Assembly (NCBI GenBank): GCA_947482115.1
Contig: CANKII010000001.1
Span: forward strand, 512,785-576,784
DNA length: 64,000 nucleotides
Direction of reading: 5' to 3'
Origin: Fibrobacterota bacterium
Lineage (GTDB): Bacteria; Fibrobacterota; Fibrobacteria; UBA11236
Shown here: positions 1 through 64,000 of the stretch, in pieces
Position numbering within the stretch: position 1 is the first letter of the stretch
How the letters are laid out: each line of letters starts with the position of its first letter
Notes under the pieces: model-generated
Told to the model about the DNA's origin: nothing
What the model saw: the letters and a program-made list of their open reading frames with translations, nothing else
Databases searched by the model: none
Position numbers and translations under genes: made by a program

Positions 1-1042
1 CCAGCAAAGCGAGCAAGACCGAAAGCCGTTTGGAATCAAATCCCATGCTGACACGTTGGGGTGAAGCGAAATGCGTGCGTGAAACCAAAGCCTGTGCTTC
101 GACGAGAATAGGACGCGTCCCTTCCCAAACACAGGAAATCATCGAGCCCGGATCGCGTTCGCCACGGGTTTGCACAAACGCTGCCGAGGGATTGTCGACC
201 GGTGTGAGACCTTCCGCGCCCATTTCAAACACACCGATTTCATGGGTGGCGCCAAAACGGTTTTTCACCGCGCGTAGAATGCGGTAGGAGAGATGGCGAT
301 CGCCTTCAAAATAAATCACCGTGTCCACCATGTGCTCCAGCATGCGCGGTCCGGCCAGCACACCTTCCTTGGTGACATGGCCCACCAGAAACACGGCGCA
401 TCCGGTGGACTTGGCATACGACATGAGCGAGAGCGTGCATTCGCGCAACTGTGAAGGGGAACCCGGCGATCCGGGTAAATCGCTGCGATGCATGGTCTGT
501 ATGGAATCGATGATCAACGCTTTGGCTTTGAGATTCGTAGCGTGGGACAGCGCATTTTCCAAAGCCGTTTCAGCAACGACCTGCAACGAAACACCTGGAA
601 CTTTCAAACGACGTGCGCGCAGTTTGAGTTGTGAAAGACTTTCTTCGCCAGTGGCATAGAGTACCGTCATGTCACTCGATGAAAGCAGTGCGGCCATCTG
701 CAGCAACAAGGTGGACTTTCCAATGCCGGGGTCGCCGCCGATGAGCACGAGCGATCCGGGCACAATGCCGCCACCCAATACGCGATCGAGTTCACCCATG
801 CCGGTGTGAAGCCGTGTATCCGTATCTTCAGGCGCAATGTCCTTCAAAGCCTGCGGAGGATTGGCCAAACCCGCTTTGGGATTTTGGGAAATTGTTCCTC
901 CGACCATAGCCTTGGTATCGGCTTCGGCGACTTCAATCATCGAATCCCATGCACCGCAGGAGGGGCAGCGACCGGCCCATTTTGAAAACGTGTCGCCGCA
1001 TTCACGGCAGGCAAACAGGGATTGGGTTTTGGGTTTGGCCAT
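1..1042 (-). CDS. radA: DNA repair protein RadA (C-terminus off window)
   Basis: RadA is a RecA-like ATPase that promotes branch migration during recombinational repair. The protein starts at an ATG at 1042 and reads open to the window edge, so about 347 N-terminal residues are present and the C-terminal Lon-like domain is cut. The N-terminus has the typical four-cysteine zinc finger (CREC, then CPSCGAW). It is followed by a RecA core with Walker A GDPGIGKST and the RadA-type stretch ending in GFD at the window edge. The start lies 3 bases after the mlaF stop on the same strand, so the two are probably co-transcribed. The assignment is firm from the zinc finger plus the RecA core. Confidence 0.93.
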   Translation of the reverse strand, partial: MAKPKTQSLFACRECGDTFSKWAGRCPSCGAWDSMIEVAEADTKAMVGGTISQNPKAGLANPPQALKDIAPEDTDTRLHTGMGELDRVLGGGIVPGSLVLIGGDPGIGKSTLLLQMAALLSSSDMTVLYATGEESLSQLKLRARRLKVPGVSLQVVAETALENALSHATNLKAKALIIDSIQTMHRSDLPGSPGSPSQLRECTLSLMSYAKSTGCAVFLVGHVTKEGVLAGPRMLEHMVDTVIYFEGDRHLSYRILRAVKNRFGATHEIGVFEMGAEGLTPVDNPSAAFVQTRGERDPGSMISCVWEGTRPILVEAQALVSRTHFASPQRVSMGFDSKRLSVLLALL

Positions 1043-1045
1043 GCG

Positions 1046-1789
1046 TCAGTTACCGATGAATTTTTTGACGTGGGGGTTGGTCGTCGTTCGGATTTCATCC
1101 GGTGTGCCGATGAAGATGATGCGACCTTCATGGAGCATGGCAATGCGATTTGCGACTTTGTAAGCAGAGACCATGTCATGCGTCACCACAAGACTGGTGA
1201 CCCCTAATGTTTTTTGCATGTCCAGAATCAAATCGTTGATGACATCTCCGGTAACGGGATCCAAACCGGTGGTGGGTTCGTCATAAAGCAAAATCTCAGG
1301 ATTCATCGCAATAGCACGTGCCAAACCGAGCCGTTTCTTCATGCCGCCGGAAAGTTCGCTTGGCATTTTGGTTTGCATGTCGGGGGAGAGATGGATGAGA
1401 TTCAGCTTTTCCACGACCATACCATCCAGCTGGGATTCAGTCATCTCCGGGTTATGTTCGCGCACGGCGAACTTGATATTCTCGCCTGCGTTCATCGAAT
1501 CAAACAACGCCGAGCTTTGAAACAGCATTCCCATGCGCCGCCGGATGGTTTGTACATCCATGAAGTTATGCGAGCTGATGACTGTGCCATCCACCAATAC
1601 TTCACCGCCATCGGGTTGCAGCAAACCGATGCAATGTTTGAGAATGACGGATTTGCCACCACCGGAAGCTCCAATAATGACCAAGGTCTCACCGCGATGG
1701 ATGGTGAGATTCACTCCGGCCAATACTTTTTGTTTGCCAAAGGATTTTTCCAATCCGCGCAGTTCAATCAAGGGAGTCGAAGCATTCAT
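1046..1789 (-). CDS. mlaF: Mla-type ABC transporter ATP-binding protein
   Basis: This is the cytoplasmic ATPase of an Mla/Ttg2-type phospholipid transporter that works with the MlaE permease encoded just upstream. Visible motifs are Walker A GASGGGKSV, the signature ELSGGMKKRL, Walker B ILLYDEPTTGLDP and the switch histidine in VVTHDM. I chose the ATG at 1789 (about 247 residues). A longer reading from a TTG at 1816 would overlap mlaE by 14 bases and adds nine residues with no family support. The substrate-binding MCE protein (MlaD) is not seen here and may lie elsewhere. Together with mlaE it indicates a double-membrane envelope. Confidence 0.9.
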   Translation of the reverse strand: MNASTPLIELRGLEKSFGKQKVLAGVNLTIHRGETLVIIGASGGGKSVILKHCIGLLQPDGGEVLVDGTVISSHNFMDVQTIRRRMGMLFQSSALFDSMNAGENIKFAVREHNPEMTESQLDGMVVEKLNLIHLSPDMQTKMPSELSGGMKKRLGLARAIAMNPEILLYDEPTTGLDPVTGDVINDLILDMQKTLGVTSLVVTHDMVSAYKVANRIAMLHEGRIIFIGTPDEIRTTTNPHVKKFIGN

Positions 1790-1802
1790 CTCAATATCCA
1801 GA

Positions 1803-2555
1803 TCAATAAGCCGCAAAAACGATGAAAAAATCCAGCACCAGAATCAACACGCAACTCGAAACCACCGAGCGCATTGTGGCTTCTCCCACGCCACGCGCTC
1901 CGGCTCCGGCATGAATGCCGTGATAATAGCCCATCAAGGTCACAACGAAACCAAAACAGAGGGCTTTTAACAAGCCAATCCACAAGTCGTAGGCATTGAA
2001 CAGAAAGCGCGCTCCATGAATATATGCAGCAGTTGTGAGGTTGAAATTCCAACGGGAGATGGCCCAGCCTCCCAGCATCGCAAGACAATCCGCGAGCACG
2101 ACAAGCAGGGGAAACACGAGAATCCCTGCCAGCATTCGCGGCAGTGCGAGATAGCGCAACGGGTCGAGGTTCAACACCGTCATGGCGTCGAGTTCTTCTT
2201 TTTCCTTCATCGATCCAACTTCGGCAGCGATGGCCGAACCGATTCTTCCGGCCAACACCAGTGCCGTCAGCACCGGCCCGGATTCGATGATCACGAACTT
2301 GCAAATAGCCGTGCCAAGATAGGTATCGGGAACCAGATGCCGGAACTGGTAATGTGCTTGAATGGCCGTCACCGCACCAATGAAGACGGAGATGACCATT
2401 ACCAGTGGCAGGGAAGAGACACCCATGCGCATCATTTGCTGAAAGAGCAGGCCGGGATTCTTGAGCGCCAAAGGCAGTCGGCGAATCATCCCGAAAAACA
2501 GGGACGTGATCTCACCCAGATTTTCCAATGGAGAAATCACTGCGCGTGTCAGCAC
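1803..2555 (-). CDS. mlaE: Mla-type ABC transporter permease
   Basis: MlaE-family permease of about 250 residues with several membrane segments. The family moves glycerophospholipids between the inner and outer membranes. Diagnostic stretches are the central region with GRIGSAIAAEVGSMK and the following EELDAMTVLNLDP, which is the conserved EQIDAL-like coupling region of MlaE. It starts 4 bases after the dnaB stop and is followed within about 13 bases by mlaF, so dnaB, mlaE, mlaF and radA form one compact run. The length is normal for the family. Confidence 0.9.
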   Translation of the reverse strand: MLTRAVISPLENLGEITSLFFGMIRRLPLALKNPGLLFQQMMRMGVSSLPLVMVISVFIGAVTAIQAHYQFRHLVPDTYLGTAICKFVIIESGPVLTALVLAGRIGSAIAAEVGSMKEKEELDAMTVLNLDPLRYLALPRMLAGILVFPLLVVLADCLAMLGGWAISRWNFNLTTAAYIHGARFLFNAYDLWIGLLKALCFGFVVTLMGYYHGIHAGAGARGVGEATMRSVVSSCVLILVLDFFIVFAAY

Positions 2556-2559
2556 GGAA

Positions 2560-3918
2560 TTAAGCGCCCGTCCAGGCTTGGGATTCGTCCTGACGGAAGG
2601 AATAGTTGGTGAACGCCGCGTAATCGGAAACGAACGTTACCGGAACATCGCCAGTCGGGCCGTTGCGCTGCTTGGCCAGAATGATTTTTCCCTTGCCCTT
2701 TTCCGCTTCCTTGTTGTACATCTCATCGCGGTACACGAACATGACAATGTCGGCATCCTGTTCGATGGCGCCGGATTCGCGCAAGTCGGAAAGTTTGGGT
2801 TCGCCGTCGCCACCGCGTTGTTCCACCGCGCGACTCAATTGGGAAAGAGCCATCACGGGAATTTCCAGTTCCTTGGCAAGCGCCTTGAGACCACGCGAGA
2901 TTTGGGAAATTTCCTGCTGACGGTTTTCCATGCGACCCGCACCCTGCATCAACTGTAAATAGTCGACCATCACCATGTCGAGTCCCTGCTGCGCTTTCAA
3001 CCGGCGGCATTTAGCGCGCAATTCAAGAATGTTGAGCGAGGGATGATCGTCGATGAAAATTTTGGAATCGCTGATGGGACCCACGGCCAGCGAGAGTTTC
3101 GGATAATCGCGCTGGGAAAGTTTTCCGGTGCGCAACAAATGCATGTTGACCTGCGCCTGACGACAAAGCACGCGCTGCACCAATTGTTCGCGGCCCATTT
3201 CCAATGAAAAGAAGGCCACGGTCTTGCGATAGTCGATGGCGGCATGGGCCAATATGGAAAGCGCAAGCGCAGTTTTTCCCATACCCGGACGCCCCGCTAA
3301 CACAATGAGATCGGTTTTTTGAAATCCGGAAGTCAGCGCATCCAATTCCTTGAAACCCGAAGGCACACCGATGATTTCACCCTTGGAATAACTTTCGATT
3401 AACTTGAACGTGTCGTTCAGGATGCTCTTGATGGGAAGAAATCCTTCCTTGAGACTGGCTTCGCTGATGGCGAAAATATCGCCCTCGGCTTGATCCATGA
3501 TCAAAGCGGGTTCCTGTGTGCCATCGTAAGCGCGTTCCAGAATCTTGGTGGCGGAACCGATGAGCCGGCGCAGCATGGATTTCTCTTTAACGATTTGGCA
3601 ATGCTCGGCGATATTGGCCGAGGACACTACTTCGGCGGAGACTTCCATCAAGTAGGCGTCGCCACCAGCTTTCTCAAATTGCTGAGCCTTGCGCAACGCG
3701 TCCGCCAGAGTGATGATATCCGGCGGAATATTTTTCTCAAAGAGCGTGGCGATGGCTTGAAAAATCGCGCGATGCTTGTCGAGATAGAAGTCGTCCGGTG
3801 TCAGGCTTTCCAACCCCACGCTCACGGCTTCGGAGTCCAACAGCATGGCGCCGATCACATGTTTTTCAACATCAACGGCTTGCGGCGGAACGCGCAGCCC
3901 GGTATTCTCGATGTTCAT
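2560..3918 (-). CDS. dnaB: Replicative DNA helicase DnaB
   Basis: Hexameric helicase that unwinds DNA at the replication fork. The N-terminal domain starts with PPQAVDVEKHVIGAMLL. The RecA-like C-terminal domain has Walker A GRPGMGKTA, the DnaB motif SLEMGREQL, Walker B MVMVDYLQLM and a late ALSQLSRAVE region. I place the start at the ATG at 3918. It overlaps the upstream stop as ATGA and has a GGGGA ribosome-binding site about 8 bases upstream. The in-frame ATG at 3951 would add only 11 residues lying inside the upstream gene. No intein is visible. The length of about 452 residues is normal. Confidence 0.95.
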   Translation of the reverse strand: MNIENTGLRVPPQAVDVEKHVIGAMLLDSEAVSVGLESLTPDDFYLDKHRAIFQAIATLFEKNIPPDIITLADALRKAQQFEKAGGDAYLMEVSAEVVSSANIAEHCQIVKEKSMLRRLIGSATKILERAYDGTQEPALIMDQAEGDIFAISEASLKEGFLPIKSILNDTFKLIESYSKGEIIGVPSGFKELDALTSGFQKTDLIVLAGRPGMGKTALALSILAHAAIDYRKTVAFFSLEMGREQLVQRVLCRQAQVNMHLLRTGKLSQRDYPKLSLAVGPISDSKIFIDDHPSLNILELRAKCRRLKAQQGLDMVMVDYLQLMQGAGRMENRQQEISQISRGLKALAKELEIPVMALSQLSRAVEQRGGDGEPKLSDLRESGAIEQDADIVMFVYRDEMYNKEAEKGKGKIILAKQRNGPTGDVPVTFVSDYAAFTNYSFRQDESQAWTGA

Positions 3919-4790
3919 CGATTCCCCATATTCAGTCGCGGCATCAGCCACTTCAAGTCATTCCAGGATTCGCGCTTTAATTTCGTTTCCATCTCTGCAT
4001 CTCGAATACTTGCCAAATCAGAGGGATGATGAGAAGCCGTGAACACAAAACCTTCCGCTTCGGATGGATGCTGACGCAAATCATTCAGACCTTTGCCCGT
4101 ACGCAAAACCGATTGGGTGCAGGCTTCGCCGAACAACAACACTGTTGTGCATCCGGCCAGAGCAAGTTCGCGGAAAAAGTAAGGCAGCATGCGGGCGATG
4201 TCCTTGCGCGGCCACGATTTTCCCGGCGCATGCGTTTTCATCACCGAAGTCAGATAAAGCTGGCTGCGATCCAGTTTGATGGCACTCATCATTTTATCCA
4301 GCAGCGCTCCTGCTTCGCCGTCAAATACTTTGGGGTTTGTGGAAAGACTGGGAGCTAATTCTACCAAGGCCAAAGCCGGATGTGAACTTCCTTCCGCACG
4401 AGCCAGCGGAACAGGGGCAGAACGTTCACTGAGCGAAGCTGAGGGAAACCACTTAGGATATTCTTCGTCCAAAAACTTCCAGTACATTTCGAGACTCTTG
4501 AAATCCGGAATAGGTGCTTGCGTGATGATGCGTGGAGGCTCTTCAGCTTTGGCGGGCGCAGAGGTGAATGTTTGAGGCTCTGTTTTCGATTGAGCTAGCA
4601 CCTGTGCAATGCTTTGGAAAAACTCCGGACCTTGCGGGATTTCTCTTGAGGAAATCCGTGTCGATGACGCTGTGGTATTTTGACTCTTAACTACGACCGG
4701 TGCTTTTTTGATCCAAGGGTGGGGGAGGATGACATCCTCCGTTCCAATCTCGGATTGATAGGCCAGATAGGCATCGCGGAGTGAACTCAC
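3915..4790 (-). CDS. Uracil-DNA glycosylase superfamily protein, divergent
   Basis: The second half of this 291-residue protein aligns with the family 4/5-type uracil-DNA glycosylase fold. It has a block GEAGALLDKMMSAI followed by LYLTSVMKTHAPGKS, a later VLLFGEACTQ strand and a final TASHHPSDL that corresponds to the leucine-loop/HPS motif. The usual first motif (GExPG) is eroded to VELAPS. Only two cysteines are present (in AGCTT and GEACTQ), so the four-cysteine iron-sulphur cluster typical of family 4 cannot form. About 135 N-terminal residues are low-complexity and unassigned. The gene overlaps coaBC and dnaB by 4 bases at either end, so it is translationally coupled. Activity on uracil is uncertain. 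Confidence 0.7.
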   Translation of the reverse strand: MSSLRDAYLAYQSEIGTEDVILPHPWIKKAPVVVKSQNTTASSTRISSREIPQGPEFFQSIAQVLAQSKTEPQTFTSAPAKAEEPPRIITQAPIPDFKSLEMYWKFLDEEYPKWFPSASLSERSAPVPLARAEGSSHPALALVELAPSLSTNPKVFDGEAGALLDKMMSAIKLDRSQLYLTSVMKTHAPGKSWPRKDIARMLPYFFRELALAGCTTVLLFGEACTQSVLRTGKGLNDLRQHPSEAEGFVFTASHHPSDLASIRDAEMETKLKRESWNDLKWLMPRLNMGNR

Positions 4791-6007
4791 TTTTGAGACC
4801 CCAACTGTTCCGCGATGCGCTGAACCAGATTCACTGCGAGTTTGCTTTTTTCCATCACCACTAATGGTTCGGAATCCATGGACTCGGTGTTCAGAATCGC
4901 AGCTTCGACTTGATCCTGACCAAATCCCTGCCCGGCATTCGAGAGAGGTGTATTCACTACCATAAGGTCACAGTTCTTCGCCTTCATTTTCTCACGGGCA
5001 TGAGCCACGGCAGATTCGGTTTCCAGCGCAAAGCCCACGAGGATTTGACCGGCAGGCTTGTGTTCCCCAAGCTCCTGCAAAATGTTTGTCGCGGGTTTCA
5101 ACTCGAGGTTTTTCAAAAAGCGCGAGTCTTTCCACTTCCCCGCGTCCGTTTTAACAGGGATGAAATCGGCAATGGCAGCAGCCATGATCACTACATCCGA
5201 GTCTTTTTGCTTTTCAATCATGGAGGTGCGAAACTCGGTGCTGGTGCGAACCCGGCTCACCCGAATTCCCGCAGGAGCTTCTTCCTCCGCAACACCGAGA
5301 ATCAAATGCACATCCGCTCCTGCCAACTCAAGCGCACGAGCGATGGCAATGGCGGTTTTTCCACTGCTGCGATTCGACAAAAAGCGCACGCCGTCCAAAG
5401 GTTCTTCGGTGTGTCCGCCGGAAATCAAAACCTTCTTGTCTTTTAAATCTGGGGTTGATTTTCCAAACTCTAAAACCAAATCGATGTAAGCGACTATTTC
5501 TTCAGGGGTTATCAATTTCCCTTCGCCCACTTCGCCGCAGGCCAAGTCCCCGCTGGCCGTGGGCAAAACACAAACTCCGCGCGCAGATAAACGCTGAAAA
5601 TGTTCACGTACCGGAGCGGATTGCAGCATAACGGTATTCATTGCTGGAGCAACGATGACGGGGCCATCATAAGCCAGGGCCGTGGTGGAGATAATGGAAC
5701 CTGTGAGCCCCCACGATAATTCGGCCAGCGTATGCGCGGTGCAGGGTGCGATGACGAAGAGTTCAGCCCAGCGGGCCAGCTCAATATGACGCATGGTGCC
5801 ATTGGCCACATCGGTCCACGCATCTTCCACGACGGGAGATCCGGTCAGGGCGGCGAAGGTGTTGGGATGCACCAGCCTAGCGGCACTGGGCGTCATGATG
5901 ACGCGAACTTCCGCGCCTTTTTCCTTCAAACGCTGAATGAGATCGCAGGCTTTATAAGCCGCGATGCTGCCGGTAACCCCGATGAGAATGCGCTTGTTCT
6001 GGAGCAT
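4787..6007 (-). CDS. coaBC: Bifunctional phosphopantothenoylcysteine decarboxylase/synthetase
   Basis: This enzyme joins cysteine to 4'-phosphopantothenate and then decarboxylates the product, two steps of coenzyme A synthesis. The N-terminal flavoprotein half has the GSIAAYK start, the active-site histidine in MRHIELARWAE, the PAMNTVM motif and the substrate-clamp cysteine in ACGEVGEG. The C-terminal synthetase half begins near residue 190 with LISGGHTEEPLDGVRFLSNR and contains LKNLELKPATNIL. Length (406 aa) is normal. Its stop overlaps the start of the glycosylase-like gene (ATGA), and rpoZ lies just upstream, which is a common arrangement in bacteria. Confidence 0.95.
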   Translation of the reverse strand: MLQNKRILIGVTGSIAAYKACDLIQRLKEKGAEVRVIMTPSAARLVHPNTFAALTGSPVVEDAWTDVANGTMRHIELARWAELFVIAPCTAHTLAELSWGLTGSIISTTALAYDGPVIVAPAMNTVMLQSAPVREHFQRLSARGVCVLPTASGDLACGEVGEGKLITPEEIVAYIDLVLEFGKSTPDLKDKKVLISGGHTEEPLDGVRFLSNRSSGKTAIAIARALELAGADVHLILGVAEEEAPAGIRVSRVRTSTEFRTSMIEKQKDSDVVIMAAAIADFIPVKTDAGKWKDSRFLKNLELKPATNILQELGEHKPAGQILVGFALETESAVAHAREKMKAKNCDLMVVNTPLSNAGQGFGQDQVEAAILNTESMDSEPLVVMEKSKLAVNLVQRIAEQLGSQK

Positions 6008-6086
6008 GATTTTCCATACGCAAAAATAGGCTTATGCCCTTTGGGCGTTGGGAACAAAATGGAAAAAAACGGCCGGATGGGCCGGA

Positions 6087-6308
6087 TTATGTTGCGGAGG
6101 GAGTCGGTTCTTCTTCGATGGCGATCAACCGGTCATTCTTGAACTTGTTCAAGGAAATGGTGGTCGGCTTTTCGGAAAGCTTGATGAATCCGAGATTGGC
6201 CTGTTCATTGATGAAACGGGCTTCCTGCGAAGTCATGATGACAGAGCGGAAGGGGGAAATGCCCTTGGCGTAGCAGGCTTCTATGGAAAGATGCTGGTTC
6301 TTCGACAT
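6087..6308 (-). CDS. rpoZ: DNA-directed RNA polymerase omega subunit
   Basis: A 73-residue protein matching the small omega (RpoZ) subunit that helps assemble RNA polymerase. The supporting signature is PFRSVIMTSQEARFINEQA, which corresponds to the conserved 'fr.v..as.rArqln' helix of omega. It sits directly upstream of coaBC, the usual neighbour of rpoZ, on the same strand. The C-terminus is short and acidic. The sequence is divergent and the protein is small, so the call rests on one motif and on context. Confidence 0.75.
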   Translation of the reverse strand: MSKNQHLSIEACYAKGISPFRSVIMTSQEARFINEQANLGFIKLSEKPTTISLNKFKNDRLIAIEEEPTPSAT

Positions 6309-6349
6309 TTTAGGACCCCTTTTTGAATTTCCGTTTCACACAAATAAAC

Positions 6350-6439
6350 TGGCAGAGGGAGGGGGATTCGAACCCCCGTGACCTGTGAGGGTCAACATGC
6401 TTTCCAAGCATGTACCTTAAACCGCTCGGACATCCCTCT
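6350..6439 (-). tRNA. tRNA-Ser(GGA)
   Basis: Read on the minus strand, the acceptor stem AGAGGGA pairs with TCCCTCT, followed by the discriminator G and an encoded CCA. The anticodon arm CATGC-TTGGAAA-GCATG gives anticodon GGA (serine, UCC/UCU codons). A long variable arm is present, as expected for a class II tRNA, and the T-arm contains GGTTCGAATCC. It lies just upstream of rpoZ on the same strand. Confidence 0.96.
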
Positions 6440-6462
6440 ATCATTTTTAAACTGGGATGGGA

Positions 6463-6490
6463 AATTTAAGAAATTTCACAGCTGAGTCAA
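6463..6490 (-). promoter_or_regulatory. Probable sigma-70-type promoter of tRNA-Ser
   Basis: On the minus strand TTGACT (6490-6485) is followed after 16 bases by TAAATT (6468-6463), about 24 bases upstream of the tRNA 5' end. Spacing and position fit a housekeeping promoter. The -10 is imperfect. Confidence 0.5.
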
Positions 6491-6537
6491 CCAAAACCCG
6501 GCTTTAGTCCCTCAAGCACAGAAAACACAAATCTGGC

Positions 6538-8052
6538 CTATTTTCCGCCTTGGTTGTTCGTCTTTGGCTTGTCCTTTGGCGTGGTAACGTAAACGCCTGA
6601 AGCCATGGACTCATTTTGGGAAACCGACTTCCCATCCAAGGAATTCAGGTGTACCCCCGATGGCCGGGAAAATTCGGGTTTTGTCTTCACAAATCGAACT
6701 GCATTCGAGTGCGCACGTACTTTCACCGTTTGCGAACGAATTCCGGTTGTCACGCCTGCGGTGACCAAGGTGCGGTAAAGGACATGCGCAATGGTGTCAT
6801 GGCCAATCCTACCCGGATGCACTCCGTCTGAAGTTGCCACGAGGGTGCCCAATGCCGAAAGGAAGGGCGTGTACATGTCCGAAACACCCACAACGGCTGA
6901 CGAACGCGAAGTCGCCACTACCTGTAATGCCGGAACGACGGAATCGCGGATGATGTCACCGTTGATGCCATTGGTGCCGGATTCGCCCGTGGGAGGGAAA
7001 GGCCAAGTGTTATTCACTTTCCAAGCCGGGAGGGGCTTGATTAGCACGAACTTCGGTTTGGGATTCATGTTGTTGTACAGTGTGTCGATGAAATACTGGT
7101 AGGAGGAAATGTAGTCGGCAGTTTTCCACCAATTTATACGCGAGTCATTGGTACCCAGCTTGATGGTGATGTAGTGCGGCTTTCGTATGAATAGGGTATC
7201 CATCTGCGCCTTTTCCGTGATGTAGGACTTGTAGGTTCCCGCATTGGGAAAGGTTTTGCGTTGCATCCAGTCGCCAATCCGTCCGCCGTTCCACACCCAA
7301 AACCTTTTCCCGAGGAGCATATTCAGGCGAATGGGATAGGCGTCTTTGATGCTCACGCCTGCGGTTCCCGAACCGAAGGTAATGCTATTCCCGACGCACA
7401 TCACACGAATGGATTGTGCGACGAATCCTTCAAATACGCGTCTGCCTAAAGAATCACTGGTTGCAGTGGCAGGGTTGATGCTGTCCGTAAACAAAGCCTG
7501 TCTGCCCACAAATGGTGTGTAAAGATCCACGGTATCCGTTCCCTTGTCCTTCGCCACTTTGCGAACGAGGGGAAGAATGGAATTTCCGATCACGGAACCA
7601 CGCAGCAGATTGGGTGATTGTGTTCCCGCTTCATTTTTCCATACCGGGGTCGGATACACAACAAGAATGCGCGGTTGCGAAGGCATGGAAGAGAGCGTAT
7701 CGATTAAGGCCTTGTAATCCCGTTCAAAGTTTGCGCTGTCACCCCAGTTCACCGACTTGGAATCATTTCCACCCAATTGAATGCTCACAATGTCCGGCTG
7801 ATAGGCGAACACCTGCGCGAGCTTGCCTGACGTCCAATAACTGGAGTCACCGCTTTTCAGAACGGTGCCGCCGCTGAAAGCGTAGCTGATCACGCTGTCG
7901 GCGGGTAAGCGAACGCCGACACGCGCGGGATAACCCGCGTTGGCAACGCTGCCGCCAATGGCCGCCCACCGGAGAGTCCTCACAGTTTGCGCCGTGGAAG
8001 CGACGGCCAATGTCAACAGAGTCAAAGAGATGATGCGGGAGAAAAAATTCAT
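6538..8052 (-). CDS. Secreted protein with two tandem SGNH/GDSL hydrolase domains
   Basis: A 504-residue exported protein with an N-terminal signal peptide (about residues 1-21). The family hydrolyses ester bonds, often acetyl groups on plant polysaccharides. Domain 2 (about 215-430) has a full set of motifs: GNSIT with serine 223, GTND at 300-303 and DGVHP with Asp409/His412. Domain 1 (about 28-210) keeps the same layout (GGS at 33-35, GGND at 94-97), but the last block reads DSINP, so the catalytic histidine is an asparagine (residue 193). Domain 1 is therefore probably inactive or has another role. The tail (about 440-504) resembles a degenerate C-terminal sorting domain. An esterase follows 8 bases upstream on the same strand. 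Confidence 0.82.
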   Translation of the reverse strand: MNFFSRIISLTLLTLAVASTAQTVRTLRWAAIGGSVANAGYPARVGVRLPADSVISYAFSGGTVLKSGDSSYWTSGKLAQVFAYQPDIVSIQLGGNDSKSVNWGDSANFERDYKALIDTLSSMPSQPRILVVYPTPVWKNEAGTQSPNLLRGSVIGNSILPLVRKVAKDKGTDTVDLYTPFVGRQALFTDSINPATATSDSLGRRVFEGFVAQSIRVMCVGNSITFGSGTAGVSIKDAYPIRLNMLLGKRFWVWNGGRIGDWMQRKTFPNAGTYKSYITEKAQMDTLFIRKPHYITIKLGTNDSRINWWKTADYISSYQYFIDTLYNNMNPKPKFVLIKPLPAWKVNNTWPFPPTGESGTNGINGDIIRDSVVPALQVVATSRSSAVVGVSDMYTPFLSALGTLVATSDGVHPGRIGHDTIAHVLYRTLVTAGVTTGIRSQTVKVRAHSNAVRFVKTKPEFSRPSGVHLNSLDGKSVSQNESMASGVYVTTPKDKPKTNNQGGK

Positions 8053-8060
8053 GATACTCG

Positions 8061-9167
8061 TTACTCCTTGATCGGCAAAGCTTTCAATTCAAACCCATGC
8101 GGCTGATTCGAGAAACGACCCAAAGCATCCAGATCTTTTCCGGACCCAACCGATGAAGACGAGAAGGCGTGCCGTATATTCCGGGGGTTGATTGCAGTAG
8201 GTGTGAGGAAACCTTGCTGACTCAACCAAGTGGCGAGACTGTCAAGGCGGGCGGTGCTATAACCGTGTGTGCTGGTATTGACGGGTACGGTTTTCACGAC
8301 AACGCCTTTGGTTGTAAGCGAATCACGATACACAGTGCTATTCAGAGGATTGACGAGGTTGTCGGTTGTTCCCCAGTTGATCCACGTGCGGGGCGTGTTC
8401 GGGGTGACCTGCTTCTCGTTCGACATATAATCCACAAGCGTCTGTGAGGGATTCGAGCCGAGCAAGGCGGTGCGGCCGTCGGCATACGCGAACTGGGTAT
8501 TGGTGGTGCCGGGTACGTACTGAACCATAGTGGTCATGGGGTACACCAGCGCCTGAAAGGCCGGTTTGCAGGAAACCAGATCGACGGAGTCGTGGAGGCC
8601 GGGGTACCATAGCGGCGAAGTGGTATCCGTGAGGCCCGCATCGTAATGAGTCGAAACCGTGGAGGCTTGGTGACCGCCCGAGGAAAATCCGAGTACGCCC
8701 AGTCGGTTCGGATCGACACCATACTGCGCGGCGTGTGCGCGCGCCCAACGGACGGAACGCTGTGCATCCCACATCTCGCAGGGATGCTGGAAAGTCGTGC
8801 CGTTGGGATTGAAGCGATAATGCAGAATGAAGACGGTGATGCCGTAGCTGTTTAGCTTGGCCGCACCTTGAAGTCCTTCAGTCGGCCAGCCGGCGAGGTT
8901 GCGATATCCGCCACCGGGCATGAGGACGATACCCGCGCCATTCGGATTGGTGGTAGCCTGATAGACCACCAGCCAGGAATTCTTCGTCGTGTCCGTCATG
9001 GTATACGACGTATCCAGATAGCTCGGCTTTGGAATCGGGAAGGGGGCTTTCCGCGTCGGCCAAAGAAATTGAACGGGCTTTCCTCCAACGAGGATCTGGC
9101 TGAATCCAAGCGACGTAAAGAGAATCGTAGCGGCAACAAAAATAAAAATTCGGAAAAAGGATTTCAC
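8061..9167 (-). CDS. Secreted alpha/beta-hydrolase esterase (acetyl xylan esterase-like)
   Basis: A 368-residue exported alpha/beta-hydrolase of the carbohydrate-esterase/lipase type. After a signal peptide it shows the oxyanion-hole motif MPGGGYRNLAGW, then FILHYRF, the helix DAQRSVRWARAH and the nucleophile elbow GFSSGGHQAS. A late STHGY histidine region could complete the triad. The layout matches BD-FAE-like acetyl/feruloyl esterases. The last 45 residues are low-complexity and may be a remnant sorting signal. It is the first gene of a two-gene unit with the tandem SGNH protein, which suggests joint removal of ester side groups from polysaccharide. The substrate is inferred. Confidence 0.78.
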   Translation of the reverse strand: MKSFFRIFIFVAATILFTSLGFSQILVGGKPVQFLWPTRKAPFPIPKPSYLDTSYTMTDTTKNSWLVVYQATTNPNGAGIVLMPGGGYRNLAGWPTEGLQGAAKLNSYGITVFILHYRFNPNGTTFQHPCEMWDAQRSVRWARAHAAQYGVDPNRLGVLGFSSGGHQASTVSTHYDAGLTDTTSPLWYPGLHDSVDLVSCKPAFQALVYPMTTMVQYVPGTTNTQFAYADGRTALLGSNPSQTLVDYMSNEKQVTPNTPRTWINWGTTDNLVNPLNSTVYRDSLTTKGVVVKTVPVNTSTHGYSTARLDSLATWLSQQGFLTPTAINPRNIRHAFSSSSVGSGKDLDALGRFSNQPHGFELKALPIKE

Positions 9168-9242
9168 TGTAACTCCTTGAACAGGGCAGACCGAGGACTA
9201 AAAAGGTACTGGCCTTACCAGCTTTTCGCAGGGGATATTTGC

Positions 9243-11006
9243 TTAACCGAAGCTCTGCAATTGATAGAGCTTGGCGTAAATCCCGCCCAAGGCCAATAAT
9301 TGGGCGTGGTTTCCTTCTTCACGAATCTGCCCCTTGTGCATGACCAGAATGCGATCGGCATTTTTGATGGTAGAAAGCCGGTGGGCCACCACGATGGTGG
9401 TGACTTCCTTCAATACTTTAATCAAGGCTTCCTGAAGCAAGCCTTCGGTTTCCGTGTCCACAGATGCGGTGGCTTCATCCAGAAGCAATAACTTGGGTTG
9501 TTGATATAAAGCCCGTGCCAAAGCGAGGAGTTGTCGCTGGCCTGCGGAGAGATTTTCACCGCGTTGTCGCAAGGGGCTGAGATAACCTTCCGGCATTTTG
9601 GAAATGAATTCATGCGCCCGCACATGACGGCAAACTTCTTCTACACGAGCCAAATCAAAGGTAGGGGAGAGCGCGACGTTAAATGCGATGGAGTCTGCAA
9701 ACAAGTGGACATCCTGCGGAATCAAAGCCATGCGACTGCGCAGAGCAGCTTCCGAGTAATCTTCAATCGGGTTGTTGCCCACCAAGACTTTGCCTTGAGT
9801 GGGCAAATAAAATTTGCTGCACAGTGAAATCAACGTGCTCTTGCCGCTTCCGGTTGCGCCCACCACCGCCACGGATTCGCCTTCACGAATGGTGAAGGAA
9901 ACACCGCGCAATACTTCAGGACCGGAAGGGTAAGAGAAGTGCACATTGTTAAAGCTCAAACTGAAAGGGGAGGGAAGATCGGTTTTCGTTCCTTCCGGCA
10001 AACTCGCTTCGGTGTCGTACAAGGTGAAGACGCGTTCAGCCGCCGCCAATGCGGATTGCAATGCCGTCACTTTGTCGGAGATTTCCCGCAAGGGACGAAA
10101 GAAAAGTCCTGTGTACCACGAAAAGGCAATCAATGTTCCCAAGGACGTGTGATGACGGTAAAAGAGAAAAGCGCCGCAAAAATACAGCAATACCAGCGAA
10201 AGCTCGGTCAACGTATTCAACGACGGGAAGTAATAGGCATAGTAGCGCACGTTGTCGAACCATGCGTTTCGTGTTTTTGTGTTTACCCCGTCAAAGCGTT
10301 TCTCCATGTCGGCGGATCGGCCGAAAATACGCACGATATGCACACCACTCAAGGATTCCTGCATGATGGAATTCAACTCGGCCAACAATCCCCGGATGAG
10401 CGAATTGCTTTCCCGCACCCGTTTGCGGAAAATGGAAGTGACGATAATCATGAAGGGCAGGACCACCAGCGAAGCCGCAGCCAGTTTCCAATCCAGAATG
10501 AACATGAAAATAACGGCGTAAACAATCGTTAGCAAAGCCCCGGAAAGTTCGATTAAGCCCTCGGTGAACATGCTGTTCAGACTGTCCACATCGTTGCCGA
10601 GTCGCGTCATGAGCCTTCCCACCGGCGTGCGGTTAAAGAAGTCCATGTGGAAACCCTGCAGCTTGTGGAACAATTGAACGCGGAGATTGTGAATCACATC
10701 CAGACCCAGTCGCTGACTTGCAAAGGCGCGCAGATATTCCAGCACTCCACCGGCAATGGCCAGCGCAGCAAAGCCGAGCAGAAACGGCGTCATTTGATCG
10801 AAATGCTTGTTGCGAATGGGACCGTCGATTAAACCTTTTAAAATGCGCGGTTGAAACAGCGGGAGAATTTCCGAAGTGAGCAGTAACGCCAGCGCAAAAA
10901 AGGCCAGGCCTTTTTTGTTGGCTGCCAGCTTCATGATGCGCAGCCACAGGCGGCGATCGAGGAAGGAAGCGGTTTTGTCCTCGTGGAGATAGGGGGAATT
11001 GGCCAT
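9243..11006 (-). CDS. ABC exporter half-transporter, catalytic partner
   Basis: A fused membrane domain and nucleotide-binding domain (about 587 residues) of the multidrug/lipid exporter type. The N-terminal half has six membrane segments. The ATPase half shows Walker A GATGSGKST, Walker B LLLLDEATASVD with a normal catalytic glutamate, and the switch VVAHRLST. Its signature is LSAGQ instead of LSGGQ. The ATG at 11006 overlaps the upstream stop by one base (TGATG). The longer in-frame start at 11048 lies inside the neighbour. Together with the next gene it should form an asymmetric heterodimer. The substrate cannot be read from sequence. Confidence 0.88.
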   Translation of the reverse strand: MANSPYLHEDKTASFLDRRLWLRIMKLAANKKGLAFFALALLLTSEILPLFQPRILKGLIDGPIRNKHFDQMTPFLLGFAALAIAGGVLEYLRAFASQRLGLDVIHNLRVQLFHKLQGFHMDFFNRTPVGRLMTRLGNDVDSLNSMFTEGLIELSGALLTIVYAVIFMFILDWKLAAASLVVLPFMIIVTSIFRKRVRESNSLIRGLLAELNSIMQESLSGVHIVRIFGRSADMEKRFDGVNTKTRNAWFDNVRYYAYYFPSLNTLTELSLVLLYFCGAFLFYRHHTSLGTLIAFSWYTGLFFRPLREISDKVTALQSALAAAERVFTLYDTEASLPEGTKTDLPSPFSLSFNNVHFSYPSGPEVLRGVSFTIREGESVAVVGATGSGKSTLISLCSKFYLPTQGKVLVGNNPIEDYSEAALRSRMALIPQDVHLFADSIAFNVALSPTFDLARVEEVCRHVRAHEFISKMPEGYLSPLRQRGENLSAGQRQLLALARALYQQPKLLLLDEATASVDTETEGLLQEALIKVLKEVTTIVVAHRLSTIKNADRILVMHKGQIREEGNHAQLLALGGIYAKLYQLQSFG

Positions 11007-12844
11007 CAGACTTTTTCCAGGGTCTCGGACAGACGTTGCTTTTCCCACACCCTGGCATAAGCACCATTCATGAGAATCAATTCCTCATGCGTGCCCTGTT
11101 CCACGATGCGACCATGGTCGAGATACACGATGCGGTCGCAGTGCATGACGGCGGAATAACGATGCGCGGCGATGATCAGACAATGTTGCCGGAATAATTT
11201 GCGAAGATTGTCCAGCACCACTTCCTCGGTTTCCGCATCCAAAGCGGAGAGTGTGTCGTCGAGGCAGAGAACCGGGGCAGCGGAGAGAAGTGCCCGCGAC
11301 AAGCCCACGCGTTGGCGCTGGCCGCCGCTGAGATTAATTCCTTTTTCGCCGAGCATGCTTTCATAGCCGTTAGGGAATTGGGGGAGGTCGCGGGAAAGTC
11401 CGGCTAACTCCGCTGTGTGTTCCACGGTCAGCGGAGGTCGTTCTTCGCCGCCGAACAAAATATTTTCGCGGATGGTGGTGGAAAACAAAAAACCATCCTG
11501 TGGCGCATAGCTGAAGCGCTGACGCCATTCTTCGTCGGCCACATCTTCCCGCGCGCCACCATTCAGGAACAGAGTCTGGGGCGGGGGAGTGTACAGCCCA
11601 CACAGAATATGCAGCAAAGTCGTTTTACCCGAACCCGTGGGTCCCACGATGCCCAAAGAGCCTCCAGGCTTTAAGGACAAGTTGATATTACTCAAGACGG
11701 GAGTCTTTTCGAGATAAGAGAAATCAAGAGACCGCACTTCCAGTGAGTTGAATTCCGGGGGAACTGCTTGGTCGTTTCGACCCTTCGACAGGCTCAGTGC
11801 ATCGCTCCGCTCAACGACCAAGTGAGGATTTGTGGGAGGGTGGGGGATTAGGAACGCCGCCTTGAGATTGATCAAACGGTCGATGGAAACATTGGCGCGT
11901 TGCACCATGCTGGCCACCCAACCGAGTCCTACCAGCGGGAATTGCAAACGCAACAAATAAAGAATTGCTGCTGACAAAGTTCCCAAGGTGATTTCGTTGC
12001 GAATGACCATGCGTCCGCCCAGCCAGACAGAAAGCACCACACCGATGACTCCCAACACGCCGATGGCTGGCCAGATGGCGGCATTGAACAATGCAACCCG
12101 CAGGGCAGATTTACGCAAATCCTCTGAGGCCACACGGAACTTGTCTTCAAAAGGTGCGGAACGGCCAAAGCCTTTCACCACCTGCATACCGGAGAGTGTG
12201 TCTTGAACGAAGGCGTTCAACGAAGAAAGATTTTTCTGAATCTTTCCGAAGTAGGAATACATCTTTCGCAAAAAGAGGTTGGCAATGACGGGCATTAACA
12301 GCGAGGGGAGAAGCCCGGTTAGCAAAAGCTTCGGATGCAACAAGAAAATGGCGATGGCGGTGAACACCAGCAAACAACCCATGCGCGCCAGATGCAACAC
12401 TACTGGACCGACCATGTCGCGAATGCGATCGAGATCGTTGGTGGCGCGGGACATAATGTCGCCCACGGTTTGCTTGTCGAAGAAGGCCTTGGGTTGCGCC
12501 ATCAAACCGCCGAAGAGGTCTTTGCGCAGGGAATACTCCATCTGGCGGGAAGCTTGAATCACCCAAAGGCGTTGATAAAACAAAAGGACGGCGGAAACAG
12601 CAGTGGCAGCCAGAATGACTCCCAGACATTCCATCACCCGCACCAAAGGTTCGCCATTTTGCAATCGGTCCAGAATCAGCTTCACCATCCACGGGCTGAT
12701 TTGATCCAATCCGGTGGAAATTACCACGAAAATCCAGCCCCAAAAAATGGGGCCGCGATGATCCCACAAATAGGGCCGCAAAAAGGCCCAACGACTGGAA
12801 GGTTTGGATTTTTTAGGCTCTGTTACGGACAACGGGTCTCTCAC
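11006..12844 (-). CDS. ABC exporter half-transporter with degenerate Walker B
   Basis: The partner half-transporter, 612 residues, has six membrane segments followed by an ATPase domain. Motifs are Walker A GPTGSGKTT, the signature LSGGQRQRVGLSRAL and Walker B VLCLDDTLSALD, where the catalytic glutamate is aspartate. That change marks the non-hydrolysing site in heterodimeric exporters. The linker between membrane and ATPase domains (about residues 341-360) carries an in-frame insertion reading LVVERSDALSLSKGRNDQ, encoded by a palindromic repeat. The gene overlaps the next half-transporter by one base. The repeat explains why the protein is slightly longer than usual. Confidence 0.88.
   Translation of the reverse strand: MRDPLSVTEPKKSKPSSRWAFLRPYLWDHRGPIFWGWIFVVISTGLDQISPWMVKLILDRLQNGEPLVRVMECLGVILAATAVSAVLLFYQRLWVIQASRQMEYSLRKDLFGGLMAQPKAFFDKQTVGDIMSRATNDLDRIRDMVGPVVLHLARMGCLLVFTAIAIFLLHPKLLLTGLLPSLLMPVIANLFLRKMYSYFGKIQKNLSSLNAFVQDTLSGMQVVKGFGRSAPFEDKFRVASEDLRKSALRVALFNAAIWPAIGVLGVIGVVLSVWLGGRMVIRNEITLGTLSAAILYLLRLQFPLVGLGWVASMVQRANVSIDRLINLKAAFLIPHPPTNPHLVVERSDALSLSKGRNDQAVPPEFNSLEVRSLDFSYLEKTPVLSNINLSLKPGGSLGIVGPTGSGKTTLLHILCGLYTPPPQTLFLNGGAREDVADEEWRQRFSYAPQDGFLFSTTIRENILFGGEERPPLTVEHTAELAGLSRDLPQFPNGYESMLGEKGINLSGGQRQRVGLSRALLSAAPVLCLDDTLSALDAETEEVVLDNLRKLFRQHCLIIAAHRYSAVMHCDRIVYLDHGRIVEQGTHEELILMNGAYARVWEKQRLSETLEKV
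11767..11822. repeat. Palindromic repeat inserted in frame in an ABC transporter
   Basis: A 56-base element with perfect 10-base inverted ends (CTTGGTCGTT at 11767-11776 and AACGACCAAG at 11813-11822) around the core CTTCGACAGGCTCAGTGC. The same core occurs at 23286-23305. On the coding strand it supplies the linker peptide containing SLSKG. It adds no stop codon. Confidence 0.8.
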
Positions 12845-12931
12845 TTTAAAGGACTGGGACTAGGAGTCAAAAGGCCCGCGTCCATTCCGGAAAACAAAAC
12901 TGTTAAAGAATGGCGGGGATGGAAAGGAATT

Positions 12932-13129
12932 TCAGGCTTGAAGCTGAAAAGACTTCATGCTGAACAGATGCGGATCCTGACAGAGGTCCAAAACGTCCAA
13001 ATGAAGCCCCAAAGCGATGCGTAGGTTCAGTAAATCGTCCTTGCCAATGCTTCCAAGCCGATCCGGCCGTCCCTGAAGGAACGGAATCTTGTCCGAAATG
13101 GACGCGGATTTTATGATGGCATTCCTCAT
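12932..13129 (-). CDS. Hypothetical small protein
   Basis: A 65-residue reading frame starting at an ATG with a GGGA motif about 7 bases upstream. A GTG at 13159 would add ten residues. The sequence has a protein-like central part (GRPDRLGSIGKDDLLNLRIALGL split by charged residues) and a likely amphipathic helix. I do not recognise a family. It lies on the same strand as the ABC exporter genes, about 90 bases upstream of them, and next to tRNA-Gln on the opposite strand. It could be a real small gene or the relic of one. Confidence 0.4.
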   Translation of the reverse strand: MRNAIIKSASISDKIPFLQGRPDRLGSIGKDDLLNLRIALGLHLDVLDLCQDPHLFSMKSFQLQA

Positions 13130-13233
13130 TTTGAATCCCGATGGAAACCCAGTGGACACCGCGTTGAATCATCCCCTTGATTTTAATCTACTCCATCCAG
13201 AACACGAAAGTCCAACAATATTTACAGTCTGCT

Positions 13234-13262
13234 TTGACGTCTCAAGAATGGGCTGTTAATAT
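13234..13262 (+). promoter_or_regulatory. Sigma-70-type promoter of tRNA-Gln
   Basis: TTGACG (13234-13239), a 17-base spacer and TAATAT (13257-13262) lie 12 bases before the tRNA. This is a near-consensus housekeeping promoter with ideal spacing. Confidence 0.75.
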
Positions 13263-13274
13263 TTGCCCCGTCGT

Positions 13275-13348
13275 TGGGATGTCGTCTAATGGTAGGACGC
13301 CAGATTCTGATTCTGGCTATTGAGGTTCGAATCCTTGCATCCCAACCA
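13275..13348 (+). tRNA. tRNA-Gln(CTG)
   Basis: The acceptor stem TGGGATG pairs with CATCCCA, followed by discriminator A and encoded CCA. The anticodon arm CCAGA-TTCTGAT-TCTGG gives anticodon CTG (glutamine, CAG). The T-arm contains GGTTCGAATCC. An AT-rich stretch follows directly. Confidence 0.96.
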
Positions 13349-13526
13349 ACTTCAAATCCAAAAATCCCACAACATTTTGATTCCAAACAATTAAGGCACG
13401 ATTGAATTCCGTTTGTTTTCCAAATCTATCTATGTCGCATAAGATATATTATGTAAACTTAATGCAGAATGGTGAAATAAGCGGATTTGAATCGAAAAAG
13501 TTGTGTACTTGATGTATGTTGTGTAT

Positions 13527-13730
13527 ATGAATGAGTCCAAATCATCCAAAACCCGACGCAACATCTACATGGGTCAGGAATATCTGGAACTGGATGCCAT
13601 TGCCGTGAACGAGCGCAAGCGCACCGGTCGCAACGTCTCGGTCGCAGATTTGATTCGCAGGGCCTGCAAGGATTTCACGACGGGTTACTGGAAGAACATG
13701 GTTAGCGGGGATAAATCGGGTAAGTTTTGA
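13527..13730 (+). CDS. Small ribbon-helix-helix-like protein
   Basis: A 67-residue basic protein (in-frame starts at 13503 and 13512 would add 5-8 residues). The order is TRRNIYM, then a helix LELDAIAVNERKRTG, then NVSVADLIRRACKDF. This is the beta-strand/helix/helix order of CopG/Arc-type DNA-binding proteins, in which an 'S..eliR.A' helix is typical. It may be a transcription regulator or an antitoxin without a visible toxin. It lies in AT-rich DNA just after tRNA-Gln. The spacing to the next gene is short, so the two may be co-transcribed. The family call is by pattern only. Confidence 0.55.
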   Translation: MNESKSSKTRRNIYMGQEYLELDAIAVNERKRTGRNVSVADLIRRACKDFTTGYWKNMVSGDKSGKF

Positions 13731-13907
13731 ATCAGCTTCATCCGACTCATGGATGGGACTAAATAACGGAGCATCGCCATTTTCCCCTACGCGGAAACCC
13801 ATTTCAAATTTCGTCTCCCGTGGTCTCCGCTGCACAAGCCTTGGCCAGAGATTTTTCTGGATGCTCCGTTTCAGGTTCTTCCCGGTAAATCATTTTCGGT
13901 TTATCTG

Positions 13908-15284
13908 TTGATCAAGGATGCGGACAACTTTCCAGTAAAGATTCGAAGCCTGAAATTGCGGCTGGAAGATCTACACGGCCATGTCGTGGAAAAAAGTTTC
14001 GCATTGGACTTGGATTGCAAAACAAATCTGATTCACTGTTCCTTTCCATTGTCACGCGGTGATTTCAAGGGCAGCATACGACTATCAGGCTGGATTATGG
14101 CTGAGAACAAAAAAGGGAAGACCTCAGAGTTCCTCTGCCATAACTTTCCCGGTATTAAACAAGAACCGCTGGAGATTCGGTTATTGAACCATCCCCTGCC
14201 CTATCCCGACGGCTGGAAAGCCGGGGAAATGCATTGCCACAGCGAGTTTTCATCGGATCCTGTTGAGTTTGGCGCACCACTGAAGCTAATGCAGGAAACC
14301 GCCGATGCGGTCGGCTTGGACTTTGTGCTTTGCACGGACCACTCTTACGACTTCTATTATCGGCGTGAAAGTTTTCTGGAACCGATGAATGCCGAAGAAA
14401 ACTTTGCCGAATATCGCTCACAAGCCGAAGCACTGAATGCGGGGCATCCCAATCTTCCGACCTTGGTTCCCGGCGAGGAAGTTTCTTGCGGCAACAGTCA
14501 AGGGGAAAACGTTCATCTCTTGACTTTCGGACATCCTCAATTTTTGCCGGGTCTGGGTGACGGCGGTCGTCGTGGTTTCAAGAATCATCCCGACCTGACC
14601 ATTGCGGAAACTTTGAAACGATTGAACGGAACTCCATCTTTTGCTGCGCATCCCAAGGCCAAAATCGGTTGGCTGGAGCGCAAAATATTCCGACGCGGTG
14701 AATGGCGGGAAGAAGATCTGGAATCGGATTCAGTGCGCGGACTACAATTCTGGAACGGGAATTTGGGCGCCGATTACCGCGATGGGAAAGCTTTCTGGAT
14801 TCAACAGCTTTTAAAGGGCCGCCGCATCCTTCCGATTGCGGCCAATGATGCCCACGGTGATTTCAACCAGAACATCGGCGTAAAGTTTCCCTTGATTTCC
14901 CTGTATCAAGGGCGTTCCCACCTATTCGGTAAAGTTCGAACTTTGGTTCCTTCAGCGTCAAAGGATACGGCTTCTTTGCGCGAAGCGTTCCTTGGCGAAC
15001 ACTGCGTTTGCACCGACGGCCCTTTTGTCAGTCTAACTCGAGATGGCAATGGAATTCATATTGATGCGAGAAGCAATGGAGATTTCGGAGCATTGCAGAC
15101 GCTCCAGATTTATGTGGGCACAACAGGGGACATCGCAGAGCGTTTGTTGAAGGAATGGAATTTCACAGACGGGTCGTTAAACCTGAACGACCTCTTCCCT
15201 GCTCCGGCTTCGAGCTATGTTCGCGCTGAAGTCTCAACAGAAAATGGGAACCGCGCTTTAAGCTCGGCCTTGTTTCTGAATTAA
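13908..15284 (+). CDS. PHP-domain CehA/McbA-like phosphoesterase
   Basis: A PHP-type metal-dependent phosphoesterase (458 residues from the TTG at 13908). Metal ligands are visible in GEMHCHSEFSSD near residue 107, LCTDHSYDFYY, PGEEVSC, FAAHPKAK and AANDAHGDFN. The N-terminal about 100 residues form a beta-rich domain. The frame stays open upstream of the TTG to 13767. The extra 40-odd codons read as protein (FKFRLPWSPLHKPW, then FLDAPFQVLPG), but contain no ATG, GTG or earlier TTG. An ATT at 13779 has GGAG seven bases before it and is a candidate non-canonical start. The gene converges on the next gene with a 4-base tail overlap. Confidence 0.8.
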   Translation: MIKDADNFPVKIRSLKLRLEDLHGHVVEKSFALDLDCKTNLIHCSFPLSRGDFKGSIRLSGWIMAENKKGKTSEFLCHNFPGIKQEPLEIRLLNHPLPYPDGWKAGEMHCHSEFSSDPVEFGAPLKLMQETADAVGLDFVLCTDHSYDFYYRRESFLEPMNAEENFAEYRSQAEALNAGHPNLPTLVPGEEVSCGNSQGENVHLLTFGHPQFLPGLGDGGRRGFKNHPDLTIAETLKRLNGTPSFAAHPKAKIGWLERKIFRRGEWREEDLESDSVRGLQFWNGNLGADYRDGKAFWIQQLLKGRRILPIAANDAHGDFNQNIGVKFPLISLYQGRSHLFGKVRTLVPSASKDTASLREAFLGEHCVCTDGPFVSLTRDGNGIHIDARSNGDFGALQTLQIYVGTTGDIAERLLKEWNFTDGSLNLNDLFPAPASSYVRAEVSTENGNRALSSALFLN

Positions 15285-16798
15285 ATCTTTTCCGGGATTT
15301 TCCGGAATCCGGATTTTGATACTGCAGTTCTTTTTGCCATCACCCCGGTATACGAACTTGCATGGAAGCGATCGTATGTTCGCAAAGTGCTGAAAGCCCT
15401 TTGCAATTGCACCACGGTGTAAGGGCCTGGTTTGTCGCACAGGGATTGCAACAAGGTGTCCGCGCGCTGGCCGGATAGATTTTGCAACACCCCGTTCAAC
15501 TGTTGTCGCGTGAAAGCGGGAGCGCCGGCGTTATAGAGTGTCCGCACCGCTTCGAATAAATCGTGTTTCCCGGCACTATTTTGCAAAAGCCATGCATCGA
15601 TTTGCATGGCGGCTTCCGCACCCTTACCGTACAACAGGGAATAGAAATCCTGGGGAGGACGTTCCACATAATCGGTGTCCACATCATGGTAAAAACGATC
15701 CCGCAACACCTCATCGGACAATGCATATTGAATCACGCTGGGAACGCTATCGTGGAGATTCTGCAAATAACTCCGCACTTCAACCGTATCCGTATAAAAA
15801 CCGTCCTGAACCGCCATGACCAGTCCGAAATATTCCGTGACGCCCTCCTTGAACCACGCATCGTCATACTCACCCAACAGGACTCCCACAATGGAATGTG
15901 TGAACTCATGGAGATGAACCTCAGCATGGGAACCGTAAGGAGTTCCGAACCAGTAGCCTCCTATTCCCTCCAGTCCTCCGTATACAGAATTGATGTTGGA
16001 ACCGATCCACAGATGCTTCCATGGTAGTGAGGAAAAATGTGATTCCACCAATGGAATCCAACGGTTCATGCGCTGCGCCAACCCTTGAAGATCCAAGGTA
16101 TCGACTGCTTCAGTGGTATAAACCGTAACTTGATGGTTTCCCACCTGAAATTCCAAAGAGCTGGAGGGGTTCAATACGCCCCGGTAAAACATCAACTGAT
16201 AATTGCAGGCGAGGTTCAGGACACTATCCCCCATCAACCTGTTCCCGCCGGGTATATGCCAGTTAAGGCTGAGGGAAATCGGATTGCGCCAATGCGAGGA
16301 TAGGGAGTTTCCCATGGCAGGCAGAATAAACAGGAGTGCTCCATCCAATAATTGCACACCGTGTTTAAGACCCGGAATGGGAACACCAAAGCGCGTGGAA
16401 TCTGCAGGGTCCAGATCGATTTCATAAGACACGGTCGTGGCGGAGGACGGCAAGGTAATCCATACTCCCCCACCTTGATTAAAAGGAGCGGTGGTTGGCG
16501 TTGACGACAGGGATTGGCCTTTCGCATCCTCAATATGAATCCGGGAAGAAACCACGCCGGGAACGGGCATGCGGGGGTTATCGGGATAATAAGGAGGTAG
16601 TTGGAAAACCACCGGTTCAGCTTCCGGCCAATTCTCAATCTTCACAAACACGGAACAGCGCAATGCCCCGGATTGAGAAGAAACCTTGACGGAATAAGCG
16701 AGTTTTTTTGCAGGACTGTTTGAAGGAGCATTATTGGAATCCTCAAAGAAACACGAGCAAAGACAAAAACAGGAAACCATGGTTGTCATCCAGCCCAT
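15281..16798 (-). CDS. Lipoprotein metallopeptidase of the gluzincin type
   Basis: A secreted or membrane-anchored protease-like protein of about 505 residues. The zinc site reads HLHEFTHS with a downstream glutamate in WFKEGVTEYFG, the HExxH...E pattern of gluzincins such as the M1/M61 and 'peptidase MA' families. The likely start is the ATG at 16798, which gives a short cysteine-rich signal (MVSCFCLCSC) that could be a lipobox. The frame is open to 17155, but that extension lies over the opposite-strand gene. The N-terminal half (about residues 25-230) is beta-rich. The substrate is unknown. It is divergent from the Wzi-like gene with about 70 bases between the two starts. Confidence 0.7.
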   Translation of the reverse strand: MGWMTTMVSCFCLCSCFFEDSNNAPSNSPAKKLAYSVKVSSQSGALRCSVFVKIENWPEAEPVVFQLPPYYPDNPRMPVPGVVSSRIHIEDAKGQSLSSTPTTAPFNQGGGVWITLPSSATTVSYEIDLDPADSTRFGVPIPGLKHGVQLLDGALLFILPAMGNSLSSHWRNPISLSLNWHIPGGNRLMGDSVLNLACNYQLMFYRGVLNPSSSLEFQVGNHQVTVYTTEAVDTLDLQGLAQRMNRWIPLVESHFSSLPWKHLWIGSNINSVYGGLEGIGGYWFGTPYGSHAEVHLHEFTHSIVGVLLGEYDDAWFKEGVTEYFGLVMAVQDGFYTDTVEVRSYLQNLHDSVPSVIQYALSDEVLRDRFYHDVDTDYVERPPQDFYSLLYGKGAEAAMQIDAWLLQNSAGKHDLFEAVRTLYNAGAPAFTRQQLNGVLQNLSGQRADTLLQSLCDKPGPYTVVQLQRAFSTLRTYDRFHASSYTGVMAKRTAVSKSGFRKIPEKI

Positions 16799-16868
16799 TA
16801 GATTCGATTTTCGAATGAAAGCGGTAATGAGGACAACCATTGGGGACAAATTTACTAGGGTTGAGGTT

Positions 16869-18527
16869 GTGAAACTTCGCAAATCTCCTTTCGCCATCCT
16901 CCCATTGTTGATCTGGGGAGTGGGTCTCACCGCTCCGGTGGAAGTATCAAACCCCGTAGCCCCTTTTCTCCGTCGCCTCGAGGAGAAGGGAATTGTGAAA
17001 CCGGGTTTCTGGAGCACATTGCCCCGGGATGAAGCCGAGGTGGCCTCGATTTTAAAAGAAGCAAAGACACACGAATCGGAGCTGGCTTTCTGGGATCGGT
17101 CCCGATTGAAACGGTTTCTGGCAGAATTCGATCCGGAACAGATCCAAAAAGGCACGAAACTCTATTACGGAGATTCCACGTTCTCCATTCGCGGCCAAAT
17201 GGAATATTTCACGGGCGGGTATTATCACGACTCCCTGCCCAAAGCGGAGCAGTATGCCTTTGGAAGTTTTACTCCCGGCATCCACGCTTCCTATGGAAAG
17301 GAACTCGATCTCATCTCCTCAGCCACTGTGGGCATGGAACGCAGTTATTCCCCCCGCTTTGTGGAAAATTATGACCCGCAACGGGGACTTTCCTACAACA
17401 CCAACCGCGAAGGGAAAACAGGAGTTCCCCAATCGGTGAGCACTTTCGACGGATATCGAACCGTGTTGGGGTATGGCACTACACGCGTCCGCATTGAGGC
17501 AGGTCAGGACTGGAATCAATGGGGTCCCGGAAACTGGCAGCATGCCACCTTAGGAGCCCATCCTTTTTTCTGGGTTTCCGATTCCCTGCAGGGCAATAAC
17601 ATCAATGGATTCAAGGGCAACGACACGCTTGTCGCAGGAAGATACCGTCGCGGATATCGCTATCCCGGAGAAGGGCCTCCCCTTCCCCAGATTCGTTTGC
17701 GCGTGGGATTCGGTCCCTGGGAATACACCAAGGTGGTTGCACAGCGCACCGGGCTGTGGAAAGATTCTTCGGCGTATTTGATCGCCCACCGTTTACAAGT
17801 GCGTTTTGGAAATTGGAGTGTGGGTGCATCTGAAATGATGGCGGTGGGAACTCATTCCCCCGAATTAGCAGCCCTGCTTCCTGCCGTCCCCCTCAAATTT
17901 TCCGAACATGCTGGCGGGGATCGGGATAATCTCGCGATGTCTTTGGATGCGGAATGGCTTTGGGGTCACGGACGTCTTTACGGGGAACTTTACTCGGATG
18001 ATTTCAGTGGCTTTCCCCTGAACTATTGGGGGAACAAGCTTGCCTACACCTTGGGTGGAACCTGGCAGGATCCTTTCAAACTTCCTGCGGAATTACATCT
18101 GGAATTTTCCAGAACCGATCCGTGGATATTCCAGCACAACCTTCATAACACCGCCATGCAAAGCCATGGCGCCCTGCTCGGCAGTATATTGCCACCCAAT
18201 GCCCGGACGTTATTCACTTCGGTGGCATTCCCTCTCTTCTGTGGCGCACAAGGGCAGGTGGAATGGCACTGGCAGCAACGCGATTTGAAATCCCCCGGCA
18301 GTTCCATCTTCGATATCCACGATTCTACGAGCGGGGATACCAAGGCTTTTCTGGCCAGAGATGTGGAGACCCGCAACGAAGTTCTGTTGTCAGCAGAATG
18401 GGCGTGGAGACGCTTCGTGGAACTCAAGGCGGGTGCCGGTGGGCTTTCGGTAAAAAACTGGAAAGGTCAAACCTCCCAAACTTTGGCTACACCTGAAGTC
18501 TTCGGAGAAGTGTATTTTCGTTACTGA
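16869..18527 (+). CDS. Wzi-like capsule assembly outer-membrane barrel
   Basis: A predicted outer-membrane beta-barrel of about 552 residues. It has a signal peptide (KLRKSPFAILPLLIWGVG, then a polar stretch), many alternating aromatic strands and a C-terminal FRY typical of barrels inserted by BAM. The segment VRIEAGQDWNQWGPGNWQ resembles the conserved GRD..RWGPG region of the Wzi capsule-assembly family, which holds polysaccharide at the surface. I prefer the GTG at 16869 with AGGG upstream, because it places the signal peptide at the true N-terminus. ATGs at 16815 and 16827 are alternatives. The next gene starts within its stop codon. Confidence 0.72.
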   Translation: MKLRKSPFAILPLLIWGVGLTAPVEVSNPVAPFLRRLEEKGIVKPGFWSTLPRDEAEVASILKEAKTHESELAFWDRSRLKRFLAEFDPEQIQKGTKLYYGDSTFSIRGQMEYFTGGYYHDSLPKAEQYAFGSFTPGIHASYGKELDLISSATVGMERSYSPRFVENYDPQRGLSYNTNREGKTGVPQSVSTFDGYRTVLGYGTTRVRIEAGQDWNQWGPGNWQHATLGAHPFFWVSDSLQGNNINGFKGNDTLVAGRYRRGYRYPGEGPPLPQIRLRVGFGPWEYTKVVAQRTGLWKDSSAYLIAHRLQVRFGNWSVGASEMMAVGTHSPELAALLPAVPLKFSEHAGGDRDNLAMSLDAEWLWGHGRLYGELYSDDFSGFPLNYWGNKLAYTLGGTWQDPFKLPAELHLEFSRTDPWIFQHNLHNTAMQSHGALLGSILPPNARTLFTSVAFPLFCGAQGQVEWHWQQRDLKSPGSSIFDIHDSTSGDTKAFLARDVETRNEVLLSAEWAWRRFVELKAGAGGLSVKNWKGQTSQTLATPEVFGEVYFRY

Positions 18528-18832
18528 TGCTACTAGGTGGACGAACTTGGAAAGAATGGGTGATGCGCTATTCCCATGGCCATCAGCATCCCATTAACCA
18601 ATTCTGCCATACCATCGGCATTCCCCTTATAGTTCTTTCCCTGCCACTGTTCCCGGTCATTTTTTTCCTGCAAGGATTTTGGCCCGTTCCTGTTCTCCTA
18701 TTTGTAGTGGGATGGATATTCCAGTTTGTCGGCCATGCCTATGAAGGAAAGCCGCCTGAGTTTCTGCACGACTGGAGATTTTTGCTGGTGGGATTTCGCT
18801 GGTGGCTGGAGAAAATTCGCGGTCGTGTGTAA
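18527..18832 (+). CDS. Mpo1/DUF962-like membrane protein
   Basis: A 101-residue membrane protein resembling the DUF962/Mpo1 family, whose yeast member is a fatty-acid alpha-dioxygenase. Visible features are an N-terminal YSHGHQHPINQFCHTIGIP with clustered histidines, two or three hydrophobic segments, and GHAYEGKPPEFLHD, which matches the family's GH..fEg..P motif. The ATG overlaps the stop of the Wzi-like gene (TGATG), so it is translationally coupled. Function in this organism is unknown. The histidine pattern is the main support. Confidence 0.75.
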   Translation: MLLGGRTWKEWVMRYSHGHQHPINQFCHTIGIPLIVLSLPLFPVIFFLQGFWPVPVLLFVVGWIFQFVGHAYEGKPPEFLHDWRFLLVGFRWWLEKIRGRV

Positions 18833-19708
18833 TTACCGCAACTTCATCCATTCCACACAACGTTTCAATTCTTCCTTCATCTCCCCTGCCGGTAAATGAC
18901 GACGCCGCCCATGGCCGGGTAAAACCCATTCGAAGGAATAATCGAGTAACCGTTCCATCGATTCGATTTGTTTACTCCACGAATACCAGCAAGCATCACG
19001 AAAGGCATAGAGATGACCGCGCCGATGGGAGAAGGCCAGATGATCGCCGGTAAAGAGGTATTTGTTCCGGTATAAAAAGCAACAGCTTCCGCGTGTATGC
19101 CCCGAAACCGGAATAATGACCATGTCTTTGTCCAAATCAATCGGTTCGCTTCCCTTGAAAAGCTGTTCTGCTTCGCGAAGGGCGGAACGGTCACCTTCGT
19201 GAATCCATCGTTCGCAACCGAAGCGTTGATGATAGACGCTGTGATCCGCCACATCATCTCCATGCGTGAGTAACATTCGCGAGACTCCACCGAGTTCTCC
19301 CAACCGTTTGATTAGAGGCGAAGCTTCACGCGGACAATCGATGAGGATGTTTCCGGATTCGCGCTTCAGGAAATAGGACGCCGCTCCGAAGCTTTTCTCA
19401 CTATGATAACCGCAGTAAAGAACGCCATCCTCTTCATCCATCGGAACGGGAAATTCGGCACGAACGTGTCCCAAGTCCGGATCGGGTTTTTCAGTACCGA
19501 TTGATGCTGTTGGACAAGCCGTTAATGCGATTAAAGCTTGATGACGCTGTTCCTTGGTTTGAGGTTGGGCATACACTGCACTTTGTCCGCCCACCGCCGT
19601 GAATACTTCCGGAGCCAATCCTCGGCAGGCATCGCAGTCGATGCAGGTGGTGTCCACATAAAAGTCGCCGGGAATATTCTCCGTGCGCCGGTGTTCAAGC
19701 TTTGCCAT
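18833..19708 (-). CDS. Ferredoxin-domain metallo-beta-lactamase-fold protein
   Basis: A two-domain protein of 291 residues. Residues about 15-75 form a ferredoxin-like domain with CIDCDAC and a later ACPTASI, enough for one iron-sulphur cluster. The rest is a metallo-beta-lactamase fold with LTHGDDVADH, SGHTRGSC, FTGDHLAF and LPGHGRRR. The first metal motif has the variant spacing H-x5-DH instead of the usual HxHxDH, a variant I have seen in similar ferredoxin-MBL proteins. The reaction is unknown; hydrolase or redox roles are possible. It stops one base after the end of the Mpo1-like gene on the opposite strand. Confidence 0.78.
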   Translation of the reverse strand: MAKLEHRRTENIPGDFYVDTTCIDCDACRGLAPEVFTAVGGQSAVYAQPQTKEQRHQALIALTACPTASIGTEKPDPDLGHVRAEFPVPMDEEDGVLYCGYHSEKSFGAASYFLKRESGNILIDCPREASPLIKRLGELGGVSRMLLTHGDDVADHSVYHQRFGCERWIHEGDRSALREAEQLFKGSEPIDLDKDMVIIPVSGHTRGSCCFLYRNKYLFTGDHLAFSHRRGHLYAFRDACWYSWSKQIESMERLLDYSFEWVLPGHGRRRHLPAGEMKEELKRCVEWMKLR

Positions 19709-19775
19709 AACGAGTAAATTAACCGCTGACTTGATTTAGGACGAATGTTCAACTCCAATCTTAAAGGAAACTCCC

Positions 19776-20285
19776 ATGAATAAGCGCATCCTCTCAACTC
19801 TTGTGGCCTGTACATTGGCCTTTACTGCGGTATCGATGCAGGGATGCTACGGGCAGTTTGCCCTGACTCGAAAACTCTACAAATGGAATGGAACGCTGGG
19901 TGACAAATGGATTAATTCCATCATTATGGTGGCTCTTTGCGTGGTTCCGGTTTATGAGGTCACAGGTTTTGTTGATGCGGTGGCCTTCAATACGGCGGAA
20001 TTCTGGAGCGGTAAAAATCCCGTGACCATGAAACCTACCGAGAGTGAAACGCGTTTTGTCACGGTGAACGGAATGGAATACATCATTACCGCAACCCATA
20101 ACCGTCTCGACATCGCTCCCGGCAAGGGAAACATCGCGCTTCCCGTCAGCGTGGTTTTTGATCCGGATCAAAAGTCATGGTTTGTGATTGAGCAAGGCTT
20201 GAAGCGCAAAATTGCCGAGCAGGACGGCGATGTCATGTCTCTGGTTTATCCCGATGGTCACAAGGAACAAGTCGCCGCGCGTTAA
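19776..20285 (+). CDS. DUF3332-family lipoprotein
   Basis: A 169-residue lipoprotein with signal peptide and lipobox (SMQGCYGQF; cysteine near residue 24). The middle has one hydrophobic segment (NSIIMVALCVVPVYEVTGFVD, shortened here) and the segment WNGTLGDKWINS, typical of DUF3332 proteins. The function of the family is not known. The ribosome-binding site AAAGGAA precedes the ATG. The gene ends just before a long hairpin shared with the pirin 3' end. Confidence 0.8.
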   Translation: MNKRILSTLVACTLAFTAVSMQGCYGQFALTRKLYKWNGTLGDKWINSIIMVALCVVPVYEVTGFVDAVAFNTAEFWSGKNPVTMKPTESETRFVTVNGMEYIITATHNRLDIAPGKGNIALPVSVVFDPDQKSWFVIEQGLKRKIAEQDGDVMSLVYPDGHKEQVAAR

Positions 20286-20293
20286 AACAGGTT

Positions 20294-20344
20294 GGCCGTG
20301 GTTCAGTAGGGGTGCGATTATCCCACCCCTACTGAACCACGGCC
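20294..20344. repeat. REP-type hairpin, GTAGGGGYG family
   Basis: Perfect 21-base arms (20294-20314 and 20324-20344) around a 9-base loop. The inner core is GTAGGGGTG...CACCCCTAC, related to the hairpins at 51729 and 53381. No T-tract follows on either strand, so it is more likely a repeat than a standard terminator. It contains the last codons and the stop of pirin. Confidence 0.75.
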
Positions 20345-21184
20345 CAGCTTTCCGGCGCGGAAATCGGAAATGGCGGTGTAAATCTCCTCTTCGGTATTCA
20401 TCACGAACGGTCCATAGCGAACCACGGGTTCTTTGAGGGGTTCACCGGCGATGAGCAATACTTCGCAGCCGGAATCCCCTGCTTCCAGCTTCACCGAATT
20501 CCCCTCTTCCCCATAAATCGCGAGAGAACCCTCGTGTAATTCATCCTTCCCCTGCCCCAAAGTTCCCTGAAAGACATAAGCCATGGTATTCCAAGAGGTT
20601 GGAACGGGAACTTCCAGCGAACCGGAGGAGAGTTTGACATGGAGATACAACACGGGAACTCTTGTCTCCACCACGCCTTTTAATCCCGAGAACTCGCCAG
20701 CGAGGACTCGAACATTGTAATTGGGCGAAGGACTGACTTCAGGGACTTTGGCGGAAGGAATGTCCTGATACTTGGGAGGCATGCGCTTGTCAGTTGCGGG
20801 AAGATTGACCCACAGCTGAAACCCGTGCAAGGTTCCGCCCTGCTTTTGAAACTTCTCCGACGGCATTTCGGAATGCACCACGCCGTCTCCGGCAATCATC
20901 CATTGCAAATCGCCGGGGCTTAAAAGCCCGTGGTTGCCTTCGGAATCGCGATGCTCGAACTCACCGGAAAGCATGTAGGTGACGGTTTGAAAGCCGCGAT
21001 GCGGATGCGGCGGTACGCCATGTGTATCCCCCGGCGGCACGGTACGCGGACCAAAATGGTCGAGGAGCAGAAAAGGATCGAGATGATCCATGGATTTGGT
21101 GGGAAAGGCCCGGCGAATGACAAGGCCGTCCCCTTCCGTGGTCTGAATGGTGGGCAGGACGCGAGTGATTTGTTTGTGACTCAT
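20318..21184 (-). CDS. Pirin family protein
   Basis: A bicupin of 288 residues. Pirins bind one metal and include quercetinase-like dioxygenases and redox-sensing regulators. The N-terminal cupin shows DHFGPRTVPPGD, GVPPHPHRGFQTVTY and EHRDSEGNHGLLSPGD, with the metal-binding histidines and glutamate of the family, followed by WMIAGDGVVHSEMP. The last eight codons and the stop lie inside a REP-type hairpin, so the extreme C-terminus (GRGSVGVG) is probably supplied by the repeat. It is convergent with the DUF3332 gene. Confidence 0.92.
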   Translation of the reverse strand: MSHKQITRVLPTIQTTEGDGLVIRRAFPTKSMDHLDPFLLLDHFGPRTVPPGDTHGVPPHPHRGFQTVTYMLSGEFEHRDSEGNHGLLSPGDLQWMIAGDGVVHSEMPSEKFQKQGGTLHGFQLWVNLPATDKRMPPKYQDIPSAKVPEVSPSPNYNVRVLAGEFSGLKGVVETRVPVLYLHVKLSSGSLEVPVPTSWNTMAYVFQGTLGQGKDELHEGSLAIYGEEGNSVKLEAGDSGCEVLLIAGEPLKEPVVRYGPFVMNTEEEIYTAISDFRAGKLGRGSVGVG

Positions 21185-21304
21185 TTCTTTAAACTACCTA
21201 TTCCAAAAGAGCGAACCAAAAGACTGAAAACCAGACTCAAAAGCAGGGCTGTGAAAGGCTATTTTTCACCCACTTAAATCCGTCCAAGCTGGCGAAGGGG
21301 TAAC

Positions 21305-22048
21305 ATGTCCGGGCATTCGAAATGGGCGACAACCAAGCGAAAAAAGGCGCGCATCGATGTGGCGCGTGCGAAAGTCTTCAACCGCATTCTCCGTGAAATT
21401 ACCGTGGCGGCCCGCGCGGGTGGCTCCGATCCCGACGGCAACCCGCGTTTGCGCGCCGCCATCATCAAGGCCAAGGCTGCGAACATGCCGGCCAAGAATA
21501 TTGAAACAGCCGCTGCCAAAGGTGCAGGCGAACTTGAAGGTGTGCAATATCTGGAAATCACCTATGAGGGTTATGGTCCCGGCGGCACAGCCATTCTGGT
21601 GGATACGGTCACGGACAATCGTGTTCGCACGGTGGCCGAGTTGCGAAATCTGTTCAGTAAGAACGGTGGCAATTTGGGTGAGGAAGGTTCCGTCGCTTGG
21701 ATGTTCAAAACCAAGGGCATTATCATGTTGCCCAAAACCGCCATCGGTGAAGATGCGCTTTTTGAACTGGCGACCGAAAATGATGCGGATGATTTCGATG
21801 CCAGCGGCGAGGAATATGAAATCCGCGTGGCCCCTGCGAAACTTCACGCGCTGGTTGAAGCGCTGGAGAAAAAAGGATTGCATCCTTCCAGTTCCGAAGT
21901 AGTCAAAGTGGCGGACATGCCCATCAAGGTGACGGGTGCCAACGCCGAAAAAGCTTTGGAGCTATTGGAAATGCTCGACGATCAAGACGATGTGCAGGGC
22001 GTTCACACCAACGCCGAATTTGATGCGCAGGAACTGGAAAATCTTTAA
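21305..22048 (+). CDS. yebC: YebC/PmpR family regulator
   Basis: A 247-residue YebC/TACO1-family protein, long annotated as a transcription regulator and linked in recent work to translation of difficult motifs. It has the canonical start MSGHSKWATTKRKKA, then the stretch NMPAKNIETAAAKGAGE and GYGPGGTAILVDTVTDN. Full length. An AAGGGG site lies just before the ATG. It heads a run with ruvC and ruvA on the same strand, the usual yebC-ruvCAB neighbourhood. Confidence 0.96.
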   Translation: MSGHSKWATTKRKKARIDVARAKVFNRILREITVAARAGGSDPDGNPRLRAAIIKAKAANMPAKNIETAAAKGAGELEGVQYLEITYEGYGPGGTAILVDTVTDNRVRTVAELRNLFSKNGGNLGEEGSVAWMFKTKGIIMLPKTAIGEDALFELATENDADDFDASGEEYEIRVAPAKLHALVEALEKKGLHPSSSEVVKVADMPIKVTGANAEKALELLEMLDDQDDVQGVHTNAEFDAQELENL

Positions 22049-22075
22049 TTCTTTACCGAAGGCTTTGAGGTTCCT

Positions 22076-22558
22076 GTGATTGCCATGGGAGTGGACCCGG
22101 GAACTGCTGTCACCGGTTATGCCTTTCTTGAGGAACGCGGCAGTCGTTTGGCTGTGCTGGAATACGGTGTGGTCCGCAGTCGCGCCACTGATCCCCTTCC
22201 TCAGCGTCTCGAAAAAATCCATCGTGAATTACATCAGTTGATGGAAACCTATCACCCGGACGTTCTCGCATTGGAATCGATCTTCTTCGCCCAGTTCGCA
22301 CGTTCAGCCATGGTGCTCGGACATGCGCGTGGTGCCATCATGGTAGCGGCGCAGTCGCTGAAAATTCCCGTCGCGGAATATGCGCCCCGTCTTGTGAAGA
22401 AGGCGGCCGTAGGTCATGGCGGGGCTTCCAAGCAACAGGTGGCGACATTGATGAAAACCCATTTGCAATTGCGCGACCTTCCCAAACCCGCCGATGCGGC
22501 GGATGCACTGGCCATCGCCTTTTGCCATTTGACGCGCGGGCGTCGGAGGTTCGCATGA
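22076..22558 (+). CDS. ruvC: Crossover junction endodeoxyribonuclease RuvC
   Basis: RuvC cuts Holliday junctions. The acidic active site is visible as GVDPGTAVTGY near the N-terminus, LALESIF in the middle and a late DAADALAIAFCH. The length of 160 residues is normal. The start is the GTG at 22076 with GAGG five bases upstream. An ATG three codons later is less well placed. The stop overlaps the ruvA start (ATGA). Confidence 0.95.
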   Translation: MIAMGVDPGTAVTGYAFLEERGSRLAVLEYGVVRSRATDPLPQRLEKIHRELHQLMETYHPDVLALESIFFAQFARSAMVLGHARGAIMVAAQSLKIPVAEYAPRLVKKAAVGHGGASKQQVATLMKTHLQLRDLPKPADAADALAIAFCHLTRGRRRFA

Positions 22559-23154
22559 TTGAATTTCTTCGCGGCAAAATCGCCTTCAAACAACCGGCAC
22601 GATTGGTCATCGACGTGGGTGGTGTGGGCATGGGTGTGGATGTTTCCCTCCGCACATCGGAAAAGGTGGGGGCCGTCGGCGAATCCATCGACTTGATGAC
22701 TCACTTGCATGTGCGCGAGGAAGCCTTGGATTTGTACGGGTTTCACGATGCGGCCGAAAAGGCTTTGTTCCTCAAACTCATCGGTGTTTCCGGCATCGGC
22801 CCGCGTTTGGCTTTGCGCATTCTCTCTGCGGTCACTCCACAGCAACTCGCGACTTATATCCGCAACAGCGATGTGCGCAGCTTGACTACGCTGAAAGGTG
22901 TGGGCAAGAAAACCGCCGAAGTGCTCATTGCCTCTTTGCGAACGGCTGTGTCCAAACTGGATTTGCCGGAAGAAGGGGGTTCTGCCTCCGGTGTTCCATC
23001 CGAGAATCAATATCTCCGCGATGCCATCATGGCTTTGGTCACTTTGGGTGTCAAAGAAGCACAGGCTCAAGAGGCTGTTCAACGTGCGGCGCAGAAGCTG
23101 GGCGCGGATACGGACACAGGTCGCATCATCGCACAGGCATTGCAGGAAGTGTAA
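22555..23154 (+). CDS. ruvA: Holliday junction DNA helicase subunit RuvA
   Basis: RuvA binds the four-way junction and loads RuvB. The N-terminal OB domain starts MIEFLRGKIAF and contains VIDVGGVGMGVDVS. Helix-hairpin-helix motifs follow in LIGVSGIGPRLALRIL and LKGVGKKTAEVLI, and a C-terminal domain binds RuvB. Length is about 199 residues from the ATG at 22555, which overlaps the ruvC stop. A longer frame from 22522 lies inside ruvC and is not preferred. The usual tight junction with ruvB is interrupted by a composite repeat element. Confidence 0.95.
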   Translation: MIEFLRGKIAFKQPARLVIDVGGVGMGVDVSLRTSEKVGAVGESIDLMTHLHVREEALDLYGFHDAAEKALFLKLIGVSGIGPRLALRILSAVTPQQLATYIRNSDVRSLTTLKGVGKKTAEVLIASLRTAVSKLDLPEEGGSASGVPSENQYLRDAIMALVTLGVKEAQAQEAVQRAAQKLGADTDTGRIIAQALQEV

Positions 23155-23156
23155 GG

Positions 23157-23312
23157 TCACCCCCTCATTTGCATCTCCCCCTCTGGAGGGGGAGATGTTT
23201 CACATTAGTTCCCTTTGTGTTCATTCAATTTTTCTGACCCATGTGAAAGCCCCTCCCCTCTTAAAATGGGCGGCCAAAGGGCGATGCACTGAGCCTGTCG
23301 AAGTGTGGGGTG
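23157..23312. repeat. Composite MITE-like repeat, copy A, with nested palindrome
   Basis: This element matches 30807-30938 over nearly its whole length in the same orientation. It starts TCACCCCC and ends GGGGTGA, giving short terminal inverted repeats. It contains a perfect hairpin (CATCTCCCCCT...AGGGGGAGATG), then TTTCAC...GTGAAA, then a CCCCTCCCCT hairpin that is eroded in this copy. Between CCAAAGG and GTGGGGTG it carries about 24 extra bases (core GCACTGAGCCTGTCGAAGTG) absent from copy B, which is the same repeat core found at 11767-11822. Confidence 0.85.
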
Positions 23313-23327
23313 ATTTATCTTTACTCC

Positions 23328-24353
23328 ATGGCTGAACGGATTATTGCGCCCGAGCAACTGGGAGACGACAACGAAAACGATGTCAGCCTGCGACCGGCAT
23401 CGCTGGCGGATTTCATAGGCCAGGAAAAACTCAAGGAAAGTCTTTCGGTTTTTCTCGAAGCGGCCAAACAGCGCAAGGAATCCATCGATCATATTTTGCT
23501 GGCCGGTCCTCCGGGTCTGGGCAAAACCACCTTGGCGCATATCGTGGCCCGTGAGATGGGTGCGAATCTGAAAATCACATCGGGTCCCGCGCTATCGAAA
23601 CCTTCGGAACTGGTCGGCATCCTCAGCAATCTTGAATCGCATGATGTTTTGTTCATCGACGAAATCCACCGCCTGAGCCGTGTGATCGAGGAATTCCTCT
23701 ATCCGGCCATGGAGGATTTCAAAATCGACATCATCCTTGAACCGGGGCCTTCGGCGAAAAGCATCAATATGCCGCTGAAGAAGTTCACCCTTGTCGGGGC
23801 CACCACGCGCAGTGGCATGCTCACCTCTCCCCTGCGGGATCGTTTCGGCCTGAGCTTCCGGTTGGAGATGTACAACGACGATGAGATGAAGCGCATCCTG
23901 CGTCGCTCGGCGCGCTTGTTGCAAGTCGATCTCGCGCCTGATGCGGTGGATCTGCTCGCCTCACGCTGCCGCGGAACCCCGCGCGTAGGCAACCGCGTCC
24001 TGCGCCGCTGCCGCGACGTGGCTCAGGTGCGCAATACGACGCGCATCGATGCGGTTATTGCGGAACGGACTTTGGAAATGCTGGGGATTGATGCGCTGGG
24101 TCTGGATGAAATGGATCGGACGATATTGAAGACCATCGTTTCCAAATTCGAAGGCGGGCCGGTGGGTTTGTCCACGCTGGGGGCGTCGATAGGTGAGGAA
24201 GAAAACACCATCGAGGAAGTCTATGAGCCTTATCTGATCCAGATCGGGTTTTTGAAGCGGACGCCGAGGGGGCGCATGGCGACGGCAAATGCCTACCGGC
24301 ATCTTGGGTTGATTCCTCCGCCGAAGGAACCGTCGCAAGAGGCTTTGTTGTAG
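23328..24353 (+). CDS. ruvB: Holliday junction branch migration ATPase RuvB
   Basis: RuvB is the AAA+ motor of the RuvABC resolvasome. It has the RuvB N-terminal block [19 protein letters not shown], Walker [10 protein letters not shown], Walker [13 protein letters not shown], sensor 1 GATTRSGML and the winged-helix C-terminus with [22 protein letters not shown]. The ATG at 23328 gives the usual MAERI-type start. A GTG at 23310 lies in the end of the repeat element and adds six residues. No clear ribosome-binding site precedes the ATG, probably because the inserted repeat separated the gene from ruvA. Confidence 0.94.
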
Positions 24354-24358
24354 TTTAG

Positions 24359-24538
24359 TTACTTGATAAAATGTTCATAGATATATGTACCAATAATGGC
24401 AGCAATTATTCCGGAGATAAACCCGGATATCGCAGATTCGGTTCTGATTCGTTTTAAGCTTATTGTTGTTTGGTTTTTAGAATTTGAAATTGTACTTCCA
24501 TTTTGGGCCACTTGCGAATTTTTGATCTCGTCTCTCAT
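24359..24538 (-). CDS. 59-residue membrane protein with an N-terminal NSQ..GST motif
   Basis: A small gene with an AAGGA ribosome-binding site just before its ATG, 11 bases after the stop of the 178-residue protein gene. The N-terminal 25 residues are polar and contain NSQVAQNGSTISN (residues 7-19). A basic patch (SLKRIRTES) and one membrane helix (about residues 37-54, SGFISGIIAAIIGTYIY) follow. The motif closely matches NSQAAFGGSTMSD at the C-terminus of the upstream protein. I do not recognise a family. The AT-rich composition matches the other two genes of this locus. It could anchor the upstream protein to the membrane or act as a membrane effector. Confidence 0.7.
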   Translation of the reverse strand: MRDEIKNSQVAQNGSTISNSKNQTTISLKRIRTESAISGFISGIIAAIIGTYIYEHFIK

Positions 24539-24549
24539 TTTACGGTTCC

Positions 24550-25086
24550 TTATTTTTTATTAGATGTGTTAGAGTTATCGGACATTGTAGAACCACCAAA
24601 AGCGGCTTGACTGTTATCTAAATGAACCGAATTGTCGGTAATGTTAATGGTGGAAGTCTCGATATCAACCAATGCTTCATCTTTGTCGAAGATCTTGATA
24701 TCTGTTCCTTCGTAATGGATGATATTTTCAGTATCAGATTTATAGCCAAAATAGCTCCATCTTTGATGTGAAGAAACGATGGCTTTATGACAGTTTCTCG
24801 TCGACTTACAGACCATAAGATAGGCTTCTTCATCATGTTGAATTTGACTAGTATCAATATTTATGTCTTGAAACGATCTGGGCTGTCTTGACATGTAGTC
24901 TAGCCAGACGGCAATCCCAGGGTTATCCAGCGCGATTTTTTTGTAAATACCAAGAATACGATGACTTGTATCAAGGGCGACTTTATAAGGGTTGTCTTGA
25001 GTGAATACCCATAGTAAGTTCGCGAAATAGGTTTTTTCTTGCGCATCGCCCACAAGAACGCAGTCTAATACTGTATAACAAGTCAT
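24550..25086 (-). CDS. Unknown protein partnered with an ATPase
   Basis: A 178-residue protein three bases downstream of the ATPase gene. The N-terminal part (about 1-75) is a mixed alpha/beta region beginning TCYTVLDCVLVGDAQ, with an aspartate in ALDTSHRILGIY. The pattern loosely recalls nuclease-like PIN folds, but I cannot assign it. The C-terminal about 40 residues are beta-prone and low complexity (STINITDNSVHLDNSQAAFG, then GSTMSD). The stretch at residues 158-170 is nearly repeated in the N-terminus of the next protein. As the middle gene of an AT-rich ATPase locus, it is the likely effector or adaptor. Confidence 0.65.
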   Translation of the reverse strand: MTCYTVLDCVLVGDAQEKTYFANLLWVFTQDNPYKVALDTSHRILGIYKKIALDNPGIAVWLDYMSRQPRSFQDINIDTSQIQHDEEAYLMVCKSTRNCHKAIVSSHQRWSYFGYKSDTENIIHYEGTDIKIFDKDEALVDIETSTINITDNSVHLDNSQAAFGGSTMSDNSNTSNKK

Positions 25087-25089
25087 GAA

Positions 25090-26853
25090 CTATTTGCCCC
25101 ATTTCTGGTTTTTAATAAACTCTGTGGTATCGTTTAGGAGTTCACCTCCATAAAAATCTTTTGGCCACTCAAATTGCCCATGTTCTTCAACAAGAAGTTC
25201 TCTTATAGTTCCGCCCTTATCTTCGGTCTGTGGGTCTACCAAATAGATCGCTACTTTATCGGCGGGGATTTTGCCTTCGGAAATCCTTCGCCTAAGTCGT
25301 TTCAGTAAATACTCGCTATGTGTTTCGACTATTAAATATTTTAAAGAAGAATAATTTTTTTTCGAACTTTCAGCCATCACTATATCAATAAATAAATCAG
25401 CAAGATCCGCTTGCATCTTGGGATGCAAGTGTATTTCTGGCTGCTCAATTAAAGTAAGGCTATCACTATGCGATAGAAATCCTTGGATTATAACCGGTAG
25501 AACTTGGGAGATGCCAAATCCGACATCTGTAATGTCCAAGTCCAAAGAGTTTTGGTTGATAACAAGGCTGTGTATAACGTCTTTTAGGTGGCTTACGTCG
25601 ACCTGAAGGTTAAATTTTTTAAACCAATTATTGACTTGGTGCTTTAGATGAAGATCTTCTTTGAGGATCTCAGCAATTGCATCCCCGTCAAAAGTATCGA
25701 CATATTCATTTACTTTAGCTTTATCAAGAAAGTAATAGCGTTTAGGGTGGGCCCTAAGCGGACTGACATAGTTAATCTTGTCATCCTCGAACAAATCCGA
25801 TGCGGCTTCATTAAAACTGATCAAGACATTTCGTAAAATCGCTGTAAAAATTGAATTCCTAGAACCCATTCTTTGGTTGTCGTTCGAATTATTAGCAACA
25901 AAAGAAAAGATGGTCGATGGAACGATAAATATTTGTTTCAAGAAATCCATAGTTTTGTGACTAACATTTTTTAGGTACTTGCTGCTTACTCCGCTTAGTT
26001 TATAATTCGCGCCATCAGGGTCAAATGTCAAAGAAATAATTTCATTGCCATTATTTTCTACTTCCATTTTTATAAGTATTAAATCTTTTCCGTTTACTCT
26101 GATATCATAGTTGATGCTGAATTTACGATCGTGTATATCGTTTTTTATCCCACTTAAAAAGTCATAGGCTAATAAATATTCTGCGACATTTTCTGGAAAC
26201 CTTTGAAGGTGATTAACACCGCTTCGATAAGTGCTGTACTGATGGAGGTGCCTTAAAAAAATGCTTTCGTTTATGAGTAGTGATTCTTCAGGAATCTTTT
26301 TAAGATCGAGTTTAACAAACATGTCGTGTGTTTTTCCGAGTAGATCGGCAAAATTTTCTCTTGTAAAATGCGACGCTAGATCCTTCCTGGAAATTCCAAA
26401 CGGTGTTTCAAAGCTTTTCTTTTTGTTAGAGGAAAACAGGCTTGTAAGCTTGTCAATGAATGTGTCTTTTTCGTTGTATTGCTGGCTATATAGTTGCTGA
26501 ACCAGCGTGGCAAAATTTAACATTTCCTCCAAGTACCTCGACAAATAATCATTCTGAAGTTCGTCCATAATTTTATTGCTATCAAAATCCACTTTTAAAG
26601 AGAGCGTTTTAGATTTATCCTTCTTCCTAATAAGATTAAGGCCTTCCCCTAAACTAACGAATCCGCCGTGAAGTTTTAATGCCGACTTATAATGATTTTT
26701 GCTTAGTGCTGTTTGTTGCAGAAGAAGAAATAATTGCATGATACTGCTTTTGCCTACGCTATTTGCGCCCAGCAAAATTGTTATTGGCTTTATTTTAATC
26801 TCCCCATTAGTGAACGCTTTGTAGTTTTGGAAGGAGATTTTGTTTATCATCAT
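25090..26853 (-). CDS. AAA/ABC-type ATPase with DUF3696-like C-terminus
   Basis: An OLD/RecF-like ATPase of 587 residues. Walker A is LLGANSVGKSS near residue 30, preceded by FQNYKAF. The C-terminal half has the ABC-type LTLIEQPEIHLHPKMQADLA Walker B with conserved glutamate, a switch VETHSEYLLKRL and a terminal GQFEWPKDFYGGELL segment typical of DUF3696 proteins. Such ATPases are common in anti-phage loci. A strong AGGAG precedes two adjacent ATGs (26853 and 26850). Base composition is clearly more AT-rich than the flanking housekeeping genes, which suggests transfer. It probably senses or powers the action of the two small downstream partners. Confidence 0.82.
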   Translation of the reverse strand: MMINKISFQNYKAFTNGEIKIKPITILLGANSVGKSSIMQLFLLLQQTALSKNHYKSALKLHGGFVSLGEGLNLIRKKDKSKTLSLKVDFDSNKIMDELQNDYLSRYLEEMLNFATLVQQLYSQQYNEKDTFIDKLTSLFSSNKKKSFETPFGISRKDLASHFTRENFADLLGKTHDMFVKLDLKKIPEESLLINESIFLRHLHQYSTYRSGVNHLQRFPENVAEYLLAYDFLSGIKNDIHDRKFSINYDIRVNGKDLILIKMEVENNGNEIISLTFDPDGANYKLSGVSSKYLKNVSHKTMDFLKQIFIVPSTIFSFVANNSNDNQRMGSRNSIFTAILRNVLISFNEAASDLFEDDKINYVSPLRAHPKRYYFLDKAKVNEYVDTFDGDAIAEILKEDLHLKHQVNNWFKKFNLQVDVSHLKDVIHSLVINQNSLDLDITDVGFGISQVLPVIIQGFLSHSDSLTLIEQPEIHLHPKMQADLADLFIDIVMAESSKKNYSSLKYLIVETHSEYLLKRLRRRISEGKIPADKVAIYLVDPQTEDKGGTIRELLVEEHGQFEWPKDFYGGELLNDTTEFIKNQKWGK

Positions 26854-27068
26854 ACGCTCCTTTTTATTTCTTACTATACGAATCCTTGCTTTATTCTAGA
26901 AAAAACTATAATGTGAAAAGGCATGAGATGAAAGACTTTTGAAGGCTGCACGAGTGCTTGGGACAAATTGTCCAGAAATTGATTAGAAACGGGATGTTTT
27001 GCTGCTATTTCCGCAGAAAAGAAGTGGTATTCATCCTTGCTGATTCTATTGGGGTCCGAAAATATCTC

Positions 27069-27533
27069 TCACTTAATTCTGTTCTTCTGTTTCCTCTTCA
27101 CCGCATGAATCGCCGAATCCAGCTCCTGTAAAAAAATCCCCCGATCTTTTTTCTGAAACGGCGGCGGGCCACCACGAACCTCTCCCATATCCCGCAGATC
27201 CGCCATCATACTCCGCGTCACCATCGCCGTGCCGATATTGTCCTCCGTAAACGGCCTACCAGTGGGACCCAATACATAGGCCCCGTTCTTCAAACATCGA
27301 TCCGCTAGGGGAATATCCGCTGTAATCACAATATCGAGAGGGCCGGCGTGTTCCACAATCCAGTCATCCGCCGCATCAAACCCATCGCTCACAATTTCCA
27401 ACCGGATATGCTTTTCATCGGGAATGCGCATGTGGGAATTTGCCACCACAACCACAGAAACCTCATGGCGTTTGGCGACGCGATAGATTTCATCCTTTAC
27501 AGGACAGGCGTCTGCATCCACAAAGATGTTCAT
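27069..27533 (-). CDS. YaiI/YqxD family protein (DUF188)
   Basis: A 154-residue member of the UPF0178/YaiI family with a PIN-like fold. The N-terminus MNIFVDADACPVKDEIYR is the family hallmark, followed by VSDGFDAADDWIVEHA, DIVITADIPLADRCL and GPTGRPFT. The conserved aspartates suggest metal binding. The biological role is not established. Codon use and composition return to the chromosomal norm, marking the end of the AT-rich locus on this side. The 215 bases between it and the ATPase gene hold no gene I can support. Confidence 0.92.
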   Translation of the reverse strand: MNIFVDADACPVKDEIYRVAKRHEVSVVVVANSHMRIPDEKHIRLEIVSDGFDAADDWIVEHAGPLDIVITADIPLADRCLKNGAYVLGPTGRPFTEDNIGTAMVTRSMMADLRDMGEVRGGPPPFQKKDRGIFLQELDSAIHAVKRKQKNRIK

Positions 27534-27621
27534 TTACACAGCTCCAGGATTTTCACAATACCAGCAAATACAAAAAAGGGCATCCCGAAGGATACCCCCA
27601 ATCTGCGATACCTGGAAACAA

Positions 27622-28248
27622 TCAATTTCTGCCGAACTTGAATCCCACATAAAATTTGAATGCATAGTTGTTGGCTTCTTGCTTACTGCCGGAAATGTCC
27701 ATGGAGTTTACCAAGCCGCGGCTGTAACCCGCGCCCAAAATCATCGCTCTACCAACGCCAGTTGGCATCTCCGCGCCCATTTCACCGGTCAACGCGAAAT
27801 CGAAACCGCTCACCGTAGTCAAATCCTTGCTGGGGCCGCTTTCAGGTTCGGAAGTGGACGACACAAGGAAAGACGGTATGCCCCCCACGTTGATGAAAAA
27901 ACGGGGAACTGGACCGGAAGGTCCACGATAAGGGCTTCCAAAGGACAGCAGGAGAGGCAAAACGATGTAATTGAATTTGTCGGTTGTGGTTTTTCCTGCA
28001 ACGGTCAGACTTACGCCATTGGCTTCAAATCCTCCGCCCACAAGAACATGGACGCTGGTGTTGGCGGGAATGTCCATTAAAAGGGCGGCATTGAAGCCGG
28101 TACGAGATCCGACTTCATACGCCGAAGGCGGCGCGGGATCAAAAGAAGAACTTGCGATGTTCAATCCTCCGCGAAAAATGATTCCGGGATCGCTGAAAGC
28201 GTTCAGGCTCAAAACGGTAAATACAGCGGCATAGATTTTCGCGTTCAT
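27622..28248 (-). CDS. Outer-membrane beta-barrel protein
   Basis: A 208-residue exported protein with a signal peptide (about residues 1-19) and repeated short amphipathic strands rich in glycine and aromatics (GIIFRGGLNIASS, GSRTGFNAALL, VHVLVGGGFEANG). It ends in YVGFKFGRN, as small outer-membrane barrels of the porin/OmpW-like type often do. There is no motif that fixes a specific function. It lies downstream of the DUF188 gene, whose start is about 90 bases away, and is followed by a histidine kinase on the same strand. Confidence 0.65.
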   Translation of the reverse strand: MNAKIYAAVFTVLSLNAFSDPGIIFRGGLNIASSSFDPAPPSAYEVGSRTGFNAALLMDIPANTSVHVLVGGGFEANGVSLTVAGKTTTDKFNYIVLPLLLSFGSPYRGPSGPVPRFFINVGGIPSFLVSSTSEPESGPSKDLTTVSGFDFALTGEMGAEMPTGVGRAMILGAGYSRGLVNSMDISGSKQEANNYAFKFYVGFKFGRN

Positions 28249-28296
28249 CGGACCCCTTCAGATGATTTAGATAGTTCCGTTACAAGTTAGATACAT

Positions 28297-30015
28297 TCAT
28301 AGGTTTGAAGACTGTGGCAAATCGAAAAAGAAAGTGGTGCCCTTCCCCATTGCCGTTTCAAAGCGGATACTGCCGCCCATGGCTTCTACTAGACGTTTGG
28401 AAATGTTGAGCCCCAGACCCGAACCGGCATGATCACGATTATTTCCCGGATTGGCCTGGGCGAACTTGTCGAAAATTCGGCTGCGGAAATTTTCCGGAAT
28501 GCCCGGGCCGGAATCCTGAACCGAGAAATGAACACGCCCGCTGATGCAATCAGCTCCGATCCGCACCTCGGAATCACGGGGGGAAAATTTCGCCGCATTG
28601 GAAAGCAGATTGGCCATCACCTGCATCAATCGATCGGGATCCGCCATCACCTTCAGGTCAGCGCACGAACTTCCCTTCAGAACAAAGCGGATGCCATATT
28701 TGTCGCCGTAGGTCTGATTCGCCTCCATCGCCTGCAGGATGAACGGTTCCACCTGTAAAGGTTCGGAATCCAGGGACAGCTTCCCGAATTCGATTTTTTC
28801 AACGTCGAGGATGTCATTGGTGATTTTAACCAGACGTTCACTGTTTCGCTGCGCCACGGAAATCAGTTCAGATGTTTTTTGAGAATCCAACCCCGGAGAG
28901 TCCAGCAATCCTAGTGCACCGCGAATGGAGGTTAGGGGCGTGCGCAATTCATGGCTAACAGTGGAAATAAAATCCATTTGCATGCGTTCGAGCTTTTTAC
29001 GCTCGGAAATGTCTTGAAAGATGCCAATACCTCCGAATATATTCCCATTCTCATCGCGCAGCGTAGTGCTCGTCAGGGATATTGGTATGTGCGTGCCATC
29101 TTTCCGAATAGCGGTCCATTCTCTTTCATAGGTTCCATATTTTAGGATGCCGAACTGGAACATTTCCTGTATGTCTACTGCCCTCCCGGCCTCACGGCTG
29201 AATCTTTCGGCTTCAGCTTCCAATTCGGATCGCAGGTAAATTTGATTGATCAATTCGTTGGCGCCTTTCCCAACAAAATATGCGGAGTCATGGCCGGTAA
29301 TACGCTCGGCTGCGCGATTGAAGAATGTTATGATCCTATCCTGGTTCGAGATAATGATTCCATGACTTCCACCGTCCAAGATGGCACGGGTCAGGATGTC
29401 GTTTTCCCGCAAACTCAATTCCAACTGGTGACGGCGCCTGTTTTTGCGTTCCAACACCCTGACGATCACCAGAAGGCCAAAGTAAAGGAGCAATACCCCG
29501 CCTCTCACCAGGATTCTGTTCTGCTGCCAGAATTTTTCCTCGATGTTTTCCTGTTTCCTGAATTCGTCGTATTCGCTTGAAAGCATGCTCGAAATGACAC
29601 TTCGCACCTGCGTTGAAAAGTCAGGGTGTTGCTGTTTTTCGCGGATGAGTTGATTCAAGCGGTCCACACGGGCAAGTTGAACACTATCCTCCGAGACCAG
29701 CTCTCTCAACCTTTGAAGTTCCCCGAACAGGGAGCGATTCGTTATTTTCCAGCCGTCCGCGTCGGACTCTCTCCCCACGGGAAGAGAGTCTTGAAATTCA
29801 CCGTTCATTTCATCAAGCTTGCCGTAAACCACCTGTATTTGGCTATGAACTTCAAAACTGTGCAGCACTTTCTCTTGCGCCTTGTTGGCACGAAGCCCTT
29901 GATAATAAAAGATGCTGACGAAGGTACAGGTTATCAAAGTTCCAAGGGCGATTTCCAACGCCGCCGAATGTCGTCGGGAAAAAAAAGACAGCCTTTTTAG
30001 AAAACCAACCTTCAT
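28297..30015 (-). CDS. PAS-domain sensor histidine kinase
   Basis: A membrane-bound sensor kinase of about 572 residues. Two membrane segments flank an extracytoplasmic region of about 130 residues. A PAS domain follows (ILDGGSHGIIISNQDRIITF region, ending DISERKKLERMQ). Then come the phosphoacceptor helix FISTVSHELRTPLTSIRGAL and an ATPase domain with NLLSNAAKFSP, DSGPGIP and GSGLGLNISKRL. I chose the ATG at 30015, which has AAGGG upstream. An ATG at 30063 adds 16 residues. No response regulator is adjacent, so the partner lies elsewhere. Confidence 0.88.
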   Translation of the reverse strand: MKVGFLKRLSFFSRRHSAALEIALGTLITCTFVSIFYYQGLRANKAQEKVLHSFEVHSQIQVVYGKLDEMNGEFQDSLPVGRESDADGWKITNRSLFGELQRLRELVSEDSVQLARVDRLNQLIREKQQHPDFSTQVRSVISSMLSSEYDEFRKQENIEEKFWQQNRILVRGGVLLLYFGLLVIVRVLERKNRRRHQLELSLRENDILTRAILDGGSHGIIISNQDRIITFFNRAAERITGHDSAYFVGKGANELINQIYLRSELEAEAERFSREAGRAVDIQEMFQFGILKYGTYEREWTAIRKDGTHIPISLTSTTLRDENGNIFGGIGIFQDISERKKLERMQMDFISTVSHELRTPLTSIRGALGLLDSPGLDSQKTSELISVAQRNSERLVKITNDILDVEKIEFGKLSLDSEPLQVEPFILQAMEANQTYGDKYGIRFVLKGSSCADLKVMADPDRLMQVMANLLSNAAKFSPRDSEVRIGADCISGRVHFSVQDSGPGIPENFRSRIFDKFAQANPGNNRDHAGSGLGLNISKRLVEAMGGSIRFETAMGKGTTFFFDLPQSSNL

Positions 30016-30066
30016 AGTTAGCACCCTTGGAAATTTATCCCGCTTTGCGACAGAGCAAAACATTAG

Positions 30067-30098
30067 ATAAAAACGGCCTCCCGATGAAGGAGGCCGTT
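30067..30098 (-). terminator. Intrinsic terminator after the peroxiredoxin gene
   Basis: A perfect 10-base stem (AACGGCCTCC, 30072-30081, with GGAGGCCGTT, 30089-30098) and a 7-base loop. On the minus strand it is followed by a TTTTTAT run. It sits 29 bases after the peroxiredoxin stop. Confidence 0.85.
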
Positions 30099-30126
30099 GG
30101 TTACAAATGAATAATGTGCGGGAGAA

Positions 30127-30765
30127 TTATTTGTTTGGCTGCGGTGTCATGCGCAAATAAGGCTTGACGACCTTGAAGCCCTTCGGGAATCGCGTCTTCA
30201 ATTCTTCCGGATCCTGAATGGCGGGGACGATCACGACGTCTTCCCCGTCTTTCCAGTTCACCGGTGTCGCGACCTTGTAACCATCCGTGAGTTGCAGGGA
30301 GTCAATCACGCGCAGGATTTCGTCGAAGTTGCGGCCCGTGGAGGCGGGATAGGTGATCATGGCGCGAATCTTTTTATTCGGATCGATGAAGAACACGGAG
30401 CGCACCGTCATCTTGTCGCTGGCAGCGGGCTGCATCATGTCATACAGCGAAGCGACGGATTTGTCCTCGTCTGCAATGATGGGAAAATCCACAACGCAGT
30501 TCTGGGTCTCGTTGATATCCGGAATCCACTTCTTGTGGGATTCTTCGCTGTCCACCGATAATGCGATCACCTTGCAATTGCGCTTCTCGAATTGGGATTT
30601 GAGTTTGGCCGTCATGCCTAATTCGGTGGTGCACACCGGAGTAAAGTCGGCGGGATGGGAAAAGAAAATGGCCCACTTGCCATCGATGTAGTCGTAAAAG
30701 TGAAGCTTGCCCAGGCTGGAATTCTGGGTGAAATCCGGGGCGATTGTTCCGAGTTGCAAAGACAT
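30127..30765 (-). CDS. 1-Cys-type (Prx6-like) peroxiredoxin
   Basis: A thiol peroxidase that reduces hydrogen peroxide and organic peroxides. The peroxidatic cysteine (residue 45) lies in HPADFTPVCTTELG, the conserved PxxxTxxC motif. The length of 212 residues and the long C-terminal extension (RTVFF-type strand, then VIVPAIQDPEELKTRFPKG) fit the Prx6/AhpC-TSA 1-Cys group. It is transcribed alone, with an intrinsic terminator downstream and a composite repeat just upstream of its promoter region. Confidence 0.93.
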   Translation of the reverse strand: MSLQLGTIAPDFTQNSSLGKLHFYDYIDGKWAIFFSHPADFTPVCTTELGMTAKLKSQFEKRNCKVIALSVDSEESHKKWIPDINETQNCVVDFPIIADEDKSVASLYDMMQPAASDKMTVRSVFFIDPNKKIRAMITYPASTGRNFDEILRVIDSLQLTDGYKVATPVNWKDGEDVVIVPAIQDPEELKTRFPKGFKVVKPYLRMTPQPNK

Positions 30766-30806
30766 AGTGGCTCCTTATTTGAGGGGCTGCTTAAGATACA
30801 AAGGCC

Positions 30807-30938
30807 TCACCCCCTCTATTTGCATCTCCCCCTTTGCGAGGGGGAGATGTTTCACGTTAGTTTCCTTTGTGGTCTCTATTTTTTGACCCAAGTGAAAGCC
30901 CCTCCCCTCCAAAAGGGGAGGGGCCAAAGGGTGGGGTG
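30807..30938. repeat. Composite MITE-like repeat, copy B
   Basis: Second copy of the element at 23157-23312, better preserved and without the nested insertion. It has a TCACCCCC start and a GTGGGGTG end. Internal hairpins are CATCTCCCCCT/AGGGGGAGATG and GCCCCTCCCCT/AGGGGAGGGGC, plus TTTCAC/GTGAAA arms between them. It fills most of the space between the peroxiredoxin start and the ftsK stop. Confidence 0.85.
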
Positions 30939-30941
30939 TAT

Positions 30942-33833
30942 TTAGGCGCTCTCCGTGGCATCATGCGAGGACAGGAAGCTATGCAGCTCTTCTTCGTTCA
31001 TGGTGACTTCACGGGGTTTGCTTCCACGTTCCCGGCCCACAATTCCCGCACGTTCGAGTTGATCCACCAGACGGCCGGAACGGGCATATCCCAGACCCAG
31101 ACGGCGCTGTAATAGTGATACCGAAGCTTGTTTGAGTTGGACGACGAGTTCCGCAGCTTCGCGGAATTTGGCATCGCGTTCCTCGTCCACATCCTTGCCT
31201 GAATCCGTGTCCTCTTCCAGATTGAAAGTTTTCACCTGCGGAAAGTTCACGAACTGACCCGAACAGGCTCCGGCGATTTTTTCGCATTGCTCGTCATCGA
31301 TGAAACAACCGTGCAAGCGCACCGGCTCCGGGAATTCGATGGGACGATACAGCATGTCTCCGCGTCCCAAAAGTTTTTCCGCACCTTGTCGATCGAGAAT
31401 AGTGCGGGCGTCAATTTGGCTGGCCACCTGAAACGCGATGCGTGTAGGCAAGTTGGCTTTAATCGTACCCGTGATGACATTGGTGGAAGGCCGTTGCGTG
31501 GCGAGAATCAAATGAATGCCCACCGCGCGGGCTTTCTGGGCGATACGGGCGATGTTGGTTTCCACTTCCTTACCCGCGACCATCATCAAATCCGCCAGCT
31601 CGTCAATAACGATGAGAATGTATGGCATGATGGTTTGTTTGGGCATTCCCGGGCGGGTGGTTCCGCTTTCGAATTCCACGTATTGGTTGTATTCCAATTC
31701 TTCAGGCAACCGGCCTTCACGAACCTTCTGGTTATAGCCCTTGATATTGCGCACTCCGCATTGGGACAGGACGTCATAACGCTCATCCATTTTCACCGTG
31801 GCCCATTTGAGCGCCTGCACGGCGACGTCGGGTTGGGTGATGACAGGACGCAACAAATGCGGGATGGCATCGTAGGGCTTGAGTTCGACCACCTTGGGAT
31901 CGATCAGGATCATACGCAACTCATCCGGCGTCTTGCTAATCAGCAAGGAAGCCATGATGCTATTGATGCACACGGATTTTCCCGAACCCGTTTGACCTGC
32001 GATCAGGACGTGCGGAGCGCGGGTGAGATCGGCGATGTAAGGATCGCCGCCGATGGTCTTCCCCACCGCGATCTTGAGTGTATCCTCTTCAACTTTGAAT
32101 TCCGGCGCGGCGAGGATTTCCTTGATGTAAACGATTTGCGCCTTCCGATTGGGCACTTCCACACCCACCAACGATTTGCCGGGAATGGGCGCGAGAATGC
32201 GGATGCTCTTGGCACGCAAGGCCAGCGCCAAATCGTCGGCGAGGTTGCTGATGCGATTCACCTTTTCGCCGGGCGCCAGTTCGACTTCATAACGCGTGAT
32301 GACGGGACCGGGATGAATTCCGTTGACCTTGCCCCGCACCTTGAAATTGTTGAGCTGATCCTCCAGCAATTTGGATTGCTCGTGGAGCTCCTCCTCGGTG
32401 AATTCCAAGGCTTGCACGGGAGGATCGGGGAAAATATCATCGAGGTTCGGAAGACGGTAAGGATCGTATTTCACCGTGGGAGCCGTAGCAGGAACACAAG
32501 TTTCTTCTCCGGAATCCGGAGAGGTTTGTAATGCGAGGGAAACGGGTTCCGGTTTGTTGGAGGATTTCTTCTTCGGGGGCGGAACAAAATCATCTTCCGA
32601 GTCGAACTCATCCGGGGCTTCCGGTTCATCATCGAAGCCCGCAACGGGAATCTCCAGCTCTTCCTCGTCTTCCACTTCATCAAACAGGGCAGGTTCTTCT
32701 TTCGGAACCTCCACCGGTTTTACCTTCGGAGTCTTTTTCGGCTTGCTCTGAGAAATATCGACAGGTTTTTGTTCGTCTTCCGGTTTTCCCTTGACCAGCA
32801 AGCCGCCGATTTCCGGGCTGCGGTTTTTCGTTTCCCATTCATTCAACTCGGTGACACGCTTGCGTTCCAGAGCGAGATCGCGAATCTTGCGGATGGTCAG
32901 CGGATCGAGGCCTTCGAGATTTCCGCTTTCAAGCAACGCTTCGAGTTTGCGTTTCTCCTCTTCGGGACTATCTCCCTCCACCGGTAAAATCTGCTCTGTT
33001 GGTTCTTCGCGTTTGCGGGATTTGCCCGGAATGGATTTTTTTGACAAGGCCGCGCCAGCCACAAGGACTGGCGCTACAGTTGATTCCGGTTCTTCATCTG
33101 TTTCATCTCCCTCATCCTCTTCATCTTGCGAACTGCGCCAGCCATCGGCGATGGAACGCCCCATGCTGCCGGCAACATTGGCCGTGCGCGAAAGTAATGC
33201 TGCGACGCTCAGTTTGAATCCCCAGACCACGAGAAAGAAAAAGAGAATGCCAATGATAATGCGGGAGCCTGCGGTGCCATTGGATCCGAAGACTGGTGAT
33301 AAGACACTTTGAACCAGGAAATTTCCAAGCCATCCGCCAGCTCCCGGATAATCGGATGGCAGCGGGGCTCCACCAAGATAGTGCGCGCCGAGCCAGAGAG
33401 CGATCAGAAAACCCATGGCGGTGATTATTCCGATTTGTCTCCACAGCCGTGGCCCCAGAAAGATTTGTACACCGAAAATGGCAAAGGCCGTCAGATAAAA
33501 CAGGAGAGGTAATTTCCCAAGAGCATTGTATAAAGCATTTGCCCACCATGTCCCAAAATATTTTCCAAGGATATTGCCCTGCCCCCCATATGCGAAATCG
33601 GAAAGCAGTGCAATGAGGCTGATTAATACTATCGCGAAGACTCCAAGGCCTGGAAGCTCGTTTCGTTTTGGTGTCGGCTCTTCTTCAACTTCAGCTTTGC
33701 CTTTTTTGGATTTGGGTTTGGCGTTGGCTTTGATCACGCTGGCTTTGAAAAAGAAATTGGCAATGCCTCTGCCGATTCCTTTTTTCTCCTTGTCGGATTT
33801 TGCGCCCGACTTGTTGCCCGATTTTGAAGCCAT
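30942..33833 (-). CDS. ftsK: DNA translocase FtsK
   Basis: A 963-residue septal DNA translocase that moves chromosome ends during division. The N-terminus is lysine-rich, followed by four membrane segments. A long acidic/proline-rich linker (about residues 220-470) leads to the RecA-like motor with HVLIAGQTGSGKSV, MILIDPKVVELKPYD and YILIVIDELADLMM. A C-terminal winged-helix gamma domain (SVSLLQRRLGLGYARSGRLV) is present. The linker contains a short palindromic element in frame (33052-33074), giving the peptide VAPVLVAG. The stop codon is four bases from the repeat downstream. Confidence 0.95.
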   Translation of the reverse strand: MASKSGNKSGAKSDKEKKGIGRGIANFFFKASVIKANAKPKSKKGKAEVEEEPTPKRNELPGLGVFAIVLISLIALLSDFAYGGQGNILGKYFGTWWANALYNALGKLPLLFYLTAFAIFGVQIFLGPRLWRQIGIITAMGFLIALWLGAHYLGGAPLPSDYPGAGGWLGNFLVQSVLSPVFGSNGTAGSRIIIGILFFFLVVWGFKLSVAALLSRTANVAGSMGRSIADGWRSSQDEEDEGDETDEEPESTVAPVLVAGAALSKKSIPGKSRKREEPTEQILPVEGDSPEEEKRKLEALLESGNLEGLDPLTIRKIRDLALERKRVTELNEWETKNRSPEIGGLLVKGKPEDEQKPVDISQSKPKKTPKVKPVEVPKEEPALFDEVEDEEELEIPVAGFDDEPEAPDEFDSEDDFVPPPKKKSSNKPEPVSLALQTSPDSGEETCVPATAPTVKYDPYRLPNLDDIFPDPPVQALEFTEEELHEQSKLLEDQLNNFKVRGKVNGIHPGPVITRYEVELAPGEKVNRISNLADDLALALRAKSIRILAPIPGKSLVGVEVPNRKAQIVYIKEILAAPEFKVEEDTLKIAVGKTIGGDPYIADLTRAPHVLIAGQTGSGKSVCINSIMASLLISKTPDELRMILIDPKVVELKPYDAIPHLLRPVITQPDVAVQALKWATVKMDERYDVLSQCGVRNIKGYNQKVREGRLPEELEYNQYVEFESGTTRPGMPKQTIMPYILIVIDELADLMMVAGKEVETNIARIAQKARAVGIHLILATQRPSTNVITGTIKANLPTRIAFQVASQIDARTILDRQGAEKLLGRGDMLYRPIEFPEPVRLHGCFIDDEQCEKIAGACSGQFVNFPQVKTFNLEEDTDSGKDVDEERDAKFREAAELVVQLKQASVSLLQRRLGLGYARSGRLVDQLERAGIVGRERGSKPREVTMNEEELHSFLSSHDATESA
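33052..33074. repeat. Short palindrome inside the ftsK linker
   Basis: Arms GCGCCAG (33052-33058) and CTGGCGC (33068-33074) around a 9-base loop CCACAAGGA, followed by TACAG. It resembles dispersed REP-like units of the form TAGCGCCAG...CTGGCG. It is in frame in the low-complexity linker. Confidence 0.5.
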
Positions 33834-33847
33834 GATGAATTCCTGTT

Positions 33848-34957
33848 TCAGGCGGTTGGAATGGCGGCTTTGGGTCGTTTGTAAAAATATCGATTGACGG
33901 CGCGTCCGGATTTTTCAGCTCCGCGAATGCGGATGCCCAATATGGTGTCGCGTTCTGCTGCGGAGGCTTCCACCAAGGCCAGGGCAATGCCTTTGCCCAA
34001 AGTCGGAGACAGGGTTCCCGAAGTGACAATGCCGACCACCTTGCCATTGCAGGTGACTTCGCAGTCTCCACGCGGAATGGCGAGTTCATCCATTAGAATA
34101 CCGGTCATCTTGCGTTTCAGCCCATCCTGCTTCACTTTGAGTAAAGCTTCGCGGCCGATAAAATCCCCTTTGTTCAAATCCGTGATCCAACCCAATCCCG
34201 CTTCGAGCGGATTGATGGAGTCGGAAAGTTCGTGTCCGTAAAGCGAATAACCCAATTCCAAACGCAAGGTGTCACGCGCGCCGAGTCCAATGGGTTCAAT
34301 TCCATCGGAAGATCCGGCTTCCAACAGGGCTTTCCAAATCGCAACGGTTTGCTCCGCATCGGGAAATAATTCGAAGCCGTCTTCGCCCGTGTATCCCGTT
34401 CTGGAGATGAGCATGTCTATACCCAACACTGTGGCTCGGCGACAATTGTAAGTGGGAAGATCGGCAAGTGTATCCGATGTCAAGCGGCTGAGAATGTCCA
34501 AAGCTTTCGGACCTTGAAGGGAAACAATGGACATTTCCGCGCTGCGATTTTCCAGAATGCAATGGGTTCCGTTGCGGTGTTCCTGAAACCAGTCCCAATC
34601 CTTCTCAATGTTCGAAGCGTTCACCACGATCATGTAGGATTCAGGCGCGAGGCAATAAACCAGAATGTCGTCCACCACACCGCCGGTCGGGTAACACAAT
34701 GCCGAGTATTGCACGTCACCGGGATTCAGTTTCGCAACATTGTTGGTGGTGAGGCGTTGCAAATAATCCAGCGCTCCAGGACCGTGAACGAAAAAGTTTC
34801 CCATGTGGGAAACATCGAACAATCCGGCCCGCTTACGCACGGCTTCATGTTCCTGCCGGATGCCGGAATATTGAATGGGCATGGAGAAACCGGCGAAAGG
34901 GGCCATCTTTGCGCCCAAACGCAAATGCTCCGGATATAAAGGGGTTTGTTTTTCCAC
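33848..34957 (-). CDS. gcvT: Aminomethyltransferase (glycine cleavage T protein)
   Basis: GcvT transfers the methylene group from the aminomethyl-lipoyl H protein to tetrahydrofolate. The sequence shows PLYPEHLRLGAKMAPFAGFSMP, then FDVSHMGNFFVHGPGALDYLQ, GGVVDDILVYCL, SRTGYTGEDGFELFP and GLGARDTLRLELGYSLYGHE, all typical. I chose the GTG at 34957. The frame runs open to 35092, but that part overlaps the divergent CbiX-like gene. Length is about 369 residues. The other glycine-cleavage genes are not in the window. Confidence 0.94.
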   Translation of the reverse strand: MEKQTPLYPEHLRLGAKMAPFAGFSMPIQYSGIRQEHEAVRKRAGLFDVSHMGNFFVHGPGALDYLQRLTTNNVAKLNPGDVQYSALCYPTGGVVDDILVYCLAPESYMIVVNASNIEKDWDWFQEHRNGTHCILENRSAEMSIVSLQGPKALDILSRLTSDTLADLPTYNCRRATVLGIDMLISRTGYTGEDGFELFPDAEQTVAIWKALLEAGSSDGIEPIGLGARDTLRLELGYSLYGHELSDSINPLEAGLGWITDLNKGDFIGREALLKVKQDGLKRKMTGILMDELAIPRGDCEVTCNGKVVGIVTSGTLSPTLGKGIALALVEASAAERDTILGIRIRGAEKSGRAVNRYFYKRPKAAIPTA

Positions 34958-34976
34958 CTGAACTAACTTTGGTAGG

Positions 34977-35378
34977 ATGTCATTGAGTGTTAATAATAGC
35001 CTTCCCGGCGTAATTCTGCTTGGGCATGGTAGCAGTGAACCGGAAGCTGGGTTGGAAATCCGCGAACTTTGCGCAACTCTTTCCGAATCCAAACCCGGCT
35101 GGCGTTTTGAACATGCGTTTCTGAATCAGGAACCGAAACTCGATCAAGCTGTAAATGCATTGATTTCATTGGGCTGCAAGCATATTCAAATCCTCCCCTT
35201 GCTGGTCTTCAAGGGCAAACATATTTTGGAAGATATCCCGAACTCCGTTGAGGGTTTACGAACCCAACATCCTGAAGTTGTCTTTCAACTGCAACCTTAT
35301 CTTTGCCGGCTGGCAGGATTTAAAGACTTGATTTTAAAAGAATTAAACAGCCACACCTTTCAAAGCGACGAGGCCTAA
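34977..35378 (+). CDS. CbiX-like chelatase family protein
   Basis: A 133-residue protein resembling the short CbiX/SirB class, which inserts cobalt or iron into sirohydrochlorin. The metal-binding histidines are visible in ILLGHGSSEP near the N-terminus and in VFKGKHILEDIP near residue 83, with intermediate LGCKHIQILPLL. The ATG follows GGTAGG, and the gene is divergent from gcvT with only 19 bases between the two starts. Other corrin or siroheme genes are absent, so the exact tetrapyrrole is not known. Confidence 0.82.
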   Translation: MSLSVNNSLPGVILLGHGSSEPEAGLEIRELCATLSESKPGWRFEHAFLNQEPKLDQAVNALISLGCKHIQILPLLVFKGKHILEDIPNSVEGLRTQHPEVVFQLQPYLCRLAGFKDLILKELNSHTFQSDEA

Positions 35379-36953
35379 ATGCGAAACCGCAATCCGCGCA
35401 CCCAGCAAAAAAACGCGCGGCCCAATTCCAGATTTTCCGAACAGTTCCCTGGCGCACGTGATCCGCAAAAATCCCAACCGGGCAGCAGACGGGTTTATGT
35501 TCCGCGCAAGGGGTCGAAGGTTGGCCCGCAAGGTCATTTGCACAGCCCCCGTGGTCCTAAAAGTGAATTTGAAGCCGTCGAAAATGGAGTGGAAAAATTT
35601 TCCATCATCATCCGGAATGTCGCACAGGAAATGGATTTACGGGACAGGCTCGATCCCGAACCGGCTCCCCTGGCCAAGCTGGATTATGAAACCGAATTGA
35701 AGGTCAAGAACGCGGCCATCCGCAAGTTCTGGACTTTGCACAATCTTCCGGACAAGCCCAGTCTGGTGATTCCTTCCCCCCTGCCCCGTCATTATCGTTC
35801 CACCTCCAAACGTCGCATCATTCGAAAGGGTGCGCGCTGGGAATGGGATTTCTTTTTGGAGCGGATGGGTGCCGGGAAGGGCGATCATGAAATCCTGGAA
35901 CCGCATTCGCACGCCGCCATTTTTGCCCATGCGCTGGCGAAGTTGAATGAAGAACCTTATCGCAATCTCGCCAACAGCCTGAACTTTCTCATTGTTCGCG
36001 GAGATACCGAGTTGATGGTGATCTTCAATGTGTTCCGGTTGAATGCCGACTCGGTGCGCAAAACAAAAATGCTGGCGGAGCACTTGAAGAATTTGCAGGG
36101 AGTGTCGGTCGCCGCAGCGCATGTGTTCTACGACTCTTCGCGTTCCAACTATTACATTGAAGCGCAGGTTTCACCGGGACCTTTCCGCCTCAAGCGGTTG
36201 TTCGGTCCGGAGTTTTTGCCCATTCAAGTCGGAGAGTTTCGCTACTTCCTCCATCCCACGGGTTTCTTCCAAGTCAACCCCTCCATTCTTCCCCGTGTCA
36301 TTGCGGAAGTGGAGAATGCTTTGAAGCCCGGCAAGACAGACCGCTTTCTTGACATGTATTGCGGCTGCGGACTTTTCACTTTTCCTGTGTCGCGCTATTG
36401 CGACAATGCCGTGGGTGTTGAAGGCTCCGCCACCGCCTGCGATGCTGCGCGTCAATCCGCGGCGTTTCTTCGCAGTCGGAACACGCGATTCATTTCCGGG
36501 AAGATCGATGCCAAATCGATTATGAAACAATTACCTCCGCCGGATGGAACACCGGAAGTTTTGTTGCTCGATCCACCGCGTCAGGGCACGGCTCCCGGCC
36601 TCATCCCTGCTTTGGCGGAACGCAAGCCACGGCGTGTGGCTTATATGTTCTGTGAAGTGGACACACTTCCGGCGGAAGTCAGCAAATGGCGCAAGCAGGG
36701 TTACATGCTGGCAAAGGTTCTGCCGTTCGACATGTTCCCGGGCACGAATAACCTCGAAGTGTTGGTGGTGCTGTTGCCGGACAAGTTTGGGTTGTTGAAC
36801 CGCAAGCCGAAACCGCAGGCGATGGGATCGCAAATGAAAGAGGAAATTCCGGTCAAGCCGAAGCCACAAGTGAATGCTGCACCGGGAAAACAACGACCGC
36901 CGATGCGATCCGGGATGCGTGGGAAGCCTAGCAGAAAAGCCCCACGGCGTTAA
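35379..36953 (+). CDS. TrmA/RumA-like RNA methyltransferase, divergent
   Basis: A 524-residue SAM-dependent methyltransferase of the uracil-C5 RNA group. The N-terminal about 70 and C-terminal about 45 residues are basic and probably disordered, suiting RNA binding. The core shows FLHPTGFFQVNP, the SAM site FLDMYCGCGLFTFPV, and LLLDPPRQGTAPGLI. In the position of the catalytic SCNPATL motif it reads FCEVDTL, and the last motif is DMFPGTNNLEVLVVL. The nucleophile cysteine is thus kept in an altered setting, as in some distant family members. It starts immediately after the CbiX-like stop codon (TAAATG), so the two are co-transcribed. Confidence 0.78.
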   Translation: MRNRNPRTQQKNARPNSRFSEQFPGARDPQKSQPGSRRVYVPRKGSKVGPQGHLHSPRGPKSEFEAVENGVEKFSIIIRNVAQEMDLRDRLDPEPAPLAKLDYETELKVKNAAIRKFWTLHNLPDKPSLVIPSPLPRHYRSTSKRRIIRKGARWEWDFFLERMGAGKGDHEILEPHSHAAIFAHALAKLNEEPYRNLANSLNFLIVRGDTELMVIFNVFRLNADSVRKTKMLAEHLKNLQGVSVAAAHVFYDSSRSNYYIEAQVSPGPFRLKRLFGPEFLPIQVGEFRYFLHPTGFFQVNPSILPRVIAEVENALKPGKTDRFLDMYCGCGLFTFPVSRYCDNAVGVEGSATACDAARQSAAFLRSRNTRFISGKIDAKSIMKQLPPPDGTPEVLLLDPPRQGTAPGLIPALAERKPRRVAYMFCEVDTLPAEVSKWRKQGYMLAKVLPFDMFPGTNNLEVLVVLLPDKFGLLNRKPKPQAMGSQMKEEIPVKPKPQVNAAPGKQRPPMRSGMRGKPSRKAPRR

Positions 36954-37036
36954 GAAATCATCATGTCATTTTACTTCAATGAACTAGATAATATGCAGAA
37001 CTGTTCAATGACATCGTCTTGCGAAGGAGTCACCCT

Positions 37037-37297
37037 ATGATGATCATTAAATTTTTGTGCGGGGTTGCTTTCATTGGGTCTATTGCTTGGTTTATTGCGC
37101 AACCTAACTATGAACCTGCTATTGCGATAGTCACTTCTTTAATAGCGTTTATTGCCGCTTGGGTTGGGGATAAAAAAATCAAACGAAGAGAGAATCAAAT
37201 CCAGACTATTGCTAAGAACGGTATTGGAATTCAAGCCGGTGGTGATGTCAAGATGGGTGACATTCGTGCAGGTAGAGAGTCAACCGATGCTGAATAA
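37037..37297 (+). CDS. Small two-helix membrane protein with C-terminal IQAGG motif
   Basis: An 86-residue protein with a GAAGGAG ribosome-binding site ten bases before the ATG at 37037. Two membrane helices lie at about residues 3-20 and 28-43, with a short turn between. A basic patch (DKKIKRREN) and a polar tail follow. The tail carries GIGIQAGGDVKMGD (residues 62-75). The next protein starts 11 bases before this gene ends and has ATAIQAGGNVTQIN near its N-terminus. I know no named family for the membrane protein. The paired motif suggests the two proteins bind each other through this segment. The AT-rich composition differs from the methyltransferase gene just upstream. Confidence 0.7.
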   Translation: MMIIKFLCGVAFIGSIAWFIAQPNYEPAIAIVTSLIAFIAAWVGDKKIKRRENQIQTIAKNGIGIQAGGDVKMGDIRAGRESTDAE

Positions 37298-38345
37298 TAA
37301 AGATCAAAGCCAAGACGTTGGAAGTGGTGCAACAGCAATTCAAGCGGGAGGTAACGTAACACAAATAAACGTCGGACTAACACCTTCAGAAGCCAGGTCA
37401 ATTGCTTTGGATGTGGCTAAGGCAACTTTCTATGAGCTTGCTGGTGCAGCAAAGGACATCGCGAGCAATCGAGTTGAAGATATTACGGATCAGGTAATAA
37501 AGAAGCTTCAGGAGAATTTTCCTGCAGGACTTCAAAAGGCAAATGACCCTGATTTTCAGTACGCACTTTTTACCGTTCAAAAGGAATATGCTCGAAATGG
37601 AGATAAAGATCTTGGCGATCTGCTTGTTGATCTGCTTGTCGATCGCAGCAAACAAGATCAACGCGACCTCCTTCAGATTGTGCTAAACGAATCGCTTTCT
37701 ACTGCGCCAAAACTAACTGACACCAATCTTGCTGCCTTAGCAGTGGTTTTTCTGTTTAAGTACACTCAAAATCATGGTATTGGTGATCACGAAAAATTCG
37801 GCGAATATCTAGACAAGCATCTATTCCCATTTGTTTCAAAGCTCTCCAAAAACAGAGCAGGTTATCAGCATTTGGAATTCTCAGGTTGCGGGTCGATAGG
37901 GATTACCGGAAATAAACTTGAACACATTCTAGGAAAAATTTATCAAGGGCAATTCTTAAAGGGTTTTGGCCAATCTGAGATATCGAATCGAGCAATCAGT
38001 GTTGGGCTGGATTCTCGTTTTTTCATACCGTGTCTCAATGACCCATCAAAACTACAGGTTAACGCGAACAGCAAAGAAAGCCTAGAGAAATATCTCGATA
38101 CAGAGGGTGTTTTCACCGAAGACAAAACCAAGATTTTGCAGTTATTCGATTTAGGCAAAATGAATGAATCTGAAATAAAAGGAAAGGTTATAGCTATTCG
38201 TCCTTACATGACTGACGTTTTCGAAATGTGGGGAAATTCAGCCATGCAGACATTCACATTAACGAGTGTTGGAATGGCAATTGGACATGCGAACATCAAG
38301 CGTTTGGTTGGAGAATTTGCGAGTTTAGCAATCTGGATTAACTGA
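37287..38345 (+). CDS. Soluble protein of the LPO_1073/Vpar_1526-like type
   Basis: A 352-residue protein starting at the ATG at 37287, which overlaps the upstream gene by 11 bases. The N-terminus (residues 1-30) is polar with the motif ATAIQAGGNVTQIN. An alpha-helical body follows, starting TPSEARSIALDVAKATFYEL and including KLQENFPAGLQ, a segment reading GDKDLGDLLVDLLVDRSKQD, and a helical C-terminal half. From memory this matches proteins labelled LPO_1073/Vpar_1526 family, whose function is unknown. I cannot verify the name here. No catalytic motif is visible. A role as a sensor or adaptor for the upstream membrane protein is inferred from the shared motif and overlap. Confidence 0.72.
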   Translation: MLNNKDQSQDVGSGATAIQAGGNVTQINVGLTPSEARSIALDVAKATFYELAGAAKDIASNRVEDITDQVIKKLQENFPAGLQKANDPDFQYALFTVQKEYARNGDKDLGDLLVDLLVDRSKQDQRDLLQIVLNESLSTAPKLTDTNLAALAVVFLFKYTQNHGIGDHEKFGEYLDKHLFPFVSKLSKNRAGYQHLEFSGCGSIGITGNKLEHILGKIYQGQFLKGFGQSEISNRAISVGLDSRFFIPCLNDPSKLQVNANSKESLEKYLDTEGVFTEDKTKILQLFDLGKMNESEIKGKVIAIRPYMTDVFEMWGNSAMQTFTLTSVGMAIGHANIKRLVGEFASLAIWIN

Positions 38346-38387
38346 CCATATTTAATCAAGCCGTCGATCAACCGCCCTCTGGAACAA

Positions 38388-38477
38388 TCAAGGCGACACC
38401 AGCACAACACTTTTTGTCTGACCGCCCACAGCCACCAGTTTACTGCCATTTGAGGCAACGGAATTAAAAGCCAGTAC
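38388..38477 (-). pseudogene. Fragment: C-terminal tail of a BNR/sialidase-like repeat protein
   Basis: About 29 codons on the minus strand read FNSVASNGSKLVAVGG followed by a short strand and a TGA stop at 38390. This wording is typical of the last repeat of BNR/beta-propeller proteins. An in-frame stop lies directly upstream and no start is present. It sits between the AT-rich two-gene locus and gpmI, so it may be the remains of a gene interrupted when the locus arrived. Confidence 0.45.
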
Positions 38478-38522
38478 TCAAAAAGGTATATTTGGCTTCC
38501 CGCGTTTTTTCGGAGAAATACC

Positions 38523-40169
38523 ATGTTAAAGCCCTTGTCCAAGCCCCTCACCTACCCCGGTCCCGTTGTCCTGATTGTCATGGATGGCGTGGGCATTACG
38601 CCTCGAATCGAAGGCAACGCCGTAGCCCAAGCCAATGCGCCGACATTGCAACGTCTGTTCAAGGAATACCCGAATGTGCTGCTCAAGGCGCATGGCAAAG
38701 CCGTGGGACTTCCCAGTGATGATGACATGGGAAACTCCGAGGTCGGACACAATGCCATCGGATCGGGACAAGTGGTGGAACAAGGTGCTTCCCTCGTAAA
38801 CCAAGCACTCGCAAGTGGTGCTTTGTTTCAACGTCCGGCGTGGAAAGAAATTGTTGGAAACGCGAAAGAGAAGAAATCGACCTTGCATTTTCTCGGGTTG
38901 TTCTCCGACGGTAACGTGCATTCCCATATCGATCATCTGAAAGCCTTGATTCTTAGAGCCAAGGAAGAGGGACTTGGTCGGGTTCGTGTTCACATTCTTT
39001 TGGATGGCCGCGATGTGAGCGAAACCTCGGCATTAGATTACATCCTGCCTTTTGAAAAATTTCTTGCTGAAATCCAATCATCAACCTTCGATGTGAAGGT
39101 CGCCAGCGGCGGCGGACGCATGAACATCACCATGGATCGCTATGAAGCGGACTGGAGCATGGTGGAGCGCGGCTGGAAAATCCACGTGCATGGCGAAGGA
39201 CGGCAATTCGCTTCGGCGGAAGAAGCGGTGACCACTTATCGCATCGAACATCCGGGTGTCATTGATCAGAATTTACCGCCGTTTGTGATTGGGGAAAGCG
39301 GAAAGCCAGTAGGCACGGTTCAAGATGGCGACAGCGTGGTCTTCTTTAATTTCCGCGGAGATCGCGCCATTGAAATCAGCCGCGCATTCGAAGACGATGA
39401 CTTGAACGCTTTTGATCGCGGTCGTCGTCCCAAGGTTTGTTATGCCGGCATGTTGGAATACGATGGAGACTTGCATATTCCCAAACGCTATTTAATCCTG
39501 CCGCCGGAAATCAAAAACACCATGGGTGAATTTTTATCGCAGGCGGGAATTTCGCAGCTCGCCATCAGTGAAACGCAAAAATACGGACACGTTACTTTTT
39601 TCTGGAATGGAAATCGCAGCGGAAAGTTCAATGAGAATCTCGAGACCTATGTCGAGGTTTCATCGGATCGCGTTTCGTTCGATGAAAGACCGTGGATGAA
39701 GGCTGCCGAGATTACCGATGCTTTGATCGCGGAGTTGCGAACCGGAAAATATCGATCCGCGCGGGTGAATTATGCCAACGGAGATATGGTGGGTCACACG
39801 GGAAATCTCCGCGCCGCCACCATGGCGATGGAAGCGGTGGATTTGTGTCTCGCCCGCCTTCTTCCCGTAATCGATGCGCTGGGTGGAATGGCCATCATCA
39901 CGGCGGATCATGGAAATGCGGATGAGATGTATGAGATCGACAAGAAGTCGGGCCTTCCTTCCAAGTCGAAAGAAGGCAAGTTCAAGGCCAAAACCAGTCA
40001 TACCTTGAATCCGGTTCCCTGTATTTTCTATGACAACCGGAACAAGGATGGGTATCAATTGGCGGATTTGCAGGAAAGAGGCCTGGCCAACCTAGCTTCC
40101 ACGGTGACCAATTTGCTGGGATTTGAAGCTCCCGACATTTGGCATCCCTCCTTAATCCGGTTTAATTGA
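38523..40169 (+). CDS. gpmI: 2,3-bisphosphoglycerate-independent phosphoglycerate mutase
   Basis: This glycolytic enzyme interconverts 3- and 2-phosphoglycerate with two manganese ions and a phosphoserine intermediate. The metal site and serine are visible in VVLIVMDGVGITPR and DDDMGNSEVGHNAIGSG. Later motifs are LLDGRDVSETSAL, GRMNITMDRY, FFNFRGDRAIEISRAF, IITADHGNADEM and TSHTLNPVPC. Length (548 aa) is normal. A GGAG site precedes the ATG. A possible terminator lies about 70 bases after the stop. Confidence 0.96.
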   Translation: MLKPLSKPLTYPGPVVLIVMDGVGITPRIEGNAVAQANAPTLQRLFKEYPNVLLKAHGKAVGLPSDDDMGNSEVGHNAIGSGQVVEQGASLVNQALASGALFQRPAWKEIVGNAKEKKSTLHFLGLFSDGNVHSHIDHLKALILRAKEEGLGRVRVHILLDGRDVSETSALDYILPFEKFLAEIQSSTFDVKVASGGGRMNITMDRYEADWSMVERGWKIHVHGEGRQFASAEEAVTTYRIEHPGVIDQNLPPFVIGESGKPVGTVQDGDSVVFFNFRGDRAIEISRAFEDDDLNAFDRGRRPKVCYAGMLEYDGDLHIPKRYLILPPEIKNTMGEFLSQAGISQLAISETQKYGHVTFFWNGNRSGKFNENLETYVEVSSDRVSFDERPWMKAAEITDALIAELRTGKYRSARVNYANGDMVGHTGNLRAATMAMEAVDLCLARLLPVIDALGGMAIITADHGNADEMYEIDKKSGLPSKSKEGKFKAKTSHTLNPVPCIFYDNRNKDGYQLADLQERGLANLASTVTNLLGFEAPDIWHPSLIRFN

Positions 40170-40236
40170 AATTGCGGGATATCCCGCAGAAAACTCATGG
40201 CGTTCTGCAGGATTTGGCATTATTTTGAATTTAGAC

Positions 40237-40257
40237 AACTGGTAGTGCCAGTTTTTT
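40237..40257 (+). terminator. Weak intrinsic terminator after gpmI
   Basis: A short stem AACTGG (40237-40242) with CCAGTT (40248-40253) and a five-base loop, followed by TTTTTT. It lies between gpmI and the first DUF4380-like gene. The stem is short, so efficiency is uncertain. A perfect 16-base palindrome (40173-40188) lies nearer the gpmI stop. Confidence 0.4.
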
Positions 40258-40275
40258 ACCCCATCGGGAGTTTCC

Positions 40276-41505
40276 ATGTCTTTTAAGTCTTATCCAGCTT
40301 TGCTTGCGTTTGTCGTTGCAACTTTGCCTTTGGCCTCTCAGGCTCAGAAGGTGATGCCGGTATTGGTTTCCACCAAGTACACGTTGACCATGGGAAACAT
40401 GAGTTTCCAAGCCACCGCCAAAAACAGCGGTCGCATCCAGTCGGTGAAGCATTCCGGAACGGAAGTGCTTCACCAGGATACGGGTAGTGCGACGAGTTAT
40501 GGATCGACTTTTTGGCCCAGTCCGCAAGCCGTTTGGAACTGGCCGCCTCCTGCTGCCATAGATGCAAACGCTTTCACGGCCTCCATCGACCCGGATTCCA
40601 CGATCAGCTTTTACAATTCGGGGGCGGTGGATGCGACCACCAAAATCCGTGTGCACAAGACCTATTGGGCCAATATCGCAGACTCCTCATTCAACATGCG
40701 TTACACCATGATCAACACCGGCACGGCGCGCCCTTGGGCTCCGTGGGAAGACACGCGTATCGATACGGGTGGCATCTACTTGTTCCCCAAGGGAACGGAC
40801 GCCATTACCGGAGCCATTGGGACTTATACATCAGTGGATACCGGTGGCATCGTCTGGTATCAGCACAACAACAACAATCTTCCCGGGAGCGGAACCAACA
40901 AGTTCTACGCAGATGGTTCGAAGGGCTGGTACGCCCATGTTTACGCCAATCGTCTCCTCCTCATCAAGAAGTTCAAGGATGCACCTGCTTCCAAGAAAGC
41001 CCCAAGCCCCGAGGATGAGATTGAGTTTTACTCCACCAACAAGCCGCTCAACGCGACTTCCTTCATCGAAATGGAAGCGCAGGGAGCCTACGACACCATC
41101 AAAACAAATGACTCCGTCAGTTGGGATATGAAATGGCTTGTCCGGAAACTTCCAGATAACGTGTCCGTGACCCTGAATAATCCGCAGATAGTGAGTTATA
41201 TCAACCAAGTCCTCGCGGGTTCGACCACAGCCCTAACTCAGCAATCCAAAGCTGCAGGTTTTGAAATGAAATATTCCACCCGTGAAGTCACTTTGGATTT
41301 GCGCGAAGCCTCTTCCCTGTCCCTTTCCGTTGTGAATATTCAGGGTCGGGAAATCGCACGACTCCATTCGGGAAAACTCTCCGCAGGATCGCATATTTTT
41401 CCGTTGAATCAAAGTGGATTTCCGAACGGTGTGAACTGGCTGGTGATACAGGATTCCAAACACCGTATCGTATCCCAACAAATGCTGGTGCGCCTGAAAA
41501 ACTGA
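40276..41505 (+). CDS. DUF4380-like secreted protein with C-terminal sorting domain, copy 1
   Basis: A 409-residue exported protein with a signal peptide (about residues 1-22, ending SQAQK). The main domain is beta-rich and contains NSGRIQSVKHSGTEVL, GSTFWPSPQAVWNWPPP and TYWANIADSSFNMRYTMINTG. This layout resembles DUF4380, related to galactose mutarotase-like folds. The last about 70 residues (SSLSLSVVNIQGREIARL to LVRLKN) form a sorting-type domain like those of type IX-exported or Fibrobacter secreted proteins. A GGGAG site precedes the ATG. A paralogue follows directly, so the pair probably arose by tandem duplication. Confidence 0.75.
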   Translation: MSFKSYPALLAFVVATLPLASQAQKVMPVLVSTKYTLTMGNMSFQATAKNSGRIQSVKHSGTEVLHQDTGSATSYGSTFWPSPQAVWNWPPPAAIDANAFTASIDPDSTISFYNSGAVDATTKIRVHKTYWANIADSSFNMRYTMINTGTARPWAPWEDTRIDTGGIYLFPKGTDAITGAIGTYTSVDTGGIVWYQHNNNNLPGSGTNKFYADGSKGWYAHVYANRLLLIKKFKDAPASKKAPSPEDEIEFYSTNKPLNATSFIEMEAQGAYDTIKTNDSVSWDMKWLVRKLPDNVSVTLNNPQIVSYINQVLAGSTTALTQQSKAAGFEMKYSTREVTLDLREASSLSLSVVNIQGREIARLHSGKLSAGSHIFPLNQSGFPNGVNWLVIQDSKHRIVSQQMLVRLKN

Positions 41506-41533
41506 AGTTGAGTTGAACCCCCGAGGGATGTGC

Positions 41534-42808
41534 ATGCGATTTGAATTCAATAAACTTCCTGCGTGCTTGCTTCTCGCTCTGACGATGATTCCGGCATTGT
41601 CGCAAGCACAAAAGGTTCAACCGGTGGCAAGCGGCAATAATTACAAGCTGATTGCCGGACCGGACACGCTGACAGTGGGACCCGCTGCGGCTGGTCGCAT
41701 CCGCTCGCTAAAATACCAAGGCACCGAACTTCTCCTTGCATCGGGAACCCTTAACTGGGGTTCTACGTTTTGGCCCAGTCCACAAGCCTATTGGACCACC
41801 GCATGTAAAAACACAATCAACAACGGATGTTGGCCTCCTCCCGTAAATCTGGACGCAGATGCCACCAATTACACGGGAGGGCTCGTCGCATCAGATACCA
41901 CAGTTGCCTATGTGGGGATAGCGGATAACGTTGCAACCGGAACCCACTTAAGTTTTCGAAAAAAATTCTGGGCCAATGCCAAGGACTCCTCCTTCACGAA
42001 TCATTACACGATGATTAACACATTCACATCTTCCGTCGCCTATGCGCCGTGGGAAATCACGCGATTTCCGGGTGGCGGACTCACTTTTTATCCCACCGGT
42101 TCGGATACCTTAAGAGGCACCCAAGCGCTGCGCAACATGACACGGGATACCCTCGGTGTGAGATGGACCGTTTACGACAGTGCTACCGTTCCCGCCGGTG
42201 GAACTCCAAAAATTTGGGGTGATGGCGGTACTCCCGGATGGTATGCCCATGTGGACAAAAACCGGGTTCTTTTCATCAAGAAATTCAAAGACACTCCCTT
42301 TGCCAAAAACGCGCCCTACAATACCAGTGAAAGCGAATGTGAACTGTACATGGCTAATGCCAAGAACTATCAGGAGATGGAATTGCAGGGCTCGTTTGAT
42401 ACGATCCCCGCCAACGATTCCTCGACTTGGGATGTGAAGTGGTTTGCGCGCAAACTACCGGACAGCGTCAGCATCGGCCGAAACTCCGGCCTTCTGAATT
42501 TCGTGAATCAGGTCATCAGCGGTTCCCTCACCGCCATAAAAATATCCGCCGCACCGTCCATTGGATTCGACGGTTCACACTCCTTCGCCTCCCTAACACT
42601 TGAGAAGGAGACTCTGATTTCACTGTCGCTGGTGAATTTACAGGGTCGGGAAATCAGCCGGATTTACACGGGCAGACTTTCGGCAGGACAGCATCGCTTT
42701 TCGTTAAACACGGAGCACCTGTCCTCAGGGGTCCATTGGCTGGTAGTTCGTGACCTGACCAACGGACAGCTTCTGTCCCAAAGGATGAAGGTTCGGCTCC
42801 GGAATTAG
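41534..42808 (+). CDS. DUF4380-like secreted protein with C-terminal sorting domain, copy 2
   Basis: Paralogue of the preceding gene (about 424 residues), with signal peptide MRFEFNKLPACLLLALTM ending SQAQK. It keeps AAGRIRSLKYQGTELL, NWGSTFWPSPQAYW and FWANAKDSSFTNHYTMINTF. It adds a cysteine-containing insert (ACKNTINNGCWPPP) near the WPPP site and ends with the same kind of sorting domain (LVNLQGREISRIYTGRLSAG). I start it at the ATG at 41534, seven bases after GAGGG. ATGs at 41528 and upstream are badly spaced. The copies have diverged clearly, so the duplication is not recent. Confidence 0.75.
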   Translation: MRFEFNKLPACLLLALTMIPALSQAQKVQPVASGNNYKLIAGPDTLTVGPAAAGRIRSLKYQGTELLLASGTLNWGSTFWPSPQAYWTTACKNTINNGCWPPPVNLDADATNYTGGLVASDTTVAYVGIADNVATGTHLSFRKKFWANAKDSSFTNHYTMINTFTSSVAYAPWEITRFPGGGLTFYPTGSDTLRGTQALRNMTRDTLGVRWTVYDSATVPAGGTPKIWGDGGTPGWYAHVDKNRVLFIKKFKDTPFAKNAPYNTSESECELYMANAKNYQEMELQGSFDTIPANDSSTWDVKWFARKLPDSVSIGRNSGLLNFVNQVISGSLTAIKISAAPSIGFDGSHSFASLTLEKETLISLSLVNLQGREISRIYTGRLSAGQHRFSLNTEHLSSGVHWLVVRDLTNGQLLSQRMKVRLRN

Positions 42809-42833
42809 GCGCAATTCGTACATTCTCTGGCAG

Positions 42834-42856
42834 CATTCCGGTATTGAACCGGAATG
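42834..42856 (+). promoter_or_regulatory. Hairpin covering the start codon of the small membrane protein gene
   Basis: Perfect 9-base arms CATTCCGGT (42834-42842) and ACCGGAATG (42848-42856) with loop ATTGA. The right arm contains the ATG at 42854 and the GGA just before it. No T-tract follows. It could limit translation or act as a weak stop for the upstream gene. Confidence 0.4.
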
Positions 42857-43108
42857 TCAAATCTTATGCCCCTAACCTTTCGACTCATTTCCCGGCTGTA
42901 CCATGCGGCGATCAACCGGCGCACGTTGGAGCCACGCCGGGGTATATTCGCCTTCCTCTACTATGGAATCGGCGCTTTCGCCTCCTTCATCGTGCTAGCC
43001 ATGGTTCTCATTTGCCTCGAAGCCTATAACCTGAATTTCTCCCGCGACTTCCTCTACCGTCATTTGGGCGAATCGTTTCTCTCCGCAGTGGAATCCCTGC
43101 TGTTTTGA
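42854..43108 (+). CDS. Small single-helix membrane protein ahead of a histidine kinase
   Basis: An 84-residue protein with a basic N-terminal region (RLISRLYHAAINRRTLEPRR) and one long hydrophobic helix (about residues 31-56). No family is recognised. An ATG at 42866 would drop four residues. Its TGA stop overlaps the TTG start of the histidine kinase, so translation is coupled and the two proteins are probably made together. It may be a small partner of the sensor. Confidence 0.7.
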   Translation: MSNLMPLTFRLISRLYHAAINRRTLEPRRGIFAFLYYGIGAFASFIVLAMVLICLEAYNLNFSRDFLYRHLGESFLSAVESLLF

Positions 43109-45087
43109 AAATCTCGCGTCGATTTCTTCTGCTGTTCGCGAGTTCGGTCCTGCTCCCCGGCCTGATTCTGGCCTATTTGAGTTTTCGTTCGGTGAAGGAT
43201 GAAAATCTTCTGATCGAAAAATCGCTGGAGACGCGCTATCAATCCTTTGCTGAGGCCGTTGCCCAGACCATTCAGAAAACCCGCCAGTCCTATCTGGATG
43301 GGCTGCGTGAAAAATTACGTCAGGGTGGAGGCTCCGAAACTCCGGAAGCAGCATGGTCTCTCGCCGCCCGCCTGCTGGAAAATCCCATGGTACAGTCCGT
43401 CGCCGTTTTCCGCGGAGACACGGCCGTCTTTCCAAAGATCTTCGACGGCCCCGTATTCTCCTCCACGGATTCGCAATACACCGCACACGCTTCTTTGCAT
43501 GGCCCGCTAATTTCAACCATCCGCGAGGAATGGCGTGCAAAGCGTTACGGTCCCTGCCTGCGCAGTCTGCATGTTCTCTTGCACGGTCCCGACAGCCTGA
43601 CGTTGGCCTCCCCCACCGCTTCCATTCGCTTCGGATTCCGGTTGTTGGAATTAAAATGTCTCGTGAATCTTGGAGAGACCAACGAAGCCGTGACATTTTC
43701 ACACCGCCTCGTTTCTGATTTGCGCGAAACCGGTTCGCTCGACTCCTACCATCAAATCGGTTTTTACCTCGGTGAAACGGTGAATCTGATGACCTCGCTG
43801 GAAAACCTTCCCCGGGATGCGCGCGAGGAACTGTTTGAATTGCATCAAAGGTTGCCGTTGTTCATTTCCAACGCCGATCTGGTGGCCCGCGGCTGGCCTG
43901 CATCACCGGAGGACATTCTCAGAGGTGGCACGGGAACTTCCGGCGATTCCCTGCAAGTTCAGTATCAGGAGGGAATCCCTTATCTGCGCATCGGATTTCC
44001 GTGGCTGGCCCAAGGCGCGCAAGCACTATTGCGTCTGGACGAAAATGTTTTTGCGCAGGCAGTGCGTGCGGAATTGACGCCAGAACATCATGGAGTATGG
44101 AAGGATGTCGATTTCGCCATCCTCAATCTTCAGGAAGAAACCGTAGTGGCCTCAGAAGGACCGGCGGATCGCCTGCCAGCCCTCGAAAGATCCTTCGAAG
44201 AAGGATTTCCCGCGTGGCGGCTGATCGTTTATAAAAAACCCGCCGGGGAATTGCTTTCTCTCGGCCGGAAACGGGTTGCCTTGCAATACACCTTGCTCGG
44301 ATTTTCGCTGCTGGCCTTGCTGCTGGGAACGCTCACTTTGTTCGCGGGACTCAACAAGGAACAGCACACCGTGCACATGAAATCCAACTTTCTATCCGCC
44401 GTATCGCATGAGTTGAAAACGCCCTTGACGGCCATTCGCATGTTCGCTGAAATACTGGCCAGCGGCCGGCAGGCGCAGGAGGAAAAACGCCAGCAATATG
44501 TTCATCGCATCGGCGAGGAGGCCGAGCGGCTGCAGGGAATGATCGAAGGCATTCTCAGTTACACCCGGTTGGAGGAAAATCCGGACGCGCTGCGTTTTGA
44601 AAATCTTGACATGAGTTCGGTGGCCGCGGAAACAGCCGAGTTGCTGGGAGGGGCTTTTGCCAAGGCCAACGTCGCGCTTGCGCTTCGCCTCGCACCCACC
44701 GCTTCTTTGCGCGCGGACTACGATGCCATGCGTTCCGTCTTGCAAAACCTGCTGGAGAACGCGCTCAAATATTCCAAACCTAAAACGGAAGTGATTCTGG
44801 AAGTGACGGATCTTCCCCGGGAAGTCCGGCTCAAGGTGACGGATCAAGGCATCGGAATTCCACCCGCAGACTTGAAACGTATTTTTGAACGCTTCTACCG
44901 CGCCGGGGACGAAATGACGCGCAAAACTCGTGGCAGCGGCCTCGGACTTGCGCTGGTAAAGCGCATTGTGGATGCGCATGGCGGCGTCATTACTGTGAAC
45001 AGCCAGGTGGATGAAGGAACCGAAATGATCATTGTTTTTCCAAAGGAAGGGGGTCCGCATGCATCGAGTGCTCATCGTGGAGGATGA
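43105..45087 (+). CDS. Sensor histidine kinase with large periplasmic domain
   Basis: A 660-residue membrane sensor kinase. The first membrane segment is at about residues 8-27 and the second near 390-412, so nearly 360 residues face outward. No known sensor motif is obvious. The cytoplasmic part has FLSAVSHELKTPLTAIRMFA with the phosphoacceptor histidine near residue 435, NLLENALKYSKP, DQGIGIPPADL and GSGLGLALVKRIVDAHGG. The start is TTG at 43105, overlapping the small membrane protein stop. The response regulator gene starts inside its last 29 bases, so kinase and regulator form one translational unit. Confidence 0.9.
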   Translation: MKISRRFLLLFASSVLLPGLILAYLSFRSVKDENLLIEKSLETRYQSFAEAVAQTIQKTRQSYLDGLREKLRQGGGSETPEAAWSLAARLLENPMVQSVAVFRGDTAVFPKIFDGPVFSSTDSQYTAHASLHGPLISTIREEWRAKRYGPCLRSLHVLLHGPDSLTLASPTASIRFGFRLLELKCLVNLGETNEAVTFSHRLVSDLRETGSLDSYHQIGFYLGETVNLMTSLENLPRDAREELFELHQRLPLFISNADLVARGWPASPEDILRGGTGTSGDSLQVQYQEGIPYLRIGFPWLAQGAQALLRLDENVFAQAVRAELTPEHHGVWKDVDFAILNLQEETVVASEGPADRLPALERSFEEGFPAWRLIVYKKPAGELLSLGRKRVALQYTLLGFSLLALLLGTLTLFAGLNKEQHTVHMKSNFLSAVSHELKTPLTAIRMFAEILASGRQAQEEKRQQYVHRIGEEAERLQGMIEGILSYTRLEENPDALRFENLDMSSVAAETAELLGGAFAKANVALALRLAPTASLRADYDAMRSVLQNLLENALKYSKPKTEVILEVTDLPREVRLKVTDQGIGIPPADLKRIFERFYRAGDEMTRKTRGSGLGLALVKRIVDAHGGVITVNSQVDEGTEMIIVFPKEGGPHASSAHRGG

Positions 45088-45769
45088 AGAATCCATCCGC
45101 GCGGGTTTGACGGATCTTCTCGACATCGAGGGATATGAAACCGCTGTGGCCGTGGATGGCCAGGAGGCGATGGAAAAAGTGCGGCAATGGCATCCGCATC
45201 TGGTGCTTTTGGATTTGATGCTGCCCAAGTCCAGCGGTTTTGAGGTGTGCCGGTTCATTCGCAAACAGCATCCGGAAATTTTCGTACTCATGCTCACCGC
45301 GAAGAACGAGGAAATGTCCAAAATCGCCGGTTTGGAAATGGGCGCCGATGATTACATGACCAAACCCTTCAGTGTTTCGGAACTCATGGCGCGCATCAAA
45401 ACCCATCTGCGCCGCGCAGCATCCTCATCCGCAGCCCTTGAGCCGGATACGTTGGAGTTTGGGGATGTGCGTGTGGATTTCAAGCGTTACGAAGCTGTTC
45501 GGGGCAAACTTCATCTGGATTTGTCTGCCAAGGAATTTCAAATCCTCCGGTATCTCGCGGGTCGTCCCGGCGAAGTGGTGACCCGTGAGGATTTGTTGCA
45601 GGCCATTTGGGGTTATTCGGTGGACAACATGCCCACCACCCGAACGGTGGACAATCAAATTTTGAAACTGCGCCAGAAGCTTGAGAAGGATGCCGCCGCT
45701 CCAATATGGATTAAAAGCGTGCGGGGAGTGGGCTACAAATTCGATCCGGAAGGCTCTCCGGGGGATTAA
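45059..45769 (+). CDS. OmpR-family response regulator
   Basis: A 236-residue two-component regulator. The receiver domain shows RVLIVEDEESIRAGL, the phosphoacceptor aspartate in LVLLDLMLPKSSGFEV and the lysine in DDYMTKPFSVSEL. The C-terminal winged helix has the segments LSAKEFQILRYLAGRPGEVV and VDNQILKLRQKLE, with a VRGVGYKF ending. The ATG at 45059 is the natural start; nine more codons upstream are only an extension of the frame inside the kinase gene. It should be the cognate partner of that kinase. Targets are not known. Confidence 0.93.
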   Translation: MHRVLIVEDEESIRAGLTDLLDIEGYETAVAVDGQEAMEKVRQWHPHLVLLDLMLPKSSGFEVCRFIRKQHPEIFVLMLTAKNEEMSKIAGLEMGADDYMTKPFSVSELMARIKTHLRRAASSSAALEPDTLEFGDVRVDFKRYEAVRGKLHLDLSAKEFQILRYLAGRPGEVVTREDLLQAIWGYSVDNMPTTRTVDNQILKLRQKLEKDAAAPIWIKSVRGVGYKFDPEGSPGD

Positions 45770-45772
45770 TCC

Positions 45773-48358
45773 ATGATGAATGGTTTCATGCACAGGAATG
45801 TTTTGGGAGCGGTGGTGCTTACCGTTTTGACCGCATTTGTGAAGCCGTGTCTGGCAGCGGAATCCGGAAAGGACACGTCCTACTACTCGGAACAGATGTC
45901 CCTCGAATCCGCCCGTTATTTGTTCGACATCGAAGGCGACACCGCCGCCGCAGACGCCATTCTTAATCGGCTGCAACAATCGGGGCACGAGGCGATTCAG
46001 GTTCAGGCCCACTTTCTTCAGGGGCGTTTTCTGGAAGAAGAGGGACGGCGCGACGAAGCCATCAAGTCCTATACGTTGGCCCTTGGAGGCAGGGGACTTT
46101 CCGCTTCGGAGAAACGCAAACTCGTCGCGAGGCTGATGGCTTTGAATCCGGGAGCATTGCAACCGTTGCGCACTGCGGGTAAGGGACGCGGTATGCCCTC
46201 CAAAACGTTCGCCACCTCTGAAGGCGCCGCTACGCGTTATGTGTTGGTGGAAGAAGCTGACAATCCTGAAACGCCTCCGCGTTTGTCCTCGCAGGATGCG
46301 GAGGGAATGCTGCGCCCCATGAATGCGATATTAAGCCCCGGTGAGGAAGTTCTCGATGCCACTCCGGAAGTCGTCCTTACTTTCGTGCGCGCCAAGGAAC
46401 AAATCCTTCTGCGTAAAAGCCCTTCGTTCCTGCCCTTTCCTGTTTCGGAAAAATTTCCGGCGGAGGATGGATTGCTTTTTTCCGGGGAATCCGACGAGCT
46501 TCTTTTAATGGGACCGCAGGGTTTGCGCTTGATGCGCCACGGGCAAACTGTTTTTTCCCATTCCCTTCCCGGCCCCGGATGTTCTTATCGTCCCTCTTCA
46601 CCCCGATCGCGCCAGGGAATTTTATTTTGTCCCGACCACGGCATCTTTCGCGCAGACTTCAGCCGCCGTTCCATAAGCCCGTTGTCTCTGGGTGGAGACT
46701 CCCCTTCGGAAGCCACGCTCTCCGGAGACTATCTGGCCATCCGCTATGTGGATCATATTGAAATCCGGCGCGGACCATCCTTTGAATCCTTCCTCTGGGG
46801 CTTTCCTTCCGGAATGCAGGATCAACTGACCTTGGGTCGTGAACACGCCTTCCTGACAGGCGCTGAAGGACAGTTGCGGGCCTTTGATTTGAGAACGGGA
46901 CAATTGGACTGGCAGCGGGATGAAGACATCGCCGAAGTGCATCCCTCCGGCCGCGAAGTGTTTGTCCTGACCCATGATCAAACCTGCATGGCCCTCGACG
47001 AAAAAGGGCGCACCCTGTTTACCTATGAAGTCGGTTGGGGCGCGGATCCTTTGCTTTTACCCACGCAGGATTGGCTGGTGGTGCAGCAGGCGGACGGACG
47101 GCGCGTGCGTTTGAACAGGGAACTCTTGCGCCTGACCGGCGGAGATCGCGGATATTTATTTCAAAAGGTGGATGAAAGTTTGAAGCGCCACGATTCTCCG
47201 GGCACTTTAAACGCATTGAACGCTGTGCTTGCATTGGAGCCTGGAAATGGAATTGCATGGCGAGAGAAGGCGCAACTTTTACGCATGCTCCCCACATCGA
47301 AAAAAGAACAAACCGAAGCCTGGCTGCAGGCGGGACGTTCCCGCGCCACCTCCGCATGGAGCGATGATCCTGTTCTGCACAATCTGGCCCGCAATCTGGG
47401 CGCAACATGGATTTGGAAACGTCACGCCGGGCCGCGCTTCTTCCCCACTTTGACGGCCGGGCGACGCCTGTCGTATTACGTGGAGAATGACAATCAAACC
47501 TTGGTTCTACTCGACAATGAATCCGGTGCGCTGCAAAACAGTTTCCATTTTCCGGAACCGCTGGATTTGAAAGCCGCTGCATGGTCGGGCGATACGGTCA
47601 TCGTTTCCAGTCCCAATCGCATTTATCTGCTCGGCACTTCCAAGGTTCCGGGAATTCTCTCGCAGATTCCGCTGCGCAGCCCCATATGTCAGGCCTTGTC
47701 CGTACCGGGAGGATTGGTATACAGCGATTGGAATGGAACGCTTCAATTCATCGACCTTCCCACGCGGCATGTTCGCTGGGAACTGCATTTGGGACGCAGC
47801 GGTCTGCTGCTGGCCCGCAGTCGAAATCCGGATTTGCTGGACGTCTTTGAAATCGAAGGCGGCTATCACAACGTCCACCTTCCCAACGGTCATGATTTGA
47901 TTCAGGCGAAACTGCCGCCCGGAACGATCACGGAGTGCTATTCGGGAAGGGACTTCGCCTTTGCGGGTTATAACGAAGGACTGCTGATGGCTGTGGATCG
48001 AAATCGCGGAACAGTGGCATGGCAAAAGGACATGGGAGAACAAATTTTCAGTCTGGCTGGAAAGGGAGATGCCCTGTTGATCGGCACAGCCTCCAAAAGG
48101 CTCCTGTCCATCCAGTCAGCCAATGGTGCGGAACTGGCACAAACACGGCTTCCCACCTACTTGTTCAACCGTCCTTTGATGGTGGATGATGGCTATTGGG
48201 TCGGCACCACCGAGCCTGCGCTCGAGAAGCGCTCCATGACACATGTCCTTTTGCAGCGATTGCCGCTGACAGACATGCCAGGAACCCCATCTTTGGTCGG
48301 TGGCGGCATTGCCATTTCCACGCTGGATCACTTCATCCTACGCTTCCCCGATCGATGA
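45773..48358 (+). CDS. Exported TPR plus beta-propeller protein
   Basis: An 861-residue exported protein, three bases after the regulator stop. It has a signal peptide (about residues 1-28, ending LAAES). Tetratricopeptide-like helices follow (ILNRLQQSGHEAIQVQAHFL, then GRRDEAIKSYTLAL). Two PQQ/quinoprotein-like propeller regions with repeats such as LRAFDLRTGQLDWQRD and LLMAVDRNRGTVAWQKDMG flank a second TPR-like stretch near residue 460. This fold is used for protein contacts, for example in BamB-like scaffolds. The operon suggests it is an output or accessory of the two-component system. Ligand unknown. Confidence 0.7.
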   Translation: MMNGFMHRNVLGAVVLTVLTAFVKPCLAAESGKDTSYYSEQMSLESARYLFDIEGDTAAADAILNRLQQSGHEAIQVQAHFLQGRFLEEEGRRDEAIKSYTLALGGRGLSASEKRKLVARLMALNPGALQPLRTAGKGRGMPSKTFATSEGAATRYVLVEEADNPETPPRLSSQDAEGMLRPMNAILSPGEEVLDATPEVVLTFVRAKEQILLRKSPSFLPFPVSEKFPAEDGLLFSGESDELLLMGPQGLRLMRHGQTVFSHSLPGPGCSYRPSSPRSRQGILFCPDHGIFRADFSRRSISPLSLGGDSPSEATLSGDYLAIRYVDHIEIRRGPSFESFLWGFPSGMQDQLTLGREHAFLTGAEGQLRAFDLRTGQLDWQRDEDIAEVHPSGREVFVLTHDQTCMALDEKGRTLFTYEVGWGADPLLLPTQDWLVVQQADGRRVRLNRELLRLTGGDRGYLFQKVDESLKRHDSPGTLNALNAVLALEPGNGIAWREKAQLLRMLPTSKKEQTEAWLQAGRSRATSAWSDDPVLHNLARNLGATWIWKRHAGPRFFPTLTAGRRLSYYVENDNQTLVLLDNESGALQNSFHFPEPLDLKAAAWSGDTVIVSSPNRIYLLGTSKVPGILSQIPLRSPICQALSVPGGLVYSDWNGTLQFIDLPTRHVRWELHLGRSGLLLARSRNPDLLDVFEIEGGYHNVHLPNGHDLIQAKLPPGTITECYSGRDFAFAGYNEGLLMAVDRNRGTVAWQKDMGEQIFSLAGKGDALLIGTASKRLLSIQSANGAELAQTRLPTYLFNRPLMVDDGYWVGTTEPALEKRSMTHVLLQRLPLTDMPGTPSLVGGGIAISTLDHFILRFPDR

Positions 48359-48424
48359 CAATCCCTGATATTCAAAGGGTTTAGCTAACTTTGCCTTGGC
48401 TTTACAGCCCCGACGGAGGACGCC

Positions 48425-49228
48425 GTGGTTCAAAAAAAATTTCTGGTTCCCAATCTCTTTACCGGCTTGAATTTCCTGCTGGGGATTTACTCGATCCTGT
48501 TAATGACCGAGGCGTTTACCTCTCCGGGGTCTCCGGTATTGGGATCGAGCAAACCTCCCATGCTTTTGGCCGCATGGCTCATTGTCTGGTGCGCATTGTT
48601 CGACAAGCTCGATGGATTTGCCGCCAAACTGCTCAAGGCCTCTTCGGAATTCGGCGCGCAGTTCGATAGTCTTGCCGACCTGACAGCCTTTGGAATCGCG
48701 CCGGGATTTCTGGTCTACTTCTATTCGCAATGGGCGGATTTTGCATGGTTTTCCACGCATCGTCCCCTGATGATCGCCTCGGCCTCGGTGTACATGCTTT
48801 GCACTGCGTTAAGACTCGCACGTTTTAATGCCATCGATTCCGGGGAACTGAAGGATTATTTCCAGGGATTGCCCTCAACTTTTGCCGGAGCCTTCGTCGC
48901 TGTCAGCGTGATTCTGCATTGGAAGTATGGACTGATTCAAACCCATCCACAACTGTCCCCCGCCCTTCCGTTGCTTTTGATCCTGATGGGACTTTTGATG
49001 GTGAGTCCGTTGTATCTGCCCAAACTTTTACGCCGCCAGAATCCCCTGTTTAACACCTTCCAAACCGCGAATGTTTTGATTGCCTATGTGTTCAGCTTCG
49101 GAATGATGCTGCCCGAATATCTTTATGCCTTGGGTCTGACTTACGGAATAATTGGATTTGCGCACGGCCTTGTGAAGAAAGATGATATCGAAAACGCAAT
49201 AAACCCCGCTTCCGAAGAAGCGGGGTAA
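48425..49228 (+). CDS. pssA: CDP-alcohol phosphatidyltransferase (PssA-like)
   Basis: A 267-residue membrane enzyme, likely CDP-diacylglycerol-serine phosphatidyltransferase, making phosphatidylserine. The active-site motif reads DKLDGFAAKLLKASSEFGAQ then FDSLAD, matching D..DG..AR...G...D...D except that the arginine is lysine. Motifs PNLFTGLNF and RLARFNA also fit. The start is the GTG at 48425 with GGAGG upstream. Six or more membrane segments follow. Its 3' end forms a hairpin. Serine is the likely substrate because of the PssA-like FGAQFDSLAD run; other alcohols are possible. Confidence 0.82.
   Translation: MVQKKFLVPNLFTGLNFLLGIYSILLMTEAFTSPGSPVLGSSKPPMLLAAWLIVWCALFDKLDGFAAKLLKASSEFGAQFDSLADLTAFGIAPGFLVYFYSQWADFAWFSTHRPLMIASASVYMLCTALRLARFNAIDSGELKDYFQGLPSTFAGAFVAVSVILHWKYGLIQTHPQLSPALPLLLILMGLLMVSPLYLPKLLRRQNPLFNTFQTANVLIAYVFSFGMMLPEYLYALGLTYGIIGFAHGLVKKDDIENAINPASEEAG
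49204..49225. terminator. Bidirectional terminator-like hairpin
   Basis: Stem CCCCGCTTC (49204-49212) with GAAGCGGGG (49217-49225) and loop CGAA, inside the last codons of pssA. On the minus strand it is followed by TTTATT, so it may terminate the convergent lamin-tail gene. The plus-strand side lacks a T-run. Confidence 0.5.
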
Positions 49229-49266
49229 ATGCAGTGCTCTGAGTCCACCATAGGCGGATCGAAGGG

Positions 49267-50583
49267 TTATTGAGGGCAGCCGTTTTCCAAAGTTCCTGGA
49301 GTCGGCCAACCTTGTGAAACATCCGTGGGATGCGCGGGGACTTGGCACCATCCATGCGGATCCGTTCTCTGACCCACCCAATCCGGACGCAACTGGGAAA
49401 TCTTCGCACTAACCGTTTGTACCGCCATGGAGTCTGTCACCGTGGCGGAATAGGTCATGGTGTCCAACTTCAACGCTCCCGATTTGCAGGAAAACTCCAT
49501 GTGCGACAATCCTGTGCCGAGCGAGAAGGTCGGGAAGCGAACGTTGGCATTGGGATACGCCGAGCGACCCACCACCAATCCTTTTCCAGGAGGGACCAAG
49601 GTTCCGCTCGCAAGTATCGCCTGTTTCGACGTCGAGCCTCCTCCGTCGCGCATAATCTTGCAGCTGGAAACATCCAGTGTATCGGAAGTGCGGTTGAACA
49701 ATTCGATCCATTGTCCCTGACTGCTCGAGTCCACTGATGCGGGCGACAAAAACACTTCCGAGAAAACCATTTCTCCGAAGGTCGTAGGGATTCGTTTTCC
49801 GGCCGGGAAATCAAAGGAAACATTGGTTTGCTGCGGATCGGAAACCACCATGTTCATTTGCAATTGTGAGAAGGTGGTGACAAGAGGGAGATTCAGGGAA
49901 ACCGTCTGACCCATGGGTACCCACAGCGTGTCCTTCACGGATTTTGCAGCGAGAGCGCCAGTGTCATCCCACAGAGAAAATTGCAGGTGATAATTTTTAT
50001 CACCTGGCGTTTCCTCCAGATGGAAATTGAGAAACTCCCCCGGTTGATCCGGAGTGGAGATCAGAGTGTCCCTGTCGTTCCACAGTTTGAGTTCGGTCCG
50101 GCCCACTTTTCTCGGAAAGTCCAGCGGCACATGGATGTTGGCAGTGACTCGGGAAAATTGCGGGATGCAATGCAGGAAAACCGAATTCTTGCGATCGGTG
50201 TACAGGGTGGTTTCCGCGCTGCCGACGTACAAGAGGCGGCCCTGCCGGTACATTTCGATGCTGAAATGTCGTTTCGTGCCTGCGGAAAGCTCCGGCAACG
50301 CATAGACATCCGTACCGTTTCCGAAACAGAATTCCTTGGGGTCCATGTCCGGCGCCGACACGATCACGTTTGCGGAATCCGTGGGACGGGGAGCAGACGC
50401 CGACTTCGCCAGCACCACGGGCTTGATTCGCAATTCCACCGACACGTTGCCTTTGGAATTGAAATTATCCTGGGGAGACGATATCGGGGGCGGATCGAAC
50501 TGGCAGGCGGACAAAAGCATGGCCGAAACCAGATTGGCGCTGAAGAGCAGGGAACGGATTCGAGGGTGTAGAGATTGAAACAT
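49267..50583 (-). CDS. Lamin-tail-domain lipoprotein
   Basis: A 438-residue lipoprotein with lipobox LLSACQF (cysteine near residue 27). Residues about 45-265 are beta-rich, with an Ig-like look (VSVELRIKPVVLAKS and repeated strands). The C-terminal part (about 270-420) shows GEMVFSEVFLSPASVD, GQWIELFNRTSDTLDVSSCK and LVPPGKGLVVGRS, the typical order of a lamin-tail domain (LTD), a beta-sandwich often found in exported bacterial proteins. An AAGGAG site lies before the ATG. Role unknown; surface or periplasmic binding is likely. Confidence 0.78.
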   Translation of the reverse strand: MFQSLHPRIRSLLFSANLVSAMLLSACQFDPPPISSPQDNFNSKGNVSVELRIKPVVLAKSASAPRPTDSANVIVSAPDMDPKEFCFGNGTDVYALPELSAGTKRHFSIEMYRQGRLLYVGSAETTLYTDRKNSVFLHCIPQFSRVTANIHVPLDFPRKVGRTELKLWNDRDTLISTPDQPGEFLNFHLEETPGDKNYHLQFSLWDDTGALAAKSVKDTLWVPMGQTVSLNLPLVTTFSQLQMNMVVSDPQQTNVSFDFPAGKRIPTTFGEMVFSEVFLSPASVDSSSQGQWIELFNRTSDTLDVSSCKIMRDGGGSTSKQAILASGTLVPPGKGLVVGRSAYPNANVRFPTFSLGTGLSHMEFSCKSGALKLDTMTYSATVTDSMAVQTVSAKISQLRPDWVGQRTDPHGWCQVPAHPTDVSQGWPTPGTLENGCPQ

Positions 50584-50716
50584 GATGTACTCCTTTTTTG
50601 TTTATTTGGTTTTGTTGTGTTCATGCCCGTTTCAAGCGGGCAAACAGGAACTTAGGCCGGTGAAACGGCGGCACAGGTGACGGGAGTCACTCCACCGGGC
50701 AATTATCTTTCGGGAC

Positions 50717-51484
50717 GTGAAAGTCACTTTTCTGGGCACGGGCACTTCGCACGGGATTCCGGTAATCGGCTGCCGCTGCGCGGTATGCACCTCCACCGAT
50801 TCCCGCAATTACCGCAATCGTCTGGGCGTATGGCTTCACGATGAGACCCGTTCTGTAGCGATTGACGTGTCGAGTGATTTTCGCACAGGGGCTTTGCGGC
50901 ATGGCATGCGCCATCTGGATGCAGCGCTTTTGACCCATGCGCATTCGGATCATGTTTCGGGTCTGGATGATTTACGGATCTTCTCGCAGGTCAGCGGAAA
51001 ACCCACGGTGTTGTATGGCTCCGAACAGACCTTCGGGGAGATCAAAAAACGTTTCGGATATGCTTTTGAGCCACCGAAAAGCTACGGCGGTGGGGCTCCG
51101 CAATATGATTTAAGACTTGCGTCTGAACCGTTTGAAATCGCAGGTTGGAAGGTGACACCGCTTCCTATTCTACACGGTCCGGAACCGATTCTGGGCTATC
51201 GGGTCAATGACTTTGCGTTGATTACGGACGTGACCGAAATCCCTGAGTCCACCCTGGGTTTATTAAAAGGCTTGAAGATTTTGGCGCTGGATTGTCTTCG
51301 GGAAAAGCCCCATTCCACGCATTTGGGGTTTCAGCAGTCGGTAGACTACGCGAAACGGATTGGTGCGGAGAAAACCTATTTCATTCACATGTGCCATGAG
51401 TTGGAGCATGTTGCGACCGAGGCGCGATTGCCGCCGGAGATTCGATTAGCATATGACGGATTAGAAATGGAATTATTAGGGTGA
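50717..51484 (+). CDS. MBL-fold phosphodiesterase (PhnP/YycJ-like)
   Basis: A 255-residue metallo-beta-lactamase-fold hydrolase. Motifs are FLGTGTSHGIPVIGC with CRCAVC, the metal site LTHAHSDHVSGLDDLR, ILHGPEPILGYRV and the late MCHELEH. This layout fits the PhnP-like group of phosphodiesterases, which act on cyclic phosphates or nucleic acids. The start is the GTG at 50717. The last bases overlap the end of the RAYT gene on the opposite strand. The exact substrate cannot be read. Confidence 0.83.
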   Translation: MKVTFLGTGTSHGIPVIGCRCAVCTSTDSRNYRNRLGVWLHDETRSVAIDVSSDFRTGALRHGMRHLDAALLTHAHSDHVSGLDDLRIFSQVSGKPTVLYGSEQTFGEIKKRFGYAFEPPKSYGGGAPQYDLRLASEPFEIAGWKVTPLPILHGPEPILGYRVNDFALITDVTEIPESTLGLLKGLKILALDCLREKPHSTHLGFQQSVDYAKRIGAEKTYFIHMCHELEHVATEARLPPEIRLAYDGLEMELLG

Positions 51485-52042
51485 AATACGTTTGGGATTT
51501 TTTGAATCCCATTTCCATCGTGCCGGATTTTTGGTGATGTAATGGCGAATGCGATTTAATTCACCATCATTGCGGATGATATGGTCGTTAAAATCCCTTT
51601 GCCATACCGAAACGCCTGGTAATCCACGTATGGCATTTATTCGTTTGGTTGCGATTGATTTGAATTGACCCATAATTGCACCGATGGAACCGGACATGGG
51701 GCCATTGGCCGACGTTGGGATGACCCATGTAGGGGCGACCCGCCGGGTCGCCCCTACCGGATCGAACCCGGATTCCCGAATAAATACAATCCCGTGAACA
51801 TGATTGGGCATGATCACGAATTCGTCCAACACAATTTCGTTCCGTACCGTCCCTGCGCGTAACCATTCATCGCGAACAATTTCACCCAGGTCATTTAAAT
51901 GCATTTCACCATTGGCAATATGGCCCAATATGCATTCATGGGCTTGAACGCAAATGGTGATGAAATATGCGCCGGGTCGTGTGTAGTCGTACCCATGTAA
52001 TCGAATGGATCGTCGATGATGCTTTTTTGGATCGTACTGCAT
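51476..52042 (-). CDS. REP-associated tyrosine transposase (RAYT)
   Basis: A single-copy Y1-type transposase of 188 residues that is thought to mobilise REP palindromes. The HUH metal site is MPNHVHGI. The catalytic tyrosine probably lies in RIRHYITKNPARW, aligned with the DYIHxNPV motif of the family. N-terminal HHRRSIRLHGYDYTRPGAYF and WQRDFNDHIIRNDGELN are typical of one RAYT subgroup. The gene carries a perfect REP hairpin (51729-51757) in frame, reading GATRRVAPT. Length and motifs appear intact. No flanking terminal repeats were recognised. Confidence 0.88.
   Translation of the reverse strand: MQYDPKKHHRRSIRLHGYDYTRPGAYFITICVQAHECILGHIANGEMHLNDLGEIVRDEWLRAGTVRNEIVLDEFVIMPNHVHGIVFIRESGFDPVGATRRVAPTWVIPTSANGPMSGSIGAIMGQFKSIATKRINAIRGLPGVSVWQRDFNDHIIRNDGELNRIRHYITKNPARWKWDSKNPKRISP
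51729..51757. repeat. REP hairpin inside the RAYT gene
   Basis: Perfect 13-base arms GTAGGGGCGACCC (51729-51741) and GGGTCGCCCCTAC (51745-51757) with loop GCC. The outer core GTAGGGGCG...CGCCCCTAC is shared with 53381-53415, and nearly so with 20294-20344. Confidence 0.85.
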
Positions 52043-52104
52043 GACCCAAAATATGGGTCGTAGCTGAATCTGGGGGCGTGACCTAGGTCACATAAAATGG
52101 ATGG

Positions 52105-52653
52105 TTATTTCGATTTCCATTCCTTAAACGATTGATTTCCTTTATCCCTATCTGACAACAGTGGCTCTATTCCGTCCAATGGCCATTGGACGTTAAAATC
52201 CGGATCGTTCCACATAATTCCCGCCTCGGTCTTCGGATTATAAACGTTGGAGCATTTATACTGCACCTCCGCAAATTCCGAAAGCACCACGAAACCATGC
52301 GCGAAGCCCACGGGAACGAAGAACATCGTCGCATCATCCGGTCGCAATTCGATTCCGAAGTGTTTCCCAAAGGTCGGACTATCCGGTCGGATATCCACAG
52401 CCACATCCCAGATGGCACCTAACGTACAGCGAACCAGTTTAGCCTGACCCGGAGAAGTTTGGAAGTGGAGGCCGCGAAGTGTGCCTTGAGCCGAACGGCT
52501 ATGGTTGTCTTGAACGAATGGGATGGAAACGCCAGCGGCAGCAAACGATTCCTGATTATAGCTCTCATAGAAGAAGCCGCGCACGTCCTTGAAGACGCGA
52601 GGACGAAGAATCAGCAGACCTTCCAGAGGTGTTTTCTCGACAGTGATACTCAT
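52105..52653 (-). CDS. rfbC: dTDP-4-dehydrorhamnose 3,5-epimerase
   Basis: RfbC/RmlC epimerises dTDP-4-keto-6-deoxyglucose in dTDP-L-rhamnose synthesis. The core is a cupin with FVQDNHSRSAQGTLRGLHFQ (active-site histidine in GLHFQ), a GAIWDVAVDIRPDSPTFG stretch, FFVPVGFAHGFVVLSE and QYKCSNVYNP. Length is about 182 residues from the ATG at 52653, which overlaps the trmJ stop (ATGA). The longer frame to 52734 lies in trmJ. No other rhamnose genes are in the window. Confidence 0.94.
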   Translation of the reverse strand: MSITVEKTPLEGLLILRPRVFKDVRGFFYESYNQESFAAAGVSIPFVQDNHSRSAQGTLRGLHFQTSPGQAKLVRCTLGAIWDVAVDIRPDSPTFGKHFGIELRPDDATMFFVPVGFAHGFVVLSEFAEVQYKCSNVYNPKTEAGIMWNDPDFNVQWPLDGIEPLLSDRDKGNQSFKEWKSK

Positions 52654-53372
52654 GATTCGGTCTTTCTGATCAAAGAATGAAGCGCGCCGGAGAGGAAGTT
52701 CAGTTCCCCGCGCGTGGGATGTAGGCGTTGCCACAGAATCCGGAATTTTTTGCGCTTGGCTATTTCCTTCCTGCCCCGCGCCAGAAATCCACTTTGATCC
52801 ATTACATCCAGAATCTCCGTCAGCGCAACCTGTGACTCTTCCAAGGTGACCCGATCCCGTGGAGCAGCTTTCTCTTCCTTGCTTTCAGGCGTGGTGTCCG
52901 GTGCATTCACCAAAGAATACAGGGCGATAGCCACGGCATGGGACAGGTTCAAGCTCGAGGCGGCATGCATGGGCGGTATGCGCACCAGATGTGTCATCTG
53001 GAGTATTTCCCATTCCGTCAATCCCTGTGACTCACAGCCGAAGACCAGCGCGGTTCGAACCTTCTTCTCAAACCGGCCGGAGAGTTGCGGGAGATCGTGG
53101 AGTTTCTGATCCTTGTTACGCGAACGCCGGGTGAAACCAAAAGCCTGCTGGCAATCTGCCAAAGCCTCCTTCACATCTGCGAAGTGGCGCGCGGAGCGAA
53201 GGATCGGTTCGCCATCGCGTGCGGTGATGAAAGCCCTGCTATCATCCTTCAGCGGCTTGATGCCCGCGAGGCGCAGTTCAGTGACTCCGAACACGACCAT
53301 GCACCGGGCCACGGAGCCGATGTTTTCCGCCACTTCGGGATGGGAAAGGACAACAATAAAATCGTTATTCAT
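52650..53372 (-). CDS. trmJ: TrmJ-like tRNA 2'-O-methyltransferase
   Basis: A SPOUT-class methyltransferase of 240 residues, similar to TrmJ, which methylates position 32 of tRNAs. The N-terminus has VVLSHPEVAENIGSVARCM. The SAM-binding knot shows ALVFGCESQGLTEWE, VRIPPMHAASSLNLSHAVAI and LYSLVN. The C-terminal about 80 residues form a helical extension with KEIAKRKKFRILWQRL. It starts just below a REP-type hairpin that separates it from ispG, and its stop overlaps rfbC. Confidence 0.85.
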   Translation of the reverse strand: MNNDFIVVLSHPEVAENIGSVARCMVVFGVTELRLAGIKPLKDDSRAFITARDGEPILRSARHFADVKEALADCQQAFGFTRRSRNKDQKLHDLPQLSGRFEKKVRTALVFGCESQGLTEWEILQMTHLVRIPPMHAASSLNLSHAVAIALYSLVNAPDTTPESKEEKAAPRDRVTLEESQVALTEILDVMDQSGFLARGRKEIAKRKKFRILWQRLHPTRGELNFLSGALHSLIRKTES

Positions 53373-53380
53373 GCAGACAA

Positions 53381-53415
53381 GCCGTAGGGGCGTGATTAAA
53401 TCGCGCCCCTACGGC
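53381..53415. repeat. REP-type hairpin between ispG and trmJ
   Basis: Perfect 12-base arms GCCGTAGGGGCG (53381-53392) and CGCCCCTACGGC (53404-53415) with an 11-base loop. The last two codons and the stop of ispG lie in the right arm. The core matches the RAYT-internal hairpin. Confidence 0.85.
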
Positions 53416-55154
53416 TCGATCCATCTTCCGTGCGATTTGATCAGGTTGATCAATTCCTCAGGCGCTTCGTCCTCGGGAATGTTTTTCTGCACACAATCGC
53501 GGCCCACATACAGGCTGACCTTGTTCGGAGCTCCGCCGACATAGCCGAAATCCGCATCTGCCATTTCACCCGGACCATTCACGATGCAGCCCATGACGGC
53601 AATGGAAATGTTTTTGAGGTGCGAGGTCTTGGCGCGAATGCGCTGCGTGGTGCTTTGCAAATCGAATAAAGTCCGTCCACAGCCAGGACAGGCCACGTAT
53701 TCCGGCTTACTGCGCCGCACTCCCGCAGCTTGCAGAACATCATAGCCGAGATTAAGTGCTGTCTTTGCTCCCGTGGCACTTTCGACGCAAATCAAATCAC
53801 CAATGCCATCAGCAAGAACGGCTCCGAGACGCACGGCCACAGCCATATTCTCTTCTGGAGTTCCATCGGTGCGGTCTCGCAAGATAATGGGATCACGATG
53901 CCCATGCTGTTCTAACCAAGCGTTCAAGTGACGATAGGCACCCACAAGATTCGGCAGTGCAGGATTGCAGGACCACAGGGACTGGGACTCCGGAAATTTC
54001 AGCGATTCCAGTTCTTTCAAATCATTGATTTGGATCTCATTGGAGATTTCCCCGGAAATCCACTCAGCTTTTCGATCGCCTTTGGGCAAGGCCTCGGAAC
54101 CCGGATTGAAAACGCCCACCGCAATAACCTCGCGCGCACCAACTTTCAATCCAGCCAATTCCACAGGAATGGATTCACGGCGATGATAGTCGTAAAAGGC
54201 GATATTCTCTCCCAAACCGGGAACGGCGGGATAGCGTGAGAGATCACAAAGCTTCACCAATGTTTTTGCCACCGGAATTTCCTGAACCGGATCTTCGGTC
54301 AGCGAAACGCGAATGGTATCACCCAAACCATCGAGCAACAATGCGCCGATACCCACGGAAGATTTCAATCGCCCGTCTTCCCCATCACCTGCTTCTGTGA
54401 CGCCGACATGAAACGGATAAGGTTTGTGCCCTTGAGAAAGCCGCTGTGCCAGCAGTCGATAAGCCTGAATAGCCACGCGCGGGGTGCTGCTCTTCATGCT
54501 AAAAACGATTTGGTCGAAGTTCTCCGCTTCGCAAACCTTCAAATACTCCAACGCCGATTCCACCATACCTTCAACCGTATCGCCGAATTTCCACAGCATA
54601 CGATCGGACAAGGAGCCGTGATTCGTACCGATGCGCAGACAAACTCCGCGCTCTTTGGCCGTGCGCACCAACGGGGCAAACGCATCGTAAACCTTTTGCA
54701 CACCGCTCTCAAAAGAAGCGTCATCATATTCCCGTTGCGCAGCGGTTTTGGAATCCACGAAGTTACCGGGATTGATGCGGACTTTCTCCACCCATTTCAC
54801 AGCTTCGTAGGCCGCACGGGGTTGAAAGTGAATATCGGCGGAAACGGGAATATCGCATCCGGCGGCGCGAACCTTGAGCATGATTTCGCGCAAGCATTCC
54901 GCATCCTTTTGGGTAGGGGCCGTAATGCGCACCAATTCGCAACCCGCACGCCATAACTCCAAGGTTTGAAAGGTGGTTGCGTCAATGTCCTTCGTATTGG
55001 TCGTGGTCATGGATTGCACCAGAATCGGCGCATCCCCGCCAATAATCCGGTTGCCCACGCGAACAGCCAATGTCTTGCGACGTGAAGCGGCAAAACGGTT
55101 GTCCATATATGGCGGGTTTTCCGGCAATACCGCCCCACCGGTTTTCTGAATCAT
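53409..55154 (-). CDS. ispG: 4-hydroxy-3-methylbut-2-enyl diphosphate synthase, long form
   Basis: IspG makes HMBPP in the MEP isoprenoid pathway using a 4Fe-4S cluster. The TIM barrel shows VQSMTTTNTKDIDATTFQTL and NPGNFVDSKT, with a TNHGSLSDR run later. The C-terminal reductase-like domain has the cluster cysteines in CPGCGRT and MGCIVNGPGEMADAD. At about 581 residues it is the long form, with an extra domain between barrel and cluster domain (about residues 270-460), as in plants, chlamydiae and Bacteroidetes. The ATG at 55154 has GAGG nearby. The open extension to 55247 is unlikely. Its last residues (RWIEP) and stop run into a REP-type hairpin. Confidence 0.93.
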   Translation of the reverse strand: MIQKTGGAVLPENPPYMDNRFAASRRKTLAVRVGNRIIGGDAPILVQSMTTTNTKDIDATTFQTLELWRAGCELVRITAPTQKDAECLREIMLKVRAAGCDIPVSADIHFQPRAAYEAVKWVEKVRINPGNFVDSKTAAQREYDDASFESGVQKVYDAFAPLVRTAKERGVCLRIGTNHGSLSDRMLWKFGDTVEGMVESALEYLKVCEAENFDQIVFSMKSSTPRVAIQAYRLLAQRLSQGHKPYPFHVGVTEAGDGEDGRLKSSVGIGALLLDGLGDTIRVSLTEDPVQEIPVAKTLVKLCDLSRYPAVPGLGENIAFYDYHRRESIPVELAGLKVGAREVIAVGVFNPGSEALPKGDRKAEWISGEISNEIQINDLKELESLKFPESQSLWSCNPALPNLVGAYRHLNAWLEQHGHRDPIILRDRTDGTPEENMAVAVRLGAVLADGIGDLICVESATGAKTALNLGYDVLQAAGVRRSKPEYVACPGCGRTLFDLQSTTQRIRAKTSHLKNISIAVMGCIVNGPGEMADADFGYVGGAPNKVSLYVGRDCVQKNIPEDEAPEELINLIKSHGRWIEP

Positions 55155-55211
55155 TGCGACCTCTTGAAGGACCCTTAAAATACCTAATAACCGGAGTTCG
55201 TGAAAAATCTC

Positions 55212-55257
55212 TTGACAAGCGAAAGTCGGGACTATAGTTTTTAACAAAGTTGTTAAA
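55212..55257 (+). promoter_or_regulatory. Promoter and palindromic operator of the TetR-efflux operon
   Basis: TTGACA (55212-55217) and TATAGT (55233-55238) form a promoter with a short 15-base spacer. Immediately after the -10 lies the perfect palindrome TTTAACAA-AG-TTGTTAAA (55240-55257), 14 bases before the tetR ATG. The position overlaps the expected start of transcription, which is ideal for autorepression by the TetR protein encoded next. Confidence 0.7.
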
Positions 55258-55271
55258 CATTAAAGTTAATC

Positions 55272-55934
55272 ATGGCCAAGACAACCCAAAAAATCTCTGC
55301 AGACTCCGAATCCACGGCACAAACCAGGATACTGTCGGCAGCACGCGCAGAGTTTATAGACAAGGGTTTCAAAAGCGCCCGCATGCAGTCCATCGCCAAA
55401 AGCGCCGGCGTCAATCATGCCTTGTTGCACTACTACTTCCGTTCCAAGGAACAGCTGTACGATGCCGCAGTACGCGAAACAGTCCGCACGGTCTGGAGTG
55501 GATTGCAGCGCGAACTGCAAACAGTACCGGAAGGCAGTGATTTTGAAACCTTGCTTCTGACCCTGTTAAAGACACATGCCCGCATTCTTTCCCGTCATCC
55601 GGACTTTCCCCTCTTCTTCATCCGGGGAATACTCGAGGACGGCAAATCCTTTCCCGGAGCCGTGGAGGAAATTCTCGCATCCTTCGGTGAAGTCCCCAAG
55701 CGGGTCAATCAGGCTCTGATTGCGGAGATCAAAGTGGGTCGTTTGAAACCCATCGAACCCATGCATTTCTGGCTCAACCTCGTGGGCATGGTGATCTCGG
55801 GATTCATGGCATCGCATTTCGCGAAAAAACTGGGACCGGCATTTCCGCTTTCCCGGGTAAAGTTCACGGAAAAGTTCTTTCTGGAACGGGCTGAAATGGT
55901 GGCCGCCACCTTGTTGCAGAGTCTTCGGCCATGA
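55272..55934 (+). CDS. TetR/AcrR-family repressor of the efflux operon
   Basis: A 220-residue TetR-family regulator. The N-terminal helix-turn-helix reads AEFIDKGFKSARMQSIAKSA then GVNHALLHYYFRSKEQLYDA, the usual 'T...IA..AGVs...lYyhF..Ke.L' form. The rest is a helical ligand domain. It heads an operon of TolC, membrane-fusion protein, two ATPases and two permeases, and its stop overlaps the tolC-like start (ATGA). In E. coli the related ybhGFSR genes are also linked to a TetR gene (CecR). The palindrome upstream is the probable binding site. Confidence 0.9.
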   Translation: MAKTTQKISADSESTAQTRILSAARAEFIDKGFKSARMQSIAKSAGVNHALLHYYFRSKEQLYDAAVRETVRTVWSGLQRELQTVPEGSDFETLLLTLLKTHARILSRHPDFPLFFIRGILEDGKSFPGAVEEILASFGEVPKRVNQALIAEIKVGRLKPIEPMHFWLNLVGMVISGFMASHFAKKLGPAFPLSRVKFTEKFFLERAEMVAATLLQSLRP

Positions 55935-57253
55935 AAGGGAAAAGCATGGGAATAAAATTTGTTGTCTTACTGCTGGCCAGTCTTTCCGTAACGGTGCATT
56001 CGGAAACCTGGACCTTGCGTGCAGCACAGGAAAGATTGCTGCAGGGGAATCCTGATCTTCGCATTCAAAAAAATGAACAGGGAAAAGCCGAGGCCCTGTT
56101 CTCCGAATCAAAATCCACATTCTGGCCTTCACTGGATGTCTCTGGTTCCTATCAGGCTTTTTCGGAACTCAACCAAATCAATCTGACTCTTCCGGTGCCT
56201 CCTCCAACCGGAACCAACATCAGCAAAACTTTGGGGGATCATGATCGCGAAGAGTATGGAATCGATCTCTCCTACCCTCTCTTCATGGGAGGTGGACAGC
56301 GTCAACAGGTTTTAGCCCGGCGTTCATCTGTCGAGGCGCAGAAGGAGCGTGCGCACGCATTGGAAAATCAGCAATCGCTGAGATTGGCAGGGCTCTTCTA
56401 TGCCTGGAATCTGGCTGAATCTGCGCGACACACACAAGAAACCATTATCGGCTACCATCAACAGTACCTAACCCGCGTTACAAGTCTTGTGAAAGGCGGC
56501 GCGGCATTGCCCTCGAAAGAATCCTCGGCCAAAGCCAAATTGCTTGTCGCTCAAGCGGAGTTGCAAACGTCCATCGATCTTCGGGATTCCATCGGAAGAG
56601 CTGGCGCTTTGCTTCTGGGACTCTCTGCGAATCAATCTTTTGCGTTCGACAGCTCGGATGGGGAAAAGATCGATTCTGGAAAAGTGTCTTCGGAAATGAG
56701 GCCGGAGCTGGCCTTTCTAGTAAAAACTTCCGTGAGCCTAGAGCATCAGGAAAATGCCATCCTCTCCCAAAAGTTTCCGACCTTGGTCGCACTGGCGGGA
56801 TATCGTGTGGCAAATCCGGGTTTGAATCTCGGCTCCAATGCCTACATGAATTACGGATTGGTGGGTTTGCAACTGCGTTGGAATTTGTTCGATGGCTTTC
56901 GCAATCAATCCCAAAGATCCCAAATCCGCGCTCAGCACGAAGAACTTCAGATCGAACAGGAACGGCAAGCCGCCTTCTTTTCTGAAGCGCAGATCTCTGT
57001 GGAAAAGTGGATGGCGCGTTTGAAACAATCTCAAGAAGCCGCCCAGGCGGCGTGGGATGCAGCACATTTGTCGCTGGCTGAAATACAATCCCAGCATGAT
57101 CATGGCACTGCATCCGAACTCGAACTTTTGGATGCGCGGGTTCAGGAAACGAAAGCTGGTCTGCAGGTTCATCAACTCATTCTTCAACAACGTTTGGCCG
57201 TATGGAATTGGCGTTATGCGCGCGGCGAAAATCTGAAATTTCAGGGGGATTAA
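55931..57253 (+). CDS. TolC-family outer-membrane efflux protein
   Basis: An outer-membrane channel of about 440 residues with a signal peptide (core GIKFVVLLLASLSVTVHS). TolC-type coiled-coil repeats are visible in WTLRAAQERLLQGNPDLRIQ near the N-terminus and in LQLRWNLFDGFRNQSQRSQI at the start of the second repeat. Start options are 55931, overlapping tetR, or the ATG at 55946, which has AAAGGGA upstream. It should be the exit duct for the ABC pump encoded downstream. Confidence 0.87.
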   Translation: MKGKSMGIKFVVLLLASLSVTVHSETWTLRAAQERLLQGNPDLRIQKNEQGKAEALFSESKSTFWPSLDVSGSYQAFSELNQINLTLPVPPPTGTNISKTLGDHDREEYGIDLSYPLFMGGGQRQQVLARRSSVEAQKERAHALENQQSLRLAGLFYAWNLAESARHTQETIIGYHQQYLTRVTSLVKGGAALPSKESSAKAKLLVAQAELQTSIDLRDSIGRAGALLLGLSANQSFAFDSSDGEKIDSGKVSSEMRPELAFLVKTSVSLEHQENAILSQKFPTLVALAGYRVANPGLNLGSNAYMNYGLVGLQLRWNLFDGFRNQSQRSQIRAQHEELQIEQERQAAFFSEAQISVEKWMARLKQSQEAAQAAWDAAHLSLAEIQSQHDHGTASELELLDARVQETKAGLQVHQLILQQRLAVWNWRYARGENLKFQGD

Positions 57254-57254
57254 C

Positions 57255-58151
57255 ATGAAGCTTTCAATGACTCTTTGCGGACTTGCGTTGAGTGGAATAT
57301 TGCTGGCCGGATGCCAGAAGGCAGAGAAAGGCACTTTCCTCGGCTCTGCGGTGATTGAAGTGGAAACCTATCAGGTTCCCGCCTTGGTGCAGGGACCTTT
57401 GACATCCGTGCTCAAGCAGGAAGGCGATAGCGTCTCCAGCGGAGAATGGATCGCGCAAGTGGACACCGTTCCCTACGCCTTGCAATACTCCGAGGCCAAA
57501 TCCGGCATTGCAGGCTTTGACGCCAGCTATGCCTCCAAGTCCGGTGAGATATCCTCACTACAGGCCGAAACGCATGGACTCGATCAAGAATCCAATCGCA
57601 TCGCTCCCCTGTCACAATCCGGTGCCGCAACCGAACAGCAATTGGACAGAATCACTTCCAGCAAGGATGCAGCGCATTACCGGCTCAATGCGGCGCGCAG
57701 TTCCATTCGCGGACTCGACGCACAAAAGCAGGCTTTGCATTATCGCATCGAATTTCTTCAGGCGCAATTGCAGCGCTGCAACGTCCTGTCCCCGGTTTCC
57801 GGCATTGTGCTGACGCGGTATCGCAATGCAGGAGAGTCCGTGAATCCGGGACAATCCATTTTTGAAATCGGCCGGCGGGATTCGGTTCATCTGGATTTCT
57901 TCGTGCCACAAGCGTCCCTGACTTCGTTGCGATTGGGCGATACGGTGCGTCTTCGCGTGGAAGGGGAAACAAAAGCGGACACGAAGCACGTTCCCGCCGT
58001 CATTCGTTTCATTTCCTCCGAAGCCGAATTTACCCCCAAGAACATTCAGACCCGTGAAAGTCGTTCGGAGCTGGTGTTTCGCGTTCGCGCCCAGGCTTCC
58101 TCACGAGAGGGACTGCTCAAACGCGGATTGCCGGTCGAGGTGTGGCGTTAA
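57255..58151 (+). CDS. Membrane-fusion lipoprotein (HlyD/YbhG-like)
   Basis: A 298-residue periplasmic adaptor with lipobox LLAGCQK (cysteine near residue 20). It has the biotinyl-lipoyl-like halves VPALVQGPLTSVLKQEGDSV and NVLSPVSGIVLTRYRNAGES, separated by a coiled-coil hairpin, then a beta-barrel part (HLDFFVPQASLTSLRLGD). The family links an inner-membrane pump to TolC. It starts one base after the TolC gene and its stop overlaps the next ATG (TAATG). It is closest in layout to YbhG. Confidence 0.87.
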   Translation: MKLSMTLCGLALSGILLAGCQKAEKGTFLGSAVIEVETYQVPALVQGPLTSVLKQEGDSVSSGEWIAQVDTVPYALQYSEAKSGIAGFDASYASKSGEISSLQAETHGLDQESNRIAPLSQSGAATEQQLDRITSSKDAAHYRLNAARSSIRGLDAQKQALHYRIEFLQAQLQRCNVLSPVSGIVLTRYRNAGESVNPGQSIFEIGRRDSVHLDFFVPQASLTSLRLGDTVRLRVEGETKADTKHVPAVIRFISSEAEFTPKNIQTRESRSELVFRVRAQASSREGLLKRGLPVEVWR

Positions 58152-59089
58152 TGTCCTTGGCCTTGCGCATCCGCGATCTGATCAAAGATCATGCGGGTGA
58201 AAAAGCACTGAAGGGAATTTCCTTCGAAGTTCCCGAAGGGGCGCTGTTTGGAATCATCGGAGCCGATGGCGCCGGAAAATCGACCTTGATGACCATTCTC
58301 GCCACGCTCATGGATGCGGACTCCGGCGAGGTGGAAGAATTGGGGTTGGATCTCAAGAAGGACTTCAAGATTCTCCGGCATCGCATCGCCTTCATGCCGC
58401 AGCGCTTTTCCCTGTATCCCGATCTCACTGTGGTCGAGAATTTGCATTTCTTCGCCGACCTGTATGATTTGGATCCTGCGGAAAAACAAAAACGGTTGTC
58501 GGATTTATTGAAATTCTCCGCCCTGGAACCTTTTCAAAAACGCCGCGCGGGTTTGCTTTCCGGCGGCATGAAACAAAAACTCGCTTTGTGTTGCTGCCTG
58601 CTGCACCGGCCTTCCCTGATTTATCTGGATGAGCCCACGGTTGGAGTGGATCCGGTGGCCCGCAGGGATTTCTGGATTCTTCTCAAATCGCTGAAATCTG
58701 AAGGGATAACGCTTGTTGTTTCAACACCTTACATGGATGAGGCAAAGTTGTGTGACACATTGCTTTTACTCGATCATGGCAAAGTATTGGACTCGGGCTC
58801 TCCACGGGAAATGTTGAGCCGCTATCCCTATTCCCTGTATCGCATTCGTGGCCCTAAACCGCTGGCTTATTCCGCACGAAAGGAACCGCCCCAAGGTGTT
58901 TCCTTGGTCTATCCCGCAGGCGGAGAACTGCGGGCTGCCGTGGATGGCGGAATGAACGCATCACAGGATGATTTGTGGAAAGATTTTCCCGGAGCCAATG
59001 CATCTGAGTCCATGACTCCGGATATCGAAGATCTTTTTTTCGCATTGTTGAGCCGCGAACAAGCCTCGTTGGAAAAAACGGTCAAATAA
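58151..59089 (+). CDS. ABC transporter ATPase, first half of a YbhF-like pair
   Basis: An ATPase of about 312 residues. Motifs are Walker A GADGAGKST, Q-loop region FMPQRFSLYPDLTV, signature LSGGMKQKLALCC and Walker B LIYLDEPTVGVDP. The glycine-rich Walker A with GADGAGKS resembles the N-terminal half of YbhF. The start is the ATG at 58151, sharing one base with the upstream stop and with GAGGTG before it. In E. coli the two ATPase halves are fused; here they are separate genes. Confidence 0.88.
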   Translation: MSLALRIRDLIKDHAGEKALKGISFEVPEGALFGIIGADGAGKSTLMTILATLMDADSGEVEELGLDLKKDFKILRHRIAFMPQRFSLYPDLTVVENLHFFADLYDLDPAEKQKRLSDLLKFSALEPFQKRRAGLLSGGMKQKLALCCCLLHRPSLIYLDEPTVGVDPVARRDFWILLKSLKSEGITLVVSTPYMDEAKLCDTLLLLDHGKVLDSGSPREMLSRYPYSLYRIRGPKPLAYSARKEPPQGVSLVYPAGGELRAAVDGGMNASQDDLWKDFPGANASESMTPDIEDLFFALLSREQASLEKTVK

Positions 59090-59093
59090 ATCC

Positions 59094-59840
59094 ATGCAAG
59101 CTTCGATTGAAACACGTGATTTGACCCGTCGCTTCGGCAGCTTTATCGCCGTCGATCGATTGACTTTGCGGGTGGAACGCGGGGAAGTATTCGGATTTCT
59201 CGGAGCCAATGGCGCAGGGAAAACCACGGCCATACGCATGCTGTGCGGCCTGTTGCAACCGAGCTCGGGTACTGGAAAAGTGGCGGGTTGTGACATTCAA
59301 ACGGAAACAGACGGGATTCGTTCACGCATTGGATACATGCCGCAGAAGTTCGCACTCTACCCGGATTTTTCGGTGGAGATGAATATGCGGCTTTATGGCG
59401 GGCTTTATGGTTTGAAAGGCCAAGCCCTTCGCGATCGAATGGATGTCATCAGCCGGCTCCTCAATCTGGAACCCCTGCTTTCGCAACGCACCGATTCCAT
59501 TCCGTGGGGCTGGCAGCAACGATTGAATCTCGCCTGCGCCATTTTACACAAACCCGAAATTCTCTTTCTCGACGAGCCCACGGCTTCCGTGGATCCGGTA
59601 AGCCGCCGACATTTTTGGGATATCATTGCGGAACTGGCCGCTTCAGGAACCACCATCTTCGTCACCTCGCATTACATGGACGAAGTGGAATATTGCGGCC
59701 GCGTGGCGATTTTAGTGCAGGGCCGTATTGCCGCTTTGGACACACCGGTGGGACTCAAAACAACTTACGGACACGCTTCGCTTGGCGAAGTGTTTCTGGA
59801 TGTTGTGGAACGAGCCCAGACAACGAGTAGCACACAATGA
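59094..59840 (+). CDS. ABC transporter ATPase, second half of a YbhF-like pair
   Basis: A 248-residue ATPase, four bases after the first. Walker A is GANGAGKTT, the Q-loop region is YMPQKFALYPDFSV and Walker B is ILFLDEPTASVDPVSRRHFW. The signature reads IPWGWQQRLNLACA, lacking the LSGG form, as in the C-terminal half of YbhF, where LP.GW.QRL is usual. It probably pairs with the first ATPase to drive the two permeases. Its stop overlaps the first permease gene (ATGA). Confidence 0.88.
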   Translation: MQASIETRDLTRRFGSFIAVDRLTLRVERGEVFGFLGANGAGKTTAIRMLCGLLQPSSGTGKVAGCDIQTETDGIRSRIGYMPQKFALYPDFSVEMNMRLYGGLYGLKGQALRDRMDVISRLLNLEPLLSQRTDSIPWGWQQRLNLACAILHKPEILFLDEPTASVDPVSRRHFWDIIAELAASGTTIFVTSHYMDEVEYCGRVAILVQGRIAALDTPVGLKTTYGHASLGEVFLDVVERAQTTSSTQ

Positions 59841-60949
59841 AGGCCTCACTGCGCCGAATCCTTGTTGCCGGCCACAAGGAATTCCTCCACATCATTCGCG
59901 ATCCGCAAACGCTGGCCATCGTGATTTTGATGCCGGTGATCATGATGTTCCTTTACGGCTATGCCTTGAACTCCGACATTCACAATGCACAGCTTCTGGT
60001 CGAGGCTCCCGTTCCCTCCGCCGCCAGTCGCGCTTTGACATCCCGACTCAATGCTTCGACTTTCTTCTCTGTGCCCGGAAGCATTCCCGCGTCCGCAGAT
60101 CCTTTGCAGCCTTTCCGTTCGGGTCAGGCGCGCGCCCTGCTGCGTCTTCCTCCGGATTTTGAAGCGTCGCTGCGACGGCCTGGTGGCGCAGCCTTGCAGG
60201 TGATTGTGGATGGTTCAGACCCCAGTGTGGGTTCGCGCATGCGCGGGGCGGTGGAAGGCGCCGTGCAAAAAACCCTGATGGATTATCTCGACATCGAGCC
60301 TCCGCATATTCTGGATCAACGCGCCGTGGTGCTTTACAATCCTGAACAACGCAGCGCCATGTTCTTTGTTCCCGGTCTTATGGCCGTCATCCTGCTGATG
60401 ATTTCCGCTCTGTTGACATCCATCGCCATCACGCGGGAAAAGGAAACCGGAACCATGGGCCAATTGCTCATCACTCCCCTGCGTCCCGGTGAAATTATCG
60501 CGGGTAAACTTCTGCCCTACGTCGTGCTTGCAAGTCTGGACGGACTGTTGATTCTCATTGTGGGTCGGTTGATATTCGGGGTGCAGGTTGCCGGTAATTT
60601 GTTCTTCCTTGCAATTTGCAGCCTCATCTACGTTTTCACCGCACTCAGCATCGGGCTGCTGGTCAGCACCATCGCCAAACGCCAGCACCACGCCATGATG
60701 ATGGCCCTCGGAGCCACCATGATGCCAACGGTGATTTTATCCGGCTTCATCTTCCCGATTTCCAGCATGCCGCTATTCCTGCAGGTCATCGCCCACATCG
60801 TTCCGGCCACCTATTACCTGCAAATCGTGCGGGGCATCATTCTCAAGGGCGTCGGACTCAGGGAATTGTGGCAGCCGTTGCTGATACTGGGATTTGAAGG
60901 ACTGTTGTTGTTCGGCCTCTCCATCCGCAAATTCAGGATCAAGCTGTGA
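59837..60949 (+). CDS. ABC-2 type permease (YbhS-like)
   Basis: A 370-residue permease of the ABC-2 group. A first membrane helix (TLAIVILMPVIMMFLYGYAL) is followed by a periplasmic domain of about 140 residues and then five or six helices with the family motif ITREKETGTMGQLLITPLRP between them. The last segment holds GATMMPTVILSGFIFPISSM and PATYYLQIVRGIILKGVG. It forms a pair with the next permease. Stop and start overlap (GTGA). Confidence 0.88.
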   Translation: MKASLRRILVAGHKEFLHIIRDPQTLAIVILMPVIMMFLYGYALNSDIHNAQLLVEAPVPSAASRALTSRLNASTFFSVPGSIPASADPLQPFRSGQARALLRLPPDFEASLRRPGGAALQVIVDGSDPSVGSRMRGAVEGAVQKTLMDYLDIEPPHILDQRAVVLYNPEQRSAMFFVPGLMAVILLMISALLTSIAITREKETGTMGQLLITPLRPGEIIAGKLLPYVVLASLDGLLILIVGRLIFGVQVAGNLFFLAICSLIYVFTALSIGLLVSTIAKRQHHAMMMALGATMMPTVILSGFIFPISSMPLFLQVIAHIVPATYYLQIVRGIILKGVGLRELWQPLLILGFEGLLLFGLSIRKFRIKL

Positions 60950-62106
60950 AACTGTTTCGGCTCATCGCGTGGAAGGAATTCCAGCATTTACGAAGCGACA
61001 AGGCCGCGCTTCGGCTGCTTTTCATCATGCCGATGGTACAGCTGATGGTGCTGGGTTATGCATTGACCACCGAAGTCAAGAACACGCCCTACGCTGTCAT
61101 TGACCGTTGCAACTGTCCTGCATCTGCTTCCCTGTTAGCCTCGGTTTCTTCCTCTCCCCTCTTCCAGTTTCAGGGATTTGCTCACTCCGAGTCCGAACTG
61201 CGCACATGGATGGATCAGGGTCGCATTCGTATTGCGCTGCTCATCCCTCCGGATTTCTCGGACAAGCTGGAAAGCCGTTTGCAAATCACTCCTGCGGGTC
61301 TTCCCAAAGGCGATGGTGTTCCGGTGGGAATCTGGGTGGATGGTCAGGATGCCAGCTCCTCCGGCACGGCACGAGGTTATCTCTCCGCCATTCTGGATCA
61401 ATGGTCACAACAACGGCTGGCGAATCGTTTACATGCCCAAGGCCGTGAGCTGCGGGATCTACTGCCATTTCACATCGACACCCGCATTGCTTTCAATCCC
61501 CTGCTGGAATCGAGTTGGTACATGGTGCCTGGCATCGCGGTCATTCTGATCACCATGGTAACTTCGCTGTTGACGGGATTTTCCATTGTGCGGGAAAAAG
61601 AAGCGGGAACGCTGGAACAACTTCTGGTGACGCCCATCAAGCCGATTCACATCGTGTTGGGAAAAGCCTTTCCCTTTTTCATCATCGGAATCGTGGAATT
61701 GTTTCTCGCATTGGGAATCGCGAAATTCTGGTTCGGTATTCCCTTCCTTGGAAACTACTTGGTGCTGCTTTTGTTCTGCGCCATCTATATGCTTTCATCA
61801 TTGGGCATTGGCATTCTGACTTCCACGGTGGTGCGAACCATGCAACAGGCCCTGTTCCTGATCTGGTTCTTCCTGATTTTCTTCCTGCTGCTCTCCGGGT
61901 TCTTTTTGCCGGTGGAGAACATGCCGGGATGGGTACAGGGGTTGACTCACATCAATCCGGTGCGCTATTTCATGCAGGTATTGCGGAGTATGTTTTTAAA
62001 GGGTTCGGGAATTCAGGATCTCTGGCGCGAGGCTTTGTCCATGCTGGCGATTGGCGTAATCGTATTCGGCAGCGCTGTGTCGTTGTTTCACCGGAAGAGC
62101 GGTTGA
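60946..62106 (+). CDS. ABC-2 type permease (YbhR-like)
   Basis: The second permease (386 residues), starting at GTG 60946. It has the same plan: a first helix, an extracytoplasmic domain (about 45-180), then helices flanking IVREKEAGTLEQLLVTPIKP. Further conserved text is FFLPVENMPGWVQ and NPVRYFMQVLRSMFLKG. Like YbhR it closes the pump operon. The cargo is not known; YbhGFSR-type pumps have been linked to drugs and cations. Confidence 0.88.
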   Translation: MKLFRLIAWKEFQHLRSDKAALRLLFIMPMVQLMVLGYALTTEVKNTPYAVIDRCNCPASASLLASVSSSPLFQFQGFAHSESELRTWMDQGRIRIALLIPPDFSDKLESRLQITPAGLPKGDGVPVGIWVDGQDASSSGTARGYLSAILDQWSQQRLANRLHAQGRELRDLLPFHIDTRIAFNPLLESSWYMVPGIAVILITMVTSLLTGFSIVREKEAGTLEQLLVTPIKPIHIVLGKAFPFFIIGIVELFLALGIAKFWFGIPFLGNYLVLLLFCAIYMLSSLGIGILTSTVVRTMQQALFLIWFFLIFFLLLSGFFLPVENMPGWVQGLTHINPVRYFMQVLRSMFLKGSGIQDLWREALSMLAIGVIVFGSAVSLFHRKSG

Positions 62107-62114
62107 CCCTTTCA

Positions 62115-62717
62115 ATGAAACACCTTTTAACACTTATTTTGGCCACCATACTTATTGGTTGTGCATCTCGAGTAGTGACTCCCACTAATTTCACAGGGAA
62201 ATACATCTACGACAAGCTTAAAGATGAATCAGCAAATGGCACTAAAGTGGATTTGGCGTATGATGATGGAATGATTTTTGCAAAAAACTACTTCGCGAAC
62301 ACCGATAGCAACAACAATCTCACGGTTATCGTCTTTACGCAAGATTGGGCCTCGGTAGGTTCTGAACAAGGCTTTTCCAAGGCTGTTTCTTACACCGATA
62401 CAAACTGGGAGAGCAAGTTATTCTCTGGACTTCAAGAATATTCGAGATCGGATAATATTATCGCATGCGTTGCTGAAATAAATTTTGATTTCAGAACTCT
62501 GCATGGATTTATCTCCAAAATGAGAGAAAATGGTTATGCTGGATTAATTCTGCACGACATTAAAATTGAAGGAAGTCAGGCAAAATTACGGCCCATTGAA
62601 ATAAAATCTGTAAGCAGGCGCAAAAGCGATTTCACAAGTATTAATTACCCGCGCCAAGATTTTTTGAACGGTATGAAGCCTCGAAGAGACTTGATCGATT
62701 CCAGCCAATACAAATAG
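62115..62717 (+). CDS. Unknown lipoprotein, AT-rich
   Basis: A 200-residue predicted lipoprotein with lipobox LIGCASR (cysteine near residue 16). The rest has an alpha/beta pattern (VDLAYDDGMIFAKNYFAN, LTVIVFTQDWASVG) and a basic C-terminus. No family is recognised. Its base composition is clearly more AT-rich than the efflux operon eight bases upstream, which suggests a separate origin. It may be read through from the operon. The open frame continues upstream to 61515, but that part lies within the permease gene. Confidence 0.7.
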   Translation: MKHLLTLILATILIGCASRVVTPTNFTGKYIYDKLKDESANGTKVDLAYDDGMIFAKNYFANTDSNNNLTVIVFTQDWASVGSEQGFSKAVSYTDTNWESKLFSGLQEYSRSDNIIACVAEINFDFRTLHGFISKMRENGYAGLILHDIKIEGSQAKLRPIEIKSVSRRKSDFTSINYPRQDFLNGMKPRRDLIDSSQYK

Positions 62718-62735
62718 GATTTCTAACAGCCGTCC

Positions 62736-63980
62736 TTAGCCCTCAAACTGCTTCAAAATCACCGTCGCATTGTGTCCGCCAAACCCAAACGAGTTCGACA
62801 ACACCGCCCGAACTTTGGCTTCACGCGCCTGATTCGGTACGTAGTCCAGATCGCATTCCGGATCGGCCTCCTGATGGTTGAGTGTCGGATGCACAATCCC
62901 CTTGTCCAGCGCCAGCAAGGCCGCCACAGCTTCGATGGCTCCCGCCGCGCCGAGCGTGTGGCCAATCATGGATTTGGTCGAATGCATCATCAGCTTGCGG
63001 GCATGATCCCCGAAGCATTTCTTCACCGCTTTGGTTTCCCCGATGTCACCCAACGGCGTTGAGGTACCATGCGCATTCACCAAATCGATATCCTCGGGAT
63101 TCATCCCCGCACTACGTAGAGCGGCCTGCATGGACAAACAACCACCGAGTCCTTCGGGATGCGGAGAGGTGATATGATAACCATCCGAGCTTTGTCCGAA
63201 TCCGCCGAACTCGGCGTAAATCTTTGCGCCGCGTTTCTTCGCATGCTCCAGTTCTTCCAGACACAGCACCGCCGCACCTTCGGCAATCACAAAGCCGTCC
63301 CGATCCTTGTCCCAAGGACGCGAGGCTCCCTGCGGATCGTCATTGCGCGTAGACAAAGCCTTCATGTTGGCGAAACCCGCCACCACAACTTCGATTACGG
63401 CCGCTTCAGTTCCACCCGCGAAAATGATATCCGCATCGCCGCGTTGCAGCGCGTGAAAAGCCTCGCCCATGGCATGATTGGCGCTGGCGCAGGCTGAAAC
63501 CGCCGTGTAATTGGGGCCCATGAATCCGTTTTCAATGCTGAGATATCCGGACGCAGTGTTGGGAAGAATCAGCGGAACGAAGAACGGAGACACACGCTTG
63601 TGACCGCGTTCGACCATGACCTTGGTGTCCGCTTCAAAAGCACCCACACCGCCCATGCCACTACCCAGATACACACCAACGCGCTCAGGGGTATATTGGC
63701 CTTCGGCCAAACCTGAATCCTTCAGCGCCTGATTTCCCGCAACCACGCCATAGATAATGGCGCGATCCAGACGGCGGGCCATCTTCTGATCCTTGAAGTA
63801 TGGCAGGTGGTCGAACTCCGGAATAAGACCAGCGATGCGGCTGGAAAATGTGCTGGAATCAAACCGGTCGATAATCCGAATTCCCGAAACACCCTTGGCG
63901 AGATTGGACCAATACTCTTCGACCGAAAGGCCAAGAGGATTTACAGTGCCTATGCCGGTAATAACAATTCTTCGCATCAT
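62736..63980 (-). CDS. fabF: Beta-ketoacyl-ACP synthase II
   Basis: FabF elongates fatty acyl-ACP chains by condensation with malonyl-ACP. The catalytic triad is complete: cysteine in VSACASANHAMGEA, histidine in NAHGTSTPLGD and histidine in MIGHTLGAAGAIEA. The gatekeeper region SNSFGFGGHNATV is normal. Length (414 aa) is typical. Two ATGs are adjacent at the start (63980, 63977). The window ends 20 bases upstream, so an acyl-carrier gene could follow outside. Confidence 0.96.
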   Translation of the reverse strand: MMRRIVITGIGTVNPLGLSVEEYWSNLAKGVSGIRIIDRFDSSTFSSRIAGLIPEFDHLPYFKDQKMARRLDRAIIYGVVAGNQALKDSGLAEGQYTPERVGVYLGSGMGGVGAFEADTKVMVERGHKRVSPFFVPLILPNTASGYLSIENGFMGPNYTAVSACASANHAMGEAFHALQRGDADIIFAGGTEAAVIEVVVAGFANMKALSTRNDDPQGASRPWDKDRDGFVIAEGAAVLCLEELEHAKKRGAKIYAEFGGFGQSSDGYHITSPHPEGLGGCLSMQAALRSAGMNPEDIDLVNAHGTSTPLGDIGETKAVKKCFGDHARKLMMHSTKSMIGHTLGAAGAIEAVAALLALDKGIVHPTLNHQEADPECDLDYVPNQAREAKVRAVLSNSFGFGGHNATVILKQFEG

Positions 63981-64000
63981 CTATTCCCTCTTGTCCAATT

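Follow-up and report, generated by a model that had tools for sequence, protein, structure and literature searches.

A three-gene operon in the window, by which we mean the whole 64,000-nucleotide stretch of Fibrobacterota DNA analysed here, encodes an ATPase, a 178-aa middle protein and a 59-aa membrane protein, the last two of which carry a matching motif at the C-terminal and N-terminal end, respectively. The same gene order recurs in seven other loci, with motifs that match within a locus and differ between loci, and we consider it almost certain that this motif-coupled module is real. The module likely serves defence, most likely against phages, and the tags in all likelihood act as a physical coupling between the middle protein, as adaptor, and the membrane protein. 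On the explanation as a whole, that of a mobile three-gene anti-phage module with a tag-seeded membrane effector, we are evenly divided.

Layout of the operon and its ATPase

All three genes lie on the minus strand with gaps of 3 and 11 bases, and both these spacings and the positions of the two motifs (24577-24615 and 24482-24520) were exactly those given in the preliminary description. The features of the locus, in window coordinates, are the following.

24354..27068, no strand: AT-rich insert between ruvB (ends at 24353) and a gene at 27069-27533 that we take to be UPF0178-type (GC content; blast coordinates of L076)
24359..24538, minus: 59-aa single-pass membrane protein, putative effector (transmembrane prediction, Shine-Dalgarno sequence, homologues in seven other loci)
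24380..24436, minus: transmembrane segment at residues 35-53, SAISGFISGIIAAIIGTYI, which contains a small-xxx-small ladder and is predicted to be N-in (prediction; GFxSGxxAS kept between loci)
24482..24520, minus: N-terminal tag of the membrane protein, NSQVAQNGSTISN, residues 7-19 of 59 (sequence, alignment, codon comparison)
24546..24551, minus: Shine-Dalgarno sequence AAGGAA, 7 nt before the ATG of the membrane-protein gene (sequence)
24550..25086, minus: middle protein, 178 aa, a probable catalytically dead PIN-like domain with a C-terminal tag, putative adaptor (profile comparison, model of a fusion protein)
24577..24615, minus: C-terminal tag of the middle protein, NSQAAFGGSTMSD, residues 158-170 of 178 (sequence, alignment, codon comparison)
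25090..26853, minus: SMC/ABC-type ATPase (AAA_15/AAA_21), 587 aa, putative sensor (profile matches, motif conservation)
26743..26769, minus: Walker A of the ATPase, GANSVGKSS, residues 29-37 (sequence; conserved in homologues)

The GC content at 25-27 kb is 35-38%, versus ~52% in the surrounding DNA. In a genome of the same genus (G163), ruvB and the UPF0178-type gene are adjacent and the operon is absent (blast coordinates, L076); thus, the window operon is a discrete insert. A search for direct repeats flanking it returned nothing convincing. Within the phylum, 2 of 168 genomes carried the operon, namely G148 and the genome of the window itself. Downstream of ruvB, two further genomes of the same genus have other content (L075:1073-1824 and L074:3433-3975; a GIY-YIG-like ORF and a lipoprotein-like ORF) and, since this interval differs between same-genus genomes, it may be an insertion hotspot.

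In the Pfam scan, the ATPase matched AAA_15 (4e-28; residues 1-516 of 587) and AAA_21, and its motifs GANSVGKSS (Walker A), DVGFGISQ (signature-like), IEQPEIHLHP (Walker B) and ETHSE were invariant or near-invariant in six homologues. The best matches in the defence library were to NsnB (2.2e-52), PDC-M55A and HEC-03B (3.5e-47), all with partial coverage; as judged by sequence, the ATPase is related to NsnB, HEC-03B and AriA. Its earlier designation as DUF3696-type stands in part: no DUF3696 model figured among its Pfam matches up to E=5, but kinship to DUF3696-annotated proteins was apparent via NsnB/HEC-03B and tblastn matches. The likeness to OLD proteins proposed at the same time was not borne out, Pfam and NCBIfam scans having revealed no Toprim domain in the ATPase; nor did it yield a Pfam match to NACHT or NB-ARC. 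Our literature search returned no paper linking DUF3696 to phage defence, and did not find the origin of the name Nsn. By analogy with PARIS, in which an AriA hexamer keeps AriB sequestered before triggering (PMC11455837), the ATPase is likely the sensor of the system. The Toprim/DUF4435 effector AriB is absent beside the window ATPase, where the genes for the middle and membrane proteins are found instead.

Matched tags in eight homologous loci

ATPase-guided searches, which were the route to relatives, brought the number of loci with this gene order to eight, including the window. The other seven are from Fibrobacter (L009/L019), Prevotella (L010), Tannerella (L011), Maribellus (L012), Bacteroides (L057; the contig end cuts the ATPase gene, the visible part of which lies directly upstream) and two IMG/VR proviral contigs (L023 and L024/L058), so that the module is found in bacterial hosts of two phyla plus prophages. 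Their ATPases are 37-49% and their middle proteins 19-42% identical to those of the window; across loci, middle proteins measure ~150-196 aa and membrane proteins 59-92 aa, and in nearly all homologous loci neighbouring genes either touch or share a few bases. The search for a small membrane ORF beside related ATPases, as suggested in the preliminary description, found the membrane protein kept in all eight. Ordinary annotation would miss effectors of 59 aa.

Relatives of the middle protein were detected neither by tblastn in plasmids and phages nor by degenerate patterns in genomes, and viral scans with single proteins gave no matches. A homology search with the small membrane protein across the 168 genomes of the phylum yielded weak, probably chance matches only, and no model of the defence HMM library covers the two small proteins. 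Since an alignment-based search of ~860 Bacteroidales genomes convincingly returned only the seed loci (three weak, partial Bacteroidales matches were left out of the locus count), the system is rare and patchy.

At each locus, a matched motif of ~20 residues is present at the C-terminus of the middle protein and at the N-terminus of the membrane protein. The tags are N/S/G-rich with alternating Ile/Val, and range from NSQ-A--GST and NNGI-I-G-V---K-NNKV to the curli-like INQ-GN-NQA-TG. Beside the window pair (NSQAAFGGSTMSD / NSQVAQNGSTISN), they include those of Prevotella (ENSIVVTSGGTVSGSGINV / ESSIIATGGGSVSNSNINI, also given as IVVTSGGTVSGSGINVEN / IIATGGGSVSNSNINIKS), Maribellus (INQSGNNNQAATGNNS / INQTGNDNQASTGDNS, also given as INQSGNNNQAATGNNSSNIK / INQTGNDNQASTGDNSPNIR), Fibrobacter (NNGIMINGNVENTKLNNKV / NNGIKIGGSVKESKINNKV) and L024 (IKNSTVATGGSIIEGI / IKNSTVATGGSTIKNI); both small proteins of the prophage member contain IKNSTVATGGS. 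The pattern QxGxxNxA of the Maribellus tags, which we take to be the curlin repeat core, occurred three times in 600,211 residues, and two of these matches were the Maribellus tag pair itself. Among 8,472 open frames from the window and the loci, a motif HMM matched only these proteins. Two tag copies were found on the Tannerella and Bacteroides effectors and a tandem copy on the Fibrobacter adaptor, resembling the occasional tandem motif copies on one side in HET-s/BASS4. The tail of the Fibrobacter adaptor (L009:6020-6571) contains a near-exact tandem DNA repeat of the tag (NNGTMINGNVE NNGIMINGNVE) with 97% nucleotide identity, from which it follows that the number of tags evolves through slippage or duplication.

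The two small proteins of the window aligned locally with a score of 45, which was reached by 6 of 2000 shuffles. The same single-locus test gave 0 of 2000 shuffles in four of the eight loci; L023 taken alone was not significant, its score being reached by 707 of 2000. Summed over the eight loci, the within-locus tag score was 441 versus 266 on average across all re-pairings, and was reached by 5 of 40,320 pairings. The proposed check for covariation of the two motifs thus revealed tags that match within loci and differ between them; those of the close relatives L011 and L057 cross-match. Neither of the findings named beforehand as refuting the earlier interpretation, homologous loci that have lost the membrane protein or motifs failing to covary, was observed, and that interpretation is supported. 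In the 16-codon core of the window pair, the same codon is used for only 3 of 9 identical residues and nucleotide identity is 50%, which bears out the earlier statement that the pair is not a recent DNA duplication. The Fibrobacter and Bacteroides pairs likewise use different codons for most identical residues. In L024, the same codon is used at 11 of 13 identical residues, and part of the matching therefore stems from recent DNA homogenisation. Neither the tags nor a membrane partner were present in the related loci of other make-up, 6 with ATPase plus PIN and 13 with ATPase plus nuclease fusion.

The Asn/Ser-rich composition of the tags in AT-rich DNA, together with the nearly identical codons of L024, might be taken to mean that their likeness is without function and reflects a low-complexity tail effect or a partial duplication of gene ends. 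This reading is largely refuted already by the shuffle and re-pairing tests, by the differing codons of the window, Fibrobacter and Bacteroides loci, by conservation across phyla and by the lack of a tag where the effector is missing, and we find it scarcely credible.

The middle protein and its sister families

The middle family matched the N-terminal domain of a family of PIN-like/nuclease fusions (hhalign, 9.4e-6 over 110 columns), to which, on sequence grounds, we consider it homologous; this domain in turn matched the intact PIN family at 7.8e-4, and direct profile comparison of the middle family with PIN gave E=0.004. The AlphaFold model of a fusion protein (pLDDT 83.7) displayed the order b-a-a-b-a-a-b-a-b-a-b, which is that of the PIN domain; the window middle protein itself was modelled poorly (pLDDT 42). 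None of the PIN residues D7, E53, D110, D113 and D134 was conserved in the eight middle proteins. Given these profile matches, the modelled order of strands and helices and the non-conserved PIN residues, the middle protein is probably a dead PIN-like adaptor, or pseudo-nuclease, our confidence in the PIN assignment being moderate. Foldseek found no significant match in the PDB for either the whole-chain fusion model or the window-protein model, the latter being too poor for its search to be meaningful; Card1/Cdn1 (CARF plus nuclease) were among the weak, non-significant matches of the fusion model, so that a CARF-like Rossmann fold is a lesser possibility.

Related ATPases were found next to a ~170-aa PIN protein, whose IDTN and carboxylates are intact, and an RNA ligase in L007, L008 and L039-L041, and next to a PIN protein, with no ligase seen, in L042. 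In L025, L027-L030 and L032-L038, the related ATPase is accompanied by a ~333-aa fusion, that of L006 being shorter; the C-terminal half of the fusions carries GELDLxIE...IIEAM, presumably a PD-(D/E)xK nuclease signature. Together with L077, these loci represent a sister two-gene system (ATPase plus PIN-like/PD-(D/E)xK-like fusion), which is also that of ORF555-ORF333 of the P2-type prophage P2-EC5. The two fusion proteins scanned against the defence library (L025, L030) gave no match.

The window operon resembles HEC-03/NsnB loci in that a related ATPase is directly followed by a ~170-aa protein of the same probable fold, but in those loci the PIN protein retains its catalytic residues and is followed by an RNA ligase, and tag and membrane protein are both lacking. 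With ORF555-ORF333 and its IMG/VR and E. coli relatives it has the N-terminal adaptor domain in common, next to a related ATPase, whereas in these the adaptor is fused to a nuclease-like domain that takes the place of the tag and the membrane protein. This distribution speaks of effector swapping, similar ATPases and a common adaptor-type fold being wired to a nuclease fusion, to a PIN protein with RNA ligase, or to a membrane protein. The sister families include active-looking PIN (HEC-03A) and PD-(D/E)xK nucleases, in keeping with the middle protein being itself a nuclease of unrecognised type that is localised or regulated by the tag pair. We regard this as very improbable, PIN carboxylates being conserved at none of the sites in the eight members and a PD-(D/E)xK domain being absent from them; the HEC-03A model, too, gave no match for the middle proteins.

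Proposed mechanism and a second tag-matched pair

The last gene had been described as encoding a single-helix membrane protein and, consistent with this, one 19-residue transmembrane segment was predicted in its product (residues 35-53). Each of the eight effectors has one C-terminal helix, preceded by a charge of +2 to +5 and followed by one of -1 to +1, and the small-residue ladder GFxSGxxAS is conserved between loci. With the positive charge N-terminal of the helix (predicted N-in), the tag would face the cytoplasm. The prophage member L058 lies between the genes for the terminase large subunit and the portal protein, a typical site of phage-borne defence, beside an Abi_2 gene; this prophage/moron context supports a defence role.

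We infer that the SMC/ABC-type ATPase would be a sensor scaffold that holds the middle protein, the latter acting as an adaptor with a probably PIN-like fold devoid of catalytic residues and a C-terminal tag. Upon infection, the putative trigger, the ATPase would release or cluster the adaptor. The tag of the adaptor would then bring in the membrane protein through the matching tag at its N-terminus, most likely by cross-beta (amyloid-like) templating of the NLR-BASS/HET-S kind. Once clustered in this manner, the single-pass helices with their small-residue ladder would make the inner membrane permeable, so that the infection would be aborted. That a pore is templated by cross-beta stacking, a step proposed by analogy, is possible but to us somewhat doubtful.

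Tag-seeded clustering is favoured because the arrangement of the tags is that of amyloid signalosomes, in which heterotypic motif pairs of diverse sequence are located at the termini of the products of adjacent genes (PMC12261475, PMC7889193). As in NLR-BASS/Bell and fungal HET-S/NWD2, a short motif (~20-25 aa) is found at opposite termini of the products of neighbouring genes; as in NLR-BASS/HET-S, the motif families are mutually dissimilar but matched within a locus, and the effector has a membrane helix (PMC7889193, PMC8086366, PMC12261475). Unlike NLR-BASS, where the sensor is an NLR/STAND protein, the sensor here is an AAA_15/AAA_21 SMC/ABC-type ATPase; the motif, unlike in NLR-BASS/HET-S, is carried by a separate probable pseudo-nuclease adaptor; and the effector, a single-pass protein of 59-92 aa, bears its motif at the N-terminus, that of Bell/HET-S being C-terminal. 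Compared to published BASS3 and sigma peptides, the tags scored above shuffles in just 1 of 30 comparisons and so do not match these peptides consistently, and no Pfam match to the motif was found; the amyloid reading accordingly rests on arrangement and composition. For NLRs, it is known that a matched motif can couple the sensor side with a membrane effector; in the literature and libraries searched, as the preliminary description had anticipated, no system with the composition seen here was found, nor did the literature search find a paper combining amyloid, anti-phage and transmembrane effector.

The main rival to tag-seeded clustering is release from sequestration, in which a constitutively toxic, holin-like membrane protein would be bound through its tag by the middle protein and the ATPase until infection breaks the complex. 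The window system resembles PARIS in that an AAA_15-type ATPase lies beside an effector module and ATPase-controlled release is likely; the AriA ring holds AriB until triggered, but the PARIS effector is a Toprim tRNA nuclease, with neither tag nor membrane protein (PMC11455837). Also in line with sequestration are the tight operon with the effector last and the weak holin-superfamily Pfam match of the Prevotella effector (0.0021, under the curated cut-off). Near-identical tags on both proteins, however, fit homotypic stacking better than receptor-ligand binding, and tandem tag copies occur on either side, adaptor or effector; we judge sequestration fairly unlikely. Alternatively, the small protein might merely anchor the ATPase and adaptor at the membrane to sense phage entry, another activity doing the killing: a single N-in helix with a short tail would suit such a role, and the tags could simply tether. 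The middle protein, however, shows no evident catalytic activity, as judged from its non-conserved PIN residues, and the helix sequence GFxSGxxAS is conserved beyond the needs of a plain anchor, making mere tethering distinctly unlikely.

A second tag-matched pair lies in AT-rich DNA of the window at 37019-38345 on the plus strand, and comprises a small two-helix membrane protein with the C-terminal sequence NGIGIQAGGDVKMGDI (from 37217) and, next to it, a protein of the LPO_1073/Vpar_1526 family (5.3e-92; likely start ATG 37287) with the N-terminal sequence GATAIQAGGNVTQINV (from 37326). The same two-gene arrangement, with NSTAVQARGDIKI / NSYAIQAGNNVNV, was found on the E. coli plasmid NZ_CP148400.1 (L088:2231-3343), where genes for a phage portal and terminase lie alongside. 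Another plasmid and five E. coli chromosomes also gave matches; of the seven matches in all, one covered just 8% of the query.

Whether bacteria possess NLR-independent signalling amyloids is a question raised by reviewers of amyloid signalling (PMC7889193). The eight natural tag pairs of differing specificity, together with the second pair and its recurrence in E. coli prophages, make this question directly testable. It is conceivable, although we rather doubt it, that bacterial immunity beyond NLRs is wired in a general, modular way through amyloid-type signalling. The ATPase sensor and, independently, LPO_1073-family proteins would then each be linked to tiny membrane effectors, and the links would be self-matching cross-beta tags which coevolve within a locus and keep parallel pathways apart. 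The motif of the second pair is shared by its two proteins at the amino-acid level, with 50% nucleotide identity, and their IQxG core resembles what we take to be the RHIM tetrad.

Follow-up and report, generated by a model that had tools for sequence, protein, structure and literature searches.

A shared tail motif pairs small membrane proteins with the LPO_1073 family in a candidate two-gene defence system

A sequence motif pairs small membrane proteins, which carry it on their C-terminal tail, with soluble proteins of the LPO_1073/Vpar_1526 family (NF045477), which carry it at the N-terminus. Since this pairing turns up repeatedly in distantly related bacteria, and E. coli prophages carry it at a known anti-phage hotspot, the two genes probably represent a previously undescribed defence system, for which they are presented here as a candidate. 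The pair was initially noticed in a 64,000-nt stretch of a Fibrobacterota genome (contig CANKII010000001.1), hereafter called the window.

Features of the locus are listed in Table 1. The GC content of the two-gene block is 0.39-0.46, against approximately 0.50-0.56 in the flanks. In a genome of the same genus (L074), the same two flanking genes, whose names are inferred from sequence, directly abut with no block between them; the block is therefore an insert. The preliminary description had placed an AT-rich block amid housekeeping genes and had the second gene overlap the first. Both points were borne out, and the positions that it gave for the two genes and the two motif copies proved exact when the sequence was read again. 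Shine-Dalgarno-like sequences, read by eye, precede both genes. Promoter and terminator scans gave scores no better than those of shuffled sequences, and an Rfam search returned no match. Elsewhere in the window, tandem genes at 40276-41505 and 41513-42808 encode apparently paralogous, secreted-looking proteins that have a C-terminal region in common and to which no function was assigned.

Table 1. Features of the two-gene locus (positions are those of the window)
Feature	Position	Strand	Basis
Low-GC two-gene insert between RNA-methyltransferase-like and phosphoglycerate-mutase-like genes	36954..38522	.	GC profile, same-genus comparison
Shine-Dalgarno-like AAGGAG, 7 nt 5' of the small gene	37024..37029	+	Sequence reading
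86-aa two-TM protein P0001, membrane anchor or effector	37037..37297	+	ORF, AlphaFold2, phrog match
Predicted TM helix 1, residues 2-21	37040..37099	+	AlphaFold2
Predicted helix 2, residues 25-52, K/R-rich at its end	37109..37192	+	AlphaFold2
Shared motif, membrane-side copy QTIAKNGIGIQAGGDVKM	37202..37255	+	Alignments, tail matching
11-bp gene overlap, translational coupling possible	37287..37297	+	Gene coordinates
352-aa soluble LPO_1073/Vpar_1526 family protein (NF045477), P0002	37287..38345	+	Profile match, E 3.5e-92
Shared motif, soluble-side copy QDVGSGATAIQAGGNVTQ, on disordered N-terminal tail	37311..37364	+	Alignments, AlphaFold2, tail matching
All-helical LPO_1073 domain, no fold relative detected	37374..38339	+	Profile, AlphaFold2, fold searches

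Both protein assignments of the preliminary description, a two-helix membrane protein followed by an LPO_1073/Vpar_1526-like protein, held up. AlphaFold2 models P0001 as two confident helices followed by a disordered tail, and the K/R-rich end of the second helix would place this tail in the cytosol by the positive-inside rule. No Pfam family reached the cut-off with this protein; a weak similarity was found to the phage family phrog_27656 (E 3.3e-6). P0002 is a full-length NF045477 protein (308.7 bits against a cut-off of 45; profile positions 1-257 of 257), modelled with residues 1-29 disordered ahead of the helical domain (model pLDDT 69). Neither a Pfam nor a PADLOC domain was found in P0002, nor an NTPase domain; sequence and fold searches with the LPO_1073 domain gave no significant match in PDB or BFVD, and PADLOC models matched neither protein of the pair. 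Family members span about 275-370 aa. A literature search did not find a publication assigning a function to NF045477.

The similarity of the two tails had been described as a seven-residue sequence, IQAGG[DN]V, contained in GIGIQAGGDVKMGD on the membrane side (37220-37261) and in ATAIQAGGNVTQIN on the soluble side (37329-37370). The pairing is real, but its extent was underestimated: aligned relatives define a motif of about 18 residues with two glutamines, Q-x9-Q-A-G-x-[DN]-[VI]-x-[IV]. The glutamines, ten residues apart, are invariant and equally spaced in two-TM membrane proteins and in soluble proteins, the residue tally being anchored on them and hence not independent evidence for them. 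The 7-mer was rejected as a search signature; among 399 Pseudomonadota genomes it turned up in 30, most occurrences being haemagglutinin-type repeats and unrelated or spurious frames. Its frequency in such repeats, together with a look-alike in phage fibres, could suggest that IQAGG[DN]V is a common, generic beta motif and the match a coincidence. The extended motif argues against this. The best ungapped match between cognate tails exceeded shuffled sequences in all 14 pairs tested, with a score of 41 for the window pair (shuffle null 21.1 +/- 4.2, p ~0.001) and p values down to ~3e-7 for the remaining ones. Moreover, HMMs built from TM proteins only (A3 and A4, the former containing the N-terminal TM and motif part of two fusions) matched the N-termini of soluble partners in searches of whole genomes (E = 8.9e-5, 3.9e-5 and 4e-3). 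With the recurrence of the pairing at 18 of 19 loci (see below), we consider a chance match to have a negligible probability, and the locus survey refutes it.

This survey comprised 19 LPO_1073 loci from four or more phyla, all found without using the TM protein; the count includes two sets of near-duplicates (L019/L035 and G105/G117) and leaves out L088, found via the TM model, and the below-cut-off matches L007 and L008. At 16 loci the gene just upstream encodes a small TM protein whose motif matches, two loci are fusions and one has neither. How often a motif-bearing membrane protein would be found upstream of the homologues was the question raised at the outset, with the prospect that most genomes might lack such a neighbour; a TM segment and motif, upstream or fused, are in fact present in 18 of the 19 cases. 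Nine loci came from GTDB genomes, which were scanned with an LPO_1073 alignment; they belong to Geobacteraceae, Curvibacter, Cyanobacteria, Neptuniibacter, Anaerolineaceae, Vibrio, Pseudomonas, Azonexus and Stenotrophomonas, and each has the small TM protein with the motif just upstream. Searching whole genomes for the family brought in further loci from the phylum of the window, from two more Pseudomonadota genomes and, in one case, from the phylum to which the cyanobacterial hit belongs; the E. coli pair was taken from plasmid and prophage records. Inspection of small ORFs revealed the membrane partner at G105-C2, G117 and G115. The sole locus of the 19 with neither a TM neighbour nor a fused TM segment is G674 (L138:5280-6772), where the LPO_1073 gene is followed by one for a CAP12/Pycsar-type TIR domain protein.

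The family is rare among the genomes scanned (above the cut-off in 3 of 399 Pseudomonadota genomes and in 5 of 168 from the window's own phylum). Two observations speak for mobility: identities with proteins from other phyla reach 69%, and the site of the window pair is empty in the same-genus genome. Scans of viral contigs with P0002 and with A2 yielded no match; the same scan with the E. coli protein yielded five P2-type contigs, and a scan with the motif yielded the P2 pairs plus phage fibre proteins. No relatives were found by tblastn against a phage collection, a search of plasmids for relatives gave two E. coli plasmids only, and a composite one-TM sequence matched neither plasmids nor phages. 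The fibre-like proteins (L068, L069 and L072, from IMG/VR) carry INGVNT[IL][NT]IQAG[DQ]NI[SN]I, a motif look-alike that in one case directly follows collagen-like repeats, in a probably beta-rich setting.

The membrane partners fall into two unrelated anchor types, one with two TM segments (window, E. coli) and one with a single segment (ENKEWLFSGIGI...). In the LPO_1073 tree, neither type is monophyletic and, by the starred branches, each must have changed at least twice, a result to be taken cautiously given some long branches. By these sequence comparisons, unrelated anchors appear to have been exchanged while the motif was retained. Within pairs, the two motif copies co-vary: cognate copies score 54.7 against 39.9 for mismatched ones (16 pairs; permutation p about 5e-6), and the advantage persists within the one-TM type (p = 7e-4), these p values overstating certainty since related sequences are not independent. 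Cognate matching is no better than mismatched within the two-TM type (p = 0.23), because its motifs are too alike. An extreme case is the G115 pair, in which both partners share an entirely different motif, NKNNTIAGRDAYVVKGNGNKI / NDQDVIAGQDANVIKGNENSI, scoring 61 with each other against at most 36 in mismatches and matching no other pair. Two natural TM-motif-LPO_1073 fusions (L003, L005) retain the motif, and at G105 tandem LPO_1073 copies follow a single anchor. Uncharacterised genes with no Pfam match adjoin fused TM-motif-LPO_1073 genes at L134:9389-10645 and L120:7500-9279.

The motif also occurs with a different soluble protein. When 369 Gammaproteobacteria were searched with the one-TM model, a 76-aa TM and motif gene was identified that overlaps the gene for a 1268-aa TPR-GreAB-C-PIN protein (PF24407, PF20698, PF24388), which itself starts with the motif (12.9 bits with the motif HMM, 0 of 1000 shuffles as good); a permuted GreAB-C gene lies next downstream. 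The arrangement in this one gammaproteobacterial genome is that of the LPO_1073 pair, a one-TM protein with the motif preceding a partner whose own N-terminus is the motif, whereas the soluble domains are unrelated. Of four PF24407 loci examined, one had the motif pair and three were without it. A two-TM profile search of 220 genomes of one order returned a single TM-motif-TPR protein (L126) and no new LPO_1073-free pair. Such a protein, of 852 aa, is encoded at L137:3256-5814 (G1167; also L126) in what appears to be a mobile element, with resolvase- and MerR-like genes beside it; there the motif links a TM helix to a repeat domain. The existence of fused forms could mean that a TM-motif-LPO_1073 gene was once split with duplication of the motif, which would then have no present role in interaction. 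We hold this to be very improbable, since the co-variation within pairs, the conservation of both copies across phyla, and the presence of the motif on unrelated anchors and on a different soluble partner all need ongoing selection.

In E. coli the pair was found in 6 of 5,426 genomes, each time between the replication gene A and the portal gene Q of P2-like elements; the six carriers include two near-identical plasmid records, for one of which the context was inspected. The main text of PMC9122126 describes this gpA-gpQ site as an anti-phage hotspot that also carries non-defence cargo. At L002 the pair adjoins a complete Hp1-Hp2-Hp3 set, in our reading the three-gene system against P1 described there, and these genes, identified by their accession or their position, also lie beside the pair in L144-L146. 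One E. coli prophage has no other cassette of appreciable size at the hotspot. The E. coli pair is a separate cassette, usually beside the validated Hp1-Hp2-Hp3. Like the anti-phage cassettes described in the main text of PMC9122126 (old-tin, Hp1-Hp2-Hp3 and others), it occupies the gpA-gpQ site and is likewise interchangeable; unlike them, it is not in PADLOC, and a test of it against phage was not found in that main text. In E. coli PEC422 (L143:2801-4570), two other uncharacterised genes replace Hp1-3 beside the pair.

Some other copies reside in defence loci. At G105 the gene order is HsdR-HsdM-HsdS-TM-LPO-LPO-AlbA (type I RM; Schlafen AlbA); at G115 the pair is preceded by a TIR-nSTAND gene and followed by DUF4365 and YhcG nuclease genes; in Stenotrophomonas, an AriA-like ATPase is a neighbour. 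The window copy is flanked by housekeeping genes instead of lying in a defence island.

The best explanation of these data, and in our judgement a fairly probable one, is a horizontally moving two-gene module, likely anti-phage and of the abortive-infection type, in which stacking of the motif joins the LPO_1073 protein to the membrane protein. The product of the first gene would be a small protein of the inner membrane whose cytosolic tail is flexible, that of the second a helical, soluble protein whose N-terminal tail is likewise flexible; both tails bear one copy each of the beta-prone motif. The two copies may stack as a homotypic beta-arch, possibly an amyloid, and so bring LPO_1073 to the membrane. 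Upon infection, the LPO_1073 part would sense a phage cue and drive clustering of the TM protein, which in its clustered form would damage the membrane. Amyloid formation by the motif is plausible. Since there was neither a PADLOC match nor a fold match, it is by analogy that we propose the sensing and effector roles.

The main rival to this phage-triggered membrane effector is a constitutive tether, in which the motif would be a plain dimerisation strand holding LPO_1073, itself the effector, permanently at the membrane, with no amyloid and no templated signal. The two fusions indeed show that function tolerates permanent attachment, exchange between one-TM and two-TM anchors is what a mere anchor would be expected to allow, and AlphaFold2 models both tails as flexible linkers. 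However, the motif is kept in the fusions, where a heterotypic tether would be redundant, which points to self-assembly, and paired tails encoded by overlapping genes are the layout of amyloid signalosomes. We incline, with some reserve, to the phage-triggered effector and regard the tether as rather unlikely. The overlapping genes, the small hydrophobic first product and the mobile distribution would also suit a toxin-antitoxin pair in which LPO_1073 neutralises a small membrane toxin via the motif. Yet fusion of both parts in one chain is unusual for a toxin and its antitoxin, LPO_1073 proteins are large for antitoxins, and tandem copies stand behind one anchor at G105; this alternative seems improbable.

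The link between NF045477 and a motif-sharing membrane partner is described here and provides a first function hypothesis for the family. The E. coli P2 cassette, whose two genes encode WP_000687980 and WP_000490525 within about 1.1 kb, brings this hypothesis within reach of tests in a laboratory strain. So far, NLR–Bell pairs are the main bacterial case for which amyloid-type motif pairing has been described. Should a non-NLR soluble protein be joined to bare anchors by the same logic, wiring by motif tags would be a more general design of immune modules, and sequence pairing of tails would offer a means of finding them. Tentatively, we envisage a class of immune modules of prokaryotes, outside NLR-Bell, in which tiny membrane proteins, exchangeable as anchors or effectors, might be wired to unrelated soluble proteins (LPO_1073, TPR-GreAB-C-PIN and perhaps more, with proposed sensor or effector roles) by co-evolving homotypic beta/amyloid tags, a 'barcode' for each operon.

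Among known motifs, RHIM, fungal PP and BASS3 resemble the present one in that N/D and beta-branched residues come after [IV]-Q-[AV]-G. The spacing is one residue shorter here, with N/D at Q+4 instead of Q+5 as in the BASS3 peptide ORT49035, and the present motif has its two glutamines ten residues apart. On a proven BASS3/RHIM-like peptide the motif profile scored 2.4 bits, with 90 of 1000 shuffles as good, which is not significant; identity with BASS3/RHIM was rejected, and the RHIM-like character suggested at first for I-Q-x-G was not sustained. The soluble partner differs as well from that of BASS1-10. The protein with the N-terminal motif is an NLR (NTPase plus repeats) in those systems and LPO_1073, which is not an NLR, in the pair; the counterpart of their Bell-domain protein is a bare one-TM or two-TM anchor, in the window two helices and a tail, that matched no Pfam family at the cut-off. 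The layout is nonetheless the one recognised in the preliminary description and documented for bacterial amyloid signalling (PMC7889193), where a small membrane protein ends, and its partner begins, with similar motifs, the two genes being adjacent or overlapping. Like the NLR and Bell pairs of BASS1-10, the LPO_1073 pair thus has a short, beta-prone tail motif common to the products of adjacent or overlapping genes.
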